A stretch of DNA of 64,000 nucleotides from Haloarcula mannanilytica (GTDB taxonomy: Archaea; Halobacteriota; Halobacteria; Halobacteriales; Haloarculaceae), in the NCBI RefSeq assembly GCF_005406125.1, contig NZ_BIXZ01000002.1, positions 310,001 to 374,000 on the forward strand. The letters are read 5' to 3'. Positions 1 through 64,000 of this stretch are shown one piece after another; the first letter of the stretch is position 1; each line of letters begins with the position of its first letter. The notes beneath the pieces were generated by a model. The model saw only the letters and a program-made list of their open reading frames with translations. It was not told the DNA's origin and ran no database searches. The position numbers were made by a program, and so were the translations under genes.

Positions 1-1
1 C

Positions 2-418
2 CGTATCGACGGGGCCGACCCGATATTGCTCCCCTGGGATGTCGACCCCGCAGCGCTACCGTTCGATGTCGTCTCCGGACCGATTGCCTTCGAGTGTGCA
101 TCCGGCGACCGCATCGAACGCGAGTACACCGGCGTCGCCGTGTTCGACCTGCTTGAGGCGGCGTCGATGTCCGGCGACACAACGCACATTCAGTTCGAAT
201 CGGCGAACGGCGACCTGGCGTGTATCCCGCTTGCCGACCTCAACGGGGCGGTGCTCGCGCTGGGCGACGGCTCCGGAACCGCGCCGGAGCGACCCCGATT
301 CGTCTCGCCGCACGTCCTCGGCCCGCGAACGGTCAAGAACGTCTGCCGACTGCGGCCGCGGGCGCTCGCCGCGGGCGCTGACCGCGAGGCGTACGAGCGG
401 CTGCCGCTGGACGAGTGA
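2..418 (+). CDS. Molybdopterin-dependent oxidoreductase-like protein (5' end missing)
   Basis: The open frame runs in from the left window edge, with residues RIDGADPI before the first possible internal start (TTG at 26), so the true N-terminus lies outside. The visible part resembles the sulfite-oxidase-type molybdopterin-binding fold: a ladder of short strands, a 'GVAVFDLLEAA' helix, an 'IPLADL' segment, and a closing 'RFVSPHVLGPRTVKNVCRL' stretch like the family's 'R(L/F)VxPxxxGxKxVKxVxRI'. Family members act on small inorganic or organic substrates using molybdenum. The cofactor cysteine cannot be checked because the N-terminal half is absent. Assignment rests on pattern resemblance only. 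Confidence 0.55.
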   Translation, partial: RIDGADPILLPWDVDPAALPFDVVSGPIAFECASGDRIEREYTGVAVFDLLEAASMSGDTTHIQFESANGDLACIPLADLNGAVLALGDGSGTAPERPRFVSPHVLGPRTVKNVCRLRPRALAAGADREAYERLPLDE

Positions 419-432
419 CGCTGGACGGTTGA

Positions 433-633
433 CTACTCCAGCAGCCCGATGTCCTTCGCCAGGCGGTCCGCGAGCTCCTCCAATACGTCAGGGTCGACCT
501 CGGCGACCGGCTCACCGTCGTGAAGCTGCTCGTTGTGGCGCGCGACGGCGTCCTCGACATCCTCGAACGCGACCGACGTTCGCGTCCCACAGGCCTCGCA
601 AACGACCGGAATCTCGGGTTGGTCGGCTGTCAT
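433..633 (-). CDS. Small CxxC protein, haloarchaeal type
   Basis: A 66-residue acidic protein with one CxxC pair (VCEACGTRTSV, residues 11-21) followed by a helical, charged C-terminal half (AVARHNEQL, then DPDVLEELADRLAKDIGLLE). The single CxxC could be half of a zinc knuckle completed by a partner or by dimerisation, or by His33/His38. The gene converges on the oxidoreductase-like gene and lies 64 nt downstream of another minus-strand gene. Function unknown; its coding status is supported by acidic composition and high third-position GC. Confidence 0.7.
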   Translation of the reverse strand: MTADQPEIPVVCEACGTRTSVAFEDVEDAVARHNEQLHDGEPVAEVDPDVLEELADRLAKDIGLLE

Positions 634-697
634 TGGCGGCAGTTTACCTCGCTCCCCGATAAACGGACCGGAGCGTCACCGGGATATGTCCCGGCGG

Positions 698-1204
698 TCA
701 TTCAAGAACGCTTTTGGGCCGTTTGAGATAGAACGCCTGGTCAGTGACACGTGCGTACACAGCATACAGCGTCTCGACGGCGGCCGGGTCGGGGTCGAAC
801 TGCAGGTGCGGGGCCATGTGGTACGCCTTGCAACTGGTCAGGAAGAAGTACAGCGTCCGGTGGTGGGCCGGCGTGGCGTCGACGACGCCCATCGACCGCT
901 CACCTAAATCGCCCGAAAAGTCGTTGAGCAGGGCGGCGATATCGTCGTTCAGTTCCTCATCGGGGCGGGAGAGCGGCGCACCGAGTGTCTGCTGGAGGAA
1001 CTCGCTGGTCGCCCGCAGAAACGGGTTCGAGTCCATCCCTGTCGGGTCCACGGCGCTGAACGCGTCGTACAGGTCGAGCAGCGCCGTCAGTTCGTCGTCG
1101 GTCAGTGCGATGGGTTTGACGGGGTCGCCCTGCGGGATCGAGTAGTCCGGGAAGGAGTATGACCCCGGGTCTGGGACCTGCCCGAACACGTTATCGAGAC
1201 TCAT
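698..1204 (-). CDS. Conserved haloarchaeal hypothetical protein
   Basis: A 168-residue acidic protein, mostly helical by eye, with no motif I recognise. It opens MSLDNVFGQVPDPGSYSFPD, has a Pro/Asp-rich first 35 residues, then a helical body with one Cys (FFLTSCKAYHM). The start is an ATG at 1204 and no upstream in-frame ATG competes. It precedes the small CxxC gene on the same strand, so the two may be co-transcribed. No function can be inferred. Confidence 0.7.
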   Translation of the reverse strand: MSLDNVFGQVPDPGSYSFPDYSIPQGDPVKPIALTDDELTALLDLYDAFSAVDPTGMDSNPFLRATSEFLQQTLGAPLSRPDEELNDDIAALLNDFSGDLGERSMGVVDATPAHHRTLYFFLTSCKAYHMAPHLQFDPDPAAVETLYAVYARVTDQAFYLKRPKSVLE

Positions 1205-1420
1205 GGTGGCGGTTCGGCCGCGAGACGCCTAATGGTTGGGTGGAGAGCGAGATGGCGGAGCGGTCCCACCAGAACACATATCATACCGTGTGCGGATATC
1301 CCAGCCGATGCCCTCCACCAATCGCACGACGGTCGCACAGCGACGCCTCGAACCGTCGGAACCGCATGTGCCACGTTCTGCACCGGGTAGGCACCCGACG
1401 CTAACGAGGGGCCGCGACTG
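1205..1420. other. Intergenic region between divergent genes
   Basis: About 216 nt separate the minus-strand hypothetical gene from the plus-strand membrane-protein gene. I see short open frames on both strands, but none has the acidic composition of the real genes here. It presumably carries two divergent promoters; no convincing TATA box or hairpin stands out. Confidence 0.4.
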
Positions 1421-2277
1421 ATGCCGACACTCACTGTCCGACTGGCCGACGGGTGGCAACGAGCGGGTGACCAGTTTCCGCTGTCACTAGTCCCGATACT
1501 GCTGGCGGTCCTGCATACCGATAGTATCCGGCAAGTGCTCACCCACGACGGGATTCACTTCGGCGTCAAGCTCAGCGTCCCGGTATCCGTCGTAACCATC
1601 TGGCAGTTCGTTGACCCGCCCAGTACCGGCGTGTCGGTGAACGCCGGCCTCCCGCTCTCGCTTCCGTTCACCGCGGTCGTCGTTCCGCTGGCAATCCTTC
1701 TCCGGGCCGGCCTGAGCGCGGGCTACTTCGGCGCTATCGCCGCGCGTCTCGTCGGCCGTGACGACGGCTTTGCTGCGAGCGTCCGGACCCATTTCCTCCC
1801 GTTTCTCGCGGTAACCGTGCTCCCGTATCTGTTCGCTGTGCCGTTCGTGGTCGGCGTAGTTGGTGCCGGCGGTGTCGGTGGTGGCGGCGCAATTCTCGGA
1901 GCATTCGTTATCCTCGTGCCGCTGCTGCTGGCCGCTGGCTATCTGTTCTGGGCGACGCCCTATCTGATCGTGTTGCGTGAAACCGGTCTGCTGGCGGCGG
2001 CTCGGGGCTCGTACGGACTGGCCGTTGACGGCGGTCCGTACCTCTCTTACACACTCGGCTACGCTGGACTCGTTTTCCTCGTCTCGGCTGTAGCGACGCT
2101 GTCGTCGTCAATGTTCCTGCGCTCGGCCTGCCCATAGGAATCGTGGGTGGCGGGTTTCTGGGACTCGTACTCAATATCACGACGATGCGGTTCGTTGCGG
2201 ATGTCGACCCGCAGGCCCCATCGGCTGGCGAGTGGCCAGCCCATCACCGCAATGGCGACGCCGCGGTCAACCAATAA
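1421..2277 (+). pseudogene. Multi-span membrane protein broken by a frameshift near its 3' end
   Basis: The first frame gives 238 residues with about five or six hydrophobic segments and stops at 2137 after an atypical tail (SSSMFLRSACP). One frame over, from about 2101, an open stretch continues to a TAA at 2275-2277 and encodes a natural-looking transmembrane end (VVVNVPALGLPIGIVGGGFL, then GLVLNITTMRFVADVDP). The two parts join by a -1 shift (loss of one base) around the gtc-repeat at 2098-2110. The restored product is about 284 residues and ends 12 nt from the convergent HAD gene. It may be a real mutation, a sequencing error, or programmed slippage. Function of the intact protein is unknown. 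Confidence 0.75.
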
Positions 2278-2289
2278 GGGAACGGCCAG

Positions 2290-3546
2290 TCACTCGCCCT
2301 GCTCGTCTAACTGCTCGATGAGACTGAGACCGTAGATAGTCCGCAGGACCGTGCTGGCGTCGCCGGCCTCGTACACCAGGTCGTCCTTCGAACTGACGTG
2401 GTCGAGTACGTCCGGCGAGGAATGTGCCGGGGCAGCAGCGATACCGGCGTCGTTGTCGTCGACCCAGCGCATCACCCGCAGGTCGCTCTTGCTGTCGCCC
2501 ATCACGAGCGCGAACGGGTCGTCGATGTCGAGCACGTCGAAGGCCTCCTCGACGCCGGCGGACTTGTCCAGTTCGAGGCTCACGAGTTCGGCCGCGTCGC
2601 CCTCGTAGTAGCCCAGGTCGACGCGTTCGAGGATATCACGGAACGCCTCGGGCGCGGCGTCGATGTCGGCGTCAGTCGAGAGCCCGCCCGCCTCAAGCAC
2701 GTCGAGAATTTCCGGGTCGCGGCTGAAGTAGGCCCGCGCGTACGCCGCGGGGTCGTCGACTTCGGCGTCGACCTGCGCGGCGATGGCGTCGCCGACGAGG
2801 CCACAGAGGTAGCGCAACGATTCGTCGATGATTTCAACGGCGTTGTCGCTACCGACCTCGGCGTTGGGTTTCAGCGTGACGTTGAACTCGTTGCCCTGGA
2901 GGTGACAGCGCTTGCCGACGGCGTCGGGGGCTTCCGAGAGGACCCGCCGGCGGACGGCCTCGAATACGTCTACGACCGCGCCGTCGAGGCGCTCGTACAG
3001 GAGTCGCTTCGTGTCTTCGCCGTGTTTGGGCGTGAACACGCCGTTGCCGGACTCGTAGACGATGCTCATCCCCCCGGAAGAGACGAGATCGTTGCCAAGC
3101 CCCTGGATCATGAACCCCTTGACGTTTTCGAGGGTCTGGCCGGTACAGACGACGATGGGGACGCCCGCTTCGTGGAACTGCGTCAGGAGATACAGCGTAT
3201 CGCGGGGGATTTCGTTGTCGGTGTCGCCGGCCGACCGGAGCGTCTCGTCGACATCCAACACGAGCACGTTCACCGACCGGCTGTACTTCGAGTAGAGATC
3301 AAGCGCGGTAAAGGCCTCGTCACGGGTCAGCCGGGCCGCGATTTCCGCATACGTTTCGCCGGTCCCGGGAAACTCCTGGGTGATGTCTGCCTTGAGTTCA
3401 TCGAGGCGGTCGCTGGCGGTTTCCCACTGCTCCAGTGCGACAGTCGAGCTAAGCGGGGGAAACAGGTCGACGAACTCCTGATACCCTCGCAACGTCGTCG
3501 TGTCCACGCTCTTGTAGAGCCGGTAGAGTTGGTCGTATTGTTCCAT
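2290..3546 (-). CDS. HAD-superfamily hydrolase (Cof/HAD-IIB-like)
   Basis: A 418-residue soluble protein. After a helical N-terminal extension of about 90 residues comes HAD motif I (VLVLDVDETL, nucleophile and acid Asp pair), motif II around 'VPIVVCTGQT', and motif IV 'LVMGDSKSDLRVM'. This order and the large insert between motif II and IV fit a type II-capped HAD phosphatase acting on a sugar or other small phosphate ester in the cytoplasm. The extension and overall length exceed the usual 270-290 residues. Substrate cannot be predicted. It converges with the frameshifted membrane-protein gene. Confidence 0.85.
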   Translation of the reverse strand: MEQYDQLYRLYKSVDTTTLRGYQEFVDLFPPLSSTVALEQWETASDRLDELKADITQEFPGTGETYAEIAARLTRDEAFTALDLYSKYSRSVNVLVLDVDETLRSAGDTDNEIPRDTLYLLTQFHEAGVPIVVCTGQTLENVKGFMIQGLGNDLVSSGGMSIVYESGNGVFTPKHGEDTKRLLYERLDGAVVDVFEAVRRRVLSEAPDAVGKRCHLQGNEFNVTLKPNAEVGSDNAVEIIDESLRYLCGLVGDAIAAQVDAEVDDPAAYARAYFSRDPEILDVLEAGGLSTDADIDAAPEAFRDILERVDLGYYEGDAAELVSLELDKSAGVEEAFDVLDIDDPFALVMGDSKSDLRVMRWVDDNDAGIAAAPAHSSPDVLDHVSSKDDLVYEAGDASTVLRTIYGLSLIEQLDEQGE

Positions 3547-3667
3547 GCGAAATCCACAGGATAGTGGCGTGTGACGGCGAGCGCACTTTACCTATCGGGT
3601 TTGCGGTACTCACGTCCGGGAAAAAACAGCCAGGTTGCCAGTGTGACTGCCGAGAAGCACGCCGTTA

Positions 3668-3811
3668 CTACGCCTCGTCGCCGCCGTCGGTCAGCACCTC
3701 GGTGTCGGTCGCCTCCTCGTTAAGGAACGATGGCAGTTCCTCCTCGTCCTCGTCAGTTGGCTCGTCGTCCGCCGTCGCGTCTGTCCAGGAGCGTTCTCTG
3801 TGGTGGCACAT
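3668..3811 (-). CDS. 47-residue acidic small protein
   Basis: Read on the minus strand from ATG at 3811 to TAG at 3668-3670. The product begins MCHHRERSWTDA, is followed by a run of Asp/Glu and ends VLTDGGDEA. Roughly 40% of residues are acidic, typical of halophile small proteins, and the codons end strongly in G/C. No domain is recognisable; Cys2-His3-His4 at the N-terminus could bind a metal. It lies alone between the HAD gene and mutL, divergent from mutL. Confidence 0.6.
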   Translation of the reverse strand: MCHHRERSWTDATADDEPTDEDEEELPSFLNEEATDTEVLTDGGDEA

Positions 3812-3935
3812 GGGTCCTCACCATGTGGGGGTCAGGACTGAGCTATGTTAACTATTTCCATGATATGGCTGATAGGCGCGCTGAGGGCAGACAGTATCAA
3901 GTCGCTTCGTCCGTTAGCCGGTAGCAACCACATGC

Positions 3936-3940
3936 GGAGG
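3936..3940 (+). promoter_or_regulatory. Shine-Dalgarno site for mutL
   Basis: GGAGG lies 5 nt upstream of the ATG at 3946 and supports that start for mutL over internal ones. Most genes here lack such a site, so mutL probably has a leadered transcript. Confidence 0.55.
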
Positions 3941-3945
3941 CACGA

Positions 3946-6102
<2,157 letters not shown>

Positions 6103-6195
6103 CAAAACGGACAGGACAGGTACAGGCGACCCGGACGGGACACAGCAGTCGATACAGCCGATTAAACTAAACCTACGACTCCCGATGCACGCGGT

Positions 6196-7140
6196 ATGTC
6201 ACTCGTAACGTTCGGCGAGACGGCTCTCAGATTTGCACCTCCCGACGGACAGCGGTTCGAGACGGCCCGTGAAGCGTCGATCCGCGTCGATGGGACCGCA
6301 AGTAGCGTCGCGGCGACGGCCGGCCGGCTCGGAGCCGACGCGCAGTGGCTATCGAAAGTCCCGGACACGCCGCTTGGCCGTCGCGTCGTCGCGGAACTGC
6401 AGGAGTTCGGACTTGAGACAGAGGTCGTCTGGGCCGATCCAGCGGCCGGCCGGCAGGGACTCACCTTCCACGAGGACGCCGACCCGCCCCGGGCCGAGCG
6501 GCTGCTGCAAGACCGCGGTAACACCGCGATGGCGACGCTGACCCCCGGTGAACTCCCGATGGGCGAGATCCAGAATGCGGACGTGGTGTTCACCTCGGGC
6601 GCGACCGTCTCGCTGTCCGACACCGCCGCGGACACGACGGGCGCGTTGCTCAGAGCGGCCGCGGGGATGCGGGCGTTCGACCTCGATTTCCACCCGGGGC
6701 TGTGGGACGCCGACGACGCGCGCGATGCACTCGACGGCCTCCTTCCAGCCGTTGACACCCTCTTTGCCGCCGAAGAGCAGGCGTCGGCGGTGTTTGACAC
6801 TACCGGGAGTCCGCGGGAACTCGTTCACACGCTCGCGACAGAGTACGACCTCACCCGCGTTGTTCTCACACGGAGCGAGTACGGAGCCGTGGCCTATCAC
6901 GACGGCGTCGTCCACGAACAAGACGCCATCGAGACGACAGGCAGTGACGAGTCCGGGCAACACGAGGCCTTCGTCGGGGCGACGCTCCAGCAGCTGGCCG
7001 CCGGCGCGGACACGGACGAAGCGCTGCTCCACGGTGTCGCGGCGGCGGCGCTCTCCCGGACGATGTCGGGACCGCTGACGCCCCTGGAGCCGTCCGAGGT
7101 CTCGCGCCTCGTCGATTCACAGCAGTCTAGACGGCCGTAG
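6196..7140 (+). CDS. PfkB-family sugar kinase, 2-keto-3-deoxygluconate kinase-like
   Basis: A 314-residue ribokinase-like protein. The opening 'LVTFGETALRF' and 'LGADAQWLSKVPDTPLGRRV' blocks match bacterial-type KDG kinases, which phosphorylate 2-keto-3-deoxygluconate in the semi-phosphorylative Entner-Doudoroff route of haloarchaea. The usual PfkB signature GAGD (anion hole plus catalytic Asp) is replaced by GQHE at 254-257, preceded by ETTGSDES. This may be a lineage variant or a changed active site, so the substrate is uncertain. A TATA-like attaaact at 6161-6168 is about 30 nt from the ATG. Confidence 0.75.
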   Translation: MSLVTFGETALRFAPPDGQRFETAREASIRVDGTASSVAATAGRLGADAQWLSKVPDTPLGRRVVAELQEFGLETEVVWADPAAGRQGLTFHEDADPPRAERLLQDRGNTAMATLTPGELPMGEIQNADVVFTSGATVSLSDTAADTTGALLRAAAGMRAFDLDFHPGLWDADDARDALDGLLPAVDTLFAAEEQASAVFDTTGSPRELVHTLATEYDLTRVVLTRSEYGAVAYHDGVVHEQDAIETTGSDESGQHEAFVGATLQQLAAGADTDEALLHGVAAAALSRTMSGPLTPLEPSEVSRLVDSQQSRRP

Positions 7141-7160
7141 GCGGACCATACCGCCAGTAC

Positions 7161-7170
7161 TGCTTTATGT
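7161..7170 (+). promoter_or_regulatory. TATA box for the PGF-CTERM gene
   Basis: tgctttatgt is centred about 27 nt upstream of the ATG at 7192, the spacing expected for a leaderless haloarchaeal transcript. Confidence 0.5.
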
Positions 7171-7191
7171 TCTCTCTTTTACTAGTCAGGT

Positions 7192-8433
7192 ATGTGTACC
7201 GACCGCACCACGTTGGTTGCCGGTTTATTCGTACTCCTCGTGGGGGCAGGCGTGCTGGCAGGCACAGTCGCTGCACAGTCTCAGGTCACACTCACTGTCT
7301 CTGTCGTCGACCAGGACGGCGATCCGGTGAGCAACGTCGATATCTCCGCGACGTGGAACGACAGTGCAGGCGGGCCGGTCAACGAGACGACACGGGCGAA
7401 CGGGCAGGCGCTCGTCGATGTCCCGGCGGGCGCAAACGTCATGTTCCGGATACATGACGACGAGTACGTCCGAAACGTCCCCTACGTCGTCGAGGACGCC
7501 GAGTCGGAATCCATCGAAGTCGCAGTCTCGGAGTCGGCGACAGCCACGGTCAACGCTGTGAACACGGACGGTGAACCCGCAACGGACGCCCGTGTCCGTC
7601 TGTACCGCGATGGGAACTACGTGGTCGACCGGAACACCGGCGACGACGGTGCCATTACGACACAGCCCATCGAGGAAGGGGAGTACAGCGTTATCGTCAC
7701 GAAGCCGGGATTCTACCGCAACCTCACGACTGTTGCTGTCTCCGGCGAGACGACCGCGACAGTCGAGATACGGGAAGGGTCGGTCCTGCTGGAAGCCACC
7801 GTCGCTGACGACCACTTCGAGGAGCCACGACCGATTCGGGACGCCACCGTCCGCGTCGAATCCGACGACCGGTCCGGTGGCACCGTTCCGACACTCTCCG
7901 ACGGGACGGCCTCGGTTAGCGTCCCGGTCAACGACCGCTACGACGTGATCGTGACCAAAGACGGGTACGAGACGGTCGAACGGCGAGTGACGATCGGCGA
8001 GAGCGGGAAGTCGATCAACGTCACGATCCAGCGGACGCCCGAGATCACCCTCACGCCCGATAACAGACAGGTCGTCGTGGACGCAAACGTCCGGTTGACA
8101 GTGGTCGACGAGTACGACAACCCGGTGGTGAACGCGACAGTGACCCGAAACGGCACCGAGGTCGGGCAGACCGACGCGGACGGCGAAATAACCGCGACGG
8201 TCCCGACGGCCGGCAACGTCACCTTCGCTGCGTCGTCTGGGGACCTCACCGCGACGACGAACGTCACCGTATTCAGACCGAGCGAGGAAACGACGACAGG
8301 CGGGGCGGCTACGACGCCGGAACAGACGGAGACGGCGACCGAAACATCGGACGGTAGCGGCCCGGGCTTTACTGTCGGGCTGACGATGACTGCACTGCTT
8401 GCGGTGGCTGTCCTCGCACGCCGACGACGCTAA
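7192..8433 (+). CDS. Secreted surface protein with PGF-CTERM anchor
   Basis: 413 residues: a Sec-type signal (hydrophobic LVAGLFVLLVGAGVLAGT, cleavage near AAQS), four or more carboxypeptidase-regulatory/Ig-like beta repeats (for example 'VTLTVSVVDQDGDPVSNV', 'ATATVNAVNTDGEPATDA', 'VRLTVVDEYDNPVVNA'), a Thr-rich stalk, then PGF at about 391-393, a hydrophobic helix and a final RRRR. That tail is the PGF-CTERM signal cut by archaeosortase A, which links the protein to lipid at the cell surface. Several N-x-S/T sites (NETT, NLTT, NATV, NVTV) could be N-glycosylated. Role unknown; adhesive or structural is plausible. Confidence 0.85.
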   Translation: MCTDRTTLVAGLFVLLVGAGVLAGTVAAQSQVTLTVSVVDQDGDPVSNVDISATWNDSAGGPVNETTRANGQALVDVPAGANVMFRIHDDEYVRNVPYVVEDAESESIEVAVSESATATVNAVNTDGEPATDARVRLYRDGNYVVDRNTGDDGAITTQPIEEGEYSVIVTKPGFYRNLTTVAVSGETTATVEIREGSVLLEATVADDHFEEPRPIRDATVRVESDDRSGGTVPTLSDGTASVSVPVNDRYDVIVTKDGYETVERRVTIGESGKSINVTIQRTPEITLTPDNRQVVVDANVRLTVVDEYDNPVVNATVTRNGTEVGQTDADGEITATVPTAGNVTFAASSGDLTATTNVTVFRPSEETTTGGAATTPEQTETATETSDGSGPGFTVGLTMTALLAVAVLARRRR

Positions 8434-8471
8434 CGGGACGTTTTTCCCCGCGAGGGCCGCATGACCGTTCA

Positions 8472-9557
8472 ATGACTGTTCTCGAGTCCGTCCACGAGGC
8501 CCACGGAGCGACGTTCAGGGAGGTCGGCGGTCGGCGCGTCGTCGACAACTACGGGCGACCGGAGCGGACCCACCGTGCGGTTCGGAACGTCGTCGGGGCG
8601 ATGGAGTACGGCTACGGCGTGATCGTCGTCACCGGCGAGGACCGCGTCGACTACGTCGACAACGCTGTCTCGAACCGCGTGCCCGACGAGGACGGCGCAG
8701 GCTGTTACGCGCTCTTGCTCGACCCCGATGGGCGCGTGGACACGGACATGTACGTCTACAACGCCGGCGAGCGACTGCTCGTGTTTACGCCGCCACAGAA
8801 GGCCGAGGACCTCGCGGCCGACTGGGCGGACAAGACGTTCATTCAGGATGTCGAGTTCGATGTCGCAACAGATGAGTTCGCTATCTTCGGTGTCCACGGT
8901 CCCAAGGCGACCGAGAAAATCGCCAGCGTCCTCCACCAGACCGGGACCCCGCCAGCGCCGCTGACCTTCGAGCGGGGCGAACTCGGCGACGCCGGCGTCT
9001 CGGTCATCCGGACGGACAACCTCGCCGGCGAGGAGAGCTACGACGTGGTCTGTAGCGCCGATGACGCCGAACCGGTCTTCGATACCCTGGTCAACCGCGG
9101 GCTCAACGCCGTCCCCTTCGGCTACCAGACCTGGGAGACGCTCACACTGGAGGCCGGCACGCCGCTGTTCGACAGCGAAATCGCGGGTGCGCTCCCCAAC
9201 GACCTCGGGCTCCGCAACGCGCTTGACTTCGAGAAGGGCTGTTACGTCGGGCAGGAGGTCGTCTCGCGTATCGAGAACCGGGGTCATCCGACCCAGCGGC
9301 TGGTCGGTCTTGCCGTCGAGGAGTGCCCCGAATCCGGTGCCGCGGTGTTCGCCGGCGACGAGCACGTCGGCGACGTGACCCGTGCCGGTCGGAGCCCGAT
9401 GCGGGAAGCTCCGATTGCCCTGGCGAATCTCAGTTGGGAACGCCCGGAAGAATCTCTGACAATCCGCGTCGACGGCGACCCGATCGGCGCACAGCAGGTC
9501 GACCTGCCCTTTATCGACGGGTCGGCACGGTCGGCGCGGCTGCCGAGTTACGAGTGA
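8472..9557 (+). CDS. YgfZ/GcvT-family aminomethyltransferase-like protein
   Basis: A 361-residue folate-binding GcvT-fold protein. The diagnostic KGCYVGQE at 255-262 is the YgfZ signature (KGCYxGQE); members help Fe-S enzyme maturation or tRNA modification using tetrahydrofolate rather than glycine cleavage. The C-terminal beta-barrel ('QRLVGLAVEE', 'HVGDVTRAGRSP') is complete. No glycine cleavage partners (gcvH, gcvP) are nearby, which supports the YgfZ reading. It is 38 nt downstream of the surface protein gene on the same strand. Confidence 0.85.
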   Translation: MTVLESVHEAHGATFREVGGRRVVDNYGRPERTHRAVRNVVGAMEYGYGVIVVTGEDRVDYVDNAVSNRVPDEDGAGCYALLLDPDGRVDTDMYVYNAGERLLVFTPPQKAEDLAADWADKTFIQDVEFDVATDEFAIFGVHGPKATEKIASVLHQTGTPPAPLTFERGELGDAGVSVIRTDNLAGEESYDVVCSADDAEPVFDTLVNRGLNAVPFGYQTWETLTLEAGTPLFDSEIAGALPNDLGLRNALDFEKGCYVGQEVVSRIENRGHPTQRLVGLAVEECPESGAAVFAGDEHVGDVTRAGRSPMREAPIALANLSWERPEESLTIRVDGDPIGAQQVDLPFIDGSARSARLPSYE

Positions 9558-9572
9558 ACCGCGATAGCGGAC

Positions 9573-10952
9573 TCAGCCGCCCTCGTTCCCGTCGCGACGC
9601 CGACTGACCGTCCGATAGCCGAGCGCGCCGATGGCCGCGCCGCCGACCGCCCCGGCCGCAGTCCACACCGAGGGCCTTGACCCGGACTGTCGGACCCGTG
9701 ACAGCGTCCCATCGCCTGCCGCCGTAACTTCTAAGTCGTACTCGTGGCGCTCGTCGATGCCGATGCTGGCCGTTTGGGTCGCGTCCACGATTTCGCCCTC
9801 GGGGTCGGCGACGGCGACCGACAGTTCGTACTCCGTCTCGTCGGTTCCGTACACCCCGAGCCGATACGTTCCGGGCGTGGCCCCGTGGCGACGGCGCAGT
9901 CGTGGATACCGCCCGCGCGACCGGACCATGTGCTCGCTCGTCATCCGGTCGAGTTCGGTACCGCCCGGCCCGACGGCGGTGAGATTCACCGCGTCGGTGT
10001 CGGCCGTGACGACCATCGTGGGGAACAGTTCCTCGCGGGCCGTCGTCTGGTCGGCCTGCACGTGGTCGAGGGGACCCACGTCCGACCGGCCCGTCGCCTG
10101 CTCGATCTGGTCGTAGCGGTTGAACACGATGTTCGTGTACTGTCGGTAGGGCCGCATCGACGCTGTGTCGCCGTCCCGCGTGAACTGGAGCGTCGGCGTC
10201 CGCTGTTGATAGGCTAGCGCCGACCAGTTCGGATCGTACACCGGAATTTGGACCGTCTCGCCGTCCGTCCGGTAGTCGTAGGCGAGCACCTGATGGCCGC
10301 TCTGTGAATCATTGAACAGGAACAGTGACGCCTTGCCGGTCTCCTCGATAACTGCGCGAACGTGGTTGAGCAACTGCGCCGTGTCGGCATCGGCCGTGTA
10401 GACGGCTATCTGTCGACCGAGCCAGGAGCGAAAGCGGAAGTACTGCTCGGCCTGGGACGTGACGATGTCGTCGTACACCGGCGCTTCCGGGGCATCAAGC
10501 GGAGCCGTTGGGACCTCGATGTCGCTGGCCGTCGGCCGGTCGACCGGCATCGTCTCCGGGCGTTCGAAGTACCGCTGTGTGGACAGAATCATCCCGTAGC
10601 AGTGTCCGTTCGTCCCAGCGCGCTGGATGACCGCCGCACGGACCTGTCGCGCGAGCGCATCGACCAGCGTCGTCGGCAACTGCGCGGGGTCGAGACCGAG
10701 GACCGAGCGGGCCTTGTCGCTCCACTCCGACCGAATCCGCTCGCGAACCGTCTCGGGCTCCGGATCCGGCGGCCCCTCGAAGTACTGGTCGCGCAGTGAC
10801 CAGTTCCGGAAGCCAAAGCCGTGTTCGGTCGGCCGGAACGACGCCGACCCGCGCTGCTGTCCGGCAGATGCCACGGTCGTACTCGCCCACGATGCCCCGG
10901 CCAGCGCGCCCACGCGGGCAAGAAAGCCGCGGCGAGACCTCTCGCCTGTCAC
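9573..10952 (-). CDS. Tat-exported, membrane-anchored papain-like protein (candidate cysteine peptidase)
   Basis: 459 residues. N-terminal Tat signal (SRRGFLARVGALAGA). The body holds a possible Cys-His-Asp triad in papain-like order: C118 in GHCYGM, H220 in SGHQVLAYDY, D240 in VYDPNW. A beta-rich region follows (about 300-420), then a C-terminal hydrophobic helix (WTAAGAVGGAAIGALGY) and RRR, suggesting an outside-facing enzyme anchored at its C-terminus. I do not recognise a named family; transglutaminase- or C39-like folds have the same motif order. It converges with the YgfZ-like gene (15 nt apart). Confidence 0.6.
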   Translation of the reverse strand: MTGERSRRGFLARVGALAGASWASTTVASAGQQRGSASFRPTEHGFGFRNWSLRDQYFEGPPDPEPETVRERIRSEWSDKARSVLGLDPAQLPTTLVDALARQVRAAVIQRAGTNGHCYGMILSTQRYFERPETMPVDRPTASDIEVPTAPLDAPEAPVYDDIVTSQAEQYFRFRSWLGRQIAVYTADADTAQLLNHVRAVIEETGKASLFLFNDSQSGHQVLAYDYRTDGETVQIPVYDPNWSALAYQQRTPTLQFTRDGDTASMRPYRQYTNIVFNRYDQIEQATGRSDVGPLDHVQADQTTAREELFPTMVVTADTDAVNLTAVGPGGTELDRMTSEHMVRSRGRYPRLRRRHGATPGTYRLGVYGTDETEYELSVAVADPEGEIVDATQTASIGIDERHEYDLEVTAAGDGTLSRVRQSGSRPSVWTAAGAVGGAAIGALGYRTVSRRRDGNEGG

Positions 10953-11002
10953 GCCTCAGATGTGACGCTCGGAGTACAAATCATTCAGGGATGGCGATGG
11001 TG

Positions 11003-11605
11003 TCACTCGGTTTCGATGTCGGCCCGGCCGCTGGTCGCACTCCGAATCCGGTCCCGTAGGTCGCTGCCCTCGACGGTGGGAACCCGAACGTCGAAGACGA
11101 CTTCGGCCTCGTAGTCAGCAGCAAACTCGACGCCCGCTGATTCAAGCAGGCTTCGAACACTGCCGGAGTCGTCGTAGGCGACGGTTACGGTAAACTCCTC
11201 GTGGGGCACCTCCTCGATGACGCCGGCGTCGTCGACGCCCTCTTTCACCGCTCTGGAGTAGGCACTGGCTAGGCCGCCGACGCCGAGGTTCGTCCCGCCG
11301 TAGTAGCGTGTGACGACGGCGACGACGTTCTCGATGTCGCGTTGCTGGAGGACGTTCAGCGCGGGGTCGCCGGCGCTGCCGCTGGGTTCGCCGTCGTCGC
11401 TGGAATACTCCCGAAAGGGGTCGGCTCGGACGCGGTAAGCGGGGACGTTGTGGGTCGCGTCGGCGTACTCCTCGCTGATGGCGTCGACGAACGCCTCGGC
11501 GTCTGCTGTGGTCGCTGCCGGCGCGACGTGGCCGATGAACTCCGAGCCCCGGACCTCGAAACGCGCCTCACCGCGGCCCGGAACGGTCCGATAGCTGTCC
11601 GTCAC
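11003..11605 (-). CDS. IMPACT/YigZ family protein (UPF0029)
   Basis: 200 residues with the family core 'HNVPAYRVR', 'SSDDGEPSGSAGDP' and 'VVAVVTRYYGGTNLGVGGLASAYS', followed by the small ferredoxin-like C-terminal domain. IMPACT proteins are cytoplasmic and linked to translation control in eukaryotes; the archaeal role is not established. Full length for the bacterial/archaeal YigZ form. It stands alone between the papain-like gene and the ferredoxin operon. Confidence 0.9.
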   Translation of the reverse strand: MTDSYRTVPGRGEARFEVRGSEFIGHVAPAATTADAEAFVDAISEEYADATHNVPAYRVRADPFREYSSDDGEPSGSAGDPALNVLQQRDIENVVAVVTRYYGGTNLGVGGLASAYSRAVKEGVDDAGVIEEVPHEEFTVTVAYDDSGSVRSLLESAGVEFAADYEAEVVFDVRVPTVEGSDLRDRIRSATSGRADIETE

Positions 11606-11672
11606 GGGCCGGCATACGCCCGGCCGCGGAATAGCGTTTGTCGTTCGCGCTCTCCGCGGTCACGGGTCTGGG

Positions 11673-12008
11673 TTAGTCCGTGCTATCGTCCGATTGCCGT
11701 GACCCCCAGACCCGCTTGTCCAGCAGCTTGACCGCCATTCCGTCCCGAACCCGAAGCTGACAGGAGAGGCGCGGGTAGCCAAAGCGGTCGGCGAGGTCGT
11801 CGTGCCAGTGGTCGGGGTCGGGCGGTGCGGCGAGACGGACGCCACAGGTGGCACAGATGCCGCGACCGCCGCAGTTGACCCGCGTCGCGTAGCGGCCATG
11901 CGGCGAGAGATCGGCATCGAGAAGAACGTCTCGCAGGACCGCGCCGAGTTCGGCAGTGAGTTCGTGGGTCTCGCCGTCGGGCGTCTCGACGGTGAGCGTC
12001 GCCGGCAT
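11673..12008 (-). CDS. 2Fe-2S ferredoxin
   Basis: 111 residues from ATG at 12008 (MPATLTVETPDGETHEL); a longer frame upstream gives Arg/Pro-rich sequence and overlaps the next gene, so I rejected it. The plant-type cluster motif is seen as NCGGRGICATCG with a fourth Cys in 'PRLSCQL'. The protein carries electrons to an unknown partner. Its start lies 2 nt after the stop of the DUF4260 gene, indicating one transcript. Confidence 0.85.
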   Translation of the reverse strand: MPATLTVETPDGETHELTAELGAVLRDVLLDADLSPHGRYATRVNCGGRGICATCGVRLAAPPDPDHWHDDLADRFGYPRLSCQLRVRDGMAVKLLDKRVWGSRQSDDSTD

Positions 12009-12010
12009 CG

Positions 12011-12364
12011 TCACAGTTGCTGGACGTGCGTGTCGCCGAACTCGCGGTCGGCGTATTTCAGTCCGAAGCCGAACAGGCGGTCCGCACCGATGTGGGCGGT
12101 CCAAACGAGCGCCACACCGAAGGCGAGGTCCACCGCGGCGAGGACGCCAGCGGCGGCCAGCACTCCCGGACCGAGATACGTGTGGACCGCGTTGTAGCTG
12201 GCCGCACCGACGCGGGTGCTGTGGAGATAGCCAGCCATCGAGAGGTCAGGAACCAGAATCAGGGCGAGAAAGAGGAGGAGCGACCGCCCCTGCAGGACGT
12301 ACAGCGCGGTCGCCCCGATACCGACGAGCGCGCCTTCGAGGCGAACGAGCGTGCGCGGGTTCAT
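12011..12364 (-). CDS. DUF4260 membrane protein
   Basis: 117 residues with about four hydrophobic segments and the family landmarks 'VRLEGALVG', 'LVPDLSMAGYL', 'GAASYNAVHTY' and 'HIGADRLFGFGLKYAD'. Integral membrane protein of unknown function that is widespread in bacteria. It is the first gene of a tight pair with the ferredoxin; whether the two act together is not known. Confidence 0.85.
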   Translation of the reverse strand: MNPRTLVRLEGALVGIGATALYVLQGRSLLLFLALILVPDLSMAGYLHSTRVGAASYNAVHTYLGPGVLAAAGVLAAVDLAFGVALVWTAHIGADRLFGFGLKYADREFGDTHVQQL

Positions 12365-12403
12365 ACCGGACAGTGGGCGGGGATCGTCAAAAATCGGCCG
12401 GCG

Positions 12404-12907
12404 CTACGCCAGTTCGATGGTCCGGACGAACGCCAGGCGACGGATCTCGTTGATGAGGTCGCCGGGCAGTTCCTCGTCGGTGATGACGTACAGCTTCGGT
12501 TCGTCGGTGAACTCGGGGTCCTCGCTCAGGACCTGCCGGATAGAGATGTCGCGGTCGGCGATGGCCGAGGTGACCGTCGAGACGATGCCGGACTCGTCGG
12601 CGGCCCGAACGGTGACGGTCACCGCATGCAGGTCGAGCACCGGCGCGAGGTCGAGCAGGCTCGGCACGGAGGAGATATTGCGGAAGATGCGCCGGAGGTC
12701 GTCGTCGTCGAGTATCGCGTCCGTCGTGGCGTTGACCACGCGGCGGTCGACGCCGGCCTCGCGGGCGATGCCCGTGTTCGGGATCTCGATGCCGCCCGAG
12801 ACGACGCGGCCGTCCTCGTTGACGGAGAACCCCCGTTCCAGCAGCAGGCGGATGACATCCTGCTGGCCGGGAGAGTCCTCGAATTTCTGCATGATCTCGT
12901 CGAACAT
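12404..12907 (-). CDS. ACT-domain regulator of amino acid metabolism (COG2150-like)
   Basis: 167 residues from ATG at 12907 (MFDEIMQKFEDSPGQQDVI); an in-frame ATG 8 codons upstream adds residues unlike the family. An N-terminal winged-helix-like region (20-75, 'RLLLERGFSVNEDGRVVSG', 'IAREAGVDRRVVNATTDAI') precedes an ACT domain (about 90-165, 'AVTVTVRAADESGIVSTVTSAIADRDISI'). The arrangement suggests a DNA-binding sensor of an amino acid. It lies next to hisB on the same strand, so a link to histidine supply is possible but not shown. Confidence 0.8.
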   Translation of the reverse strand: MFDEIMQKFEDSPGQQDVIRLLLERGFSVNEDGRVVSGGIEIPNTGIAREAGVDRRVVNATTDAILDDDDLRRIFRNISSVPSLLDLAPVLDLHAVTVTVRAADESGIVSTVTSAIADRDISIRQVLSEDPEFTDEPKLYVITDEELPGDLINEIRRLAFVRTIELA

Positions 12908-12975
12908 ACGGAAGGATAGGTATGAGGCCACTAATCGGTGCCGACAGCGGGCAGCGGACGCCGCCGCGGGGAGGA

Positions 12976-13563
12976 CTACAGTTCGCCTTTCGTGCTCGCT
13001 ACGTCGGACCGGCGCTCGTCGATACGGGTCGCGTCGTCGAGTGCCCGAGCCAGCCCCTTGAACAGCGCCTCAATCTCGTGGTGGGCGTTCTCGCCCTCGA
13101 CGCCGCAGTGCAGCGTCAGCCCGGCGTTCATCGACAACGAGCGACAGAAGTGCCGGGCCATATGGCTGGTCATCCCGCCGACCGAGTCCTGCGAGAAGTC
13201 GCCGTCGAACTCGAAGTACGGCCGCCCGGAGATGTCGACGACGACGCTCGCGACGGCCTCGTCAAGTGGGACCTTTCGGTCAGCGAACCGGCGGATACCG
13301 CGCTTATCGTCCAGCGCTTCTGTGAACGCCTCGCCGAGTGTGATTGCGACATCCTCGACGGTGTGGTGGTCGTCGATGTCCAGGTCGCCGTCACAGTGGA
13401 CGGTCAGGTCGAACAGCCCGTGCGTCGAGAACGAGTCGAGCATGTGGTCGAAGAAGCCGATACCGGTGTCGATGGTACTATCGCCGTCGCCGTCGACATC
13501 GAGCGTGACTTCGATGTCCGTCTCGGCCGTGGTCCGCGTGACGGCCGCCGTCCGGTCGGTCAT
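12976..13563 (-). CDS. hisB: Imidazoleglycerol-phosphate dehydratase HisB
   Basis: 195 residues, full length for a monofunctional IGPD (step 6 of histidine synthesis). Metal-binding His motifs are clear: '[14 protein letters not shown]', '[11 protein letters not shown]', '[10 protein letters not shown]' and '[18 protein letters not shown]'. Forms a Mn-dependent 24-mer in known enzymes. hisA is in the same window about 48 kb away, showing that the pathway is dispersed here. The ACT-domain regulator gene follows it on the same strand. Confidence 0.95.
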
Positions 13564-13632
13564 ACCTAGCCCCTATCAGGCCGCGTATTTGTGGATTGCG
13601 TCCGCCCCGTCGGTCGCCGAGCGCTCTGGCGG

Positions 13633-14394
13633 TCAGCCAGTCTGCTCGTCGAGAAACGCCAGCAGCCGGTCGGTCACCGCCGGCGCGTGCTCGACGTAAC
13701 AGCAGTGGCGACCCTCGACAGCCTCCCCGGTCCCGCGGGGGAGGTCGGCCGAAAGCGACTGCACGGTCTCCGGCGACACCACGGGGTCCTCTAGGCCGTA
13801 GTACACCTCGGTCGGCTGGGTAATCTCGTACAGCGGCGGCGCGTCGAAGGCCGTCATCGCCGCGGCCTGCGCGTCGCGAGCCGCACCGGCCGCGTCCTCC
13901 TCGGCCCGCCAGTCAGCTATCTGGTCCATGAGGTCCGGGTCGTGCCCGCGGAACGCTGGCGAGAACGCTCCGTCGAGCGACGACGGGGCGTCGAGCGCAA
14001 GCGCGTCGAGTGCGTCCCGGTCGACGGCGTCCCCCGACCCCGCCGTACAGTACAGCGTCAGCGAGCGGGCGCGGCTGTACTGGTGGGCGTACTGAAGGGC
14101 AACCATCCCGCCGAGACCAGCCCCGACGAGGTGGGCGCTCCCGACACCGTGGTCGGCCAGCACGGCTTCGAGGTCGGCCGCCAGCGTTTCCACGTCGTAC
14201 GGTCCGTCCGGCGCGTCCGACCGGCCGGTGCCGCGGAGGTCCCACACCACCGTCTCGTAGGGGCCGGCGACGGCGTCGTAGTGCCAGCCCCAGAGCCACG
14301 GGCCGTACCCCACGTCGTTGACGAACACGACGGTGGGGCCGTCGCCGTCGGCCTCGTAGTAGAGCGACACGTCGCCGTTGCGTGTGGTCGGCAT
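13633..14394 (-). CDS. Alpha/beta-hydrolase fold protein lacking the nucleophile serine
   Basis: 253 residues from ATG at 14394 (MPTTRNGDVSLYYEADGDGP). The fold is typical: 'VVWDLRGTGRSDAPDGPYDV', a nucleophile elbow 'HLVGAGLGGMVALQYA', acid-loop 'YYGLEDPVVSPE' and a closing 'GRHCCYVEHAP' with His. In the elbow the normal G-x-S-x-G is G91-A-G93-L-G95, so Ser is replaced by Gly93 while the putative Asp and His remain. It may be non-catalytic (binding or signalling) or use another residue. It is divergent from the antiporter gene. Confidence 0.85.
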   Translation of the reverse strand: MPTTRNGDVSLYYEADGDGPTVVFVNDVGYGPWLWGWHYDAVAGPYETVVWDLRGTGRSDAPDGPYDVETLAADLEAVLADHGVGSAHLVGAGLGGMVALQYAHQYSRARSLTLYCTAGSGDAVDRDALDALALDAPSSLDGAFSPAFRGHDPDLMDQIADWRAEEDAAGAARDAQAAAMTAFDAPPLYEITQPTEVYYGLEDPVVSPETVQSLSADLPRGTGEAVEGRHCCYVEHAPAVTDRLLAFLDEQTG

Positions 14395-14476
14395 TGGCCG
14401 TCGATTCCCGCGCTGACGGTGTGTTTCTTTCGGTGAGTAGGTCTTTGGCGCTGGCTGTCGAAGGGCCGCCCGTCTC

Positions 14477-16339
14477 GTGTCCGGAGCAGCATCACTTATC
14501 GGCGCTGTCGTGTTGGTTGTGAGTCTGGGCGTCGCCGCACAACTGGTCGCCGACTGGCTCCAGATCCCAAGCGTCGCGTTCCTGCTGGTCGCCGGTGTCT
14601 TCGTCGGTCCGCAAGCCCTCGGGCTGGTCGATCCTGCAATCTTCGGCCAGGCCGGGCTGCAGGCCATCGTCGGCCTCAGTGTCGGCATCATCGTCTTCGA
14701 AGGGGCGTTTCACCTCACCGTCGAGCGGGTCCGTGAAGCGTCCAGGGAGGCGCTGGGGCTGGTGACAATCGGCGCGTTCGTCTCGGTCGTCGGAACCGCA
14801 GTTGCCGTCAACGTCGTGTTCGGGACGACGTGGCCGGTGGCCGTCCTCGTCGGGAGCCTACTCATCGCTACCGGGCCGACGGTCATCACACCCATTATGC
14901 AGGTGGTCCCGGTCCGTGACCGGGTCGCCGCCGCGCTGGAAACGGAGGGCATCATCAACGACGTGACCGCCGCCATCCTCGCGGTGGCGACATTCGAATT
15001 TGTCATCGCAAGCCAGTCATCACCGGTGGTTGTCGTCGAGGCCTTTGTCGCCCGGCTGGCCGTCGGCGTCCTCGTCGGTGTCGCCGTCGGCGGCGGCATC
15101 GCGCTCTTGCTCCAGCGGCTGAAGCTCTCAGCGGACAACGCCACACAGAACGCTCGCGTCATGGTCTTGACGGCCGCGCTGCTCGCGTACGCACTGGGCA
15201 GCATGTGGCTCTTGGAGGCCGGTATCGCGGCAGCCGCCGTCGCCGGTATCGTGCTGGGGAACGCCGACATCCCCCACGAGGATGAAATCGCCGATTTCAA
15301 GGGCGGTATTACGCTGTTTGTCCTCTCGTTCGTGTTTATCGTGCTGGCGGCCCAGCTCTCGCTCGGCGACCTGCGTGCGCTCGGGATCGGCGGCCTGGTC
15401 ATCGTCATCGTCGTTGTCGCACTCGTTCGCCCACTGGGCGTGTTCCTCTCCACGCTGGGGGGACGACTCACCGTTCGAGAGCGGATGTTCGTCGGCGCGA
15501 TGGGGCCGCGCGGCATCGTCCCGGCCAGCGTCGCCACGCTGTTTGCCATCGAACTGCGGCCCGAAAACCCGGAGGCCGCAACGGTCCTCGTCGGAACCGT
15601 CTTCCTGGTCATCTTCGCCACCGTCATGTTTCAAGGCGGGCTGGCCCGTCACTTCGCGCAAGCGCTTGATATCCTTCCCATGCAAACACTCATCGTCGGT
15701 GCGGGTCGGGTCGGCCGGGAACTGGCGACGCGCTATGAATCACGCGGCGAGGAGGTCGCCCTCATCGACAGTGACGAAGACACGGTCGAGCGGGTCCGGG
15801 CCGACGGCCACCGCGTCGTCCACGGTGACGCGACGAACGCGAACGTTCTCGAAGAAGCGGGGGCGAACCGGGCGTCTGTCGTCGTCGCCGCGACCGCGGA
15901 CGACGACGTGAACCTGCTCGTCGCACAGTTAGCGACGACTCGGTTCGACGTTGACACGGTGGTCGCCAGGGCGAACCAGCCGGACAACCTCGAAGCCTTC
16001 GAGGATCTGGATGTCGAGACAATCTCGGCGGGCTTTGCCGTCGCCGACGCCATCGACGACGCGGTCGAGCGACCGGCCCTCGCCCACTGGCTGTCTGATT
16101 CCGGTCGGACAGGGGACGTACTGGAGGTCGAACTCGGCAACGAGTCGCTGGTCGACCGGACGATAGAGGAGACCGCGAAGAAACTCCCCGACGGCTGTCT
16201 TGTTGCGATGGTCAGCCGCAACGGGACCGACAGGGTCCCCGACAGCGACTTCCGCCTTGCAAGCGGCGACCACCTGACGCTCGTCTGTGAGACAAACGAG
16301 GCGATGCAGGACGCCCGGCGGCTGTGTCAGGGCGACTAG
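14477..16339 (+). CDS. CPA-type Na+(K+)/H+ antiporter with C-terminal TrkA domains
   Basis: 620 residues starting with GTG at 14477. About 12 membrane helices (1-390) include 'SVGIIVFEGAF', 'ATGPTVITPIM' and 'ETEGIINDVTAAIL', the antiporter core with its Asp. A cytoplasmic TrkA-N nucleotide-binding domain begins at about 401 ('TLIVGAGRVGRELATRYESRG') and a TrkA-C domain ends the protein. Such fusions exchange monovalent cations for protons and are gated by NAD(H) or another nucleotide. Salt and pH homeostasis is the likely role. It starts 82 nt from the divergent hydrolase gene. Confidence 0.9.
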   Translation: MSGAASLIGAVVLVVSLGVAAQLVADWLQIPSVAFLLVAGVFVGPQALGLVDPAIFGQAGLQAIVGLSVGIIVFEGAFHLTVERVREASREALGLVTIGAFVSVVGTAVAVNVVFGTTWPVAVLVGSLLIATGPTVITPIMQVVPVRDRVAAALETEGIINDVTAAILAVATFEFVIASQSSPVVVVEAFVARLAVGVLVGVAVGGGIALLLQRLKLSADNATQNARVMVLTAALLAYALGSMWLLEAGIAAAAVAGIVLGNADIPHEDEIADFKGGITLFVLSFVFIVLAAQLSLGDLRALGIGGLVIVIVVVALVRPLGVFLSTLGGRLTVRERMFVGAMGPRGIVPASVATLFAIELRPENPEAATVLVGTVFLVIFATVMFQGGLARHFAQALDILPMQTLIVGAGRVGRELATRYESRGEEVALIDSDEDTVERVRADGHRVVHGDATNANVLEEAGANRASVVVAATADDDVNLLVAQLATTRFDVDTVVARANQPDNLEAFEDLDVETISAGFAVADAIDDAVERPALAHWLSDSGRTGDVLEVELGNESLVDRTIEETAKKLPDGCLVAMVSRNGTDRVPDSDFRLASGDHLTLVCETNEAMQDARRLCQGD

Positions 16340-16362
16340 GAGAGAGGGGACGGACGCGCCGA

Positions 16363-16554
16363 TCAGCGCAGTTCCTCAAGCGAAACCGCCGCCGACCGGT
16401 CCGCGGTGACCCACTCGGTCACGGACTGCTGGAGGTCCGAGGGGAAAATCGTCAGCTCCGAGGGGTCTTCGGGGTCGTCGTACAGACAGTCCAGTTCGAA
16501 CTCGGGCGTCTCGCTCAGGTCGGTGTTCGACGGAGGCGTCGTGGTCGTGCTCAT
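16363..16554 (-). CDS. 63-residue haloarchaeal protein (DUF7511-like)
   Basis: Small acidic protein with the conserved-looking core 'LDCLYDDPEDPSELTIFPSD' and 'VTEWVTADRSAAVSLEELR'. I recall this arrangement in a haloarchaea-only family of unknown function (DUF7511); the name is from memory. Its ATG overlaps the TGA of the upstream zinc-ribbon microprotein (ATGA at 16551-16554), so the two are translationally coupled and probably work together. Confidence 0.75.
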   Translation of the reverse strand: MSTTTTPPSNTDLSETPEFELDCLYDDPEDPSELTIFPSDLQQSVTEWVTADRSAAVSLEELR

Positions 16555-16718
16555 GAGTCAGGTCGCGTGGATAGGATAGCGTTGCAGTTTGCACACAGTT
16601 CATCAGCAGCGCGACTGCTATCAGCGGGGACACCGGTCCCACACCGCCGACACGTCCGTTGTGACCGAACGTACTCGGTGTGAGACTGAATGTGCGTGAT
16701 GTCACGTTCTCCGCTCAT
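16551..16718 (-). CDS. 55-residue zinc-ribbon microprotein
   Basis: Read from ATG at 16718 to TGA at 16551-16553. The product starts MSGERDITHIQSHTEYVRSQ and contains two CxxC knuckles, RTCRRCGTG and ELCANCNAI, spaced 14 residues apart: a four-Cys zinc ribbon. A TATA-like stretch (minus-strand gtttttagta, near 16739-16748) sits about 27 nt upstream. The stop overlaps the start of the next gene by four bases. Possible role in nucleic-acid or protein binding; unknown. Confidence 0.8.
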   Translation of the reverse strand: MSGERDITHIQSHTEYVRSQRTCRRCGTGVPADSSRAADELCANCNAILSTRPDS

Positions 16719-16844
16719 ATTTGCTATAGATGGGCAGTTACTAAAAACACTTTTGGAAACACATCCAAATATACCTAATACAGGTAAATGTAATTGTATT
16801 CACGAATCCCATTCGGGTTGTTCGGGCAGAATATCGAGTTACAA

Positions 16845-16860
16845 TCGGACAACTGTCCGA
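16845..16860. repeat. Inverted repeat (7-bp arms) between alaS and the microprotein pair
   Basis: tcggaca-ac-tgtccga, a perfect inverted repeat with a 2-nt centre, lies in the AT-rich gap 16719-16908. It is about 50 nt beyond the alaS stop and 127 nt upstream of the microprotein start. It could be an operator for the pair or an RNA hairpin after alaS. Confidence 0.5.
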
Positions 16861-16908
16861 AGCGGCTACTGAAGAGCGGAACTATCGGCGAGAAAGAACG
16901 CAAACCGT

Positions 16909-19692
16909 TCAGACGTTCGCGACGGTACGAAGGATGTCCGGTGCGTCGTCCAGCGCATCGTCGAGCGCGTCCGTGTCGGGACCGCCGCCCTGTGCGAAGT
17001 CCGGCGGGCCGCCGCCCCCGCCGCCCACGCGGCCGGCGAGTTCGCCGACGACCTCACCAGCGTCGACATCGACACCGTCAGGAACCGAAACGACGAACTG
17101 CGCGCCGTCGAGTCCGGACCCGAGCACCGCGATGTTGCCCTGTTCGACGATGGCGTTGGCCTGGGCGCGGAGTTCGTCCATGTCGGCGTCGATGCGCTGG
17201 ACGACGGCGGTCGCCTCGCCCACGTCGACCTCCTCGCTGTCGCCGCCACCGCTGGCGCGGGCCTCGGCGAGCTGTTCTTTGAGCTGTTCGATCTCCTTGC
17301 CGCGGGCCTTCCACTCGTCGAAGAACCGCTCGGCGGTTTCGGGCACTGCCTCGGGCGCGACATCGAGGATGCCCGCGGCTTCGGTGAGCGCGTCCTCAGT
17401 GCGCTGGGTGGCCTCGATAGCGGCGTTACCCGCGGCGAAGGTCAGGCGGATGACACCGTCCTGAATCCGTTCGGTGTTCCGCATTTTTATCGCCCCGATG
17501 TCGCCGGTGCGGGCGACGTGGGTGCCACCGCAGGCCTGCACGTCGTCGCCGACGGTGATGAGCCGGATCTGCTCTCCGGCCGGGATGCCGCCCTGGTAGA
17601 GGTCGAAGCCGTACCGTTCCTCGGCCTCGTTGCGGTCGGGCCACGACTGGGAGACGGTGATGTTGTCCTGGACGATGTCGTTTGCGAGGCGTTCGATCTC
17701 CTTGACCTCTTCGCGGCTCACCGACTCGTAGTGGCTGATGTCGATGCGGGCAGAGTCGGTTCCCTTCTGTGCGCCGGCCTGCCTGACGTGCTCGCCGAGG
17801 ACCTGCCGAGCGCTGTGGATGACGATGTGGGTCGCCGTGTGGTGTTGCATCAGGCGCTGGCGGCGGGTGGCGTCGACCTGGCCGCGGACGAACTCACCTT
17901 TCCCGGGGTCGTCGTCGCAGGTGTGGACGATAACGTCGCCGTACTGCTGTACGTCGGACACCTCGGCGGAAACGTCGTCGGTCGATAGCGTCCCCTCGTC
18001 GGGCGGTTGCCCACCGCCCTCGGGGTAGAACATGGTCTGGTCGAGTACCACGTCGTAGTTGTCGTCGTCGCGGTCAAACACCTCCAGGACAACGGCCTCG
18101 AACTCGGTCCGTTGCTGGTCCTCGTAGTAGAGTCGGTCGGTCTCGGGGAGTTCTTCGAGCCGGTCCGCATAGGGTATCTGTGACTCCTCGGAGACGGTGT
18201 CGCCGCCGCCGTGACGCTGGGCGACGACCGCGTAGAAGTCATCTGGCACGTCCACATCGACGCCCTTCTCCGCGGCGATTTCCTCGACCATGTCCGGCTG
18301 AATCCCGTGTGAGTCGTACAGTTCGACCAGTTCCGCGGTCGGGATCGGCTCGCCCTTCTCGGCGTACTCCTCGGCCAACTGGCGGACGCGCCGGCCACCG
18401 CGGTCCAGCGTCTCGCGGTACTTCTCGACCTCAGTGCGGACGATGTCGCGGATGGTGTCGCGGTTCTCGTAGCTCAGGCGCTCGGCCTGCATGTCGACGA
18501 GTTCGTCCAGCGGCGCGTCGACGCCGATGCCGTCGACCAGCCGCTTGGTCCGCCGAAGGACCATTCGCGCTAGATAGCCCGTCCCGACGTTGGAGGGAAC
18601 GATGCCGTCGCCGAGCATGTACGCGAGCGTGCGGCAGTGGTCGGCGATGGCGTAGATGTCCTCCAGTGGGGCCATCAGCTCTCGCATCTCCTCGACCTCG
18701 ACACCGACCTCGGCGGCGATGGTGTCTCGTTCGGCCTCGATGTCCTCGGCCTCGTCGATATCCATTCGCCCCGCGAGCTTCGCGGCCTCGTGGACGATGC
18801 GCTCCTCCTCGTCGGTGAGTTCGATGCCGGCGTTGTCCTTGAGGAAGGCGATCATGTCGGGGTAGACGGCCTCGTACACCGTCGGCGTCCCTTGGCTCAT
18901 CCAGGTCCAGCGTTCGAGCCCGTAGCCGGTGTCGACGATGTAGGTGTCCATCGGCGAGTACCGGTTGCCGTCTTTCATCTCGTATTCGCCGTCGGGGTCT
19001 TGCTCCATCGACATGAAGACGAGCGTGGCGAGTTCGGCCCCGCGGTAGATGACCTCGATGGCCGGGCCGGCGTTGCCGCCGCCGACCCATGGGTCCTCGA
19101 TGTAGACGATTTCATCGAGGTTCGCGCCCATCTCCTCGAACAGTTCGTCGCAGTACCGGACCGTCTCGTTCTTCCAGTACACCTCGCCCTCGTAGGCGTA
19201 CTGCTCGGGGTCCTCGATGTCCTCGCGGGCGTTGAACGCGTGGTGGGCCATCATCTCGAAGGCCATCGTGTGCCGCCCGGTCTTGCCGACGTTGTCGATG
19301 TCCTGCATTCGGATGCAGGGCTGGCTGATACACAGCGGGTTCGCCGGCGGCGGCGTCGTCCCCGACGTGACCAGCGGCTGGAAGTCATAAATCGACGCCT
19401 GTGTCAGAAGCACGTCGTCGCGCCAGCGGTTGGCCGCCACCGGATACGGGTCGATGCGCTCGTGGTCGCGCTCCTCGAAGAAAGAGAGGAACGCCTCGCG
19501 CATCTCCGTCAGCGAGTACGGTTCGTCGAACCCGGGATTGTCGATGAAGTCGTACTCGGCACACGGCGGCTCGCCGCAGGTCTCGCGTTCGATTCGGGAC
19601 CAGAACATATCGCCACAGGCGGCACACTCCTGTCTGTGGAAGCCTTCCGCTTCGAAGTACTCGAGTTGGTAGGCCTCGTCGAGGTCGCTCAT
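16909..19692 (-). CDS. alaS: Alanyl-tRNA synthetase (archaeal type)
   Basis: 927 residues. The archaeal N-terminal zinc region ([22 protein letters not shown]) precedes the class II catalytic core. The editing domain shows HHTATH (HxxxH) and '[14 protein letters not shown]' (CxxxH), which hydrolyse mischarged Ser/Gly-tRNA. A short coiled region leads into the C-terminal DHHA1-like domain with a Gly run ([15 protein letters not shown]). Charges tRNA-Ala in the cytoplasm. Stands as a single gene; a 70-nt gap separates it from the archaellin gene. Confidence 0.97.
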
Positions 19693-19762
19693 TGGTGTTC
19701 AGTTGGCCCACGTTCGCCTAAAACTGTTCCGAAGGGGCCGGGCTATCGTCCGAGACGTGGGG

Positions 19763-20392
19763 TTACAGCGTGACCGAGGATTCCCCAGAGAGGGTCTTCG
19801 GGACGATGACCTCCTCGGTCGTCATGCCGCCCGCGGGCGAGGAGATGCGGAGTGTCGCGCTCTCGCCTTCCGGGAGCGGTTCACCGAACGGCTCCCCAGT
19901 AGCCAGATCCTTGTCACCGAGGTCAAGCGAGATCTTCAGGCGGTCTTCAACGTTATTCAACACTGGTTTCGAGTCGTCTTTGTCCTGGATAGTCGAGATA
20001 GCGAATTTGCCATCCGGGCTCGCATCTGAATTGCTGGCCGCGAGTTGGTAGTACGATCCGCTCGGGCCGATCCACAGGATCGTTGTCTTGCTCAGATCAA
20101 CGTTGCCTGCCCCCGGTGCCCGCTTGACGGTAATGTGTACCACGCCAACCTCGCTGTTCCCAGTGAAGTGGTCTCCGGTCATCCCGACGACCTGGATGCG
20201 GTTCGTCGTCGAGTCGCTGGACTGCTGGCCGGTCGCTTGCGCGGAACTCTGCAGGAACCCCGCAGTGTTGATAAGCACTCCTGCAGCGATTGCCGCGACC
20301 AGCACCATCGCAATAAAGACGATAAGTGTCCCGATCCCGACCTGACCGCGGTCCTCCCCTGCCCCCTCCGTAGCTGGTCGTAAACGTTGCAT
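19763..20392 (-). CDS. Archaellin (archaeal flagellin)
   Basis: 209 residues with a class III signal: a charged leader (EGAGEDRG), then [20 protein letters not shown], which the prepilin peptidase PibD/FlaK would cut between G and Q. The hydrophobic helix forms the filament core; the C-terminal beta domain is acidic with N-x-S/T sequons (TGNSE, NNVE is not one). No other archaellum gene (arlCDE, arlH-J) is close, so this is a solitary archaellin between alaS and rfcS. It may be an alternative filament subunit used under other conditions. Confidence 0.93.
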
Positions 20393-20484
20393 TTCAGTTG
20401 TTGATATTCTTACTCTCCTTTCCAGATAAAGCTCACCCGCCAGTTATCAGGTGTGAAAAGTAGAAGTACAGCGGTAGTACGACC

Positions 20485-21462
20485 TTACTCGCCCTGGGCA
20501 AGCGAGGCCAGCATCGCTTCGAGTTGCACGCGCTCGTTCGCGCCGCGGGTGATCCGGTAATCGGTTTCGCCGATGCGTTCGAGCACCCGGACGGCGGCTT
20601 CGTCGTCGATGTCGAACTCCCAGATGGAGCGGTGCAGTTGGTCGATGATGTCGCCGCCGGCGATGCCCTCTTCGGTCAGCAATCGGTCGAGGGTCGCCCG
20701 GGACGCGGTGAAATCGCCGTCTAGCGCCGACTGGACCATCGTCCGAATCTCTTCCGGGCGGGCCGTCGAGGTGATGGCGTACACCGCCGACTCGTCAACC
20801 GTGTCGCCGCTGACGGAGGCGGCTTGCAGGCCGTTGATGGCTTTCCGCATATCGCCGTCGGCGGCGTAGACCAGCGCGTCCAGTCCGTCCTCGGTCAGTT
20901 CGATGTTCTCTTCGGCGGCGATATGGCGGATTTCCTCGGCGACGGCGTCGTCGGCCAGCGGCGAGAAGCGGAAGACGGCACAGCGCGACTGGATCGGGTC
21001 GATAATCTGGCTGGAGTAGTTACACGAGAGGATGAAGCGGACGTTGTTCGAGAACTGCTCCATCGTCCGGCGCAGTGCTGACTGGGCGTCGGACGTGAGG
21101 GCGTCGGCCTCGTCAAGAAAGATGATGCGGTACTCGACGCCGCCGAAACTGGTTCGGGCGAAGTTCTTGATGCGGTCTCGGACCACGTCGATCCCGCGCT
21201 CGTCGGAGGCGTTCAGTTCGAGGAAGTGCTCGCGCCAGTCCTCGCCGTACAGTTCGCGGGCGATTGCCGTCGCACACGTCGTCTTGCCCGTCCCCGCGGG
21301 GCCGGAAAACAGCATGTGGCTCAGATCGTTGCGCGAGACGTAGCTCTGGAGTCGCCCGACGATGTTTTCGTGGCCCATCACGTCGTCGAGCGTCTGTGGG
21401 CGGTACTTCTCGATCCAGACCTCCTCGCGTCCCGCCCGCGACTCGGACTCGGCCTCACTCAT
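20485..21462 (-). CDS. rfcS: Replication factor C small subunit
   Basis: 325 residues from ATG at 21462 ([20 protein letters not shown]); an upstream in-frame extension was rejected because a TATA box fits the shorter start. Shows Walker A '[11 protein letters not shown]', Walker B '[10 protein letters not shown]', the arginine-finger box '[17 protein letters not shown]' (SRC motif) and RFC boxes. Loads PCNA onto primed DNA together with RfcL. Full length for the family. It is divergent from samp2. Confidence 0.97.
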
Positions 21463-21486
21463 GGACGATTGGAGGCGTGGGCCGGT

Positions 21487-21493
21487 CTTAAAC
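21487..21493 (-). promoter_or_regulatory. TATA box for rfcS
   Basis: Minus-strand gtttaag is centred 28 nt from the ATG at 21462, the distance of a leaderless transcript, and decides that start. Confidence 0.55.
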
Positions 21494-21541
21494 CCCGCGT
21501 GATTCGACAGTCTCAGGTGCGTCGGCGGAGTACGCCCGGGC

Positions 21542-21742
21542 ATGCACGTCACCGTCGAAATCGCCGGTGAGGACACGCACGAACTGGAGGTGGGCGACGG
21601 CGCGACCTACGCCGACCTGCTCGCGCCGGTCGACCTGAGCCCCCACGAGGTGTCGGTCCTTGTCGACGGCGAACACGTGCCGACGGACCAGCCCGTTGAG
21701 CACGACCACGTGCGGGTCGTCAGGCTCATCAAAGGCGGATAA
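21542..21742 (+). CDS. samp2: SAMP2-type ubiquitin-like small archaeal modifier protein
   Basis: 66 residues with a beta-grasp pattern ([43 protein letters not shown]) and a C-terminal Gly-Gly. The 'LSPHEV(S/T)VLVDG' core and LIKGG end match Haloferax SAMP2 as I remember it. SAMPs are adenylated by UbaA, attached to lysines of target proteins, and donate sulfur for tRNA thiolation. No ubaA is nearby. The stop is 24 nt before the chosen GNAT start on the same strand. Confidence 0.9.
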
Positions 21743-21766
21743 GTGGCAGAACAGCAGGCCACAGCC

Positions 21767-22147
21767 ATGCATGTCCGTCCAGCAAACACCGACGAAGTGC
21801 CCGCAGTAATGAACGTCCTCGACGGCGCAGTTCTCTCGATAACCGTTGAAACAGTCCGAGTGGGCGTCGAGGACGGCGGGACGCTCGTCGCGGTGTCGGG
21901 CGATGACCCGGCAGACGGGCGCATCCTCGGCGCACTCGTGCTCGATGGAACTCACATCGAAGCCGTCGCGGTCCGGCGGCGTCGGCGCGGACAAGGCATC
22001 GGGACGGCGCTCGTCGAGGCCGCTCTGGACCGACGTAACCGGGTCACTGCCGAGTTCGACGCGGACGTGCGACCGTTCTACGAGGCATTAGGGTTCAACA
22101 TCGAACCACTGGACGAAGCCGAGCGTTTTCGCGGCGAGCGTCCGTAG
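21767..22147 (+). CDS. GNAT-family N-acetyltransferase
   Basis: 126 residues from ATG at 21767 (MHVRPANTDEVPAVMNVLDG); a GTG at 21743 directly after samp2 is an alternative. The acetyl-CoA loop is visible as 'VAVRRRRRGQGIGTALVEAAL', followed by 'VRPFYEALGF'. Short, minimal GNAT; substrate unknown. Probably co-transcribed with samp2. Lysine acetylation competing with sampylation would be an attractive idea but is only speculation. Confidence 0.85.
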   Translation: MHVRPANTDEVPAVMNVLDGAVLSITVETVRVGVEDGGTLVAVSGDDPADGRILGALVLDGTHIEAVAVRRRRRGQGIGTALVEAALDRRNRVTAEFDADVRPFYEALGFNIEPLDEAERFRGERP

Positions 22148-22200
22148 CCGTCACAATTTCTCAGGAATATGCCGCAACCGTTGGCACAGCGTCGTAACAT

Positions 22201-22210
22201 TCTTTAGATA
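22201..22210 (+). promoter_or_regulatory. TATA box for the RDD gene
   Basis: tctttagata is centred about 28 nt upstream of the ATG at 22234, consistent with a leaderless transcript. Confidence 0.45.
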
Positions 22211-22233
22211 GTTTCGAGAACGATTTTAAGACA

Positions 22234-22809
22234 ATGGCAGCAACTGTCTCTGAAAACGCGGTCGCGGCTCGGGGTGACCGGGTCGTTGCGTACCTCATCG
22301 ATTTCGCCCTCCTGAGCGCCGTCGCGTTCGGGTTGTGGCTCGTCACGTTCGTTCTCAATACAGTCCTCTCGGTCGGAGCGATGGCCGCCGCCTCGCCTGA
22401 GAGCCCAGGCGCGATGGGCGGCGGGTCGATGCTGGCCGCGGGGCTGCTGGGCATCGTCATCAACTTCGTCCTGTGGCTCGCCATCGGTGCGGTGCTCGTT
22501 TACTACTTCGGCTACTACGCCGAGTCGAACGAAACAGTCGGAAAGCGGTCCCAGAACGTCGCGGTCGTCGACGAGAACGGCACGCCGCCGTCCCAACGGG
22601 ACCGTCTGGTCCGGACAGCGGTCCTGCTCGCCCCGTTCCCGATCATGCTCCTGCTGGGCGGTATTCTCGGTGGATTCGGGTTCGTGTTCGCGTCCGTTCT
22701 GATGGCCGGTTGGCTCCTCGTCGAGGCGGCTGTCATGTTCGTGAGCGACGACGCACAGCGCCTTGGTGACCGCGTGGCCGGCACGTACGTCGTCAGCGCG
22801 GACCAGTAA
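22234..22809 (+). CDS. RDD-family membrane protein
   Basis: 191 residues. The RDD signature is seen at the start ('AARGDRVVAYLIDFALL', R-x(3)-Y-x(2)-D) and near the end ('AQRLGDRVAGTYVV'). Four hydrophobic segments lie between, with a Gly/Met-rich loop after the first. RDD proteins are integral membrane proteins, some implicated in Na+/H+ transport; function here is unknown. It converges with the phosphohexomutase gene 2 nt away. Confidence 0.85.
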   Translation: MAATVSENAVAARGDRVVAYLIDFALLSAVAFGLWLVTFVLNTVLSVGAMAAASPESPGAMGGGSMLAAGLLGIVINFVLWLAIGAVLVYYFGYYAESNETVGKRSQNVAVVDENGTPPSQRDRLVRTAVLLAPFPIMLLLGGILGGFGFVFASVLMAGWLLVEAAVMFVSDDAQRLGDRVAGTYVVSADQ

Positions 22810-22811
22810 GT

Positions 22812-24209
22812 TCAGACCAGCGGCTCAACCAGCTCGCGGCCCGCATCGAGTAATTCCTCGACACGCTCGTCGCTCCCGGCCTCAGCATAGACGCGGAGCT
22901 TCGGTTCCGTGCCCGAGGGTCGGACAAGCACCCACGTCCCGTCTTCGAGTCTGATCTTGAACCCATCCACGGTGTTGATACCGTCGACAGCGACCCCCGC
23001 TAGCGTCTCCGGGAGCGCGACTTCGAGGTCTTCGAGGACTGGGTTTTTTCGCTCTTCCGGACAGTCGACGCTGATCCGGCTCTGGTGGATTTCGCCGTGT
23101 TCGTCGAGCAGGCGGTCGACGCGGGCGTCGAGCGGTTCCTCGTACTCGGCGGCGGCGGCGACCAGCGCCACCAGCACGCCGTCCTTGTTCCGGAGGTGGT
23201 CCGGCAGGCCGAAGCCGCCGGACTCTTCGCCGCCGAACAGCGCGTCGTGGTCGGCCATTGCCTCAGCGACCCACTTGAATCCGACGGCGACCTCGTGGAC
23301 GTTCTGGCCGTGGGCCTCCGCCACCCGGTCGACGATACTGGAGGTCGAGACCGTCCGGACCACGTCCCCTGTCCCGTCCTCCAGCAGGAAGTCGTACATC
23401 GCGGCGAAAAACAGGTTCGGGTCCAGATAGCCGCGGTCGGGCGTGACGACGCCGATACGGTCAGCATCGCCGTCGTTGATGATCCCCAGCGCAGCGTCGC
23501 CGTCGCTGACTTCGGCCACCAGCCCCTCGGCGTTCTCCGCCGACGGCTCGGGCGACCCGCCGCCAAAGTCGGGGTCCTGCTCGCAGTTGAGTCGAGTCAC
23601 GTCAGCGCCGGCCGCTTCGAGGAGTTCGTCGGTAACGCCGCGGCCGCTGCCATACAGCGCGTCGTAGGCGACCGGCAGACCTTCGAGGTCGGTGTCGACG
23701 TAGTCGAGCGCATGCTGCTGGTACGGGCCGATGAGGTCCTCTTCCGTTCGCTCGCCCCATTCGTCCTCGGGCAGCGGGTCGAGGACGGCGAGGTTCTCCT
23801 CGAAGGCGGCCGTCCAGTCGGGCAGGGCCGGCGCGCCGTCGCCCGGGATGAACTTCACGCCGTTGTATTCGGGCGGGTTGTGGCTGGCCGTAATCTGGAG
23901 CGCCCCCGCGAGGTCGCGGTCTTTCACCGTCCAGGCGACGATTGGCGTCGGCGTGTCCCGGTCCGGTAGGAGTACGTCGAAGCCGTTCGCGCGCAAGACG
24001 TGTGCGAGCTCATCGGCGAACCCGGGCGAGGTCTCGCGGGCGTCGTACCCGATGGCGACGGTACCCGTCGCCCCACGCTCGGCGAGTGTTGTGGCGACGG
24101 CCTGCCCCACCATCCGGACTCGCGGCTCCGTGAACACGTCCAGCGTCGCCCGCCAGCCGTCCGTCCCGAAGGCGATTGCGCCTGCGTCGACATCCGCGTC
24201 GTTGTCCAT
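22812..24209 (-). CDS. Phosphohexomutase (phosphoglucomutase/phosphomannomutase family)
   Basis: 465 residues. Contains 'FGTDGWRA', the phosphoserine loop 'TASHNPPEYNGVKF', metal loop 'NDGDADRIGVV', sugar loop 'GGEESGG' and phosphate-binding 'RPSGTEPKLRVY'. Interconverts hexose 1- and 6-phosphates; phosphoglucomutase, phosphomannomutase and phosphoglucosamine mutase cannot be told apart by eye. A second family member lies 3 kb away on the other strand. Full length. Confidence 0.93.
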   Translation of the reverse strand: MDNDADVDAGAIAFGTDGWRATLDVFTEPRVRMVGQAVATTLAERGATGTVAIGYDARETSPGFADELAHVLRANGFDVLLPDRDTPTPIVAWTVKDRDLAGALQITASHNPPEYNGVKFIPGDGAPALPDWTAAFEENLAVLDPLPEDEWGERTEEDLIGPYQQHALDYVDTDLEGLPVAYDALYGSGRGVTDELLEAAGADVTRLNCEQDPDFGGGSPEPSAENAEGLVAEVSDGDAALGIINDGDADRIGVVTPDRGYLDPNLFFAAMYDFLLEDGTGDVVRTVSTSSIVDRVAEAHGQNVHEVAVGFKWVAEAMADHDALFGGEESGGFGLPDHLRNKDGVLVALVAAAAEYEEPLDARVDRLLDEHGEIHQSRISVDCPEERKNPVLEDLEVALPETLAGVAVDGINTVDGFKIRLEDGTWVLVRPSGTEPKLRVYAEAGSDERVEELLDAGRELVEPLV

Positions 24210-24380
24210 GTCCCGCGGTTCTCAGCCCCCCGACAAAAAATCACGCCCCATCACCTCTCTTTCATTTCCAGTCGTCCCACAGGTGGAACCAGGGATAGCT
24301 ACCCGGGACGGCGACGCTATCACATGATACCCACGACCAGCCGATTGTGGGGGCGACTCATGTCCGGCCGGTGCCGACTC

Positions 24381-24462
24381 ATACGGATTAGTGTAGCAAT
24401 TTACCGGTGTCTACCGACCACGGGGTCGGCGAAATCCGAAAATAATCTACACTAATCCGTAT
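24381..24462. repeat. Perfect 16-bp inverted repeat with 50-nt spacer
   Basis: Left arm 24381-24396 (atacggattagtgtag) and right arm 24447-24462 (ctacactaatccgtat) are exact inverse complements. The right arm ends at the final base of the GIY-YIG stop codon. The 82-bp unit could be a miniature inverted-repeat element or a long-stem RNA structure. No clear target-site duplication flanks it. The gap from 24210 to the left arm is otherwise featureless except for a T-run on the minus strand (24233-24239). Confidence 0.75.
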
Positions 24463-24746
24463 CAGGTTTCGAAGGCCGCTTCGGCGTCACTGCTCTCGAC
24501 GAGGCGTTCCTTCTCCGCCCGGCTAAACTGCTTGATCTCGTACTCGCGGCTCATCGCCGCGGACTGTGAGTCGAACGTCTCGACGTGGACCAGTTCGACT
24601 GGCGTCCGGCCGCGCGTGTACTTCGCGCCGTCACCGGCGTCGTGTTCGCGGACGCGGCGCTCCACGTCGGTCGTGTAGCCAGTGTAAAACGTGTCGTCGC
24701 TACAGTGGAGGACGTACACGTAGTAAGGGCTCCGCGTGGTGGTCAT
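24462..24746 (-). CDS. GIY-YIG nuclease-domain protein (YhbQ/UPF0213-like)
   Basis: 94 residues: the GIY-YIG core '[20 protein letters not shown]', the Arg helix '[11 protein letters not shown]', and '[22 protein letters not shown]' with the metal-binding Glu. Single-domain members of this type are small cytoplasmic nucleases of unclear function, suggested to act in DNA repair. A zinc microprotein gene lies 27 nt upstream on the same strand, so the pair may be one transcript. Confidence 0.9.
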
Positions 24747-24773
24747 CGCACGATGCTCCCAGCCCAGTGGGCC

Positions 24774-24923
24774 TCACACTTCTTGGGCGCGCTCTCTCGA
24801 TACCTCGGCAATGCCAGCGTTCGCCGAGCAGTTCGGGCAGGCCCGGATGTGTCCACGTTGGTCCGCGAACACACGGGCAAACTTGTCAGAGACGTGCGCG
24901 CCGCAATGATCACATTCAGGCAT
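24774..24923 (-). CDS. 49-residue zinc-finger microprotein
   Basis: From ATG at 24923 to TGA at 24774-24776. Begins MPECDHCGAHVSDKFARVFA and contains two CxxC pairs (PECDHCG, ACPNCSA) spaced 22 residues apart. The plan closely resembles the other microprotein at 28717-28875 (MPEC..CG....ARVF......CP.C). Probably the haloarchaeal single zinc-finger type (DUF7563-like, from memory). Located 27 nt upstream of the GIY-YIG gene on the same strand. Confidence 0.8.
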   Translation of the reverse strand: MPECDHCGAHVSDKFARVFADQRGHIRACPNCSANAGIAEVSRERAQEV

Positions 24924-24985
24924 CGTGTTCGTCGGCGACACCACCGCCGACGCATATTCCTATGCGTGTGGGACACATAGTCGTT

Positions 24986-25003
24986 TACCCAAATGGTTGG
25001 GTA
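24986..25003. repeat. Short hairpin between larB and a zinc microprotein gene
   Basis: tacccaa-atgg-ttgggta: 7-bp arms, 4-nt loop. It lies between the 3' end of larB (minus strand, stop 25029) and the next minus-strand gene (start 24923), so it could end larB transcription or control the microprotein. Confidence 0.4.
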
Positions 25004-25028
25004 TTCTCTCCCAAATCCGGCGGGACCG

Positions 25029-25790
25029 TTACCGCGCATCGTCGAGCTGTCTGGCGATGAGGCCGGCCTGCGTGCCGGCGGTGAACCCAGCGTCGATATT
25101 CACCACGGAGAGGGCGGTGCAGGACTGGAGCAGCCCCGAAAGCGCCGCCTCCCCCTCGCCGCCGTGCCCGTAGCCCGTCGAGACGGGCAGGCCGATGATC
25201 GGGACATCCACGAGCCCGGCGATGACCGTTGGGAGCGCGCCTTCGCGGCCCGCGGCGATGATAAGTACGTCCTGGTCCCGGAACGCATCGACCGCATCTA
25301 TCGTCCGGGCGAGACTCGCGACGCCGACATCGTCGATGCGGGTCACGGTCGCACCCATCTCCTCGGCGATGAGCGCGGCTTCCCCGGCCGGGACGGCATC
25401 CGACGTGCCAGCTGTGATGATGCCCACAGAAGCATCTAGAGAGGGGCGCTCGAACGACGGCGTTGTCGCCACCAGCCAGTTCGAGCGGTCGTCCCATCGG
25501 ACCGTCGCGTCGGGGACAACCTCGGCCAGCCGCTCCCGAACAGTGTTCGCGGTGTCCGTATCGAGCCGCGTCACGATAGCCCGGTCCGTGGTTTCGATGG
25601 CTGTCGCCGCCAGGTCTGCGACCTCGCCCGGGGTCTTCCCCTCTGCGAGGACGGCTTCGGGGACGCCCGCGCGGTCCTCCCGGGCGGCGTCGAACCGACC
25701 GGCCCCGCTGGTCGCATAGCCCGCAAGCGCCGCCTCGGCCTCCGCTGGAGAGAGGTCACCCGCCGCAACCGATTCGAGTATGTCACGCAT
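25029..25790 (-). CDS. larB: LarB-type nickel-pincer cofactor biosynthesis protein
   Basis: 253 residues. The N-terminal helical part ('MRDILESVAAGDLSPAEAEA', 'FDAAREDRAGVPEAVLAEGKTP') and the AIR-carboxylase-like C-terminal half ('GIITAGTSDAVPAGEAAL', 'AAGREGALPTVIAGLVDVPIIGLPVS', 'GYGHGGEGEAAL') match LarB, which carboxylates and hydrolyses nicotinic acid adenine dinucleotide in making the nickel-pincer nucleotide of lactate racemase. No larA, larC or larE is in this window. Full length. Confidence 0.9.
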   Translation of the reverse strand: MRDILESVAAGDLSPAEAEAALAGYATSGAGRFDAAREDRAGVPEAVLAEGKTPGEVADLAATAIETTDRAIVTRLDTDTANTVRERLAEVVPDATVRWDDRSNWLVATTPSFERPSLDASVGIITAGTSDAVPAGEAALIAEEMGATVTRIDDVGVASLARTIDAVDAFRDQDVLIIAAGREGALPTVIAGLVDVPIIGLPVSTGYGHGGEGEAALSGLLQSCTALSVVNIDAGFTAGTQAGLIARQLDDAR

Positions 25791-26045
25791 AGAGCCAACT
25801 CGGCGACCCGACCACTCCTATCCGTCGGTCCGGAGTCGGCGTCCGTATCTATCATGGTCGAACCTGTATGAGCGCGCGTGAACCTCGCTCGACCGGATTT
25901 ACAGAATAATAGCCGTCTGCTACCGCTCGAACCGTGTATTCTGACGTGTGGGGACGGTCAGAATACCAGATTTATAAGGGGTTACGTGCCGTATAACGCC
26001 TCAGACTGCCGGGAATAGCGGCGAGAGCGAACGGATTGGAGAAAG

Positions 26046-26053
26046 TATATAAG
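26046..26053 (+). promoter_or_regulatory. TATA box for the DUF1931 gene
   Basis: tatataag lies 26-33 nt upstream of the ATG at 26079, in an AT-rich island; one of the clearest promoters of the window, implying a leaderless transcript. Confidence 0.65.
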
Positions 26054-26078
26054 TAACCCCCGTCGATACCTCGTCTGT

Positions 26079-26246
26079 ATGGCAGACCTAATCGTCAAAG
26101 CCGCCGTTAAGGAAGAGCTCAGCGACATGAACGTAGCGTCCGACTTCTACGACGCACTCGACGAGGAAGTCGAAGAGCTGCTTCAGGACGCAGCCCGCCG
26201 CGCTGACGAGAACGACCGCAAGACAGTCCAGCCGCGCGACCTGTAA
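26079..26246 (+). CDS. DUF1931 histone-fold-like small protein
   Basis: 55 residues (MADLIVKAAVKEELSDMNVA ... ending KTVQPRDL). Acidic, with the helix-loop-helix look of a single histone fold; the end 'DRKTVQPRDL' resembles the histone 'RKT(I/V)xxxD(I/L)' loop. DUF1931 proteins are known to have a histone-like fold, but this acidic version is unlikely to wrap DNA in the classical way. Strong upstream TATA box suggests high expression. Followed by a T-run terminator. Confidence 0.85.
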   Translation: MADLIVKAAVKEELSDMNVASDFYDALDEEVEELLQDAARRADENDRKTVQPRDL

Positions 26247-26247
26247 G

Positions 26248-26270
26248 GTCGTTTTGAGCGACGTTTTTTT
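26248..26270 (+). terminator. T-run terminator after the DUF1931 gene
   Basis: gtcg...cgac forms a short stem (26248-26251 with 26259-26262) followed by seven T at 26264-26270, between the convergent DUF1931 and rpiA genes. T-runs terminate archaeal transcription. Confidence 0.5.
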
Positions 26271-26292
26271 GACGCAACCCGACCAGCGACAG

Positions 26293-26979
26293 CTACGTCG
26301 ACAGTTCCCGGACGGTGACGCCGTCGGCGGTACCGACGTGGACCTCGTCGGCCATATCGACGAACAGCCCGTGCTCGACGACGCCGGGGAGTGTCGAGAG
26401 GTCACTGGCGAGCCCTGCGGGGTCCTCGATGTCGCCGAAATCACAGTCGAGGACGAGGTTCCCGTTGTCGGTGACGACCGGCCCGTCCTTGCGCTCCGCG
26501 CGGCGCAGTTCCGGGTCGCCGCCCAGCTCGGCGACGGCCACGGCGACCGTCGAGCGGGCCATCGGGAGCACTTCGACCGGGACTGGGACTGAGAGGTGGT
26601 CGGCCTCCTTGGTCGGGTCAGCGACGACGAGGAAGCGGTCGGCGCTCGCATCGACCACCTTCTCGCGGGCGTGGGCCGCACCGCCGCCCTTTATCAGGTC
26701 GCCGCCGGCCACCTCGTCGGCCCCGTCGATAGCGAGGTCGACCGACACGTCGTCGAGGTCGGCCAGCGGAATCCCGCAGTCACGGGCCAGTTCGCGGGAC
26801 TGGAACGACGTGGGGACACCGACGATGTCGAGGCCGGCATCGACCGCCCGCCCGATTGCGCGGATAGCGTGGGCCGCGGTCGACCCCGTCCCGAGGCCGA
26901 CGACCATGCCGTCTTCGACCGCCTCGGCCGCCGATTCCCCCGCTGCCTGTTTCGCCGCGTCGGAGCCGCCCTGTTTCAT
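26293..26979 (-). CDS. rpiA: Ribose-5-phosphate isomerase A
   Basis: 228 residues from ATG at 26979 (MKQGGSDAAKQAAGESAAEA). Conserved RpiA blocks: 'VGLGTGSTAAHAI', 'AIDGADEV', 'LIKGGGAAHAREKVV', 'VVADPTKEADHL' and 'DNGNLVLDCDFG'. Interconverts ribose 5-phosphate and ribulose 5-phosphate for nucleotide synthesis. Full length. Divergent from a 58-residue zinc microprotein gene 58 nt away; convergent with the DUF1931 gene. Confidence 0.95.
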   Translation of the reverse strand: MKQGGSDAAKQAAGESAAEAVEDGMVVGLGTGSTAAHAIRAIGRAVDAGLDIVGVPTSFQSRELARDCGIPLADLDDVSVDLAIDGADEVAGGDLIKGGGAAHAREKVVDASADRFLVVADPTKEADHLSVPVPVEVLPMARSTVAVAVAELGGDPELRRAERKDGPVVTDNGNLVLDCDFGDIEDPAGLASDLSTLPGVVEHGLFVDMADEVHVGTADGVTVRELST

Positions 26980-27037
26980 GTGCGGTGGGTCGACAGACGC
27001 GGACAAAACGTTTGTTTTCCCGGCCGCAACTGTTCGT

Positions 27038-27214
27038 ATGCCCGACTGCACGTTTTGTGGCTGTCCGGTCGAGGCGCACGACCCCGTGTTCGTCAGCGAT
27101 TCGCCCGACGAAGACCCGACGGCACAGTTCTGCAACTACGGCTGTCTGGCGGCCCACATCGACGAGGCAGGTCTGGCTACCGGGACGGCCTGTGAGTGGT
27201 CGCCGGGGCAATGA
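27038..27214 (+). CDS. 58-residue Cys-rich microprotein (treble-clef-like)
   Basis: From ATG at 27038 to TGA at 27212-27214. Product begins MPDCTFCGCPVEAHDPVF and later has QFCNYGCLAAH. The CxxC...CxxxC plus His layout resembles MYM/TRASH-type treble-clef zinc sites. Acidic between the two Cys pairs (SDSPDEDPTAQ). Divergent from rpiA; not obviously linked in function. Unknown role. Confidence 0.75.
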   Translation: MPDCTFCGCPVEAHDPVFVSDSPDEDPTAQFCNYGCLAAHIDEAGLATGTACEWSPGQ

Positions 27215-27297
27215 GGGTACGGTAGTGGACACCGTCGGCTTGAGGATCTGTTCGATGCCGGATGGATTTTAGGGGCGGCCCGACGCAGGGGCCAGTA

Positions 27298-28614
27298 ATG
27301 ATACAGTTCGGAACGAGCGGCATCCGCGGTCCCGTCGGCGAGACGGTCACGGCCGAGGTGGCGCTCTCGGTGGGGCGGGCACTGGGCATCGACTGCGAGC
27401 GGGTGGTCGTCGGCCGGGACCCGCGAGCGAGCGGCGAGTACCTGCAGGCGGCGCTGGTAGCCGGCCTCCGGGAGAGCGGCGTCAACGTGATCGACCTCGG
27501 CGGCGCGGCGACGCCCACCATCGGACGGGCGGTGGCGTGGCAGGACGCTGACGCCGGTGTTGCGATAACGGCCAGCCACAACCCGCCGGAAGACAACGGC
27601 ATCAAGCTCTGGCAACCCAGCGGGCAGGCCTTCGACGCTGACCTCCGGGCGACCATCGAGCAGCGGCTGGCCGACGGGGCGTTCGAGCCGGCGGCGTGGG
27701 ACGAAAGCGGCGACAGCGAGTCCTGGGACGCCAGCCAGCGCCACGTCGAGGCATTAGTCGCAGAAGTGGGCGAGACAGACCTCAATAGCCACGTTATCGT
27801 TGACCTCGGCAACGGCGCGGGCCGGGTCAGCGTCGACGCCCTCTCAGCGCTTGGCTGTGCCGTCGAGACGCTCAACGGCCAGCCCGACGGCGCGTTCCCG
27901 GGCCGACCCTCGGAGCCGAAAGCCGAGAACTGCGAGTCGCTGGCGACGCTGGTGGCCGAGTCCGACGCCGACCTCGGGGTCGCACACGACGGCGACGCCG
28001 ACCGGATGCGGGCGGTCGCGGCCGACGGAACTTTCCTCTCCGGCGACGTGCTGCTGGCCGTGTTCGCCCGCGCTGCGGCGTCACCGGGCGAACGGGTCGC
28101 CGTGCCGGTCGATACGAGCCTCGCGGTCGCGGACCACCTCGACGACATCGACGTGACCGTCGAGTACACCCCGGTCGGGGACGTGTACGTCGCCGAGGCC
28201 GCGAGCGCCGAGGGCGTGGCCTTCGGCGGGGAGCCAAGCGGCGCGTGGATCTGGCCCGACCGGACGCTGTGTCCGGACGGCCCGCTAGCGGCCTGTACCG
28301 TCGCAGCGCTGGACAGCGAGCGGCCGCTGGGCGACCGTGCCGCCGACGTGCCGGACTACCCCATCCGCCGGGACAGCGTCGAAACCGACGCGAAGGCGGC
28401 GGTAATGGACCGCGTTCGGGAGACGGTAGTCGACGCCTACGACGACGTGACGACGCTCGACGGCGTCCGCGTCGATCTGGGCGACGCGTGGTTCCTCCTG
28501 CGGGCCAGCGGCACCCAGCCACTGGTTCGGATCACCGCCGAAGCCCGCGACCCCGACCGTGTCGACACGGTGTTCGAGGAGTCACGGGCGCTCCTGACCG
28601 ATGCGTTGCTCTGA
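27298..28614 (+). CDS. glmM: Phosphohexomutase (phosphoglucosamine mutase-like)
   Basis: 438 residues from ATG at 27298 (MIQFGTSGIRGPVGETVTAE); an ATG 12 codons earlier was rejected as it adds an unfamily-like extension. Shows 'FGTSGIRG', 'TASHNPPEDNGIKLW', 'HDGDADRMRAV', 'GGEPSGAW' and 'RASGTQPLVRITAEA'. The 'FGTSGIRG' start is typical of archaeal phosphoglucosamine mutases, making glucosamine 1-phosphate for UDP-GlcNAc; other sugar specificities are possible. A paralogue lies 3 kb upstream on the opposite strand. Confidence 0.88.
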   Translation: MIQFGTSGIRGPVGETVTAEVALSVGRALGIDCERVVVGRDPRASGEYLQAALVAGLRESGVNVIDLGGAATPTIGRAVAWQDADAGVAITASHNPPEDNGIKLWQPSGQAFDADLRATIEQRLADGAFEPAAWDESGDSESWDASQRHVEALVAEVGETDLNSHVIVDLGNGAGRVSVDALSALGCAVETLNGQPDGAFPGRPSEPKAENCESLATLVAESDADLGVAHDGDADRMRAVAADGTFLSGDVLLAVFARAAASPGERVAVPVDTSLAVADHLDDIDVTVEYTPVGDVYVAEAASAEGVAFGGEPSGAWIWPDRTLCPDGPLAACTVAALDSERPLGDRAADVPDYPIRRDSVETDAKAAVMDRVRETVVDAYDDVTTLDGVRVDLGDAWFLLRASGTQPLVRITAEARDPDRVDTVFEESRALLTDALL

Positions 28615-28716
28615 CGAACGGCACGCGAGAGAAGAGCGGTCACTTGTGAACGCGACCGGAAAGGAGAGTCCCCGCAACCATTCGGTCACAGGGCGGCGGT
28701 TCCTGCCCCGGTTCGA

Positions 28717-28875
28717 TTAGCCGCGACGCGTGGACCGAGCCTCACGGACATCTGCCCCGTCACGAATCTTGTCTTCGCACTGCGGACAGACCCTGGGCTT
28801 TTCGACCCCGTTCGGCGTGAACACACGCGCGTAGTCAGCCGTTACAAAATTACCGCAGTTCTGGCATTCCGGCAT
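28717..28875 (-). CDS. 52-residue zinc-finger microprotein (DUF7563-like)
   Basis: From ATG at 28875 to TAA at 28717-28719. Begins MPECQNCGNFVTADYARVFT, then 'VEKPRVCPQCEDKIRDGADV' and ends STRRG. Two CxxC pairs form one zinc site. It matches my memory of the abundant haloarchaeal family DUF7563. Upstream minus-strand AT-rich sequence could supply the promoter. Similar in plan to the 49-residue protein at 24774-24923. Role unknown. Confidence 0.82.
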   Translation of the reverse strand: MPECQNCGNFVTADYARVFTPNGVEKPRVCPQCEDKIRDGADVREARSTRRG

Positions 28876-29138
28876 ACACCCCTGTATGTGGGTTATACCC
28901 TCTTAATTGTTATTGGTTTGGTAGGAGCTCACATACACGGCCGTCGGCGTTGCTGCCGGGGGAAAACACCGGTTCGTTCGGACTGGGGAAACAGTAGTCC
29001 GGTGTTCGGTACGGCCGAACACTCGTCGTCCGTTCGGTAGACCACCGGCGAATTCGACGGACGTGACAGTACCGGGCGGTCGCCACAGACGCGGCGGGAG
29101 GCGGATGATTCGCGACGGCGGTGACTGACCAAGTCGAC
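28876..29138. other. Intergenic region without a recognisable gene
   Basis: 263 nt between two minus-strand genes. The first 50 nt are AT-rich and probably promote the zinc microprotein gene; the rest shows no acidic open frame, tRNA-like T-arm or strong hairpin. Confidence 0.4.
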
Positions 29139-29723
29139 CTACTCGTCGAAGGAACTGGTCACCGTCCCGTCCTCGGACAGTTCGATGACGCCGTCGAAGA
29201 GGGCCTGGAACGCCGCGACCGTCTCCTCGTCGTGGACTTCGTCGGCGAGGTGGAACATCCCGACGGCGTCGTACTCCGCAAGCAGGTCGAGGATGTCCTC
29301 GACGGCCGAGAGCGCGCCGTCCTCGTCGGCGTAGTAGATGAGTTCCGTCAGCGAGTCGAACGTTACGCGGAGCTTGCCGTCGTGGTCCTGCAGGAACGTC
29401 TCCGTCTCCGAGACGATTCCGGACAGGTCATCGGGAGCGGAGACATACCGGACGCCCTCGGAGCGGCGGCGGGTGTAGCCGCGTTCGACCGACAGCGTAT
29501 CGAGGATCGTCGCCTTCGACTCGTCGACCTCGTAGTACTCCAGTTTCTGCTTGACCTCCCGAGCGGTGGTCCGGGTCGAGATGACGAGCATCGAGTCCGT
29601 ATCGGTCGCGAGGAAGTCCGTGTCCAGTCGGTCCGTCTCGCCGGTACTCGGATGCAGGAGCAGTATTCCCGTGCCACCCGGAACGGTCTCCGGCGCGTTG
29701 TCGATCGCCAGCGTATACTCCAT
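29139..29723 (-). CDS. RecA/KaiC-like fold protein with degenerate Walker A
   Basis: 194 residues from ATG at 29723 (MEYTLAIDNAPETVPGGTGI). The layout 'GILLLHPSTGETDRLDTDFL', 'SMLVISTRTTAREVKQKLEYY', 'LSGIVSETETFL' and 'LRVTFDSLTELIYYADE' resembles the halophilic RecA/Rad55/KaiC-like ATPase-derived regulators. The P-loop Lys is replaced: STGET instead of (S/T)GK(S/T). ATP hydrolysis is therefore doubtful. Such proteins in haloarchaea often occur as stand-alone signalling modules; family name uncertain. Confidence 0.6.
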   Translation of the reverse strand: MEYTLAIDNAPETVPGGTGILLLHPSTGETDRLDTDFLATDTDSMLVISTRTTAREVKQKLEYYEVDESKATILDTLSVERGYTRRRSEGVRYVSAPDDLSGIVSETETFLQDHDGKLRVTFDSLTELIYYADEDGALSAVEDILDLLAEYDAVGMFHLADEVHDEETVAAFQALFDGVIELSEDGTVTSSFDE

Positions 29724-29769
29724 ATGCACATCAACGAGAGTGGAACCCAATTAAGTGTGCGGGTCCCGG

Positions 29770-30207
29770 TCAGAACACGCTGTCCGCCGTTGCAGCGCCG
29801 ACGACGCTGAAGATGGCACCGACGGTGATCGCTTTCAGCGTTGTCAGAAAGACGGCCGTTGGTGTTGGGTCCGGCAGAATCCCGCCGTTGACGAGGAACG
29901 TGTCCGGCGCTGTCAGCGCTACCGCGAGGATGGCGACCGAACCGAACGCGACTCCCATCAGCGAGACGAACCGGACCGGGATGCCGGCCACCTCCGCCTC
30001 GGTGTCCACGTCCCGGCCGGCGTCGGCCTTGTACAGCGCCCCGTAGCCGATAGCGAACACGATACCGACGACCAGCACCGCGTGATACCAGGACATGTTC
30101 TCGGCCAACACCCACACTTCTTCGGTCACGACGAACGGCCCCGCGAGCAGAAACCCACCGACGAGTTGCTGTGCGGTGTCTGCGACTCGATATCTGCGTC
30201 GGCCCAT
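29770..30207 (-). CDS. DUF2391 membrane protein
   Basis: 145 residues from ATG at 30207 (MGRRRYRVADTAQQLVGGFL). Four hydrophobic segments: 'VGGFLLAGPFVV', 'YHAVLVVGIVFAIGYGALY', 'FVSLMGVAFGSVAILAVALT' and 'FLTTLKAITVGAIFSVVGAATADSV'. The pattern fits DUF2391, an integral membrane family of unknown function. A longer frame upstream gives Arg-rich sequence and is rejected. The RecA-like gene follows 46 nt downstream. Confidence 0.75.
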   Translation of the reverse strand: MGRRRYRVADTAQQLVGGFLLAGPFVVTEEVWVLAENMSWYHAVLVVGIVFAIGYGALYKADAGRDVDTEAEVAGIPVRFVSLMGVAFGSVAILAVALTAPDTFLVNGGILPDPTPTAVFLTTLKAITVGAIFSVVGAATADSVF

Positions 30208-30504
30208 ACCGGGTTGCTGTTCCGTCGGTACGAAAGGCTCCCGGTCTGGGATACGTGTGGCCACTCGAAGCCAGACTCCGGCTGCCGCAAGCCGGGCCAC
30301 GACTGTAGACACCGACCGGCGTAGGCCGGGCCACAGCTGTGTTCGGCGTTTCGACTGCACAGAAATCGTGCTGCTGGCTGTCGGTTTCCAGGGGAAACGA
30401 GGGGGTACAGCGGCTGGGGACTATCGGAAAATCACGACATCATCGCCTGATTCGGCCGGGAAACAAAAGGGTTTCGTCTCCCGCTATCTGCGGCCCGAAC
30501 CGGG
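30208..30504. other. Intergenic region without a recognisable gene
   Basis: 297 nt between the 5' end of the DUF2391 gene and the 3' end of upp. A direct 'gccgggccac' occurs twice (around 30291 and 30328). Otherwise no gene, tRNA or hairpin seen. Confidence 0.4.
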
Positions 30505-31182
30505 CTACGTCGTCCGGAAGGCTCGGTCACCAGCGTCCCCGAGTCCGGGCACGATGAAGCCGTCCTCGTCGAGTTCGTCGTCGATGGCGACGCTGATGAT
30601 GTCAGCGTCGGGCTGTTCGTCCGAGACGCGAACGATGCCCTCGGGCGCGGAAACCGCAGCCAGGACGAGCAAGTTCTCCGGTTCAGTCTTCTCCGAGGTG
30701 ATGTAATCGAGTACCGTGGTCATCGTCGACCCAGTGGCGAGCATCGGGTCCGCGATGATGACGGTGTCGTCCTCGGTTATCTCGGGTAGTTTGACGTACT
30801 CGACGGAGATCGGGAACTCGCCGTCGTCGTTCATCCCGGCCGCCTCGTCGCGGCTGGCGGAGATGACGCCCTGTCTGGCGCGCGGGAACGCCTTCAGAAG
30901 CCCCTCGACGAACGGCGTCGCGGCGCGGAGCACGTTGACGATGACCACGTCGTCGAGTCCCTTGACCCGCTCGCCCATTGTCGTGGTCAGCGGCGTCTGG
31001 ACCTCGGTGTACTCGGTTTCCATCCGGCCGTCGATGATCTCGTACCCGCAGATGCGGCCGAGGCGGACCAGTCCCTTCCGAAAGGCGACCTGCTCGGTCT
31101 CGACATCCCGGATCTTCGTCAGTTCGTCTTGCGCCAGCGCGTGCGTGACGACGGATGCGTCGCCGCGCTGTTCAATTGGCAT
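30505..31182 (-). CDS. upp: Uracil phosphoribosyltransferase
   Basis: 225 residues. The PRPP-binding loop is '[14 protein letters not shown]', and '[20 protein letters not shown]' and the C-terminal '[14 protein letters not shown]' are typical of UPRTase. Converts uracil and PRPP to UMP (pyrimidine salvage). Full length. It follows the TRAP permease gene on the same strand but has its own TATA box, so it is likely transcribed separately. Confidence 0.96.
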
Positions 31183-31205
31183 ACCCGGCCCGTTGACTCC
31201 CGATA

Positions 31206-31213
31206 GGTTAAAC
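31206..31213 (-). promoter_or_regulatory. TATA box for upp
   Basis: Minus-strand gtttaacc is centred about 27 nt from the ATG at 31182 (leaderless spacing). It falls in the 40-nt gap after the TRAP permease gene. Confidence 0.55.
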
Positions 31214-31222
31214 GGTTCTCAC

Positions 31223-33934
31223 TCAGGCCGGCTCCGGCGTCCCCGGCTGTTCGACTGGCTCGCCGCCGCGCTGGCGGTTCTTCGCCATCAGGAAGAGGAA
31301 CAGGACGAGGCCGACGCCGCGCAGCAAGACATCGAGCAAGACCGTCATCTCGCCGCTGGCGATGCCGACCAGCCCGAGAATATCGTACGTGCCCGACACC
31401 GCGAGGCCGGGAGCCATCAGGAGGAGTGAACTGAACGCGAACGCTGCTCGCTCGCCTCGGGAGACCGGTGCGTACGCGAACCCGATGACCGTCGCGGCCA
31501 GCGCGATGACACCGAGGAAGACGCCGATCACGGGTATCAGTATCTCCGGGACGGCATAGCCCACGTCGAGCAGGTCGGCGGCTTCGACGACCCGGTACTT
31601 GTCACCGACGTCGAGGTCGGCGGCGTCGGGATTGCGCCGCAGCAGGATGATTCCCGGCGTGACGATGAACGCGAAGGGGACGATAGCCTTGTTGAGCGAC
31701 AGCGAGAACGCCTCGATGCCGGTCTCGAAGGCGTCGGACTTGGCGACGCCGGAGGCGGCGTAGGCGGCCACCGCGACCGGCGGCGTGATGTCGGCGATGA
31801 CGCCGAAATAGAGGATGAACAGGTGCGCAGCCAGCAGCGGGACGCCGAACTCGGTCAGCGCCGGCGCGAGCAGGGAGACGAGGATGATGTAGGTCACCGT
31901 CGTCGGCATTCCCATCCCGAGGATAATCGAGGAGAACGCTGTGACGACCAACAGCAAGACCAGTGAGCCACCGGCGACGGCCGTGATGAGCGAGACGAGG
32001 TTCGGCCCGAGGCCGGAGACACTGATGACGCCCGGAATGATGCCGGCGGCGGCGACAGCGATGACGACCGGCACCGCGGTTCTGGCCCCGCTTTCCATCG
32101 ACTTCCCGAGGAAAACGCCGAGCTTGTACAGCCCGTTGGACGCCAGGTCCGGGCGGCCGACGGCGTCGGCGGTCGTCTCGGCCGCGTCGTCGACAGCGTT
32201 GTCGAACGACAGCAGCGGCGAATCGAGGCGGGGCTTGGTGGCGAGCGTGAGGACGCCGGCGAGTATCACTATCGTCCCGAGTTCGCCGACGGTGGCCGAG
32301 AACGCGGCCGTGACCGATTGGCTCCCGGTTCCGCCCCCGGCCAGCGCACCCAGGACGCCAGCCCCGAACAGGAACTGTGAGAGGAACGAGGCCCCGAACA
32401 GCACGCCGAGAATCGCCCCGAGTCGGGTGCGGGTCTCGTCGCCGTAGGCCGCGACGAGCGTGATGAGCGCCCCGATGGCGATGAGCGTGAACCACGCCGA
32501 GCGGGAGACGGACAGCCGCTCGATGATGAGGTAGTACAGCAGGAGGAGAATCGGGACGAGGTAGAACCACCCGCTGCGGAGGTGACTGCGGATGTCGACC
32601 AGTTCGGAGGGGTCGAGGCCGCCGATGTTCTCCTTGACCGCCTCGAAGTGGACCATCACCCAGACGCCGAAGAAGAAGACGATGGCGGGGATGGTGGCGA
32701 CGACGATGACATCGGCAAACGGCGTCGCCGTGTACTGGACGATGAGGAACGCGGCGGCCCCCATTACTGGGGGGAGAATCTGCCCGCCCGAGGAGGCAGA
32801 GGCCTCCACGCCACCGGAGAACTCCGGCGAGTAGCCCGACCGCTTCATCAGCGGAATCGTGAACGCGCCGGTCGTGACCGTGTTAGCGATGGACGAACCG
32901 GAGATGGTCCCCATGAAACCGCTAGCGAGGATAGAGGCCTTCGCCGGGCCGCCCTTCCGGGTGCCCGTGGCACCGTACGCGAGGTCGATGAACCACTGCC
33001 CCGCGCCGGACATCTCCAGGAACGCGCCGAAGAGGATGAAGATGTAGATGAACTGCACGGAGACGGTGACCGGAATCCCGAACACCCCGTTTTCCGTGTT
33101 GTACCAGAGGTTTTGGATGATAGAGGGCCAGGACAGTTCCGGGATGGAGAGGACACCGACGTAGGCGGCGTCCTGTGGAATGAGGACACCGAAGCGGGCG
33201 TAGACGACGAACGCCGCCACGATGACCATCAGCCAGAGGCTGATTGCCCGGCGGGTCGCTTCGAGAACGAGCAGGACGCCGAGTACGCCCAGTACGAACG
33301 CGTAGGAGGTGTCGGCAAGCGGCCCGAGCAGCCCCGCAATCGGCTCCAGGAAGGTGAACACTTCCTGTATCGGCCGGCCGCGTTCGAGCCCCAGCGCGCG
33401 CATCCGCTGTATCTCCTGGAAGTCGGTGATGAAGTACGCGGCTGACAGTACTGAGAGAGCGCTGAAGACGAGATCCGATGGCGTCACACGGTCCATCTCC
33501 GAGTCCAGGAACGCCCAGGCGAGAGCGCCCCCGATAGCGTGAACGATGCGAGACACCGGATGGTCCGCGCCGAGTTTCTCGTCGACCAGCGACCCAAGGG
33601 CGATACAGCGCCGGGACAGCGGGCCGTCGCCTGTGCTTCCGGGGTACAGCAGGAAAGTCAGGATGAGGCCGAAGGAGACGTGGACGGCGTTAATCTGGAG
33701 CAGTTGCAGCGACGCGAACACGACATCACCGACCCCGGGAAGCGAAATCGAGAGGACGAATCCCTTCGCCGCGAGCCACATCTGAAATACCGAAAACGAG
33801 ATGCCGATGAGCGCGACAGCGACGACTGCCCAGCCTGTGAGCGACCGCTTTCGCTCGATTTCCTGGAGTACTTCGTCGACTTCCTCGTCCGATACGGCCT
33901 CCCCACTGTCGTCCGGTCGTGTGTCGTCAGTCAT
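31223..33934 (-). CDS. TRAP-TAXI transporter fused permease
   Basis: 903 residues, about 18-20 membrane helices. This is the 4TM/12TM fused form (DctQ-like plus DctM-like) in which the large subunit carries 'GFMGTISGSSIANTVTTGAFTIPLM' and 'ASASSGGQILPPVMGAAAFLI'. It uses an ion gradient, likely Na+, to import a carboxylate delivered by the TAXI binding protein. The N-terminus is a 30-residue acidic cytoplasmic stretch. Its ATG overlaps the stop of the DUF1850 gene by four bases. Substrate unknown. Confidence 0.93.
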   Translation of the reverse strand: MTDDTRPDDSGEAVSDEEVDEVLQEIERKRSLTGWAVVAVALIGISFSVFQMWLAAKGFVLSISLPGVGDVVFASLQLLQINAVHVSFGLILTFLLYPGSTGDGPLSRRCIALGSLVDEKLGADHPVSRIVHAIGGALAWAFLDSEMDRVTPSDLVFSALSVLSAAYFITDFQEIQRMRALGLERGRPIQEVFTFLEPIAGLLGPLADTSYAFVLGVLGVLLVLEATRRAISLWLMVIVAAFVVYARFGVLIPQDAAYVGVLSIPELSWPSIIQNLWYNTENGVFGIPVTVSVQFIYIFILFGAFLEMSGAGQWFIDLAYGATGTRKGGPAKASILASGFMGTISGSSIANTVTTGAFTIPLMKRSGYSPEFSGGVEASASSGGQILPPVMGAAAFLIVQYTATPFADVIVVATIPAIVFFFGVWVMVHFEAVKENIGGLDPSELVDIRSHLRSGWFYLVPILLLLYYLIIERLSVSRSAWFTLIAIGALITLVAAYGDETRTRLGAILGVLFGASFLSQFLFGAGVLGALAGGGTGSQSVTAAFSATVGELGTIVILAGVLTLATKPRLDSPLLSFDNAVDDAAETTADAVGRPDLASNGLYKLGVFLGKSMESGARTAVPVVIAVAAAGIIPGVISVSGLGPNLVSLITAVAGGSLVLLLVVTAFSSIILGMGMPTTVTYIILVSLLAPALTEFGVPLLAAHLFILYFGVIADITPPVAVAAYAASGVAKSDAFETGIEAFSLSLNKAIVPFAFIVTPGIILLRRNPDAADLDVGDKYRVVEAADLLDVGYAVPEILIPVIGVFLGVIALAATVIGFAYAPVSRGERAAFAFSSLLLMAPGLAVSGTYDILGLVGIASGEMTVLLDVLLRGVGLVLFLFLMAKNRQRGGEPVEQPGTPEPA

Positions 33935-34419
33935 GTGTTGAACTGGTCTTTCGCAGCACCGAACGCCGAGCGCTGGGTTACGTGAATATGCACTGAACGT
34001 CCATTGGTGCGTGCTACCAAGTCATAGCTCTCGGCTCCGACGTGAAGCTTGTGTCCCGCAACGTCTCCGGGAGAGACTGTCACGCGTGTGTAGTTCCCCG
34101 GCGGGTCGAAGACGTACACGCCATCTTTGCGGGTGACGTTCGCCCCGCTTGGCAGCCCCCAGCCGAACGATTCGAACTCCATGCGAGTCATCTCAAGATG
34201 GTCACCACGGACCGTGTACTCGTCGTAAACGCGCGTTTTCTCGACGCTATGCATGTATTCGAGCGCGACAGTCGTCCCGTCTTCGACCGGGACTGTCATG
34301 TACTGTTCGCCAGTCTCGGCGTCCTCGACGACGAGCACGCGCCCACCGGGGAGCGCCGCTACAGACCCGACGAGTAAGAGTACGAGGAGCGTTGCGATAG
34401 CGACGTATCGTCGTCTCAT
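33931..34419 (-). CDS. DUF1850 protein of the TRAP-TAXI operon
   Basis: 162 residues: an N-terminal hydrophobic helix ('YVAIATLLVLLLVGSVAALPGGR') then an extracytoplasmic beta-rich domain with 'LEYMHSVEKTRVYDEYTV'. DUF1850 genes are typically found between TAXI binding protein and fused permease genes, as here; role in the transporter is unproven. Stop overlaps the permease start (ATGA, 33931-33934). Confidence 0.88.
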   Translation of the reverse strand: MRRRYVAIATLLVLLLVGSVAALPGGRVLVVEDAETGEQYMTVPVEDGTTVALEYMHSVEKTRVYDEYTVRGDHLEMTRMEFESFGWGLPSGANVTRKDGVYVFDPPGNYTRVTVSPGDVAGHKLHVGAESYDLVARTNGRSVHIHVTQRSAFGAAKDQFNT

Positions 34420-34478
34420 CTCGGTTGCTGTGTGACAGAAGACAGTTAGCGGGCGATACAGTCCGCGTCAGCGACGGC

Positions 34479-35543
34479 TTATGCGTCGAAGTACGACGCT
34501 GCGCCGGGATGGAGCTCGATGGACATCCCGTCCTGTGCGGAGTCCGCGCTGATGAAGTCCGTCTTGATGGACAGGTCATCAACGTTGTCGAAGATGGCCG
34601 CAGTGACCGACTCGACCGTCTCCTCGGGCTGTTCGGCGTTCGTCGCGATCATCGCCTGAACGGCGACGGTCTCTATGGCCTCGTCGACGCCCGTGTACGT
34701 GCCGGCCGGAATGGTGTCGTCAGCGAACCATGAGGCGGCGTCCTTAACGGCCTCGCGGTTGTCGCCCTGAATCGGAACGATAACGAGGTCGTTGGTGTTC
34801 GCGAGGTCCTCGATAGCACCGACCGGCCAGCCGCCGACGACGAACGCGGCGTCGATGTCGCCGTTCCGGAGCTGGTCGGCGGCCTGAGAGAACGAGGCGT
34901 TCTGCTCGGTGAAGTCGGAGATGCCGACCGATTCCAGAATCTGGTTCGCGTTGACCTGGGTCCCGCTCCCGAGGTCACCGGTGTTGATTGTCGCACCCGA
35001 GAGGTCCGAGAGCTGCGTGATACCTGTGTCTGCGAGCGTGACGACGGTGATCGTCTCTGGGTACAGCGTCGCGACGCCGCGCAGGTTCTCGATAGCGTTG
35101 TCCTGGAAGGCGTCGATACCGGTCCCGTTCTTCGCGAAGTACGCGATATCGTTCTGGATGAGCGCGAAGTCGGCGTCGCCGCTGGCGAGGCTGCCGACGT
35201 TTTCGACGCTCGCACCCGTGGACTGGACGTTCAGCGTGAAGTCCGTGTTCTCCTCGACGACCGTCTTGAACTCGTTCGAGAGCGGGAAGTAGGTCCCGCC
35301 GGTGCCGCCGGCGTGCCACGAGAGACGAGTGTCGACCTCGGCTTCCGTCTCGGTCTCGGTCATTTCACCGTCGCCGCCGTCGCCTTCCGTCATCTCGCCG
35401 TCGCCGCCGTCACCCTCTGTCATCTCGCCGTCGCCGCCGTCACTGCCACCGTCGCCACCGTCGCCGCCACAGCCGGCGAGGGCCGCGACACCTGCAACGC
35501 CTGCCGTCTTGAGGAACCGCCTACGTGTGGAGTTGTTAGTCAT
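34479..35543 (-). CDS. TAXI-family TRAP solute-binding lipoprotein
   Basis: 354 residues from ATG at 35543 (MTNNSTRRRFLKTAGVAG). Tat motif RRRFLK and lipobox 'ALAGCGG' indicate an exported lipoprotein. A spacer of about 45 residues holds three copies of a ten-residue 'GGDGEMTEGD'-type repeat, then the TAXI domain ('LSWHAGGTGGTYFPLSNEF', 'DFALIQNDIAYFAKNGTG', 'FVVGGWPVGAIEDLA'). Catches the substrate outside and hands it to the permease. First gene of the three-gene operon. Glutamate and 2-oxoacids are known TAXI ligands; this ligand is unknown. Confidence 0.93.
   Translation of the reverse strand: MTNNSTRRRFLKTAGVAGVAALAGCGGDGGDGGSDGGDGEMTEGDGGDGEMTEGDGGDGEMTETETEAEVDTRLSWHAGGTGGTYFPLSNEFKTVVEENTDFTLNVQSTGASVENVGSLASGDADFALIQNDIAYFAKNGTGIDAFQDNAIENLRGVATLYPETITVVTLADTGITQLSDLSGATINTGDLGSGTQVNANQILESVGISDFTEQNASFSQAADQLRNGDIDAAFVVGGWPVGAIEDLANTNDLVIVPIQGDNREAVKDAASWFADDTIPAGTYTGVDEAIETVAVQAMIATNAEQPEETVESVTAAIFDNVDDLSIKTDFISADSAQDGMSIELHPGAASYFDA
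35359..35448 (-). repeat. Three tandem 30-bp repeats in the TAXI gene
   Basis: Units 35359-35388, 35389-35418 and 35419-35448 differ by a few bases and encode the repeated GGDGEMTEGD spacer after the lipid-anchored Cys. The period is a multiple of three, so copy-number change would only lengthen or shorten the stalk. Confidence 0.85.
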
Positions 35544-35743
35544 ACGTATGTCTACGTAGACCGGGGCCTTCAAGAAGGTTAGCTAGTACACAGTCGTTAT
35601 TTGACTATATCGTGCGATAGCGTATGACACCGTATTTTCCGGGACGGCAACCGGGCGGGAAAACGTGCCCGGGTGATATATCCACGCTTCTTGGAAATTC
35701 AGCTGGTTTGATGTGTGTCAAGAACGGGCATGGTGGCCGGACG

Positions 35744-36436
35744 TTACGCCGGCGTCTCGATGCCAAGTTCGTCGAGCAGCGTGCGGGCGGCTTCCGCCGA
35801 GGACGACGGGCCACGGGCCGTGATGAGGTCGCCGTCGACAGTGACGCTCGTGTCGGCGTCGAGTTCGGCGTCCCAGTCCGCGCCGGCGGCCTTCACCTCG
35901 TCTTCGACCCAGTACGGAAGCTTCCGGCCGTCGGGGAGCAGGTCGTTCTCGTCGACGAGGCCCTCCTCCCAGGCGTTCGGGAAGCCGGTGACCGAGCGCC
36001 CGTCGACGAGGAACGCACCGTCGCTGTCACGGGTAAAGGCCAGAATCCCGACCGTGTGACAGACGACGAGGGCCTTGCCGTCGTCACCAGCGACGCTTTC
36101 ACGCAGCAGTTCGCGGGCGTGGGTGTCCTGCGTGATGTCCCACTCCGCGCCGTGGCCGCCGGGGAACACGACGGTGTCGTAGTCGTCGGCGTCGGCCTCC
36201 GCCAGCGGAATCGGGTTGTTCAGGCGCTCGTCGGTTTCGTGGACCTCCCGGACGTGTTCCGAGAGTTCTTCGCCGACCTCCTCAGGGTCGACGGAGCGCT
36301 CGTCGAGCACTGGCGGCTCGCCGGTCGGTGTCGCCACCGTGATTTCCAGGCCGGCGTCGGTGAGCGTCGTCAGCGGCTCGATACATTCCTCGCCCCAATA
36401 GCCGTGCTCGCTTACGACGAATAGTGCGGATGTCAT
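35744..36436 (-). CDS. DJ-1/PfpI superfamily protein (class I glutamine amidotransferase-like)
   Basis: 230 residues from ATG at 36436. Contains 'TVVFPGGHGAEWDI' and the nucleophile elbow 'ALVVCHTVGILAF' with Cys, plus an N-terminal 'ALFVVSEHGYWGEECIEPL'. This fits the DJ-1/PfpI/Hsp31 superfamily (glyoxalase III, chaperone or peptidase-like roles). Preceded by a TATA box and an 18-bp palindrome that touches the start codon, suggesting stress-inducible control. Substrate unknown. Confidence 0.9.
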   Translation of the reverse strand: MTSALFVVSEHGYWGEECIEPLTTLTDAGLEITVATPTGEPPVLDERSVDPEEVGEELSEHVREVHETDERLNNPIPLAEADADDYDTVVFPGGHGAEWDITQDTHARELLRESVAGDDGKALVVCHTVGILAFTRDSDGAFLVDGRSVTGFPNAWEEGLVDENDLLPDGRKLPYWVEDEVKAAGADWDAELDADTSVTVDGDLITARGPSSSAEAARTLLDELGIETPA

Positions 36437-36454
36437 CACACGAACGTTCGTGTG
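36437..36454. promoter_or_regulatory. Perfect 18-bp palindrome at the DJ-1/PfpI gene start (operator candidate)
   Basis: cacacgaacgttcgtgtg is a perfect palindrome and begins at the base next to the ATG (36436). It lies between the TATA box (36460-36467) and the start codon of a leaderless transcript, so a bound dimer would block initiation. Confidence 0.7.
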
Positions 36455-36459
36455 CGATC

Positions 36460-36467
36460 CTTATAAG
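36460..36467 (-). promoter_or_regulatory. TATA box for the DJ-1/PfpI gene
   Basis: cttataag, itself palindromic, is centred about 27 nt from the ATG at 36436. Confidence 0.6.
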
Positions 36468-36704
36468 CGGCCGTTCGGTGGTCGGCGAAGCGAGATCGGT
36501 CAAGCGAACGGTCCGGTCGTCTTGCAGCCATGCCACGCCGCCTATGCATCGATATCGAAGGTCAGGCGAGGGCGCTGCCGGGAGTGTCGCAACTCTGTTG
36601 TCATAGCGGAAACGTTTAACCCCACTGAGCAGCAAGCCGCTGAGTACAGATGGACAGCCCACTGCAGCAGGTTTCGCGGCTGTCATAGACCGATCTATTA
36701 TACC

Positions 36705-37403
36705 ATGGCAGACATCGAAGAGAGCGTTTCAGGCTTCAAGACGCAGGGTGGCTGGGTCGACATCGTCGAGCACGGCGAGCGCATCACGCAGGCGCTGAAA
36801 GACATCGCTTCGGGCGAAGATGTCGACGAGGACGCCCTCAGTGAGTTCGACAAGTGGCGACCCAAGAGCCACGAGCGACTGGACGAGGATGTCAACGAGA
36901 AAACCGCCGACCAGGCGAGCGTCGCCGAGGGCAAGGGGGAACAGGCCGGCAAGGGGCCGGACGAGGATCTCCAGACCGCCGGCGAGAAGCTCAGCGAGTC
37001 CTACGAGAACCTCGACGAGCCCGACGAGGCGATGGAGCGCTGGAGCGAGTCCGTCGACTACGTCGCCCGCGCGGCTGACTCCGCCAGCCGGAAGGCCCTG
37101 CGCAAGGTCGAGGACACCGTCTACCGCAACGTGATGACACAGATCGCGCCCTATTACTTCGATAACGACCTCATCAGCGCGAACCTGCGTCGTGTCGGCG
37201 ACGGCGACCGCCCCGAGTACGTCTTCGAGGTCAACGTCAACGACGACGACCTGAAGATGCGCGTCTCGAACAAACTCGCCGACTTCGAGCAGGCTGTCGA
37301 CCGCTGGCACGTCGACACCGAGAAGGTGACTGAGGCTGTCGAGGCCGCTGAAGGTGTGGATGCGGTCGAGACGGGCGAGGAGACCGATGCGAAGACGAAC
37401 TAA
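36705..37403 (+). CDS. DUF5828 family protein
   Basis: 232 residues from ATG at 36705 (MADIEESVSGFKTQGGWVDI); a longer frame upstream encodes Arg/Cys-rich sequence and is rejected. Highly acidic, largely helical, with a central low-complexity part ('EKTADQASVAEGKGEQAGKG') and a C-terminal domain ('VYRNVMTQIAPYYFDNDLISANL'). I recall it as haloarchaeal DUF5828. Function unknown. Its last codons and stop recur in degenerate copies downstream. Confidence 0.8.
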   Translation: MADIEESVSGFKTQGGWVDIVEHGERITQALKDIASGEDVDEDALSEFDKWRPKSHERLDEDVNEKTADQASVAEGKGEQAGKGPDEDLQTAGEKLSESYENLDEPDEAMERWSESVDYVARAADSASRKALRKVEDTVYRNVMTQIAPYYFDNDLISANLRRVGDGDRPEYVFEVNVNDDDLKMRVSNKLADFEQAVDRWHVDTEKVTEAVEAAEGVDAVETGEETDAKTN

Positions 37404-37517
37404 GCTCGCCGCCATGCGAGCGGCATCGTCTTCCAGCATCGTCGACGCAAAAACGAACTAAGGCGGCCTCCGTGCGCCGGCATCGGTTTTGTGTCCGAGA
37501 GGCGAAGACGAACTGAG
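37389..37517 (+). repeat. Three spaced copies of the DUF5828 gene end
   Basis: gcgaagacgaactaag (37389-37404, stop included) recurs as a related sequence ending gaactaag at 37455-37462 and as gcgaagacgaactgag at 37502-37517, 55-58 nt apart. 'catcg' or 'gcatcg' also recurs between copies. This looks like degenerate tandem duplication of the gene's 3' end. Confidence 0.65.
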
Positions 37518-37540
37518 GGAGACCGTGGCCGCGAAGACCG

Positions 37541-37822
37541 TTAGATAGCGTCGTCGGGGTCGTGGGCCTCGGCCATCCGCGTTGCTTCGGCCGCGTACTG
37601 GGCCTGTAGATCCTCGTCGTCGACGGCACCGAGGTTGTCCGGGTCGGCGTCGACGGCCGCTGTCGTCTCCCGAACGTCCGAAAACGAGGTGAGGGCGCGC
37701 TCCTTGCGGAAGTACTGCTCGCCGTCCGGTGTCGCGTACGTGAGGATGATGAGGTTCTGTTCGTCGTCGGAGTACGTCCGCTCGACCAGCCAGACGCGGA
37801 CGGTTTCTTCGGCGGCGGGCAT
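37541..37822 (-). CDS. Conserved haloarchaeal hypothetical protein
   Basis: 93 residues, acidic, with an N-terminal beta-rich half ('ETVRVWLVERTYSDDEQNLIILTYATPDGEQYFRKERAL') and a helical C-terminal half ('AQYAAEATRMAEAHDPDD'). No known motif. It converges with the DUF5828 gene; the promoter must lie in 37823-37959, shared with the divergent Cas4-like gene. Function unknown. Confidence 0.72.
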   Translation of the reverse strand: MPAAEETVRVWLVERTYSDDEQNLIILTYATPDGEQYFRKERALTSFSDVRETTAAVDADPDNLGAVDDEDLQAQYAAEATRMAEAHDPDDAI

Positions 37823-37959
37823 ACAGAACCGAACGACGCGCTGACACGTGAACGTTTGGCTGACAGCGCGAGGCAGATATGCGGCAGCGATCTATTCAGT
37901 CCCAAGCGACTGTCCACCGCGCCGAACCTTCTTGTAGGGGAACGTGACCATCCGGGTCC

Positions 37960-38622
37960 ATGTCGACCCACACGTTCAGGGAACTGGAGACGGCCGCCTA
38001 CTGTCCGCGAAAGCTCTATTACCGTCGCCGCGACGGCGCAAGCGAGATTCCCGACGAGGTCGAATCGGTCCGCCGGCTGGCCCGCGACTACGAGCGACTG
38101 CTGACCGACGACGCCGCCCTGCTGGCCGCGCCCATCGAAGTCGGTCCCGACGAGTACCGCGACCGACTCAGAGGGCTGCGGGACCGACTCGCCGACTGGG
38201 ATGCGCTGGTCGCGCCAGCGGCGACCGACGCGTATCTTGAGGGGAAGGACGCACGCGGTATCGCACACAAAATCGTCGCCGGGCGGGACGGTCCGGCCCC
38301 GTCGCTCGTGTTCGCCGGTCGGCCCCCGGAGGAGGGTGTCTGGGAACCACAGACCGTGCGGCTGGTCGCCGCAGCGAAGGCGCTGTCCTGGGAGCGCGAG
38401 CGGGAGGTCGGGCACGCCTACGCGGAGTATCCGGCCGACGGCGTGATTCGCCGTATCGACGTGAACGCGCGACGAGCCGGCGTCTACCGCAGGGCAGTTC
38501 GGACCGCCGACAGCATCGACGGCCCGCCGGGACGGGTGCGCAACGACGCGAAATGCAAGCCCTGTGCGTTCAGCGACGACTGCGGCGTCAAAACGCGGTC
38601 GCTGCGCTCGATGCTCCGCTGA
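37960..38622 (+). CDS. Cas4/RecB-like Fe-S protein, not near CRISPR
   Basis: 220 residues with Cas4-type cysteines: C15 in 'ETAAYCPRKLYYRRR' and C199, C202, C208 in 'AKCKPCAFSDDCG'. These would hold a 4Fe-4S cluster as in Cas4/AddB-like nucleases. The usual PD-(D/E)xK residues are not clear; 'LVFAGRPPEEGVWEPQTVRLVAAAKAL' takes the place of the D...ExK...QxxxY region. It could be an inactive or divergent nuclease. No cas1, cas2 or repeat array is in the window. Confidence 0.65.
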   Translation: MSTHTFRELETAAYCPRKLYYRRRDGASEIPDEVESVRRLARDYERLLTDDAALLAAPIEVGPDEYRDRLRGLRDRLADWDALVAPAATDAYLEGKDARGIAHKIVAGRDGPAPSLVFAGRPPEEGVWEPQTVRLVAAAKALSWEREREVGHAYAEYPADGVIRRIDVNARRAGVYRRAVRTADSIDGPPGRVRNDAKCKPCAFSDDCGVKTRSLRSMLR

Positions 38623-38652
38623 GACGGGCAGCCGTCCGGACGGCAGTGGGAG

Positions 38653-39237
38653 TCAGTCCCGGTCTGCCAGCCACGACTCGACGGCGTCGGCGTGTGCGCC
38701 GCGGCGGTGTATCGTCCCGCTGTCGACGTTCACGACCGTCGAGCCGGTCCCGCCGTCGGTCTGGCCGGCGTCGAGGACCACCGCGGCCCGTTCGCGGATA
38801 GCGTCGAGGTCGTCGATGGATTGTGCGCTCGGGTTCCCGGAAATGTTGGCGCTCGTTGCAGTGAGCGGTCCGGTCTCGGCAAGCAGTTCGAGCGCGAGGT
38901 CGTGGTCGGGAATGCGAATCCCGACGCGGTCCCGGCCATCGACAAGCACGTCTGGAACCGCGTTGCGGCGCTTGACGACGACGGTGACCGGACCGGGGAG
39001 GAACTCCCGCATGAACGCCAGTTCGCGGTCGCTCAGACGCGTGTACTCGCGTGCGGAGTCAACGTTGGGGACGGCCATCGACACCGGCTTGTCGCGCTCG
39101 CGGCCTTTCGCGTCGAACACGCGTTCGACGGCGTCGGCATCGAGCGCGTCCACGCCGAGCCCGTACACCGTCTCCGTCGGGTAGACGACCAGCTCTCCGT
39201 TACGGATCGCCGCCGCGGCCTCGTCGACTGTCGCCAT
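38653..39237 (-). CDS. Sua5/YrdC/YwlC threonylcarbamoyl-AMP synthase
   Basis: 194 residues from ATG at 39237 (MATVDEAAAAIRNGELVVYP). 'VYPTETVYGLGVDA', 'KGRERDKPVSM', 'PGPVTVVVKRR', 'VGIRIPDHDLALELL' and 'TATSANISGNPSAQ' match the YrdC fold. Makes threonylcarbamoyl-AMP from Thr, bicarbonate and ATP for t6A37 of tRNAs. Lacks the extra Sua5 C-terminal domain. Last gene of a tight minus-strand operon, 2 nt after the Prx-like gene. Confidence 0.92.
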   Translation of the reverse strand: MATVDEAAAAIRNGELVVYPTETVYGLGVDALDADAVERVFDAKGRERDKPVSMAVPNVDSAREYTRLSDRELAFMREFLPGPVTVVVKRRNAVPDVLVDGRDRVGIRIPDHDLALELLAETGPLTATSANISGNPSAQSIDDLDAIRERAAVVLDAGQTDGGTGSTVVNVDSGTIHRRGAHADAVESWLADRD

Positions 39238-39239
39238 CG

Positions 39240-39749
39240 TCAGAGTTGGGCTTCGACCGCGTCGTAGTCGGGGAAGTCGGGCCATTCCTCGGCGACCCAC
39301 GCGTACTCGACGGTCCGGTCGCTATCGAGGACGAACACCGATGGGCGCGGCTCCTCGATGCCGGCCATCCCGTCGAGGTCCATGTCGATGTTGTACTGCT
39401 GTGCGACGCCGTTTGCCGGGTCCGAGAACAGCCGGTGGTTCCCCTCGATCTCCCGCTCTTCAAGCAGTTGCTTGTGTTCGTAAGGCGTCGAGATCGAGAC
39501 GCCGACGACGGTGGCCTGCTCGTGCCACGCGCGGTCGCGGATCTCGTTCCAGATGTACGTCGCCGGGAATGCCCCGTCCATCGGGTGGAACACGAGCACG
39601 ACCTGCTCGCTGTCGGCACACAGCGACGAGAGCGACTCGTCCGCCCAGAACTCGTCGTTGACGAGCGGGCGCGTGAAATCCGGCGCAGTATCGCCTTCTT
39701 CGGGGTGGTCGACCGGGTCGAGGTCGACGACCTCGAAATCGAGTTCCAT
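39240..39749 (-). CDS. Peroxiredoxin-fold protein lacking the peroxidatic cysteine
   Basis: 169 residues with an AhpC/TSA thioredoxin fold: 'GDTAPDFTRPLVNDEFW', 'VVLVFHPMDGAFPATYIWNEI', 'VVGVSISTPYEHKQLLEE', 'LFSDPANGVAQQYNI' and 'RPSVFVLDSDRTVEYAWV'. The catalytic 'P-x-C-T' position reads P62-A-T64-Y, so the peroxidatic Cys is replaced by Thr. The only Cys is C44. Its ATG overlaps the stop of the glutaredoxin-like gene (ATGA 39749), so the two are coupled. Peroxidase activity is doubtful; a redox or binding role is possible. Confidence 0.85.
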   Translation of the reverse strand: MELDFEVVDLDPVDHPEEGDTAPDFTRPLVNDEFWADESLSSLCADSEQVVLVFHPMDGAFPATYIWNEIRDRAWHEQATVVGVSISTPYEHKQLLEEREIEGNHRLFSDPANGVAQQYNIDMDLDGMAGIEEPRPSVFVLDSDRTVEYAWVAEEWPDFPDYDAVEAQL

Positions 39750-40024
39750 CAGGCCACACCTCCTGCTGTCCCTTCGTCGCCGTAGGTCCGCTCCAGATAC
39801 GCGACGATGTTCGCGCTCTCGGACATCGTCACGCCGGTGTTCTCGTCAACGATGGCCGGGACGGTCCGCTTCCCGGACAGTCGCTTGACCACGTCGCGGT
39901 CCGAATGCATCGGCTCGACGAACCGCGAGTGATAGTCGAGGTCGTATTCGTCCAGTTTGCGGACGACGCGTTCACAGAACGGACACGCCTGCAGCCGATA
40001 CAGCGTGATGTCGGACTCGCTCAT
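39749..40024 (-). CDS. Glutaredoxin-like / GST N-terminal domain protein
   Basis: 91 residues from ATG at 40024 (MSESDITLYRLQACPFCERV). CPFC active site, cis-Pro 'KRTVPAIVDENTG' and 'MSESANIVAYLERTYG', which resembles the glutathione-binding 'ESxxIxxYL' of GST N-domains. Haloarchaea use gamma-glutamylcysteine rather than glutathione, so the thiol partner is an open point. First gene of the operon with the Prx-like protein and Sua5/YrdC. An upstream in-frame ATG gives a basic extension and is rejected. Confidence 0.88.
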   Translation of the reverse strand: MSESDITLYRLQACPFCERVVRKLDEYDLDYHSRFVEPMHSDRDVVKRLSGKRTVPAIVDENTGVTMSESANIVAYLERTYGDEGTAGGVA

Positions 40025-40122
40025 ACTCTGGGCGGGGATACGCGCGAAAGCCGGGTAAGGGCTTCGCTGGCGGCCCCTCCATGACAAGTCTTAATTCGCG
40101 GGCATTACAACTTCGACCGTTG

Positions 40123-41508
40123 ATGTCCCTCGACCCACCTGTGCTGTTTGAACTGCCGACAGCGTTCCTGCAGGGCGTCGAAGTCGTCGGCGTCCCGATA
40201 CCCCAGAACGTGGTACTCCTCGGCGGTATCGCCACGATTGTCCTCCTTATCGTCCTCTCGGCGTTCTTCTCGTCCTCGGAAATCGCGATGTTCTCGCTGC
40301 CCGCACACCGGACGGAGGCGCTCGTCGAGGACGGCGTTCCGGGTGCGAAGACACTCAAGCGACTCAAGGCGGACCCACATCGCCTGCTCGTGACGATTCT
40401 CGTCGGGAACAACCTCGTCAACATCGCGATGTCCTCCATCGCCACCGGACTCCTGGCGATGTACCTCTCCCAGGGCGAGGCTGTCGCCGTCGCAACGTTT
40501 GGCATCACCGCTATCGTCCTGCTGTTCGGCGAGAGCGCGCCAAAGAGCTACGCAGTCGAGAACACCGAGTCGTGGGCGCTCCGAATCTCCAAGCCGCTCA
40601 AGCTTGCCGAGAGGGTGCTGCTCCCGCTCATTCTCTTGTTCGACTACCTTACCCGCGTCGTCAACAAGATCACGGGCGGTCGCTCCGCCATCGAGACCTC
40701 CTATGTCACCCGCGAGGAGATACAGGATATCATCGAGACGGGCGAGCGCGAGGGCGTCCTCGACGAGGACGAACGGGAGATGCTCCAGCGCACGCTGCGG
40801 TTCAACGACACCATCGCCAAGGAAGTGATGACGCCCCGACTCGATATGACCGCCGTCGCCAAGGAAGCCTCCGTCGAGGAGGCCCTGGAGACGTGTATCC
40901 AGAGCGGCCACGCTCGCATCCCCGTTTACGAAGGAAGCCTGGACAACGTCATCGGCGTCATCCACATCCGCGACCTCGTTCGGGACCTCAACTACGGCGA
41001 GGCGCTGGCCAAGGACATGGACCTTGAGGACCTCATCGAGCCGACCCTCCACGTCCCTGAGTCAAAGAACGTCGACGACCTGCTGACCGAGATGCGGGCC
41101 GAGCGCCTGCACATGGTCATTGTCATCGACGAGTTCGGGACCACTGAGGGACTGGTGACGATGGAGGACCTGACCGAGGAGATCGTCGGCGAGATACTCG
41201 AAGGCGAGGAGGAAGAGCCAATCGAGTACATCGACGACGACACGGTCACAGTCAAAGGTGAGGTCAACATCGAGGAGGTCAACGAGGCGCTGGACTTGGA
41301 CCTGCCGGAAGGCGAGGAGTTCGAGACCATCGCCGGATTCGTGTTCAATCGCGCCGGGCGGCTGGTCGAGGAAGGCGAGACCATTACCTACGACGGCGTC
41401 GAGATCCGCGTCGAACAGGTGGAGAACACGCGTATCATGAAAGCTCGGGTCATTCGCCTCGAAGACGACGAGGCGGAGCCGGTCGATGCCGAAGAGGCCA
41501 CTGACTGA
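40123..41508 (+). CDS. CNNM/CorC (HlyC) family membrane protein with CBS domains
   Basis: 461 residues from ATG at 40123 (MSLDPPVLFELPTAFLQGVE); an ATG at 40081 is rejected since a TATA-like cttaattc overlaps it. DUF21 membrane domain (about 20-195; 'FFSSSEIAMFSLPAHR', 'GNNLVNIAMSSIATG'), a CBS pair (about 200-330; 'VMTPRLDMTAV', 'HARIPVYEGSLDNVIGVIH', 'DEFGTTEGLVTMEDL') and a C-terminal CorC_HlyC domain. Related proteins export Mg2+ or Co2+ or regulate them. Acidic loops suit high salt. Confidence 0.93.
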   Translation: MSLDPPVLFELPTAFLQGVEVVGVPIPQNVVLLGGIATIVLLIVLSAFFSSSEIAMFSLPAHRTEALVEDGVPGAKTLKRLKADPHRLLVTILVGNNLVNIAMSSIATGLLAMYLSQGEAVAVATFGITAIVLLFGESAPKSYAVENTESWALRISKPLKLAERVLLPLILLFDYLTRVVNKITGGRSAIETSYVTREEIQDIIETGEREGVLDEDEREMLQRTLRFNDTIAKEVMTPRLDMTAVAKEASVEEALETCIQSGHARIPVYEGSLDNVIGVIHIRDLVRDLNYGEALAKDMDLEDLIEPTLHVPESKNVDDLLTEMRAERLHMVIVIDEFGTTEGLVTMEDLTEEIVGEILEGEEEEPIEYIDDDTVTVKGEVNIEEVNEALDLDLPEGEEFETIAGFVFNRAGRLVEEGETITYDGVEIRVEQVENTRIMKARVIRLEDDEAEPVDAEEATD

Positions 41509-41556
41509 GGACACAGTAGCGGTCGTTTTAGGACGGTCGGGGTCGACAGCGACGGT

Positions 41557-41928
41557 ATGGGCTATCACCACTTCGCGGTCGACGACATCGAACCGACACC
41601 GGACCGGCCCAGCGTCCAGCGCTCTATCAGCGACGCGGCCGGACTGGACAACGCCGCTGTCAACGTCTACGAGGTCGCTCCCGGCGATGACATCCCGCTG
41701 GCGTATCACTACCACGACGATCAGGAAGAGCTGTTTTACGTCCTCTCGGGGACGCTCGCCGTCGAGACGCCCGAGGGGACCTACGAAGTCGACGAAAACG
41801 AGGTGTTCGTCGTCGAACCGGACAGCCCCCAGCGGGCGCACAACCCCGAGTCGGCGACCGAATCGGTGAAAACCATCGTCATCGGCGCGCCCGCAGTGGA
41901 CGACGTGCATCCGTACGACCCCGAGTGA
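41557..41928 (+). CDS. Cupin-domain protein
   Basis: 123 residues, one double-stranded beta-helix. Cupin motif 1 is 'YHYHDDQEELFYVLSGTL' (His, His, Glu) and motif 2 is 'PDSPQRAHNPE' (His). Probably binds a divalent metal. Short single-cupin proteins act as isomerases, dioxygenases or sensors; no substrate can be assigned. A TATA-like ttttagga lies about 30 nt upstream. Confidence 0.9.
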   Translation: MGYHHFAVDDIEPTPDRPSVQRSISDAAGLDNAAVNVYEVAPGDDIPLAYHYHDDQEELFYVLSGTLAVETPEGTYEVDENEVFVVEPDSPQRAHNPESATESVKTIVIGAPAVDDVHPYDPE

Positions 41929-41958
41929 ACAAAGCCCCGCGGCCGCTCTGCAGGACCG

Positions 41959-42171
41959 CTACTGGAGCGTGATGGCGTAGGTCAGCGCAAACAGCAGTAT
42001 CGCGCCAGTCGCGACGTTTATCGCCGTCAGTTCCGCCGCGCCGATGACGCTTAGCCCCCAGACGATGGTGGCCGCAAACGCCGTCGAGAGCACGACGTTC
42101 ATGGCGATGAGTACCCGCGGGTCACCTTGCGAGCCGCTTGCCCCCTCCTCGAACCCGTTCGCGTCGCTCAT
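41959..42171 (-). CDS. 70-residue two-helix membrane protein
   Basis: From ATG at 42171 (MSDANGFEEGASGSQGDPR). A short acidic head, then two hydrophobic helices ('VLIAMNVVLSTAFAATIVWGL', split by 'SVIGAAE', and 'LTAINVATGAILLFALTYAI'). No known motif. It converges with the cupin gene and is divergent from another small membrane-protein gene at 42231. Function unknown. Confidence 0.7.
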   Translation of the reverse strand: MSDANGFEEGASGSQGDPRVLIAMNVVLSTAFAATIVWGLSVIGAAELTAINVATGAILLFALTYAITLQ

Positions 42172-42230
42172 GCCCACGACCACGGACGGGATGCCCCTTA
42201 GCTCTTTGGCAGGCAGCCCCAACGTGACGT

Positions 42231-42545
42231 ATGGACGTTCGGAACCGCGACGGGGACTCGATCGATCCGGTCCCGTTTCTCGTCTGCACCGCGATGGCGG
42301 TGCTGCTGCTGTTCTCGCTCGGCCCGCTGTACGGCCTCGCCTACGGACTCCCGGTGTGGGCCGGCCTGGCCGTTTCGACGGTCGGGACCGTCGCCGTCTC
42401 CGCCGTCGCCTATCACCGCCTCGTGTGGACAGCGCCACCGCCCTGGGTACAGATATCCCCGCAGCTCCGCTTCCAGCGCCTCATCTACATCGGCGTCGCC
42501 TTCGCTGTCCTTCTCGTAGCCGTTTCGGCCCCGCTGGCCCTGTGA
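42231..42545 (+). CDS. 104-residue three-helix membrane protein
   Basis: Three hydrophobic segments (about 15-32, 38-62, 84-103: 'VPFLVCTAMAVLLLFSLGPL', 'LPVWAGLAVSTVGTVAVSAV', 'IYIGVAFAVLLVAVSAPLAL'). A polar loop 'YHRLVWTAPPPWVQISPQLR' separates helices two and three. No family recognised. It is 29 nt upstream of the SRPBCC gene on the same strand. Confidence 0.75.
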   Translation: MDVRNRDGDSIDPVPFLVCTAMAVLLLFSLGPLYGLAYGLPVWAGLAVSTVGTVAVSAVAYHRLVWTAPPPWVQISPQLRFQRLIYIGVAFAVLLVAVSAPLAL

Positions 42546-42574
42546 TTTACTACCCCGGGCGCACGTGGACTGGT

Positions 42575-42988
42575 ATGCGCGAGGTCGAACGCTCTCGGTT
42601 CGTGATGGCGCAGCCACCGGCTGTCCACCGCACACTCTCACCAGAGGCAGTCGTCGCGGCGGAGGGAACGTTCACCGTAACGGCCGTCGAGGAGACGGAC
42701 GCCGGGACGCTCGTTACCGCCGCCGGCCCGGGAATGTCGGTGCCGCTTCGCTTCGAATCGCTGGATGACGGGCTCCGGTACACCGCCGAGGGCGAGGTCG
42801 GCCCCTTCGACCATCTGGAGACGCGAATCACTGTCACGCCGGAGGAAAACGGCTCCCGGCTCACGATGCGATCGACCGTCTCGCTGAACCTGCCCCTGCC
42901 CTTCGCTGACCGCATCGCCGCCTGGAAGCGCGGCAACGAGCTAGAGCGGGCCATCGAGGCCCTGGCCGCCGACGTGCCCGGGGTCTGA
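42575..42988 (+). CDS. SRPBCC (START-like) family protein
   Basis: 137 residues from ATG at 42575 (MREVERSRFVMAQPPAVHRT). Pattern of a polyketide cyclase/START-like fold: N-terminal strand and helix pair, beta strands 'FTVTAVEETDAGTLVTAAGP', 'LRYTAEGEVGPFDHLETRITV' and a long C-terminal helix ('ELERAIEALAADV'). These proteins bind hydrophobic ligands in a deep pocket. Ligand unknown. Probably co-transcribed with the membrane protein upstream. Confidence 0.78.
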   Translation: MREVERSRFVMAQPPAVHRTLSPEAVVAAEGTFTVTAVEETDAGTLVTAAGPGMSVPLRFESLDDGLRYTAEGEVGPFDHLETRITVTPEENGSRLTMRSTVSLNLPLPFADRIAAWKRGNELERAIEALAADVPGV

Positions 42989-43055
42989 CCGGCGATAGGC
43001 GACGCTAAACGATGCGACCGCCGCTGGTCGTGAGACGACTGCGCACGACCACGAT

Positions 43056-43064
43056 GTGTTTAGT
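43056..43064 (+). promoter_or_regulatory. TATA box for the 68-residue zinc-ribbon gene
   Basis: tgtgtttag is centred about 27 nt upstream of the ATG at 43088. A second AT-rich stretch (aaatatacaa) is too close to the ATG to serve. Confidence 0.45.
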
Positions 43065-43087
43065 GGCTGTAACATAAATATACAATT

Positions 43088-43294
43088 ATGAGCATTCTCG
43101 ACAGCGTCAAGGAGGCACTCACGTCACAGTCGGATGCGAAGTCCCGCCCCGACGACGGGTCGAAGGGCGCGTACTGGTGTGACGACTGCGGCGTTCGTAT
43201 CCGGGATGTCGAACTGGACGGCGAACCAGTCTGTCCCGACTGCGGCGAGGAGATGCGCTTCGAGCGCGCGGCCGGCCGGGATTGTGCCTGCTAG
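43088..43294 (+). CDS. 68-residue zinc-ribbon protein
   Basis: Acidic head ('SILDSVKEALTSQSDAK'), then a zinc ribbon 'YWCDDCGVRIRDVEL', 'EPVCPDCGEEMRFE', ending 'AAGRDCAC' with two further Cys. Four Cys make the zinc site; the tail Cys-Ala-Cys could take part in metal transfer. Its TAG overlaps the TAG of the convergent CobW GTPase gene within one CTAG palindrome at 43291-43294. Role unknown. Confidence 0.85.
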   Translation: MSILDSVKEALTSQSDAKSRPDDGSKGAYWCDDCGVRIRDVELDGEPVCPDCGEEMRFERAAGRDCAC

Positions 43295-44565
43295 GGGCTC
43301 CGAACGACCGTCTCCTCGCCCTGTTCTGTCGGGAACGGCCCCGTGAGCGAGCCGGCGTCATCCCATTCTTCGTCCGTGACGAGCGCGTCGTCCAGCGCCG
43401 TCCGAAGGGCGTCTTCGTCGTAGTCTGTCCCGATGAACACCAGTTCAGTCCGGCGGTCGCCGTGCTCGTCGTGCCAGTCGAGGTCCGGCCGGTTCGCGCG
43501 GTACATGTCCCGCTCGACTTCGGGGAGACTCGCAATCCAGGGACCCTGGGCTTCGGCCCGTATCGAGGGGCCGGCCTGGCCGAGGACGACGCGGAAGTCG
43601 TTGCCCGCCAGCCAGACAGTTCCCTTCGACCGGACGACGCTCGCCGGGAGGTCCCGCAGCACATCTGCCAGCCGGACGGGGTGGAACGGCCGGCGGCGGC
43701 GGTAGGTGAAGGAGGTGATACCGTACACGTCCTCTGGATGACTGTGGCTGGCGTGTCCGTGGCTGCTATCGCCCTCAGCATCGTGGTCGTGGCCGTCGTC
43801 GTGGCTGTGTCCCGCTTCGGCCAGGGCTCGCTTCCAGCCCGGCAGGTCGTTAATTTCGTTCTGGTCGAACAGGTCTCTGTCGAACAGCCGGTCCGGGGCG
43901 ACCTGTGAGAACGTCGTTCGGATGGTCTCTGCGTCGGGCTGTAGCGCTCCCACCAGTTCCTCGGCCTCGTCGAGTTCCGCATCGGAACAGAGGTCTGCCT
44001 TGTTCAGGAGGACGATGTTCGAGAGTTCGACCTGCTCAACCATGAGGTCCGAGAGCGGGCGGTCGGCGTCCTCGGTCGTGGCGTCGCCGCTGTCTCCATC
44101 GGCGCTTGTTTCGCCGATTTCGCGGCGCTTCGGCGTCTCGCCCGCAAAAGAATCGAGAAACAGCCTGGTATCCAGTACCGTCACGAGCGTGTCGACCCGA
44201 TACAGCGCGGCCACACGCGACTCGGTGGTAAACAGCCGCGCCACAGGAGCCGGCTCGGAGATGCCCGAGGATTCGACGACCAGCGCGTCGAAATTACGGT
44301 CGTTCGCAAGCCGGACGACTGCGGTTTCGAGGTCGTCCTGCAGTTCACAGCAGATACAGCCGTTCGACAGCTCCGCGACGCCGTCGTCCACGTCGAGTTC
44401 GGACCCCTCGGCGATGAGTTCCGCGTCGACGTTGACCGTCCCCATGTCGTTGACCAGAACGGCGATGTCGCGGTCGCCGGCCTCGGTCAGTAGGTGGTTC
44501 AGCAGCGTCGTCTTCCCGGCCCCGAGGCTTCCGGAGAGAATCGTGACGGGAATCGTGTCGCGCAT
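43291..44565 (-). CDS. CobW/COG0523 GTPase with His-rich loop
   Basis: 424 residues from ATG at 44565 (MRDTIPVTILSGSLGAGKTT). Walker A 'GSLGAGKTTLL', the metal motif 'GCICCEL' (CxCC), 'ESSGISEP' and 'NKAD' identify a G3E metallochaperone GTPase. A loop near residues 250-275 is packed with His and Asp (HSHDDGHDHD, HGHASHSH), fitting Zn or Co binding. A CobW C-terminal domain follows ('GITSFTYRRRRPFHPVRL'). Delivers metal to client proteins. It converges on a zinc-ribbon gene. Confidence 0.93.
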   Translation of the reverse strand: MRDTIPVTILSGSLGAGKTTLLNHLLTEAGDRDIAVLVNDMGTVNVDAELIAEGSELDVDDGVAELSNGCICCELQDDLETAVVRLANDRNFDALVVESSGISEPAPVARLFTTESRVAALYRVDTLVTVLDTRLFLDSFAGETPKRREIGETSADGDSGDATTEDADRPLSDLMVEQVELSNIVLLNKADLCSDAELDEAEELVGALQPDAETIRTTFSQVAPDRLFDRDLFDQNEINDLPGWKRALAEAGHSHDDGHDHDAEGDSSHGHASHSHPEDVYGITSFTYRRRRPFHPVRLADVLRDLPASVVRSKGTVWLAGNDFRVVLGQAGPSIRAEAQGPWIASLPEVERDMYRANRPDLDWHDEHGDRRTELVFIGTDYDEDALRTALDDALVTDEEWDDAGSLTGPFPTEQGEETVVRSP

Positions 44566-44735
44566 ACCGCCCGTTATGGGTCGGCACCCTTCAAATCGTG
44601 CCTCCTTTCCGGCGAGCGGACACGACCGTAGCGGCTCCCGGTGAACGGACCCGAGGCGACGGGCCAGCGAACGGACGCCATCGGCGGACACCCCCGACAG
44701 CTTTTACTCCGTACCTCCCGCACACATGACCCACG

Positions 44736-45032
44736 ATGGAACTGGCCGACCGAATCGAGCGCTTTCGCCGGACGCTGCGGGAGTGGGCCCGCGGACTGTA
44801 CCACGGCATGATAACGCATCCGGCCTACGAGAAAATCGAGAAGGAAGCCGAGGACATCGAGGACGCGTTCATGCTCGCCTGCTTCCCCGACGCCTTCGGC
44901 ATCCCGTCGCCGGTGTCGTACTACACCGCCGAACTGTTGCCCTATCTCGAAGACACGTTCGAGGCCTGGGAGCGGCGGCTGTGGGACCGTGGGTCGTACA
45001 TCGAACGCAAGGGCCAGCAGTACCACTTCTGA
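44736..45032 (+). CDS. 98-residue partner of the ArsA/Get3-type ATPase
   Basis: Amphipathic helical protein ('ADRIERFRRTLREWARGLYHG', 'AYEKIEKEAEDIEDAFMLACF') followed by 'PDAFGIPSPVSYYTAELLPYLED' and a basic end (RKGQQYHF). No family known to me. It overlaps the ATPase start by one base (TGATG at 45030-45034), so the genes are translationally coupled. It may bind or regulate the ATPase or act as its membrane-facing adaptor; this is inference. Confidence 0.75.
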   Translation: MELADRIERFRRTLREWARGLYHGMITHPAYEKIEKEAEDIEDAFMLACFPDAFGIPSPVSYYTAELLPYLEDTFEAWERRLWDRGSYIERKGQQYHF

Positions 45033-46006
45033 TGGAACCGTTCGTCTTCTTCGGCGGCAAGGGCGGGGTCGGCAAGACCACCGTCTCCTGTGCCTACGGC
45101 GTCAAGTCCGCGCGGGCGGGTCTGGAGACACTCGTCGTCTCGACGGACCCGGCCCATTCGGTGACCGACGTGTTCGACCAGCCATTCAGCGACGACCCCG
45201 AATCCGTCAAGGGCATCGACGGGCTCGACGCGATGGAGATCGACCCCGAGACCGAGACCCAGCGCCACCTCGACGGCATCCGCAACGACCTCTCCGAGCA
45301 GGTATCGGCGGCGATGGTCAACGAGATAAACCAGCAGCTAGAGATGGCCCACCAGACGCCGGGGGCCTACGAGTCGGCCCTGTTCGACCGCTTCGTCGAC
45401 GTGATGCGTAACGCCGACCCGTATGACCGGGTCGTCTTCGACACCTCGCCGACCGGCAGCACGCTCCGCCTGCTCGGCCTGCCGGAGTTCCTCGAAGGAT
45501 GGATCGACCGGCTGATGCACAAACGCGAGAAGAGCATCGACCTCTTCGAGAAGGCCGCAATCGGCAACAACGAGCCCCGGCGCGTGATGGACGGCGACCC
45601 GGTGCTGGCCCGCCTGCAGGACCGCAAGGAGTTCTTCGAGTTCGCCGGCGGGGCGCTCCAGGCCGACGCCGCCTTCTTCCTCGTGCTCAACCCCGACCAG
45701 CTCTCGGTCAACGAAACCCGCCGCGCTATCGACGAGATGCGGGAGCGTGACCTCTCAGTGCGGGGACTCGTTGCGAACAAGCTCACGCCCGAACCGGACC
45801 CCGGCGAAGACGGCCGCGGGGCTCGGTATCTCCGGGACCGGGTCGCCACGGAGACCGAGCGGCTCAAGGAGGTCCGCGAGACGCTCGATCCCCCGCTGGT
45901 CGCGGAAATCACGACCCGCACGGCGGAGGTAAAAGGCGACCTGCTCGATGATGTCGCCGCCGAACTCGCTGTCGAGACCGATGCCGAAGCGCCGACGTTC
46001 GTCTGA
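45032..46006 (+). CDS. ArsA/Get3-type ATPase
   Basis: 324 residues from ATG at 45032. Deviant Walker A 'GGKGGVGKTT' (residues 8-17), switch I 'STDPAHSVTDVF', 'VFDTSPTGSTLRLL' and a late 'VANKLTPEP' base-binding segment. The family includes arsenite pump ATPases and Get3/TRC40 targeting factors. No ArsB or arsenic-resistance genes and no CxxC zinc pair are present, so a Get3-like chaperone or targeting role is more likely. Coupled to the 98-residue protein upstream. Confidence 0.9.
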   Translation: MEPFVFFGGKGGVGKTTVSCAYGVKSARAGLETLVVSTDPAHSVTDVFDQPFSDDPESVKGIDGLDAMEIDPETETQRHLDGIRNDLSEQVSAAMVNEINQQLEMAHQTPGAYESALFDRFVDVMRNADPYDRVVFDTSPTGSTLRLLGLPEFLEGWIDRLMHKREKSIDLFEKAAIGNNEPRRVMDGDPVLARLQDRKEFFEFAGGALQADAAFFLVLNPDQLSVNETRRAIDEMRERDLSVRGLVANKLTPEPDPGEDGRGARYLRDRVATETERLKEVRETLDPPLVAEITTRTAEVKGDLLDDVAAELAVETDAEAPTFV

Positions 46007-46130
46007 GATGACAGGATCCGCTCATGTGTGGTCCGTGCACGACCGATAAGTAATCAGATATTGGATTTTCGTTGATAGTCGATACGGGGGCGTCAGTGCA
46101 GGTTTTGACGGGCCTGAGAATTGTAGGAAA

Positions 46131-46138
46131 TATATAAT
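46131..46138 (+). promoter_or_regulatory. TATA box for the cstA-like gene
   Basis: tatataat lies in an AT-rich island 43-50 nt upstream of the ATG at 46181, implying a short leader of about 20 nt. Confidence 0.5.
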
Positions 46139-46180
46139 AACTATTAATAGCCCTATCTTGGTTAATATTCATGCAGAACC

Positions 46181-48076
46181 ATGACTCAAGTAATCTGGAT
46201 CGTACTGGCTGTACTGGTGACGTTCAGCGTGGGGTATCTGGGGTACTCGAAATACCTCGCGCGGTTCCTCGAACTCGACAACGACAACGAGACACCGGCA
46301 CACAAGTACGAAGACGGGCAGGAGTACGTGCCCTCGAAGAAACCGGTGTTGCTCGGCCACCACTACTCCAGTATTGCGGGTGGGGCACCGATTGTCGGAC
46401 CGATAACGGCCGGTGCAGTGTGGGGCTGGGTCCCCGCCCTGCTGTGGATTGCCATCGGTAACCCGCTGATGGGCAGCGTCCACGACTTCGTCTCGCTGTC
46501 TGGCTCACTCAGACACGAAGGGAAGTCCATCGGCTACATCATCGGTGAGTACATCGGGGAGGGGGGGAAGAACATGCTGCTGTGGTTCGCCTTCCTCACT
46601 ATCATCCTCGTCGTCGCGGTGTTCGCGCTGGTGGTCGCCATCGTCTTCGACGCGTTCCCGCAAGTGACGACCGCGAGTTTCGTCTACATCGCACTGGCCC
46701 TGCTGTTAGGGGTGTACCTCTACCAGCTGAACGGGCCGTTCATTCCCGGGACCGTTGTGTTCGTTACTCTGGTGTTCGCCGGTGTGTACGCGGGGATTCA
46801 GTACCCGTTCGCGCTGTTCCCGGCCGTCGGCGACGCGAGCTACCCCGCAGGCACGCTCGTTCTCGCAGACGTCCTGAACCTGGGCAGCGGCCAGTGGATT
46901 CCCGGCTCCTCTGCGACGGCGATGAACCCCAACCGTGCGGCGTGGGTGCCGATAATCATGGTCTACGCGGGTATTGCGAGCGCGCTCCCGGTGTGGGTGC
47001 TGCTCCAGCCGCGTGACTACCTGTCGTCATTCCTGCTGTACGCCGGCGTCGGCGGCGCGCTGCTGGCCGTCATTGTCGGCACGATATTCGGCACGGCCGC
47101 AACCGAAAGCGGCTCCCTGGTCATCGCGGACTCGATGGGTGCGTTCAACGGCTTCTGGGGTGTCGAGGGTGCGGGTCTCGCACCGCTGTTCCCGCTCCTG
47201 TTCATCACTATCGCCTGTGGGACAATCAGTGGCTTCCACTCGCTGGTGTCCTCCGGGACGACGGCCAAGCAGTTGAACAAGGAGACCGACGCTCGCCTCA
47301 TCGGATACGGTGGGATGCTCGGCGAGGGGCTGCTGGCCGCCGTCGCACTGTCGACGCTCGCCGTGGCCGGCTTCGCCGACCCAGCCGGTGGTATCGGTGC
47401 TGCGCTACCGAACTTCGCAACGGGCGGCGGAATCATCTTCACCAGTCTCTTTATCCCCGAGTCGTTCGGGGCACCGTTCATGGCGCTCGTCCTGGTGAGT
47501 TTCCTGCTGACCTCGACGGACACGGCCGTTCGACTCGGCCGGTACATGATGGAGGAAATCGTCGGCCTCGAAGCGGGCCAGACCGCATCCGGCTTTAACG
47601 TCGGCGGCGGCATCCGTTCGACGCTCGGTGAAATCGGGCGTGGCCGTTACACGAATCCGCTCGTGCAGGCCATCCCGGCCTATCTGATGGTCATTTCCGG
47701 CGAATGGCTCACGCTGTGGGCCCTGTTCGGCGGTGCGAACCAGCTGCTCGCGGCGCTGGCGCTGCTGACTGCGACTATCTGGCTCGCCAACTGGGACGAC
47801 AGCAAGCAGCTGTACTCCACGGGCGTGCCGATGGCGATTATGACGACCATCACGATCCTGGGACTGGCCTGGCTGGCGTTCTACAGCAACCTCTACCAGA
47901 ACATCATCCAGGGCGGTGCTGCTGACACCGCAGCCCTCATCTCGTCGGGCGTCCAGATGGTGCTAGCGCTGGTCCTCATCGGCCTCGCGCTGGCGTTGGT
48001 CAAAAAGGGCTACGACAACATCAGTACCGTCCGCGGACGGGCTGGTGGCGCTGCAGTCGAACCGAGCGACGACTGA
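46181..48076 (+). CDS. cstA: CstA-family carbon starvation/pyruvate transporter
   Basis: 631 residues, about 16-18 membrane helices. CstA landmarks include 'GHHYSSIAGGAPIVGPITAGAVWGW', 'GSVHDFVSLSGSLRHEGKSIGYI', 'FHSLVSSGTTAKQLNKETDARLIGYGGML' and 'SFLLTSTDTAVRLGRYM'. Bacterial relatives import pyruvate or peptides during carbon starvation. Member length 600-700, so complete. Single gene with a T-rich stretch following at 48086-48105 that may end its transcript. Confidence 0.93.
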   Translation: MTQVIWIVLAVLVTFSVGYLGYSKYLARFLELDNDNETPAHKYEDGQEYVPSKKPVLLGHHYSSIAGGAPIVGPITAGAVWGWVPALLWIAIGNPLMGSVHDFVSLSGSLRHEGKSIGYIIGEYIGEGGKNMLLWFAFLTIILVVAVFALVVAIVFDAFPQVTTASFVYIALALLLGVYLYQLNGPFIPGTVVFVTLVFAGVYAGIQYPFALFPAVGDASYPAGTLVLADVLNLGSGQWIPGSSATAMNPNRAAWVPIIMVYAGIASALPVWVLLQPRDYLSSFLLYAGVGGALLAVIVGTIFGTAATESGSLVIADSMGAFNGFWGVEGAGLAPLFPLLFITIACGTISGFHSLVSSGTTAKQLNKETDARLIGYGGMLGEGLLAAVALSTLAVAGFADPAGGIGAALPNFATGGGIIFTSLFIPESFGAPFMALVLVSFLLTSTDTAVRLGRYMMEEIVGLEAGQTASGFNVGGGIRSTLGEIGRGRYTNPLVQAIPAYLMVISGEWLTLWALFGGANQLLAALALLTATIWLANWDDSKQLYSTGVPMAIMTTITILGLAWLAFYSNLYQNIIQGGAADTAALISSGVQMVLALVLIGLALALVKKGYDNISTVRGRAGGAAVEPSDD

Positions 48077-48085
48077 CACACAGCC

Positions 48086-48105
48086 GTTTTTCGTTTATTT
48101 TTCGC
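48086..48105 (+). terminator. T-rich terminator region after cstA
   Basis: Runs of four to five T interrupted by single bases lie 10-30 nt after the stop codon, before a convergent gene. Confidence 0.4.
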
Positions 48106-48117
48106 CATCAGCGCCAG

Positions 48118-48717
48118 CTACGCGTCCCGCGTGACCGCGTCGAACGGCGGCGCAGCGTCGTCCGGCGCGGTCGCTATCGCCGTCACCGAGTCCGCGCCGG
48201 CACGGACGCGAATCCGTGCGAGGTCACGCTCGCTGCCGTCGAGCGTCGCCGTTGCTGCCATCTGTGTCGTTTCGGTCCCGAGCAACGTCGCCGACCCGCT
48301 TTCGGCCCACGCCGAGACGGAGCCGACATCGCCGCCAGTCGCAAGCGCGACGACGCGGGCGTCGTCGACCGCGGTCAGCGGGTCACGGACGATTTCGGGC
48401 TGGTCGACGACTTGTACGGCCGGGGCGGTCAGGAGCCCGAACCGCTCCCCGCTTGGCGACTCGTACACGCGCTGGAACACCGTTGCGATCACATCCTGCC
48501 GGGACGTTAGTTCCACGTCACCGGAGAAATCAACTGTGACTGTCGTCTCGATGGTGGGGTTATCCTCGGCAACGAGCGAGTACTCGCTTGACTCGGGAAG
48601 TACCGCTGGCGCGGTCGCGCTGGCCTCGATCGGCTCGCTCTCCTCCGGCAGGGCGCGACAGCCGGCCAGCGCTGCCGAACAGGCGACGACGAAGCCGCGG
48701 CGCGTCGGTGGCCTCAT
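48118..48717 (-). CDS. DUF6517-type haloarchaeal lipoprotein
   Basis: 199 residues from ATG at 48717. Tat-type start 'PTRRGFVVACSAALAGCRA' with lipobox LAGC. The remainder is beta-rich ('TTVTVDFSGDVELTSRQDVIATVFQRVYESPSGERFG', 'VVALATGGDVGSVSAWAESGSATLLG'). It fits a haloarchaeal lipoprotein family (DUF6517, from memory) of unknown function. ATG overlaps the stop of the gene upstream by four bases (48714-48717), so the two are coupled. Confidence 0.78.
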   Translation of the reverse strand: MRPPTRRGFVVACSAALAGCRALPEESEPIEASATAPAVLPESSEYSLVAEDNPTIETTVTVDFSGDVELTSRQDVIATVFQRVYESPSGERFGLLTAPAVQVVDQPEIVRDPLTAVDDARVVALATGGDVGSVSAWAESGSATLLGTETTQMAATATLDGSERDLARIRVRAGADSVTAIATAPDDAAPPFDAVTRDA

Positions 48718-49397
48718 TGCCAAAACCGCTTGGCGAGCCGCGAGAGGAATCCCTCGCTCGGCGTCGTCACGTCCTCCCAGAGGACAAAGGCCTCGACCAC
48801 GTCGGCGGCCTCGCCGGCGACTGCCTCCTGTTCGTCGGGCACGACGACGCCCAGATTGACCTCGTAGTGGCCGTAGTAGCCGAACTTCAACAGCGTTCGC
48901 TCGCGCTGGCCGTCGACGAACGCCCGCACCTCGTCGGGCAGTTCGTCGGCGACAAGGACGAACGTGAAATCCGTCCGGTAGTGTTCCTCGTTCGGCGTGA
49001 CCCGCTTATCGGCCAGGTCGTGGCCCAGTTCGACCAGCCGCTTCAGTTCGCCGACCGTCGGCCGGTCGACGCGGCGGGCGTAGAGGTACTCCTCGGACTC
49101 GTGGTCGCCGTAGGACAGCGCCGGGTGGAAGAACTGCTTCTGGTTCAGGACCCGCATCTCGCCGTAGAGGTCCCAGCGCTCGCCCCGGAGCCGGTGGTCC
49201 CGCTCCAGCGTGTAGTTGTACATCAGCCGGTCGCTCACCCGGTCGAGGTAGGGGTCGTCGGTCCAGTGTGGGACCTCCTCGACGATCTCCTCGGGAAGCT
49301 CCGACTTCGGGACCGCACCAGTTACGGGGTCCTCCCAACTGTCCGCGCTGTAGTCCGGGGACTCCTCGGCCGACCCGGATTCGGACTCCCCGCTCAT
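48714..49397 (-). CDS. Conserved haloarchaeal protein coupled to the lipoprotein gene
   Basis: 227 residues, soluble, acidic N-terminus (MSGESESGSAEESPDYSADS), then a mixed fold with 'DPYLDRVSDRLMYNYTLERDHRLRGERWDLYGEMRVLNQKQFFHPALSYGDH' (in pieces) and a C-terminal 'LLKFGYYGHYEVNLGVVVPDEQ' region. Aromatic-rich. No family recognised. ATGA overlap with the DUF6517-like lipoprotein gene points to a joint function. Confidence 0.75.
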   Translation of the reverse strand: MSGESESGSAEESPDYSADSWEDPVTGAVPKSELPEEIVEEVPHWTDDPYLDRVSDRLMYNYTLERDHRLRGERWDLYGEMRVLNQKQFFHPALSYGDHESEEYLYARRVDRPTVGELKRLVELGHDLADKRVTPNEEHYRTDFTFVLVADELPDEVRAFVDGQRERTLLKFGYYGHYEVNLGVVVPDEQEAVAGEAADVVEAFVLWEDVTTPSEGFLSRLAKRFWQ

Positions 49398-49573
49398 GGC
49401 GCTGCATCGCGTGGACGGTCAGTTCCCACCGGTGCCTTGCCGCGGTACTTCATACCATGCCGATACCGTGTCGGACTCTTAAGGGCGTCGGTCAGTGTGC
49501 GGTCGTTCACGGGCCGTACACGACCGCCTCGGCAAGTTTTTTACGCTGGCTCCATAATTAATCACTAACAATC

Positions 49574-49789
49574 ATGGCGAAAGACACCGAAGCCTGCGGG
49601 CGCTGTTCGATGACAGTCGTCGTCGACGCTGTCGATGAGACAGCGGGCGAGCAGATTCGCGACCCGTTCGGCGAGGACCGTATCGAAGTCGACCAGCGCG
49701 ACATCGAACGCGCCTCGCCCGAAGCCTGGATAGGACGGCTTTCGACGCGCGTCAACGAGGCCGTGAGCCGCTACGTCTGGGGTCGCTAA
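49574..49789 (+). CDS. 71-residue small protein with CGRC
   Basis: Begins MAKDTEACGRCSMTVVVDAV, then an acidic stretch ('GEQIRDPFGEDRIEVDQRDI') and an amphipathic helix ('AWIGRLSTRVNEAVSRYVWGR'). One CxxC pair only; zinc or redox use is possible. Converges with the PiT permease gene, 5 nt apart. AT-rich sequence (ataattaatc) 17-26 nt upstream of the ATG could be its promoter. Confidence 0.72.
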   Translation: MAKDTEACGRCSMTVVVDAVDETAGEQIRDPFGEDRIEVDQRDIERASPEAWIGRLSTRVNEAVSRYVWGR

Positions 49790-49794
49790 CTGCG

Positions 49795-50994
49795 TCAGAG
49801 CACCGTGTCAATAGCCCAGAACAGCCCGTAGCTCAGCCCGAACGCCAGCGCGAGCGATCCGACCCAGGCCAGCACCGTCTTGCCCATCTTCTCTCGACTG
49901 ACTTCGCCGCCGCCAGCGGCCGCGCCGGAACCGACGATAGCGGAGACGATGATCTCGTTGAACGACACCGGGATACCGAAGAAAACGGCCGCCTGCGCGA
50001 TGATGAAACTCGGAATCAACGCGCCGATAGAGCGCCGCGGTCCCAGCGAGGAGTAGTCCTGTGCTAGCGCCTTGATCATCCGGGGCGCGCCCGTCCACGA
50101 GCCGATGAGGAGGCCGAGCCCACCGAACAGCAGGACCCCGGTGATGGGGATGGCCGCCGTCGGCCCCTCGCCGAGCAGGGGCACCAGCGGCCCCAGCGCC
50201 AGCCCGACCTGGCTCCCGCCGGCGGAGAAGGCCACGAGCCCGCCCATCACCAGCAGGAAGTGGCGTTGCCCGGCCGCCGAATCCGCTCTGATGTCCAGGT
50301 ACAACAGTCCGGTTGCGAGCGCCGCGGCAAGGAGCGTGACCGCGACCATCGACGGGAGTATCGGGGTCCCGGCCGCCCGTGCGACGGCCCGGGCGACCGA
50401 CACCTGCTCGCTGCCCGGGGCCAGCAGGACGAACTCGATGTTCGCCAGGATTGCGCCGACGAGGCCACCTAGCAGCGGTACGAGCCGTTCTTCCGTGGTA
50501 GCTTCGTGGCGGAGCGACCACGCCGTTCCGAAGGCGATGCCGCCGCCGACGAAGGGCGTGAGCACCCACAGCGAGACGATTTCGATGTATTTCGCAGTGG
50601 CCGGCTGGCCGCCCATCGCCAGCCCGACGCCGACGACCGCGCCGGTGACGGTAAACGCCGTCGCGATGGGGTAGCCGGTGAAGATGCCGACCGCGACCAG
50701 CGCCGCCGCGGTGATGAGGGCGACGATAGCGGCGATTGCCGAGAGACCGCCGCCGCTCGGGAACAAGACGAGTTCGCTCCCGACGGCCTCCGTGACGTTG
50801 GCCCCCTGCAGGACCGCGCCGGCCAGTCCGAGGATACCAACGAAGAACCCGGCCCGCATCACCGAGATCGCGTTCGCACCGACGGCCGGCGCGAACGGAG
50901 TGGACCCGGACGACCCGGCACCGATGGCCCAGGCCATGAACAGACTCGCCGCTGACGCGACAACAAGTGTCACAATCGTACTCGTCGCGACCAT
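49795..50994 (-). CDS. PiT-family inorganic phosphate permease
   Basis: 399 residues, about 10-11 membrane helices. The duplicated PiT signature is visible: 'FAPAVGANAISVMRAGFFVGILGLAGAVLQG' (N) and 'GIPVSFNEIIVSAIVGSGAAAGGGEVSREKMGKTVLAW' (C). Transports phosphate with H+ or Na+, or sulfate in some archaeal members. A second member begins at 63434. Complete. Confidence 0.9.
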   Translation of the reverse strand: MVATSTIVTLVVASAASLFMAWAIGAGSSGSTPFAPAVGANAISVMRAGFFVGILGLAGAVLQGANVTEAVGSELVLFPSGGGLSAIAAIVALITAAALVAVGIFTGYPIATAFTVTGAVVGVGLAMGGQPATAKYIEIVSLWVLTPFVGGGIAFGTAWSLRHEATTEERLVPLLGGLVGAILANIEFVLLAPGSEQVSVARAVARAAGTPILPSMVAVTLLAAALATGLLYLDIRADSAAGQRHFLLVMGGLVAFSAGGSQVGLALGPLVPLLGEGPTAAIPITGVLLFGGLGLLIGSWTGAPRMIKALAQDYSSLGPRRSIGALIPSFIIAQAAVFFGIPVSFNEIIVSAIVGSGAAAGGGEVSREKMGKTVLAWVGSLALAFGLSYGLFWAIDTVL

Positions 50995-51134
50995 CTGTCA
51001 CGGCGTTTGCCCTGCCCTACAATGAGCCTACCGTTCGCGCGGCCGATTCTGGGCGTTTGCGTCCGATGACAGCCGGGCCTTGCCGCGCTCGTTATCGGGA
51101 AGCAGCGACACCGACTGCAGAAGTGGTCTCCGAG

Positions 51135-51755
51135 TCACATCGACACGTCGGCGTCGGAGTCCAGCGAGTCGATGTCCTCGGTGGCTTCGTCGAGGCCGTC
51201 CTCGCGGAGGGCGGCGGCGTGCTGTGTCGACAGTCCGGCGTCAGTGAGCACGTCCTCGAACTCGCTCTGGAAGCGGTGGGAGACCCGGCGGGCGGCGTCC
51301 TGTGCGGCGACGACGCGGCGGTAGTGGGCGGCCCAGGACTCGTCGATGTCGAACTCGTCGGCGAGGTCGGCGACTGACGGGTCGTCGGCGGCGACGCGGC
51401 GGCGGAACTCGGCCAGGTCAAACGGTGCCTCTGTGTCCTCGTCGCGGAGGAGATGGAGGTCCAGCCGCGCCGCGACCACGTCGGGCTCGTCCGCCCCGAT
51501 CTCGGCCGCGATAGCCCCGTCGTCGCTGCCCTCGTAGAACAGTCGGACAACTGTCACCAGCGCGTCGTCACCGAGATCGGTCTGGAACTCGTACCGCTCG
51601 CGCATCCGCGCGATAACATCACCGAGCCGGTCCGCGACACCGGCCTCGTCAGTATCGGCCAGGGTGCCTCTCGAAGCCTCCTGTGACTCCGTCACAGCCT
51701 CCTCGTCGGAGACATCCATGAAGATGTCACGGAGCTCTTCGGTCTTCTCGTCCAT
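51135..51755 (-). CDS. Conditioned-medium-induced protein 4-like (Cmi4-like) protein
   Basis: 206 residues, very acidic and helical. The start 'MDEKTEELRDIFMDVSDEEAVTESQE' matches, from memory, haloarchaeal proteins annotated as conditioned medium-induced protein 4. The middle has two helix-turn-helix-like segments ('DGAIAAEIGADEPDVVAARLDLHLL' and 'SVADLADEFDIDESWAAHYRRVV'), so a DNA-binding or sigma-like role is possible. Annotation by recall; function unproven. A minus-strand gene with its own promoter upstream. Confidence 0.7.
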   Translation of the reverse strand: MDEKTEELRDIFMDVSDEEAVTESQEASRGTLADTDEAGVADRLGDVIARMRERYEFQTDLGDDALVTVVRLFYEGSDDGAIAAEIGADEPDVVAARLDLHLLRDEDTEAPFDLAEFRRRVAADDPSVADLADEFDIDESWAAHYRRVVAAQDAARRVSHRFQSEFEDVLTDAGLSTQHAAALREDGLDEATEDIDSLDSDADVSM

Positions 51756-51867
51756 CGAACTTTAGACTCCGTCTCCGGAGGGATATATCTGTCGGACGGG
51801 TAAGGTAAACGCGAGAAACTTTCAACACAGCTGAAATTCATGCGGGACGGCGCGGGGGCGTGACAAA

Positions 51868-51875
51868 GTTTAAGC
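51868..51875 (+). promoter_or_regulatory. TATA box for the HdrD-like gene
   Basis: gtttaagc is centred about 27 nt before the ATG at 51899; leaderless spacing. Confidence 0.55.
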
Positions 51876-51898
51876 GGCCACAATGTGCGTGTTAGCGT

Positions 51899-54034
51899 AT
51901 GTCACTGACGCTCCAGACAGCCACTCGTCCCACGTTCTGGCGCATCGGCGACGTGGGGAAGGCGCTGTTTTACTATCTCGCAGCGCTCGCCATCGTCGTC
52001 TTTTGCTACGGCGTGTACGACCGCGTCACCCGTTACGCCCGTGGCAGCGAAGACCCCTTCGAGCGGCTGGATGACCTGCCACAGCGGACGGTTGCGGCGG
52101 CGCAGCTAGCCCTGTCAAACCGCAAGCAACTGGACCGGGACACCGTTGCGGGTGTGATGCACGCCTTCGTCGTCTGGGGGTTTCTGACGCTGCTTATCGG
52201 GACGACGATTCTCGGCATCGATATGGACCTGTATCGTCCGCTGACCGGGGAGTCTTTCTTTGTCGGTCGGTTCTACCTCTCCTATTCGTTCGTGATGGAC
52301 GCGATGGGGCTGCTGTTCGTCGTCGGCGTCGGCGTGGCGCTGTGGCGGCGCTACGGCCGCCGGATGGAGCGTCTGCACGACCGGCACACCTCCCGTGAGG
52401 ACGACCTGTTTCTGGGCGCGCTGTTCGTGCTCGGTGTCGGCGGCTACCTCACCGAAGCGGTGCGGATTCTCGGCACCTCGACCGTTCGAGATGTCTCCTT
52501 CGAGACGGTGAGTTTCGTCGGCTGGTCGCTCAAAGAAATACTCGTGATGGCCGGGATGACACCCGAGATGGCCGCCACCGCCTATCCCTTCGTCTGGTGG
52601 AGCCACTCGCTGGTCGCGCTGTGGTTCGTCGCCTGGATTCCCTACGCGAAGCCGTTCCACATGCTCTCGTCGTTCGCCAACCTCATCGCCCGCGACGAGA
52701 AGGCCGGGGTGCGACTGCCGGGCGTGCCAAGCGACGCCAGTCCCGAGGAGATCGGTCCCAGTGACATCGACGACTTCTCCTGGAAGCAGTTGCTCGACCA
52801 CGACGCCTGTACCAAGTGCGGCCGCTGTTCCTCGGTCTGTCCGGCAAAGGCCGCCGGGCGGCCGCTGGACCCGCGCAACGTCATTCTGGACCTGAAACGC
52901 TACCGTGAGGAACGCGACGCCGGCGGTGAGGACGTGCCCATCATCGCCGACGGGGGTGCCGCGAGCGCAGCGAGGGGCGCGTCGTCGGACGAGTCCGACG
53001 GAAGGACCTCGGTCATCGACGCCCACACGATGGAATCCTGCATGGCCTGTATGGCCTGCATGGATGCTTGCCCGGTCGACATCGAACACGTCACGCAGTT
53101 CACCGAGATGAACCGCCGGCTCACGGAAGCCGGCGAGATGGACGAACACGTCCAAGACGCGATGATGAACGTGTTCCAGCACGGCAACACCTTCGGCGAC
53201 CCCGAGCGCGCCCGGCCGGACTGGACCGAGGAACTCGACTTCGAGGTGCCAGACGCCCGCGACCAAGCCGTCGAGTACCTCTGGTACGTCGGCGATTATC
53301 CGAGCTACGACGAGCGCAACCAGAAGATCGCCCGCGCCCTCGCTCGCGTCTTCGAGGCCGCCGGCGTGGACTACGGCATCCTCTACGAGGCCGAGCAGAC
53401 CGACGGCAACGACGTGCGCCGCGTGGGCGAAGAAGGCCTCTACGAGATGCTCGTCGAGGACAACGCCGCCGCCATCACCGACTGCGAGTTCGAGTCCATC
53501 GTCACGACGGACCCCCACGCCTACAACACGTTCATGAACGAATACCCCGAGTTCGATGCCTGCGAATGGGGCGAGGACGACGTGTTCCACTACACGCAGG
53601 TCGTCGCCGACCTCGCCGGTTCGGGCGCACTCGGACTCTCCGGGTCGGAACTGGACTACACCGTCACCTACCACGACCCCTGTCACCTCGGGCGGTACAA
53701 CGGCGAGTTCGAGGCCCCGCGGGAGCTCATCCGGGCGACCGGGGCCGACCTCCACGAGATGCCGCGCAACCGCGACGACTCCTTCTGCTGTGGCGGCGGC
53801 GGAGGCGGCCTCTGGATGGACTTCGAGGAGGAGACCAAACCCAGCGAGGAGCGCCTGCGCGAGGCCCTGGAAGACACCGAGGCGGGCGCGGCCGTCGAGA
53901 AGTTCGTCGTCGCCTGCCCGATGTGCATGACGATGTACGAGGACGGCCGCAAGACCGGGGGCTACGAGGATGACCTCGAAATCGTCGGCGTGACGGAACT
54001 GCTAGCCGAGGCGGTCGAGGACACTGGAGCCTGA
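51899..54034 (+). CDS. Membrane-bound HdrD-like iron-sulfur oxidoreductase
   Basis: 711 residues. An N-terminal NarI/HdrE-like membrane domain of about five helices (20-255, with His in 'VMHAFVVWG' and 'VWWSHSLVALWF' that could hold haem b) precedes a two-cluster ferredoxin ('CTKCGRCSSVCP' near 304, 'CMACMACMDACP' near 381) and two CCG domains ('HDPCHLGRYN' near 592, 'CCGGGGGGLW' near 631). It couples membrane quinone or haem to a thiol/disulfide or other soluble pair. Fusion of HdrE- and HdrD-like parts is common in non-methanogens; substrate unknown. Confidence 0.9.
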   Translation: MSLTLQTATRPTFWRIGDVGKALFYYLAALAIVVFCYGVYDRVTRYARGSEDPFERLDDLPQRTVAAAQLALSNRKQLDRDTVAGVMHAFVVWGFLTLLIGTTILGIDMDLYRPLTGESFFVGRFYLSYSFVMDAMGLLFVVGVGVALWRRYGRRMERLHDRHTSREDDLFLGALFVLGVGGYLTEAVRILGTSTVRDVSFETVSFVGWSLKEILVMAGMTPEMAATAYPFVWWSHSLVALWFVAWIPYAKPFHMLSSFANLIARDEKAGVRLPGVPSDASPEEIGPSDIDDFSWKQLLDHDACTKCGRCSSVCPAKAAGRPLDPRNVILDLKRYREERDAGGEDVPIIADGGAASAARGASSDESDGRTSVIDAHTMESCMACMACMDACPVDIEHVTQFTEMNRRLTEAGEMDEHVQDAMMNVFQHGNTFGDPERARPDWTEELDFEVPDARDQAVEYLWYVGDYPSYDERNQKIARALARVFEAAGVDYGILYEAEQTDGNDVRRVGEEGLYEMLVEDNAAAITDCEFESIVTTDPHAYNTFMNEYPEFDACEWGEDDVFHYTQVVADLAGSGALGLSGSELDYTVTYHDPCHLGRYNGEFEAPRELIRATGADLHEMPRNRDDSFCCGGGGGGLWMDFEEETKPSEERLREALEDTEAGAAVEKFVVACPMCMTMYEDGRKTGGYEDDLEIVGVTELLAEAVEDTGA

Positions 54035-54080
54035 CCGCTCGGATGTAAATCCCCAAGTAGGTGAGCGGGGAAGGGCCGCT

Positions 54081-54284
54081 ATGGCCCTCCTCCTGATTCC
54101 GGGGTTACCCGGCGCAACGGAACTGGTCGTCATGGTCGTCGTACTGGCGGTGTACGTCGGACTGCCGGCCGCCGGCATGGTGCTCGTCTACAACTTCCTC
54201 GACGGCAAGCGCGGCTACGAGCGGCGCATCTCCGAACTCGAACGCAAGGTCGAGGCACTCGAAGCCGAGCTATCCGAGGAGTAA
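54081..54284 (+). CDS. 67-residue membrane/coiled-coil protein
   Basis: One transmembrane segment ('TELVVMVVVLAVYVGLPAAGMVLVYNF'), then a charged coiled coil ('KRGYERRISELERKVEALEAELSEE') with Leu/Ile in heptad positions. Starts 46 nt after the HdrD-like gene on the same strand and may be an accessory subunit. Function unknown. Confidence 0.72.
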   Translation: MALLLIPGLPGATELVVMVVVLAVYVGLPAAGMVLVYNFLDGKRGYERRISELERKVEALEAELSEE

Positions 54285-54363
54285 CGACTGACCCGGTATG
54301 TTACGTTTGACGGGACACTGACATGGCTGTGTACGTCGCGCTGATCACCGTCGGCGCGACGAG
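54285..54363. other. Gap between convergent small genes
   Basis: 79 nt with no recognisable element. A plus-strand open frame at 54323-54541 runs across the next gene but has Ser-rich, non-acidic sequence and is not taken as a gene. Confidence 0.35.
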
Positions 54364-54480
54364 TCAGTCTGTCACTTCCCAGGGGCGTGTCTCGGGTTCC
54401 TCGCTATCTGTGTTCGACGGGCGGTGCCGGTCCGGGTCGACGGGTTTGAGGCAGTCGACGCAATTGCTGACAAGTACCAT
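54364..54480 (-). CDS. 38-residue CxxC microprotein
   Basis: From ATG at 54480 to TGA at 54364-54366: starts MVLVSNCVDCLKPVDPDRHR and ends EPETRPWEVTD. One CxxC pair (C7, C10) and a His; acidic tail. A TATA box is at the exact leaderless distance and a 17-bp palindrome lies further up, which argues for a real gene despite the small size. Function unknown. Confidence 0.6.
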   Translation of the reverse strand: MVLVSNCVDCLKPVDPDRHRPSNTDSEEPETRPWEVTD

Positions 54481-54500
54481 GATCTCAGTTAGCACGGCAC

Positions 54501-54510
54501 AGTATATGTA
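54501..54510 (-). promoter_or_regulatory. TATA box for the 38-residue gene
   Basis: Minus-strand tacatatact is centred about 26 nt upstream of the ATG at 54480. Confidence 0.55.
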
Positions 54511-54535
54511 TGTTACCGGCATATGGCTAGACTGG

Positions 54536-54552
54536 ATATAATGTCATTATAT
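54536..54552. promoter_or_regulatory. 17-bp palindrome upstream of the 38-residue gene
   Basis: atataatg-t-cattatat has perfect 8-bp arms around one base. It sits about 30 bp upstream of the TATA box of the minus-strand microprotein gene and about 100 bp before the divergent MoCF gene. Candidate activator or repressor site; AT-richness raises the chance of coincidence. Confidence 0.5.
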
Positions 54553-54653
54553 GCCATTAGTACGAGTTCGTATCGGTACAGCGCAGTGAACTCGGGAGAT
54601 TGGTTTCCCAGTCGGCCAAACGCTTACCACCGACAGGCCCTCACGGCGGGATA

Positions 54654-55391
54654 ATGGATGTCGCACTGCTCACTGTCGGAGACGAACTGCTGGCCGGAGA
54701 TACGGAGAACACGAACGCGTCGTGGCTGGGCCGCCAACTCACGGCTGCCGGGGCGAGCGTCACCCGCGTCCTGACTGTGCCCGACGACGAGGGAGTCATC
54801 GCCGACGCTGTCGCGCGGTATCACGACGCCTTCGACGCGGTCATTGTCACCGGCGGCATCGGCGGGACGCCCGACGATGTGACGAAGGCCGGGGTCGCGC
54901 GGGCCTTTGGCCGCGACCTCGTCGTCCCCGACGACGTGCGGGCACACCTCGAAGCGAAGGCCGAGCAGTTCGCCGAGGACAACCCCGAGATGGTCGACCG
55001 CTACGACATGGACCTCGACCTCGACGCGTGGGCGGCAGTCCCCGAGGGCGGCCAGGCGCTGCTGACCGACGAGAGCTTCGCCGCCGGCTGTGTCATCGAC
55101 CGCGTGTACGTGTTCCCGGGCATCCCCGAGGAACTGAAGGCGATGTACGAGACCGTCGCCGACGAGTTCGACGGCGACCGGACGACCGAGACGATGCACA
55201 CGCCTGCGCCCGAGGGTGCGCTCGTCAGCCACATCACGGCGGCCCGCGAGCAGTTCGACGTGGCCGTCGGGAGCTACCCCCGCAAGGACGACACGCCGGG
55301 GCGGGTGAAGATTTCCGGCGACGACCCGGCGGTCGTCGCCGACGCGGCGGCCTGGCTCTACGAGCGGATAGAGACGGTAGACGGCGAGTGA
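54654..55391 (+). CDS. MoCF (CinA/MoaB-type) molybdopterin-binding domain protein
   Basis: 245 residues from ATG at 54654 (MDVALLTVGDELLAGDTENT). 'TVGDELLAGDTENTNASWLGRQL', 'IVTGGIGGTPDDVTKAGVARAFGR' and 'VFPGIPEELKAMYE' match the CinA N-terminal/MoCF fold. CinA-like proteins act in pyridine-nucleotide salvage or as COG1058 ADP-ribose pyrophosphatases; the deamidase domain is absent here. Upstream longer frame rejected. Converges with the Gly/Cys-tail gene. Confidence 0.9.
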   Translation: MDVALLTVGDELLAGDTENTNASWLGRQLTAAGASVTRVLTVPDDEGVIADAVARYHDAFDAVIVTGGIGGTPDDVTKAGVARAFGRDLVVPDDVRAHLEAKAEQFAEDNPEMVDRYDMDLDLDAWAAVPEGGQALLTDESFAAGCVIDRVYVFPGIPEELKAMYETVADEFDGDRTTETMHTPAPEGALVSHITAAREQFDVAVGSYPRKDDTPGRVKISGDDPAVVADAAAWLYERIETVDGE

Positions 55392-55397
55392 GCGGGC

Positions 55398-56087
55398 CTA
55401 CATGCCACCGCCCGCGCCGCCACAGCCCGCGGCCCCGCCGGCTCCCGCTGCGGTCCCTGCGCACGCGGCGGCCGCGCCCGCGCTGGCTCCGGCGCAGTGA
55501 GCCGCGATGGCCGCCTGCCCGCCGCTGTACGCGCCCGTGCCCATCGACTCGGCGTCGAACGGCATCCAGTCGACCGGCGGAATCTCGTCGTCGCCGTTGT
55601 CGCGTTCGGCGACGGCCGCTCGGAGCGAATCGAGGTCGAACTCCGGCTCGGTCAGGTATCGCTCTACGAGCGGTGGATTGACGGCGATTCGGCAGTAGAT
55701 GACCGCGTCCTCCTCTTCGTGGGCGTACGCGAACTGGAAGTCGTAGTGGCGGATGTGTGAGTCGGCGAAGGGCTCGTGCACCGACTCCAGCGCGCGCCCG
55801 AGGAACGACCAGACGGTATCGCGGTCGGGCTCGCCGGCGTCTTCGAACAGGAACGTCACCACGGGGACGAGGATGTCGTCGCCGTCGTCGTGGACGTTGA
55901 CCTTGTTGACCTCCGCGAGGTCCGGGTCCTCGGCAAGTTCCGCGGGTAGCGGGTCGAAGGCCGCGTCGATGGCGTCGTTGGCGGCGTCGCGCTCGTCGCG
56001 GTAGTCGGGTGTCAGGTCCGCGAAGCCGAGGCCGTCGAGGAAGTCGTGCAGCTGCTCAGTCACGGAGTCGCTGTCGTCGGAGGGCAT
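55398..56087 (-). CDS. Haloarchaeal protein with Gly/Ala/Cys-rich tail
   Basis: 229 residues. Residues 1-185 are an acidic globular domain ('VTEQLHDFLDGLGFADLTPDYRDE', 'ILVPVVTFLFEDAGEPDRDTVWSFLGRALESVHEPF', 'IYCRIAVNPPLVERYL'). The last 40 residues are nearly all Gly, Ala, Ser and Cys ('AHCAGASAGAAAACAG', 'GAGGAAGCGGAGGGM'), with four Cys. Such a flexible tail might bind metal or a surface. Function unknown. Divergent from hemB. Confidence 0.78.
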   Translation of the reverse strand: MPSDDSDSVTEQLHDFLDGLGFADLTPDYRDERDAANDAIDAAFDPLPAELAEDPDLAEVNKVNVHDDGDDILVPVVTFLFEDAGEPDRDTVWSFLGRALESVHEPFADSHIRHYDFQFAYAHEEEDAVIYCRIAVNPPLVERYLTEPEFDLDSLRAAVAERDNGDDEIPPVDWMPFDAESMGTGAYSGGQAAIAAHCAGASAGAAAACAGTAAGAGGAAGCGGAGGGM

Positions 56088-56234
56088 CGGCCGAATGTGG
56101 TGACGGGACCGTTATAGTTCTCGTGGTTGCGTGACACTTTGTATCACGGCCAGCGAACGGCGCGTCTCGCCGCCCGCAGTACGACGGCCGCCGCAAGCGG
56201 TGGGTTCATGCCGCGGACGGCCGGAGACATCGGT

Positions 56235-57215
56235 ATGAACCTGACACAGCGCCCGCGCCGCCTGCGGACCGACGGCGTGCGACCGCTGGTGCGCGAGACG
56301 GACCTCTCGGCGTCGGACCTCATCGCGCCGGTGTTCGTCGACGCGACGACCGACGAGCGCGTTCCCATCGAGACGATGCCGGGCCACGAACGGGTCCCCG
56401 TCGATGAAGCGGTCGACCGCGTCGAGGAAATCCGCGAAACCGGCGTCGAAGCGGTGATGCTGTTCGGTGTCCCCGAGTCGAAAGACGAGCGCGGGAGCCG
56501 CGCCTGGGCCGAGGACGGCGTCGTGCAAGAGGCGACCCGCCGGATCACCAGCGAAACCGACGCCTACGTCATCACGGATGTCTGCCTCTGTGAGTACACC
56601 GATCACGGCCACTGTGGCGTTCTCGAAGACGACGCCGCCGAGGACCCGCGGCTGACGGTGCGCAACGACGAGACGTTAGACCTGCTGGGGAAAATTGCCG
56701 CGAGCCACGCCGCGGCCGGGGCCGACATGGTCGCGCCGTCGGGGATGATAGACGGGATGGTCGGCGCGATCCGGGAGGCCTTAGACGCGCAGGGCAACAC
56801 CGACGTACCGATCATGAGCTACGCCGCGAAGTACGAGTCGGCCTTCTACGGCCCGTTCCGGGACGCCGCGGACGGCGCGCCGGCCTTCGGTGACCGCCGG
56901 CACTACCAGATGGACCCTGCGAACGCACGCGAGGCCCGCCGCGAGGTCGACCTGGATGTCGAGCAGGGTGCGGACGTGCTGATGGTCAAGCCTGCGCTGC
57001 CGTACCTGGACATCGTGAAGGAAATTCGAGAGTCCTATGACCACCCCGTCGCCGCCTACAACGTCTCCGGCGAGTACGCGATGCTCCACGCCGCCGCCGA
57101 GAAGGGCTGGCTCGACCTCGAATCGGTCGCCTCCGAGTCGCTGCTGTCCATCAAGCGCGCCGGCGCGGACCTGATTCTCACCTACTTCGCCGAGGACCTC
57201 GCAGACGCCCTCTAA
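56235..57215 (+). CDS. hemB: Delta-aminolevulinic acid dehydratase (porphobilinogen synthase)
   Basis: 326 residues from ATG at 56235 (MNLTQRPRRLRTDGVRPLVR); the longer frame from 56127 is not family-like. Zinc-type active site 'DVCLCEYTDHGHCG' (three Cys), Schiff-base lysines in 'SYAAKYESAFYGPFRDA' and 'VKPALPYLDIV'. Condenses two 5-aminolevulinates to porphobilinogen in haem and cobalamin synthesis. Full length. Other hem genes are not in the window. Confidence 0.96.
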   Translation: MNLTQRPRRLRTDGVRPLVRETDLSASDLIAPVFVDATTDERVPIETMPGHERVPVDEAVDRVEEIRETGVEAVMLFGVPESKDERGSRAWAEDGVVQEATRRITSETDAYVITDVCLCEYTDHGHCGVLEDDAAEDPRLTVRNDETLDLLGKIAASHAAAGADMVAPSGMIDGMVGAIREALDAQGNTDVPIMSYAAKYESAFYGPFRDAADGAPAFGDRRHYQMDPANAREARREVDLDVEQGADVLMVKPALPYLDIVKEIRESYDHPVAAYNVSGEYAMLHAAAEKGWLDLESVASESLLSIKRAGADLILTYFAEDLADAL

Positions 57216-57318
57216 CTCGGCTACTTTCGGCTAGTCCGCTGCCCAGCCAGCCTGCGGAGGATGTCACTGCCAGCCACTAGGTGGATCAGTGAAGTGGTTT
57301 GACACTGTACGGAAGCGC

Positions 57319-57711
57319 ATGAACGCCAGGGAGACTATCGAGGCCTACTACGCGGCGCTTCGGGCCGGCGAGCCGCTCGGTCCGTTCTTCGCCCCGGATA
57401 CGGACCGCTCAGTCGTCAAATTCGGCATCTCCGAACAGTTGGTCGGGACCGACGCTATCAGGGAGGGACTGCGAGCGCAGACAGAGACGACGAGAGACTG
57501 GACTGTCGACAGCAGCGCGCTCCGGGTCACGGAACGCGACGGCTACGCGTGGTTTAGCGACGACGTGACACTGTGCTGGACCGACGCCGAGGGGAAGGTC
57601 CGCCACGAGTACGACACCCGCTGGAGCGGGGCCCTCGAAGCCACCGGCGGGGCACGCGAGTGGCAGTTCGTCGGGATGCACGTCAGCACAGGTGACTCGA
57701 TTGACGGCTGA
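57319..57711 (+). CDS. SnoaL/NTF2-like protein
   Basis: 130 residues from ATG at 57319; a GTG at 57289 could add ten residues. 'ARETIEAYYAALRAGEPLGPFFAPD', 'VGTDAIREGLRAQT' and 'YAWFSDDVTLCWTDAEGKVRHEYDTRWSGALEATGG' match a calcium-calmodulin-kinase-association/SnoaL-type cone fold. Members bind or isomerise small molecules, or act as assembly factors. Function unknown. Confidence 0.82.
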   Translation: MNARETIEAYYAALRAGEPLGPFFAPDTDRSVVKFGISEQLVGTDAIREGLRAQTETTRDWTVDSSALRVTERDGYAWFSDDVTLCWTDAEGKVRHEYDTRWSGALEATGGAREWQFVGMHVSTGDSIDG

Positions 57712-57850
57712 CCGGTAGTCGCTTGCGGTAAAACGACGCAGTTTTTGTCCTGTTTCGTTCCGTCGCGACAGCTGCTCAACGGATGAAATGGCCTTCTATA
57801 TCATGCTCGATTTGACGAACCGCAAAAGACTAACTGTAATCTGGGTTAAC
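57712..57850. other. Intergenic region upstream of the GH97 gene
   Basis: About 140 nt, increasingly AT-rich towards the promoter. No gene seen; a short T-run (gtttttgt near 57740) may end the preceding transcript. Confidence 0.4.
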
Positions 57851-57858
57851 TTTTATTT
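57851..57858 (+). promoter_or_regulatory. TATA box for the GH97 gene
   Basis: ttttattt is centred 28 nt before the ATG at 57883, supporting that start over the TTG at 57868. Confidence 0.55.
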
Positions 57859-57882
57859 ATTATCCGTTTGAGAGGATTGGTG

Positions 57883-60800
57883 ATGTTTGACGAACAATCA
57901 CCTCCCAAATCTCAACAGAGTCGAAGACAGTTCCTCGGGGGCGTCGGTTCGCTCCTCGCCGCGTCGGCGTTCTCGGTTTCCGTGTCCGAGGACGCTGCCG
58001 CGCAGGTGACAGATGGCGACGACTCGGCCACACAGACCGTCTCATCGCCTGACGGGGCGGTAACTCTCACCGTGGATGTTACCGACGGCGTCGTGACATA
58101 CGAGGTTGCACACGACGGGACAACGCTCATCGCTGACTCCGAACTGGGCTTCGAGTTCCAGAATCAGGACGCGTTCGGCTCCGACCTTGCAGTCACTGGG
58201 AGCGAGCGAACCGAGGTCGATACCACCTGGACGCCGGTCTGGGACCGCTACGACGAGATCGAGGAGCGGTACATGGAACTCCGGCTGGGGGTCGCGGAGT
58301 CGTCCGGGCCGGAGCGGTTCGGGACACTCGTCTTCCGGGTGTTCGACGACGGCGTCGGCTTCCGATTCATCTTCGGGGAGCCCTTCGGCGACCAGTTCGT
58401 AATCACGTCCGAGCGGACCGAGTACAACTTCGGCGGGGACTACACCTCGTGGTGGATTCCCAACGACTACAACAACTTCGAGGTGGAGTACGAGGAGACG
58501 CCGCTGAGCGAGGTCGCTGGCAAACTTGACGGCACTGACTTCGACGGCGTCCACACGCCCATGACGATGCGGACCGACGACGGGCGCTATCTCGCCGTTC
58601 ACGAGGCCGACCTCACGGATTACGCGTCGCTCGCGCTCACGCCATCGGATGCCGGCGACACGACATTCGAATCGACGCTCGCGCCGCTACCGGACGGGAC
58701 GAAAGTCTCCGCATCGGCGCCGCACGTCTCCCCGTGGCGGACGATTCAGGTCGGGACTAGCGCCGGCGACCTCATCGAGTCGAATCTGGTGGTGAACCTC
58801 AACCAGGACTACGACGAGGACGTGTTCATTCAGGGCGTGGACTGGATCGAACCCCAGAAGTTCATCGGCGTTTGGTGGCTGATGATCACCGGCCGCGCGC
58901 AGTGGGAGTACACGACGAACGACGACGGCACCGTCACCGGGAACCACGGCGCACAGACCGGCCGCGCCAAGCAGTACATGGATTTCGCCAGCGAGCACGA
59001 TATCCCCGGCGTCCTCGTTGAAGGGTGGAACGAGGGCTGGTCGAGCTATCCCGGCGACGGCAGCGACTTCGACTTCACCGAACCGTATCCCGACTTCGAC
59101 CTGGAGGAAGTCACCGACTACGGGCCGAGCCTCGACTCGCCGACCCAGATGACGATGCACAACGAGACAGCCGGCGATTTCAAGAACTACGAGTCACAGC
59201 TCGACGAGGCGTTCTCGCTGTACGACGACCTCGGTATCCGGACCATCAAGAACGGCTACGTCTCCGACAGCGGCGACCTCGCAGGCGAGGGGTTCAATCA
59301 TCACAATCAGGTGCTGGTCAACCACCACACGCTGGTCGCAGAGACCGCGGCGGCCAACCGGCAGATGCTTGACATGCACGAGCCGATTCACCCGACCGGC
59401 CGCCGGCGGACGTACCCGAACCTGCTGACCCGCGAGGGGGTCAAAGGTCAGGAGTACGATTCCTTCGGCGACGTGAGCCCCGAGCACCACGTCACGTTCC
59501 CCTTCACACGAATGCTGGGCGGTCCGGTCGAGTACACGCCGGGCATCTTCGATATGGACTCGGGGTCGGGCGGCATCGAATCTACCCGCGCCAAGCAGCT
59601 AGCGATGTACCCGACATACTTCAGCGGCCTCCAGATGGCTGCTGACCTCCCCAGTTCCTACCTGGCTGACCAGCCATCGATGGCCGCCGTCGGCGAGGTC
59701 GCACAGGCCGAGTGGGGCGACATCGAGGGCTTCTCGACGGCCGCCCGCTGGGCCAACGCCCAGGGCGAGCAGTATGTCGCCATCGACCCCAACAGCGCTT
59801 CGCCCGGTGCAACCGTCTCGTGGACAGTCGAAGACGCCAGTGCGGGCGAGTACGACGTTCACTTCCGCTACGCCAGCGACGCTGAGGAGAACGCCGTCGC
59901 GCCGGATACCGACCGCACTGCGACGGTGCTGGTCAACGGCAGCGAGGCCGGTCAGGTCACGTTCCCGCCCACTGAATACTGGAATGTCTGGGAGAGCGTC
60001 TCGACGACCGTCTCGCTGTCCGGCGACGAAGACGAAATCGCGCTTTCGCTGACAAACCAAGACATCGGTGGCTTCAACCTCGACTCGATGGCCGTCACGG
60101 AGTCCGGCGTGTCGATGCCCGCGCCCGAGACGGCTCCCATCCGCGGTGAAACCGTCGACGCGTTCCAGTTCATCGAAGACGTGCCGGCCGCCGGTTGGGA
60201 CAACACGCGCGTCGTCGACGCCGAAATCGGCGATTACATGGTCACGGCCCGGCAGAAAGACGGCGAGTGGTATCTCGGCACGATGACCGACGAGGGTGGC
60301 CGTGCACTCGACGTGCCGCTCGATTTCCTCTCTCCCGCTTCGGACAGCAACGGGCAGGGACCGGGGAATAGCGACGGAAACGGCAATGGAAACAACGGAA
60401 ACGGCAACGGTGGGGCTCCCAACGGTCCCAAATACGTCGCCGAGATCTACGCCGATGGCATCGACGCAGCCTACGACGAGAATCTGAGCGACGTTCGCGT
60501 CGATGAAGCTATCGTCACGCCGGGGACGACCTTGCTGGCGTCGATGGTCGGCAGCGGCGGCACGGCTGTCCGCTTCCGCCGGGCGCAGGGCCAGGAGATC
60601 AACGACCTGCCCGAGTACGAGCGGCCCGAACAGGACTTCGATGTTCACATCGGTGACGAGGTGTTCATTCAGGAGTCGTTTATCCAGGCCACTGGGAGCA
60701 ACAACGGGGCGTTCATCGGCGGGACGACGACGGAACTCCACGTCGACGGCGAGTTCGTCCGGACGGAGAACGTCCGCTTCCCGCCCAACGCTGGCGACGC

Positions 60801-61602
60801 CACCTACGAGTTCGGCTACAGTATCGACACGGCTGGCGAGTACGACGTGACGGTGGCGCTCCCGGACGGGACAGTGCTTGCTAGCGCGACGGTGACGGTC
60901 AAGCCCCCGGCAACGGTGGCCGAACTCACCGACCCGTCCGGCGACGACTACGGCCCCGGCGGATACACCTACCCGACCGCCGACGCGTTCCGGTCGGGCG
61001 CATTCGACCTGGAGTCGCTGACAATCGAACAAACGCCGAGCCTTCACCGGTTTACCTTCGAGGTGGCGAATCTCTACGACGCTTTCGGCAGCAGCCGAAA
61101 CTTCTCGCCGCAGTGGTTCGTCCTCTGGCTCCGCGACCCGAGCGCGGACACCGGGACGACGAGTAGTCTTGACGACATCGGCGCGAACGTCGACTTCGAA
61201 GCGCCGTGGCAGTACCGCATCGAAATCAGCGGCTTCTCGAAAAGTGCGGTCGACGCCAGCGGCGCGGCGCTGACCGACGCCGATGGAGATGTCGTTTCGC
61301 TCGGCGAGGCCGTCGACGCTGATGCTGGCACTGTCACGATCAGCCTCGACCGCGAGGCCGTCGGCGGCGCGGACGCTGCTGACTTGGAGGTCGTCGCGAT
61401 GGTGCAGTCCGAGGACCGCGGGTCGCTCCGTTCAGTCGCGGAGACGGCACAGGGCTACGTCTTCGGCGGTGCGAAACCCGGGGCGGTCGAGAACGCCCCG
61501 CTCATCATGGACCTGACGACGCCTGAGGGCGTCAGCCAGGCCGACGCGCTGGCCTACAGCACCGACTCTCGGGCCACGCTACCGTTCGTCTCGCTTGACT
61601 AA
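57883..61602 (+). CDS. Exported GH97 family alpha-glycosidase, multidomain
   Basis: 1239 residues. Tat signal 'SRRQFLGGVGSLLAASAF', N-terminal GH97 beta-sandwich, then the catalytic barrel with 'HNETAG' (E428) and 'MHEPIHPTGRRRTYPN' (E500), the positions of the base and acid in inverting GH97 enzymes such as SusB. A CBM-like beta-sandwich is inserted near 620-740, a Gly/Asn linker lies near 820-848, then another beta domain, and a glucodextranase-type C-terminal domain from about 1011 ('DPSGDDYGPGGYTYPTADAF'). Likely releases glucose from alpha-glucans outside the cell. Its stop overlaps hisA by four bases. Confidence 0.9.
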   Translation: MFDEQSPPKSQQSRRQFLGGVGSLLAASAFSVSVSEDAAAQVTDGDDSATQTVSSPDGAVTLTVDVTDGVVTYEVAHDGTTLIADSELGFEFQNQDAFGSDLAVTGSERTEVDTTWTPVWDRYDEIEERYMELRLGVAESSGPERFGTLVFRVFDDGVGFRFIFGEPFGDQFVITSERTEYNFGGDYTSWWIPNDYNNFEVEYEETPLSEVAGKLDGTDFDGVHTPMTMRTDDGRYLAVHEADLTDYASLALTPSDAGDTTFESTLAPLPDGTKVSASAPHVSPWRTIQVGTSAGDLIESNLVVNLNQDYDEDVFIQGVDWIEPQKFIGVWWLMITGRAQWEYTTNDDGTVTGNHGAQTGRAKQYMDFASEHDIPGVLVEGWNEGWSSYPGDGSDFDFTEPYPDFDLEEVTDYGPSLDSPTQMTMHNETAGDFKNYESQLDEAFSLYDDLGIRTIKNGYVSDSGDLAGEGFNHHNQVLVNHHTLVAETAAANRQMLDMHEPIHPTGRRRTYPNLLTREGVKGQEYDSFGDVSPEHHVTFPFTRMLGGPVEYTPGIFDMDSGSGGIESTRAKQLAMYPTYFSGLQMAADLPSSYLADQPSMAAVGEVAQAEWGDIEGFSTAARWANAQGEQYVAIDPNSASPGATVSWTVEDASAGEYDVHFRYASDAEENAVAPDTDRTATVLVNGSEAGQVTFPPTEYWNVWESVSTTVSLSGDEDEIALSLTNQDIGGFNLDSMAVTESGVSMPAPETAPIRGETVDAFQFIEDVPAAGWDNTRVVDAEIGDYMVTARQKDGEWYLGTMTDEGGRALDVPLDFLSPASDSNGQGPGNSDGNGNGNNGNGNGGAPNGPKYVAEIYADGIDAAYDENLSDVRVDEAIVTPGTTLLASMVGSGGTAVRFRRAQGQEINDLPEYERPEQDFDVHIGDEVFIQESFIQATGSNNGAFIGGTTTELHVDGEFVRTENVRFPPNAGDATYEFGYSIDTAGEYDVTVALPDGTVLASATVTVKPPATVAELTDPSGDDYGPGGYTYPTADAFRSGAFDLESLTIEQTPSLHRFTFEVANLYDAFGSSRNFSPQWFVLWLRDPSADTGTTSSLDDIGANVDFEAPWQYRIEISGFSKSAVDASGAALTDADGDVVSLGEAVDADAGTVTISLDREAVGGADAADLEVVAMVQSEDRGSLRSVAETAQGYVFGGAKPGAVENAPLIMDLTTPEGVSQADALAYSTDSRATLPFVSLD

Positions 61603-62333
61603 GTGTCGGCCAGCGCGTCTATCGCCGCTTCAAGCGTAAACTGCCCCTCGTAGAGAGCGCTGCCGACGACGACGGCGGCGGCCCCCGCAGACCGCAGCGC
61701 CAGCACGTCATCGATAGTCGCTACGCCGCCGCTTGCGATGACCGGGATGTCGACGCTGTCGACCAGCCGGCGGACTGGGTCGGTTCGGACTCCTTCCAGT
61801 TGCCCCTCCACGTCCACGTCGGTAAAGAGGATGCCGCCGGCTCCGAGGTCGGCGTAGCGGGCCGCGGCCTCGGCGGGGTCCAGGCCAGTGCCCTCGGTCC
61901 ACCCCGACACCACGACTTCGCCGTCCTTCGCGTCGAGGCTCACGAGTACACTGCCGGGGTGTTCGTCGCTGATCTCGCGGACGATTTCCGGCGTCTCGAC
62001 GGCCGCCGTACCGAGGATGACGCGGTCCAGCCCGCGGTCCAGTAGCGAGATGGCGTCCTCGGCGGTCCGGATGCCACCGCCCAGTTGCACGTCCACGTCG
62101 GTCCCCACCGCATCTAGGACGGCGTCGATGGCCGCAGCGTTCTGTCGCTCGCCCTCGAACGCACCGTCGAGGTCGACCAGATGGAGCGTCCGCGCGCCGG
62201 CGTCGACCCACCGCTGTGCGGCCTCGACCGGGTCGCCGTAGGTCTTCTCCGTGCCGCGTTCGCCGCCGACCAGTTGGACCACCTGTCCGTCCTGCATGTC
62301 GACCGCGGGGACGACCTCGAACTCGGGGAACAT
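61599..62333 (-). CDS. hisA: HisA isomerase (ProFAR isomerase)
   Basis: 244 residues, a half-barrel-duplicated (beta/alpha)8 enzyme. 'VVPAVDMQDGQVVQLVGG' with catalytic Asp, 'LHLVDLDGAFEG', 'VQLGGGIRT', 'RVILGTAAVETPEIV' and 'VIASGGVATIDDVLAL' are diagnostic. Catalyses step 4 of histidine synthesis. Complete. It converges with the GH97 gene (4-bp overlap) and is divergent from the heptad-repeat gene. hisB lies 48 kb away. Confidence 0.96.
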   Translation of the reverse strand: MFPEFEVVPAVDMQDGQVVQLVGGERGTEKTYGDPVEAAQRWVDAGARTLHLVDLDGAFEGERQNAAAIDAVLDAVGTDVDVQLGGGIRTAEDAISLLDRGLDRVILGTAAVETPEIVREISDEHPGSVLVSLDAKDGEVVVSGWTEGTGLDPAEAAARYADLGAGGILFTDVDVEGQLEGVRTDPVRRLVDSVDIPVIASGGVATIDDVLALRSAGAAAVVVGSALYEGQFTLEAAIDALADT

Positions 62334-62443
62334 GGCCGGTGGTCCGGCGGCGGCCGTCGAAAGCGTGTCGGTCCGATACGTGGAGACGGCTGTCTGACCC
62401 GGCGTACCCCCATCCTTTTACGGCGTGATGGGAAAGGTCCGCC

Positions 62444-63364
62444 ATGGTTACTGCTACACTCGTTCTCACACCGCTGGCCCGTCGGCTCGAAGCAATCATG
62501 TTCGGGCCCTACGAGCGCGAATATCGGCTGTTCGAACAGGCTGTCCTGGTCGTCGCCGTCGGCCTGGCGCTGGCCTGGGGGTTGGCCGAGTTCGGCGTCC
62601 TGCCGCTCGGTGCCGGGGCGGTGTCGATGCTTGCGACCGCCGCCAGCGTCGCCATTTCGGCTTTTGTCGTCGTCGGCTTGCTGCAGTTTCTCGTCCTCGC
62701 GAACGTCCTCGAACGGACGAACGAGGATGTCGCCACGAAGGCCGCTGAACTCGAAGCGGCCGCCGAACAACTGGAAACGACAGCCGAGGAGCTAGAGACC
62801 ACCGCCGACGAGGTCGAGGACGCTGCGGAAACGGTCGACGAGGCCGCCGAAGATGTCGAGCAGACGGCGGACGATGTCGAGAAAACCGCGGACGAGGTCG
62901 AACAGACGGCTGACGAAGTTGAACAGACCGTCGACGAGGTCGAGCAGACGGCCGATGAGGTCGAACAGACGGCTGACGAAGTTGAACAGACCGCGACCAA
63001 GACCGGCGACGAGGACGCCGCCGAGAAGGTGACCGAAGTCAAGGACAAGACGACCGAGGTCAAGGACAAGACGACTGAAGTGAAAGACAAGACAGCCGAA
63101 GTCAAGAACAAAGCCACGGAGACGAAAGACAAGACGACCGAGGTCAAGGACAAGACGACTGAAGTGAAAGACAAGACCAGCGATGCGAAACAGACCGCTG
63201 AGTCGGTCACGGAGGAAGCCGAAGCGGCCAAGCGGACGGCGAGTGAAGTCGAAGAGACAGCGAGCGAAGTCGAGGAGACCATGCCGGCCGACGACGAACA
63301 CCTCGCTGACGAGGGTGGCGAGTCCAGCACCACCGACAGCGGCTCGGACGAGCGGTCCCGCTAG
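62444..63364 (+). CDS. Membrane protein with long heptad-repeat coiled coil
   Basis: 306 residues: two hydrophobic segments ('FEQAVLVVAVGLALAWGLAEF', 'MLATAASVAISAFVVVGLLQFLVLANVL'), then a cytoplasmic or external coil. Residues 105-185 repeat the heptad 'ADEVEQT', acidic; residues 197-248 repeat 'TEVKDKT', Lys-rich. The two blocks have opposite charge, which could allow inter-strand or membrane pairing. A short acidic disordered tail ends it. Related in feel to apolipoprotein/LEA-like helices. Function unknown; it precedes a PiT permease gene. Confidence 0.82.
   Translation: MVTATLVLTPLARRLEAIMFGPYEREYRLFEQAVLVVAVGLALAWGLAEFGVLPLGAGAVSMLATAASVAISAFVVVGLLQFLVLANVLERTNEDVATKAAELEAAAEQLETTAEELETTADEVEDAAETVDEAAEDVEQTADDVEKTADEVEQTADEVEQTVDEVEQTADEVEQTADEVEQTATKTGDEDAAEKVTEVKDKTTEVKDKTTEVKDKTAEVKNKATETKDKTTEVKDKTTEVKDKTSDAKQTAESVTEEAEAAKRTASEVEETASEVEETMPADDEHLADEGGESSTTDSGSDERSR
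62894..63177 (+). repeat. Exact internal DNA repeats in the heptad gene
   Basis: A 37-nt unit at 62894-62930 recurs exactly at 62957-62993 (63 nt apart, three heptads). A 50-nt unit at 63044-63093 recurs exactly at 63128-63177 (84 nt apart, four heptads). Identity at wobble positions points to recent duplication. Confidence 0.85.
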
Positions 63365-63433
63365 CGGCTGTCGCCGGCGCTAGACGCATTATCCGTTCGG
63401 TACGTTTTAACGGGGTGAGGGACTGGCACCTGT

Positions 63434-64000
63434 ATGGTCGAACTTCTCTTTGCCCTCGGCGTTCTGGTGGCTATCTTCGTCGGGTTCAATATTGGGGGGT
63501 CTTCGACGGGTGTCGCGTTCGGGCCTGCCGTCGGGTCGAACACGCTCTCGAAGCTCTCGGCGGCGGCCCTGATGACTATCTTCGCCCTAGCTGGGGGACT
63601 CATCGTCGGCCCGGAAGTCGTCGAAAGCCTCGGGAGCGACCTCGTTGCGACGCAGTTCTCGCCGCTGATTAGCATCGTCGTCCTGTTTTTCATCGGCGTT
63701 GCGCTGTTTCTCTCGAACGTGGTCGGCGTCCCGGCGTCGACCTCGATGACGGCCGTCGGCGCCATCGCGGGCCTCGGCCTCGCTCGCGGGACGCTGAACG
63801 CCGCGCTGATGCTCGAAATCGTCTCCTGGTGGCTCGTCTCGCCGATCATCGCCTTCTGGGTCAGCGGCGTCATCGGGCGGTACTTCTACCCCAGACTCGT
63901 CGAGTGGTTCGCCGTCTCCCAGAGCGAAGGCGCGCTGCTCGATTTCGACCGGTCGGGGGCTGTTCCACGGCCCAGCCTCGGCGAGAACACGACGCCGCGT
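63434..64000 (+). CDS. PiT-family phosphate permease (3' end beyond the window)
   Basis: At least 189 residues from ATG at 63434 (MVELLFALGVLVAIFVGFNI). The N-terminal PiT repeat 'GFNIGGSSTGVAFGPAVGSNTLS' is present, followed by further helices and 'ASTSMTAVGAIAGLGLARGTLN'. The gene runs off the right edge. A paralogue of the permease at 49795-50994. The preceding gene is the heptad-repeat protein, 69 nt upstream on the same strand. Confidence 0.88.
   Translation, partial: MVELLFALGVLVAIFVGFNIGGSSTGVAFGPAVGSNTLSKLSAAALMTIFALAGGLIVGPEVVESLGSDLVATQFSPLISIVVLFFIGVALFLSNVVGVPASTSMTAVGAIAGLGLARGTLNAALMLEIVSWWLVSPIIAFWVSGVIGRYFYPRLVEWFAVSQSEGALLDFDRSGAVPRPSLGENTTPR

Follow-up and report, generated by a model that had tools for sequence, protein, structure and literature searches.

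The closest described systems join a peroxiredoxin (Prx) fold to a glutaredoxin (Grx). In Mycobacterium tuberculosis, the peroxiredoxin AhpE is reduced by the Grx-like mycoredoxin-1 (Mrx1) (PMC4360819), and in Haemophilus influenzae, PGdx/hyPrx5 unites a Prx and a Grx domain in a single polypeptide (PMC1361801). The archaeal BCP/PrxQ proteins provide a third point of reference, represented by the structures of Sulfolobus solfataricus Bcp4 (3hjp), S. tokodaii (2ywn and 4g2e), and Aeropyrum pernix (2cx3). The haloarchaeal thiol is γ-glutamylcysteine (γ-Glu-Cys) (PMC7278568).

Here we compare these systems with a locus in a stretch of 64,000 nucleotides from Haloarcula mannanilytica, referred to below as the window. 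Three adjoining genes lie on the minus strand, as a sequence-only reading of this DNA had proposed: a glutaredoxin-like gene (Grx, 39749..40024, 91 aa), a Cys-less peroxiredoxin-fold gene (Prx-like, 39240..39749, 169 aa), and a gene for a YrdC/TsaC/Sua5-family L-threonylcarbamoyladenylate synthase (YrdC, 38653..39237, 194 aa). Their Pfam and NCBIfam identities are Glutaredoxin/GST_N_3, AhpC-TSA, and TsaC/Sua5, respectively. Reading the junctions confirmed the 2-nt gap given earlier between Prx-like and YrdC. The claimed ATGA overlap of the first two genes was wrong, because their junction CCTGATGGA (39747..39751, minus strand) is a 1-nt TGATG overlap, in which the A is shared by the Grx stop codon and the Prx-like start codon. 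The trio is flanked by a divergent CNNM/CorC-family membrane protein gene (40081..41508, plus strand) and a convergent Cas4/PD-(D/E)XK-like protein gene (37960..38622, plus strand). Both are conserved as neighbors of the trio, one on each side, in distant haloarchaea, and we used them as synteny controls. A DUF5828 protein is also encoded near the trio (36450-37403, plus strand); in 13 of 64 distant loci, a match to it lies more than 1.2 kb off, on the Grx side of the pair.

The Prx-like protein contains an AhpC-TSA domain (PF00578, 58.6 bits against a cut-off of 26), and its predicted model adopts the Prx fold (pLDDT 94.9, pTM 0.91). The solved structures nearest to this model are Bcp4 (Z 21.8, 1.8 Å over 149 residues) and then AhpE (Z 21.1). 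The PxxxT/SxxC motif that bears the peroxidatic Cys of peroxiredoxins is not present; alignments with S. tokodaii 2ywn, A. pernix 2cx3, and a Cys-bearing paralogue from the same genome (L002) place Ala63 in the Cys slot. The sequence-only reading had rightly noticed the missing Cys and had put Thr64 in its place, which is off by one: Thr64 is the next residue, and the same alignments rule it out as the Cys substitute. Across 131 unique homologues, slot 63 is occupied by Ala (103), Thr (12), Gly (8), Ser (7), or Cys (1), and the absence of the Cys, which had been flagged as a point to check, thus holds in 130 of them. Cys44, the sole Cys of the window protein, is not conserved among homologues. 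The slot of the active-site Arg is retained, with Arg135 aligning to the Arg of both 2ywn and 2cx3 and an Arg present in 128 of the 131 homologues. Peroxidase activity is not expected of a protein that lacks the Cys. Three Prx-like proteins of one genus (L122-L124, g33) have inserts near position 75, which split their database matches.

The loop around the lost Cys has been remodeled and yet is conserved (Met-57, Gly-59, Phe-61, and Tyr-65). Its mean column entropy is 1.10, compared with 1.24 elsewhere in the protein; by this measure, conservation of the loop at least equals that of the other positions, and the loop is not relaxed. In comparisons of near relatives, the dN/dS of the Prx-like gene was about 0.07-0.3, with similar values for Grx and YrdC, indicating that the gene is not decaying. 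The only homologue with a Cys in slot 63 (L091 in genome G045, PMIGSFVC) is nested in a quick tree within a supported group of 26. Because its position is among Cys-less sequences and two changes explain the Cys and non-Cys states, this Cys is apparently a derived regain.

Invariant residues of the family are Arg-27, Trp-35, Tyr-65, Asp-110, and Trp-151. Their number, together with the conserved remodeling of the Cys-slot loop, could be taken to mean that the Prx-like protein is itself a catalyst that uses these residues for a different chemistry, with the Grx as an accessory. However, Trp-151 and the Arg slot are also found in ordinary archaeal Bcp4-like sequences, and we know of no Cys-independent redox chemistry in the Prx fold. 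We therefore consider such a catalyst improbable.

The adjacent gene encodes a protein with a Grx/GST_N domain (PF00462, 48.6 bits against a cut-off of 22.9). Its CPFC motif comprises Cys14 and Cys17, and a CPxC motif, either CPFC or CPYC, is kept in all 127 ungapped unique rows of the orthologue alignment. The VP and ES motifs are likewise conserved among orthologues and correspond in the window protein to T54-V55-P56 and E69-S70. In the GST/Grx fold, these two motifs contact the γ-glutamyl part of glutathione. Taken with the thiol chemistry of haloarchaea, they suggest that the Grx would act as a thiol-dependent oxidoreductase with γ-Glu-Cys. The earlier proposal that the CPFC protein is the redox-active member of the two is supported.

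The Prx-like gene was found in 285 of 292 genomes of the class Halobacteria (about 98%), a sample that is shared in part between searches and whose members are not independent by phylogeny. Outside this class, no copy was found at a threshold of E 1e-12 in a sample of 197 genomes from the phylum. Grx lies directly upstream of the Prx-like gene in 140/140 loci, with a spacing of -1 in 105 of them when gene starts are assigned by script. The seven genomes without the Prx-like gene are the same seven that lack a Grx orthologue at E 1e-30, and in none does the Grx occur alone; the one further genome missed by the Grx search (G021) has a divergent Grx adjoining its Prx-like gene (L103). With the relatedness of the genomes ignored, the hypergeometric probability of this joint absence is 2.4e-13. 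The seven genomes span five genera, and the pair is retained by other members of three of these. In two genomes, both from genus g52, Grx and Prx-like are fused in a single ORF (L106:2980-3789 and L159:2974-3798, minus strand) that encodes both Pfam domains in 269 and 274 aa. Both fusions are paralogous second copies located away from YrdC, the Cys slot is Ser in each (NWGGKS), and the fusion model has a pLDDT of 88.6 and a pTM of 0.74.

Together, co-inheritance, co-loss, a mostly 1-nt overlap, and occasional fusion show by comparative genomics that the two genes are coupled. Judged by gene content and order, the real unit is the Grx and Prx-like pair and not its link to YrdC. These data also bear on the idea of the Prx-like protein as a regulatory decoy that would compete with true Cys-bearing peroxiredoxins, either for the Grx or in forming oligomers. 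In favor of a decoy, several further AhpC/TSA proteins are encoded by this genome, close Cys-bearing paralogues included, and the Prx-like protein has retained the Prx fold along with the slot of the active-site Arg. Nevertheless, the Prx-like protein is strictly paired one to one, and fused, with a single Grx lineage; this favors a dedicated partnership over competition, and a decoy role seems doubtful to us.

A second, distant family of Cys-less Prx proteins, with 29-35% identity to the window Prx-like protein, is present in 54 of the 292 haloarchaeal genomes. A CPxC Grx adjoins the gene in 27 of 30 sampled loci, and Ala occupies the peroxidatic slot in 29 of these 30 loci. At L201:1428-1904 (plus strand; further members are L207-L236), the gene is divergent from a CPYC Grx. 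The family is marked by the motif GFxFSAIAxxWW and by an invariant Cys17 in LLCDGE, which lies away from the peroxidatic slot. Of the seven genomes that lack the first pair, two (G046 and G254) contain this second one.

The third gene of the trio encodes a TsaC/Sua5 protein (TIGR00057, 177.6 bits against a cut-off of 123.2) and is the only PF01300 gene in its genome. The sequence-only reading had taken the trio as a hint of a connection between oxidative stress and translation by way of tRNA t6A synthesis. In such a scheme, the redox pair would regulate or protect YrdC/TsaC and thereby make t6A synthesis responsive to oxidative stress. The gene order is indeed kept far beyond the genus: YrdC is encoded in the same direction and no more than 300 nt downstream of the pair in 114 of 140 loci, and the gap between Prx-like and YrdC is 10 nt or less in 48 of 119. 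In a further 47 of the 119, it exceeds 50 nt, which leaves room for a separate YrdC promoter. As a control, we examined the retention of window neighbors across 64 distant loci for which long flanking sequence was available. Grx was retained in all 64 and YrdC in 55; for the divergent CNNM gene and the convergent Cas4-like gene, the counts were 56 and 50. YrdC is therefore tied to the pair no more tightly than a gene that is unable to share its transcript. The pair stands without YrdC in nine of these loci, and where YrdC was absent, no recurring alternative downstream partner was seen by eye. Conversely, YrdC is retained in all seven genomes without the pair, three of which (G020, G093, and G104) keep the order CNNM-YrdC-Cas4-like intact with the pair missing. 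The pair thus relocates, duplicates, fuses, and is lost independently of YrdC. Because the linkage is at background level and the pair moves without YrdC, gene order lends no support to a mechanism leading from oxidative stress to t6A, and after this control, we no longer take the linkage of the trio to indicate a role in t6A synthesis.

What remains in favor of a stress response acting on translation comes from Haloferax volcanii. In the presence of hypochlorite (NaOCl) but not otherwise, OxsR shows ChIP-seq peaks upstream of “HVO_0251 glutaredoxin” (PMC9426492), and Sua5, HVO_0253, is essential (PMC3017900). These genes are two locus tags apart, and from this numbering, we infer that HVO_0251-0253 is the H. 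volcanii trio. The OxsR binding is a lead to a possible regulatory link of the pair to Sua5. The CG-rich motif of OxsR was present upstream of Grx in only 7 of 140 loci and is not conserved. A conserved promoter-like element, GCGAAGCCCTTA (40056..40067, minus strand), lies 43 nt before the Grx ATG in the window; the pattern GCGAMGNNNTTA occurs upstream of Grx in 50 of 140 loci, almost always within -37 to -43 and at about -38 or -43 relative to the start codon, with 0.008 occurrences expected per 120 nt. Overall, we regard control or protection of YrdC by the pair as very unlikely. The openly licensed literature yielded no papers on HVO_0252 or on Cys-less archaeal peroxiredoxins, and by that literature, the pair is apparently undescribed.

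The explanation that we favor, tentatively and at a little short of even chances, is that the pair forms a two-protein thiol-disulfide module in which a dithiol Grx with the CPFC motif is docked on a non-catalytic adaptor with the Prx fold. The Prx-like partner would descend from a BCP/AhpE-like peroxiredoxin that was once reduced by a Grx, and it may have kept the Grx-docking face while losing the chemistry. As an adaptor, it would bring the Grx to client proteins or hold the clients, and the Grx would reduce their disulfides or mixed disulfides using γ-Glu-Cys. YrdC/TsaC would be a housekeeping neighbor that may often share a transcript with the pair, not a mechanism. This module is suggested by the invariant Grx adjacency, the co-absence, the fusions, and the second Cys-less family with its own Grx, along with the proximity of the Prx-like model to Bcp4 and AhpE, the reduction of AhpE by mycoredoxin-1, the presence of γ-Glu-Cys, the conserved loop, and the dN/dS values. 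Against it stand the restriction of the fusions to a paralogous copy in two genomes of one genus, the pTM of the fusion model, and the seven genomes that live without the pair; moreover, the Prx-like protein could have an unrecognized non-cysteine chemistry. In a broader and rather unlikely version, the two Cys-less Prx-fold families would be client-recognition subunits for dedicated Grxs in a general haloarchaeal two-part disulfide reductase, and an OxsR-controlled transcript may also set the expression of the essential Sua5 under hypochlorite.

A Cys-less Prx fold that occurs in about 98% of the sampled haloarchaeal genomes, always with its own Grx, points to a conserved non-catalytic use of this fold. 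The AhpC/TSA label given by domain annotation should not lead to the Prx-like protein being counted as a peroxidase. Nor does the conserved gene order of this region, taken alone, link the redox pair with tRNA modification. Compared with the TsaC/Sua5 family, including HVO_0253, the window YrdC is ordinary, a single-copy YrdC-domain protein above the TIGR00057 cut-off, and the only unusual thing about it is its neighbor.

Among the known systems, AhpE and mycoredoxin-1 resemble the haloarchaeal pair in combining a Prx fold with a Grx-like reductase that has a CxxC motif and is linked to a low-molecular-weight thiol, and the reduction of AhpE by mycoredoxin-1 suggests an ancestral Prx-Grx partnership. 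However, AhpE is a 1-Cys enzyme with its peroxidatic Cys present, whereas the haloarchaeal slot holds Ala, Thr, Gly, or Ser, and the haloarchaeal Grx partner is the adjacent gene and is co-lost. The L106 and L159 fusions recall PGdx in joining the two domains in one polypeptide; unlike PGdx, which is an active glutathione-dependent peroxidase, they have no peroxidatic Cys and so are not hybrids of the PGdx type. Their domain order is Grx-Prx, opposite to that of PGdx. The archaeal BCP/PrxQ proteins give the best sequence and structure matches of the Prx-like protein, with the Arg slot, Trp151, and the C-terminal region all aligning. The Prx-like protein differs from them in the replacement of PxxxTxxC (typically P56, A60, and A63) and in its strict partnership with a Grx.
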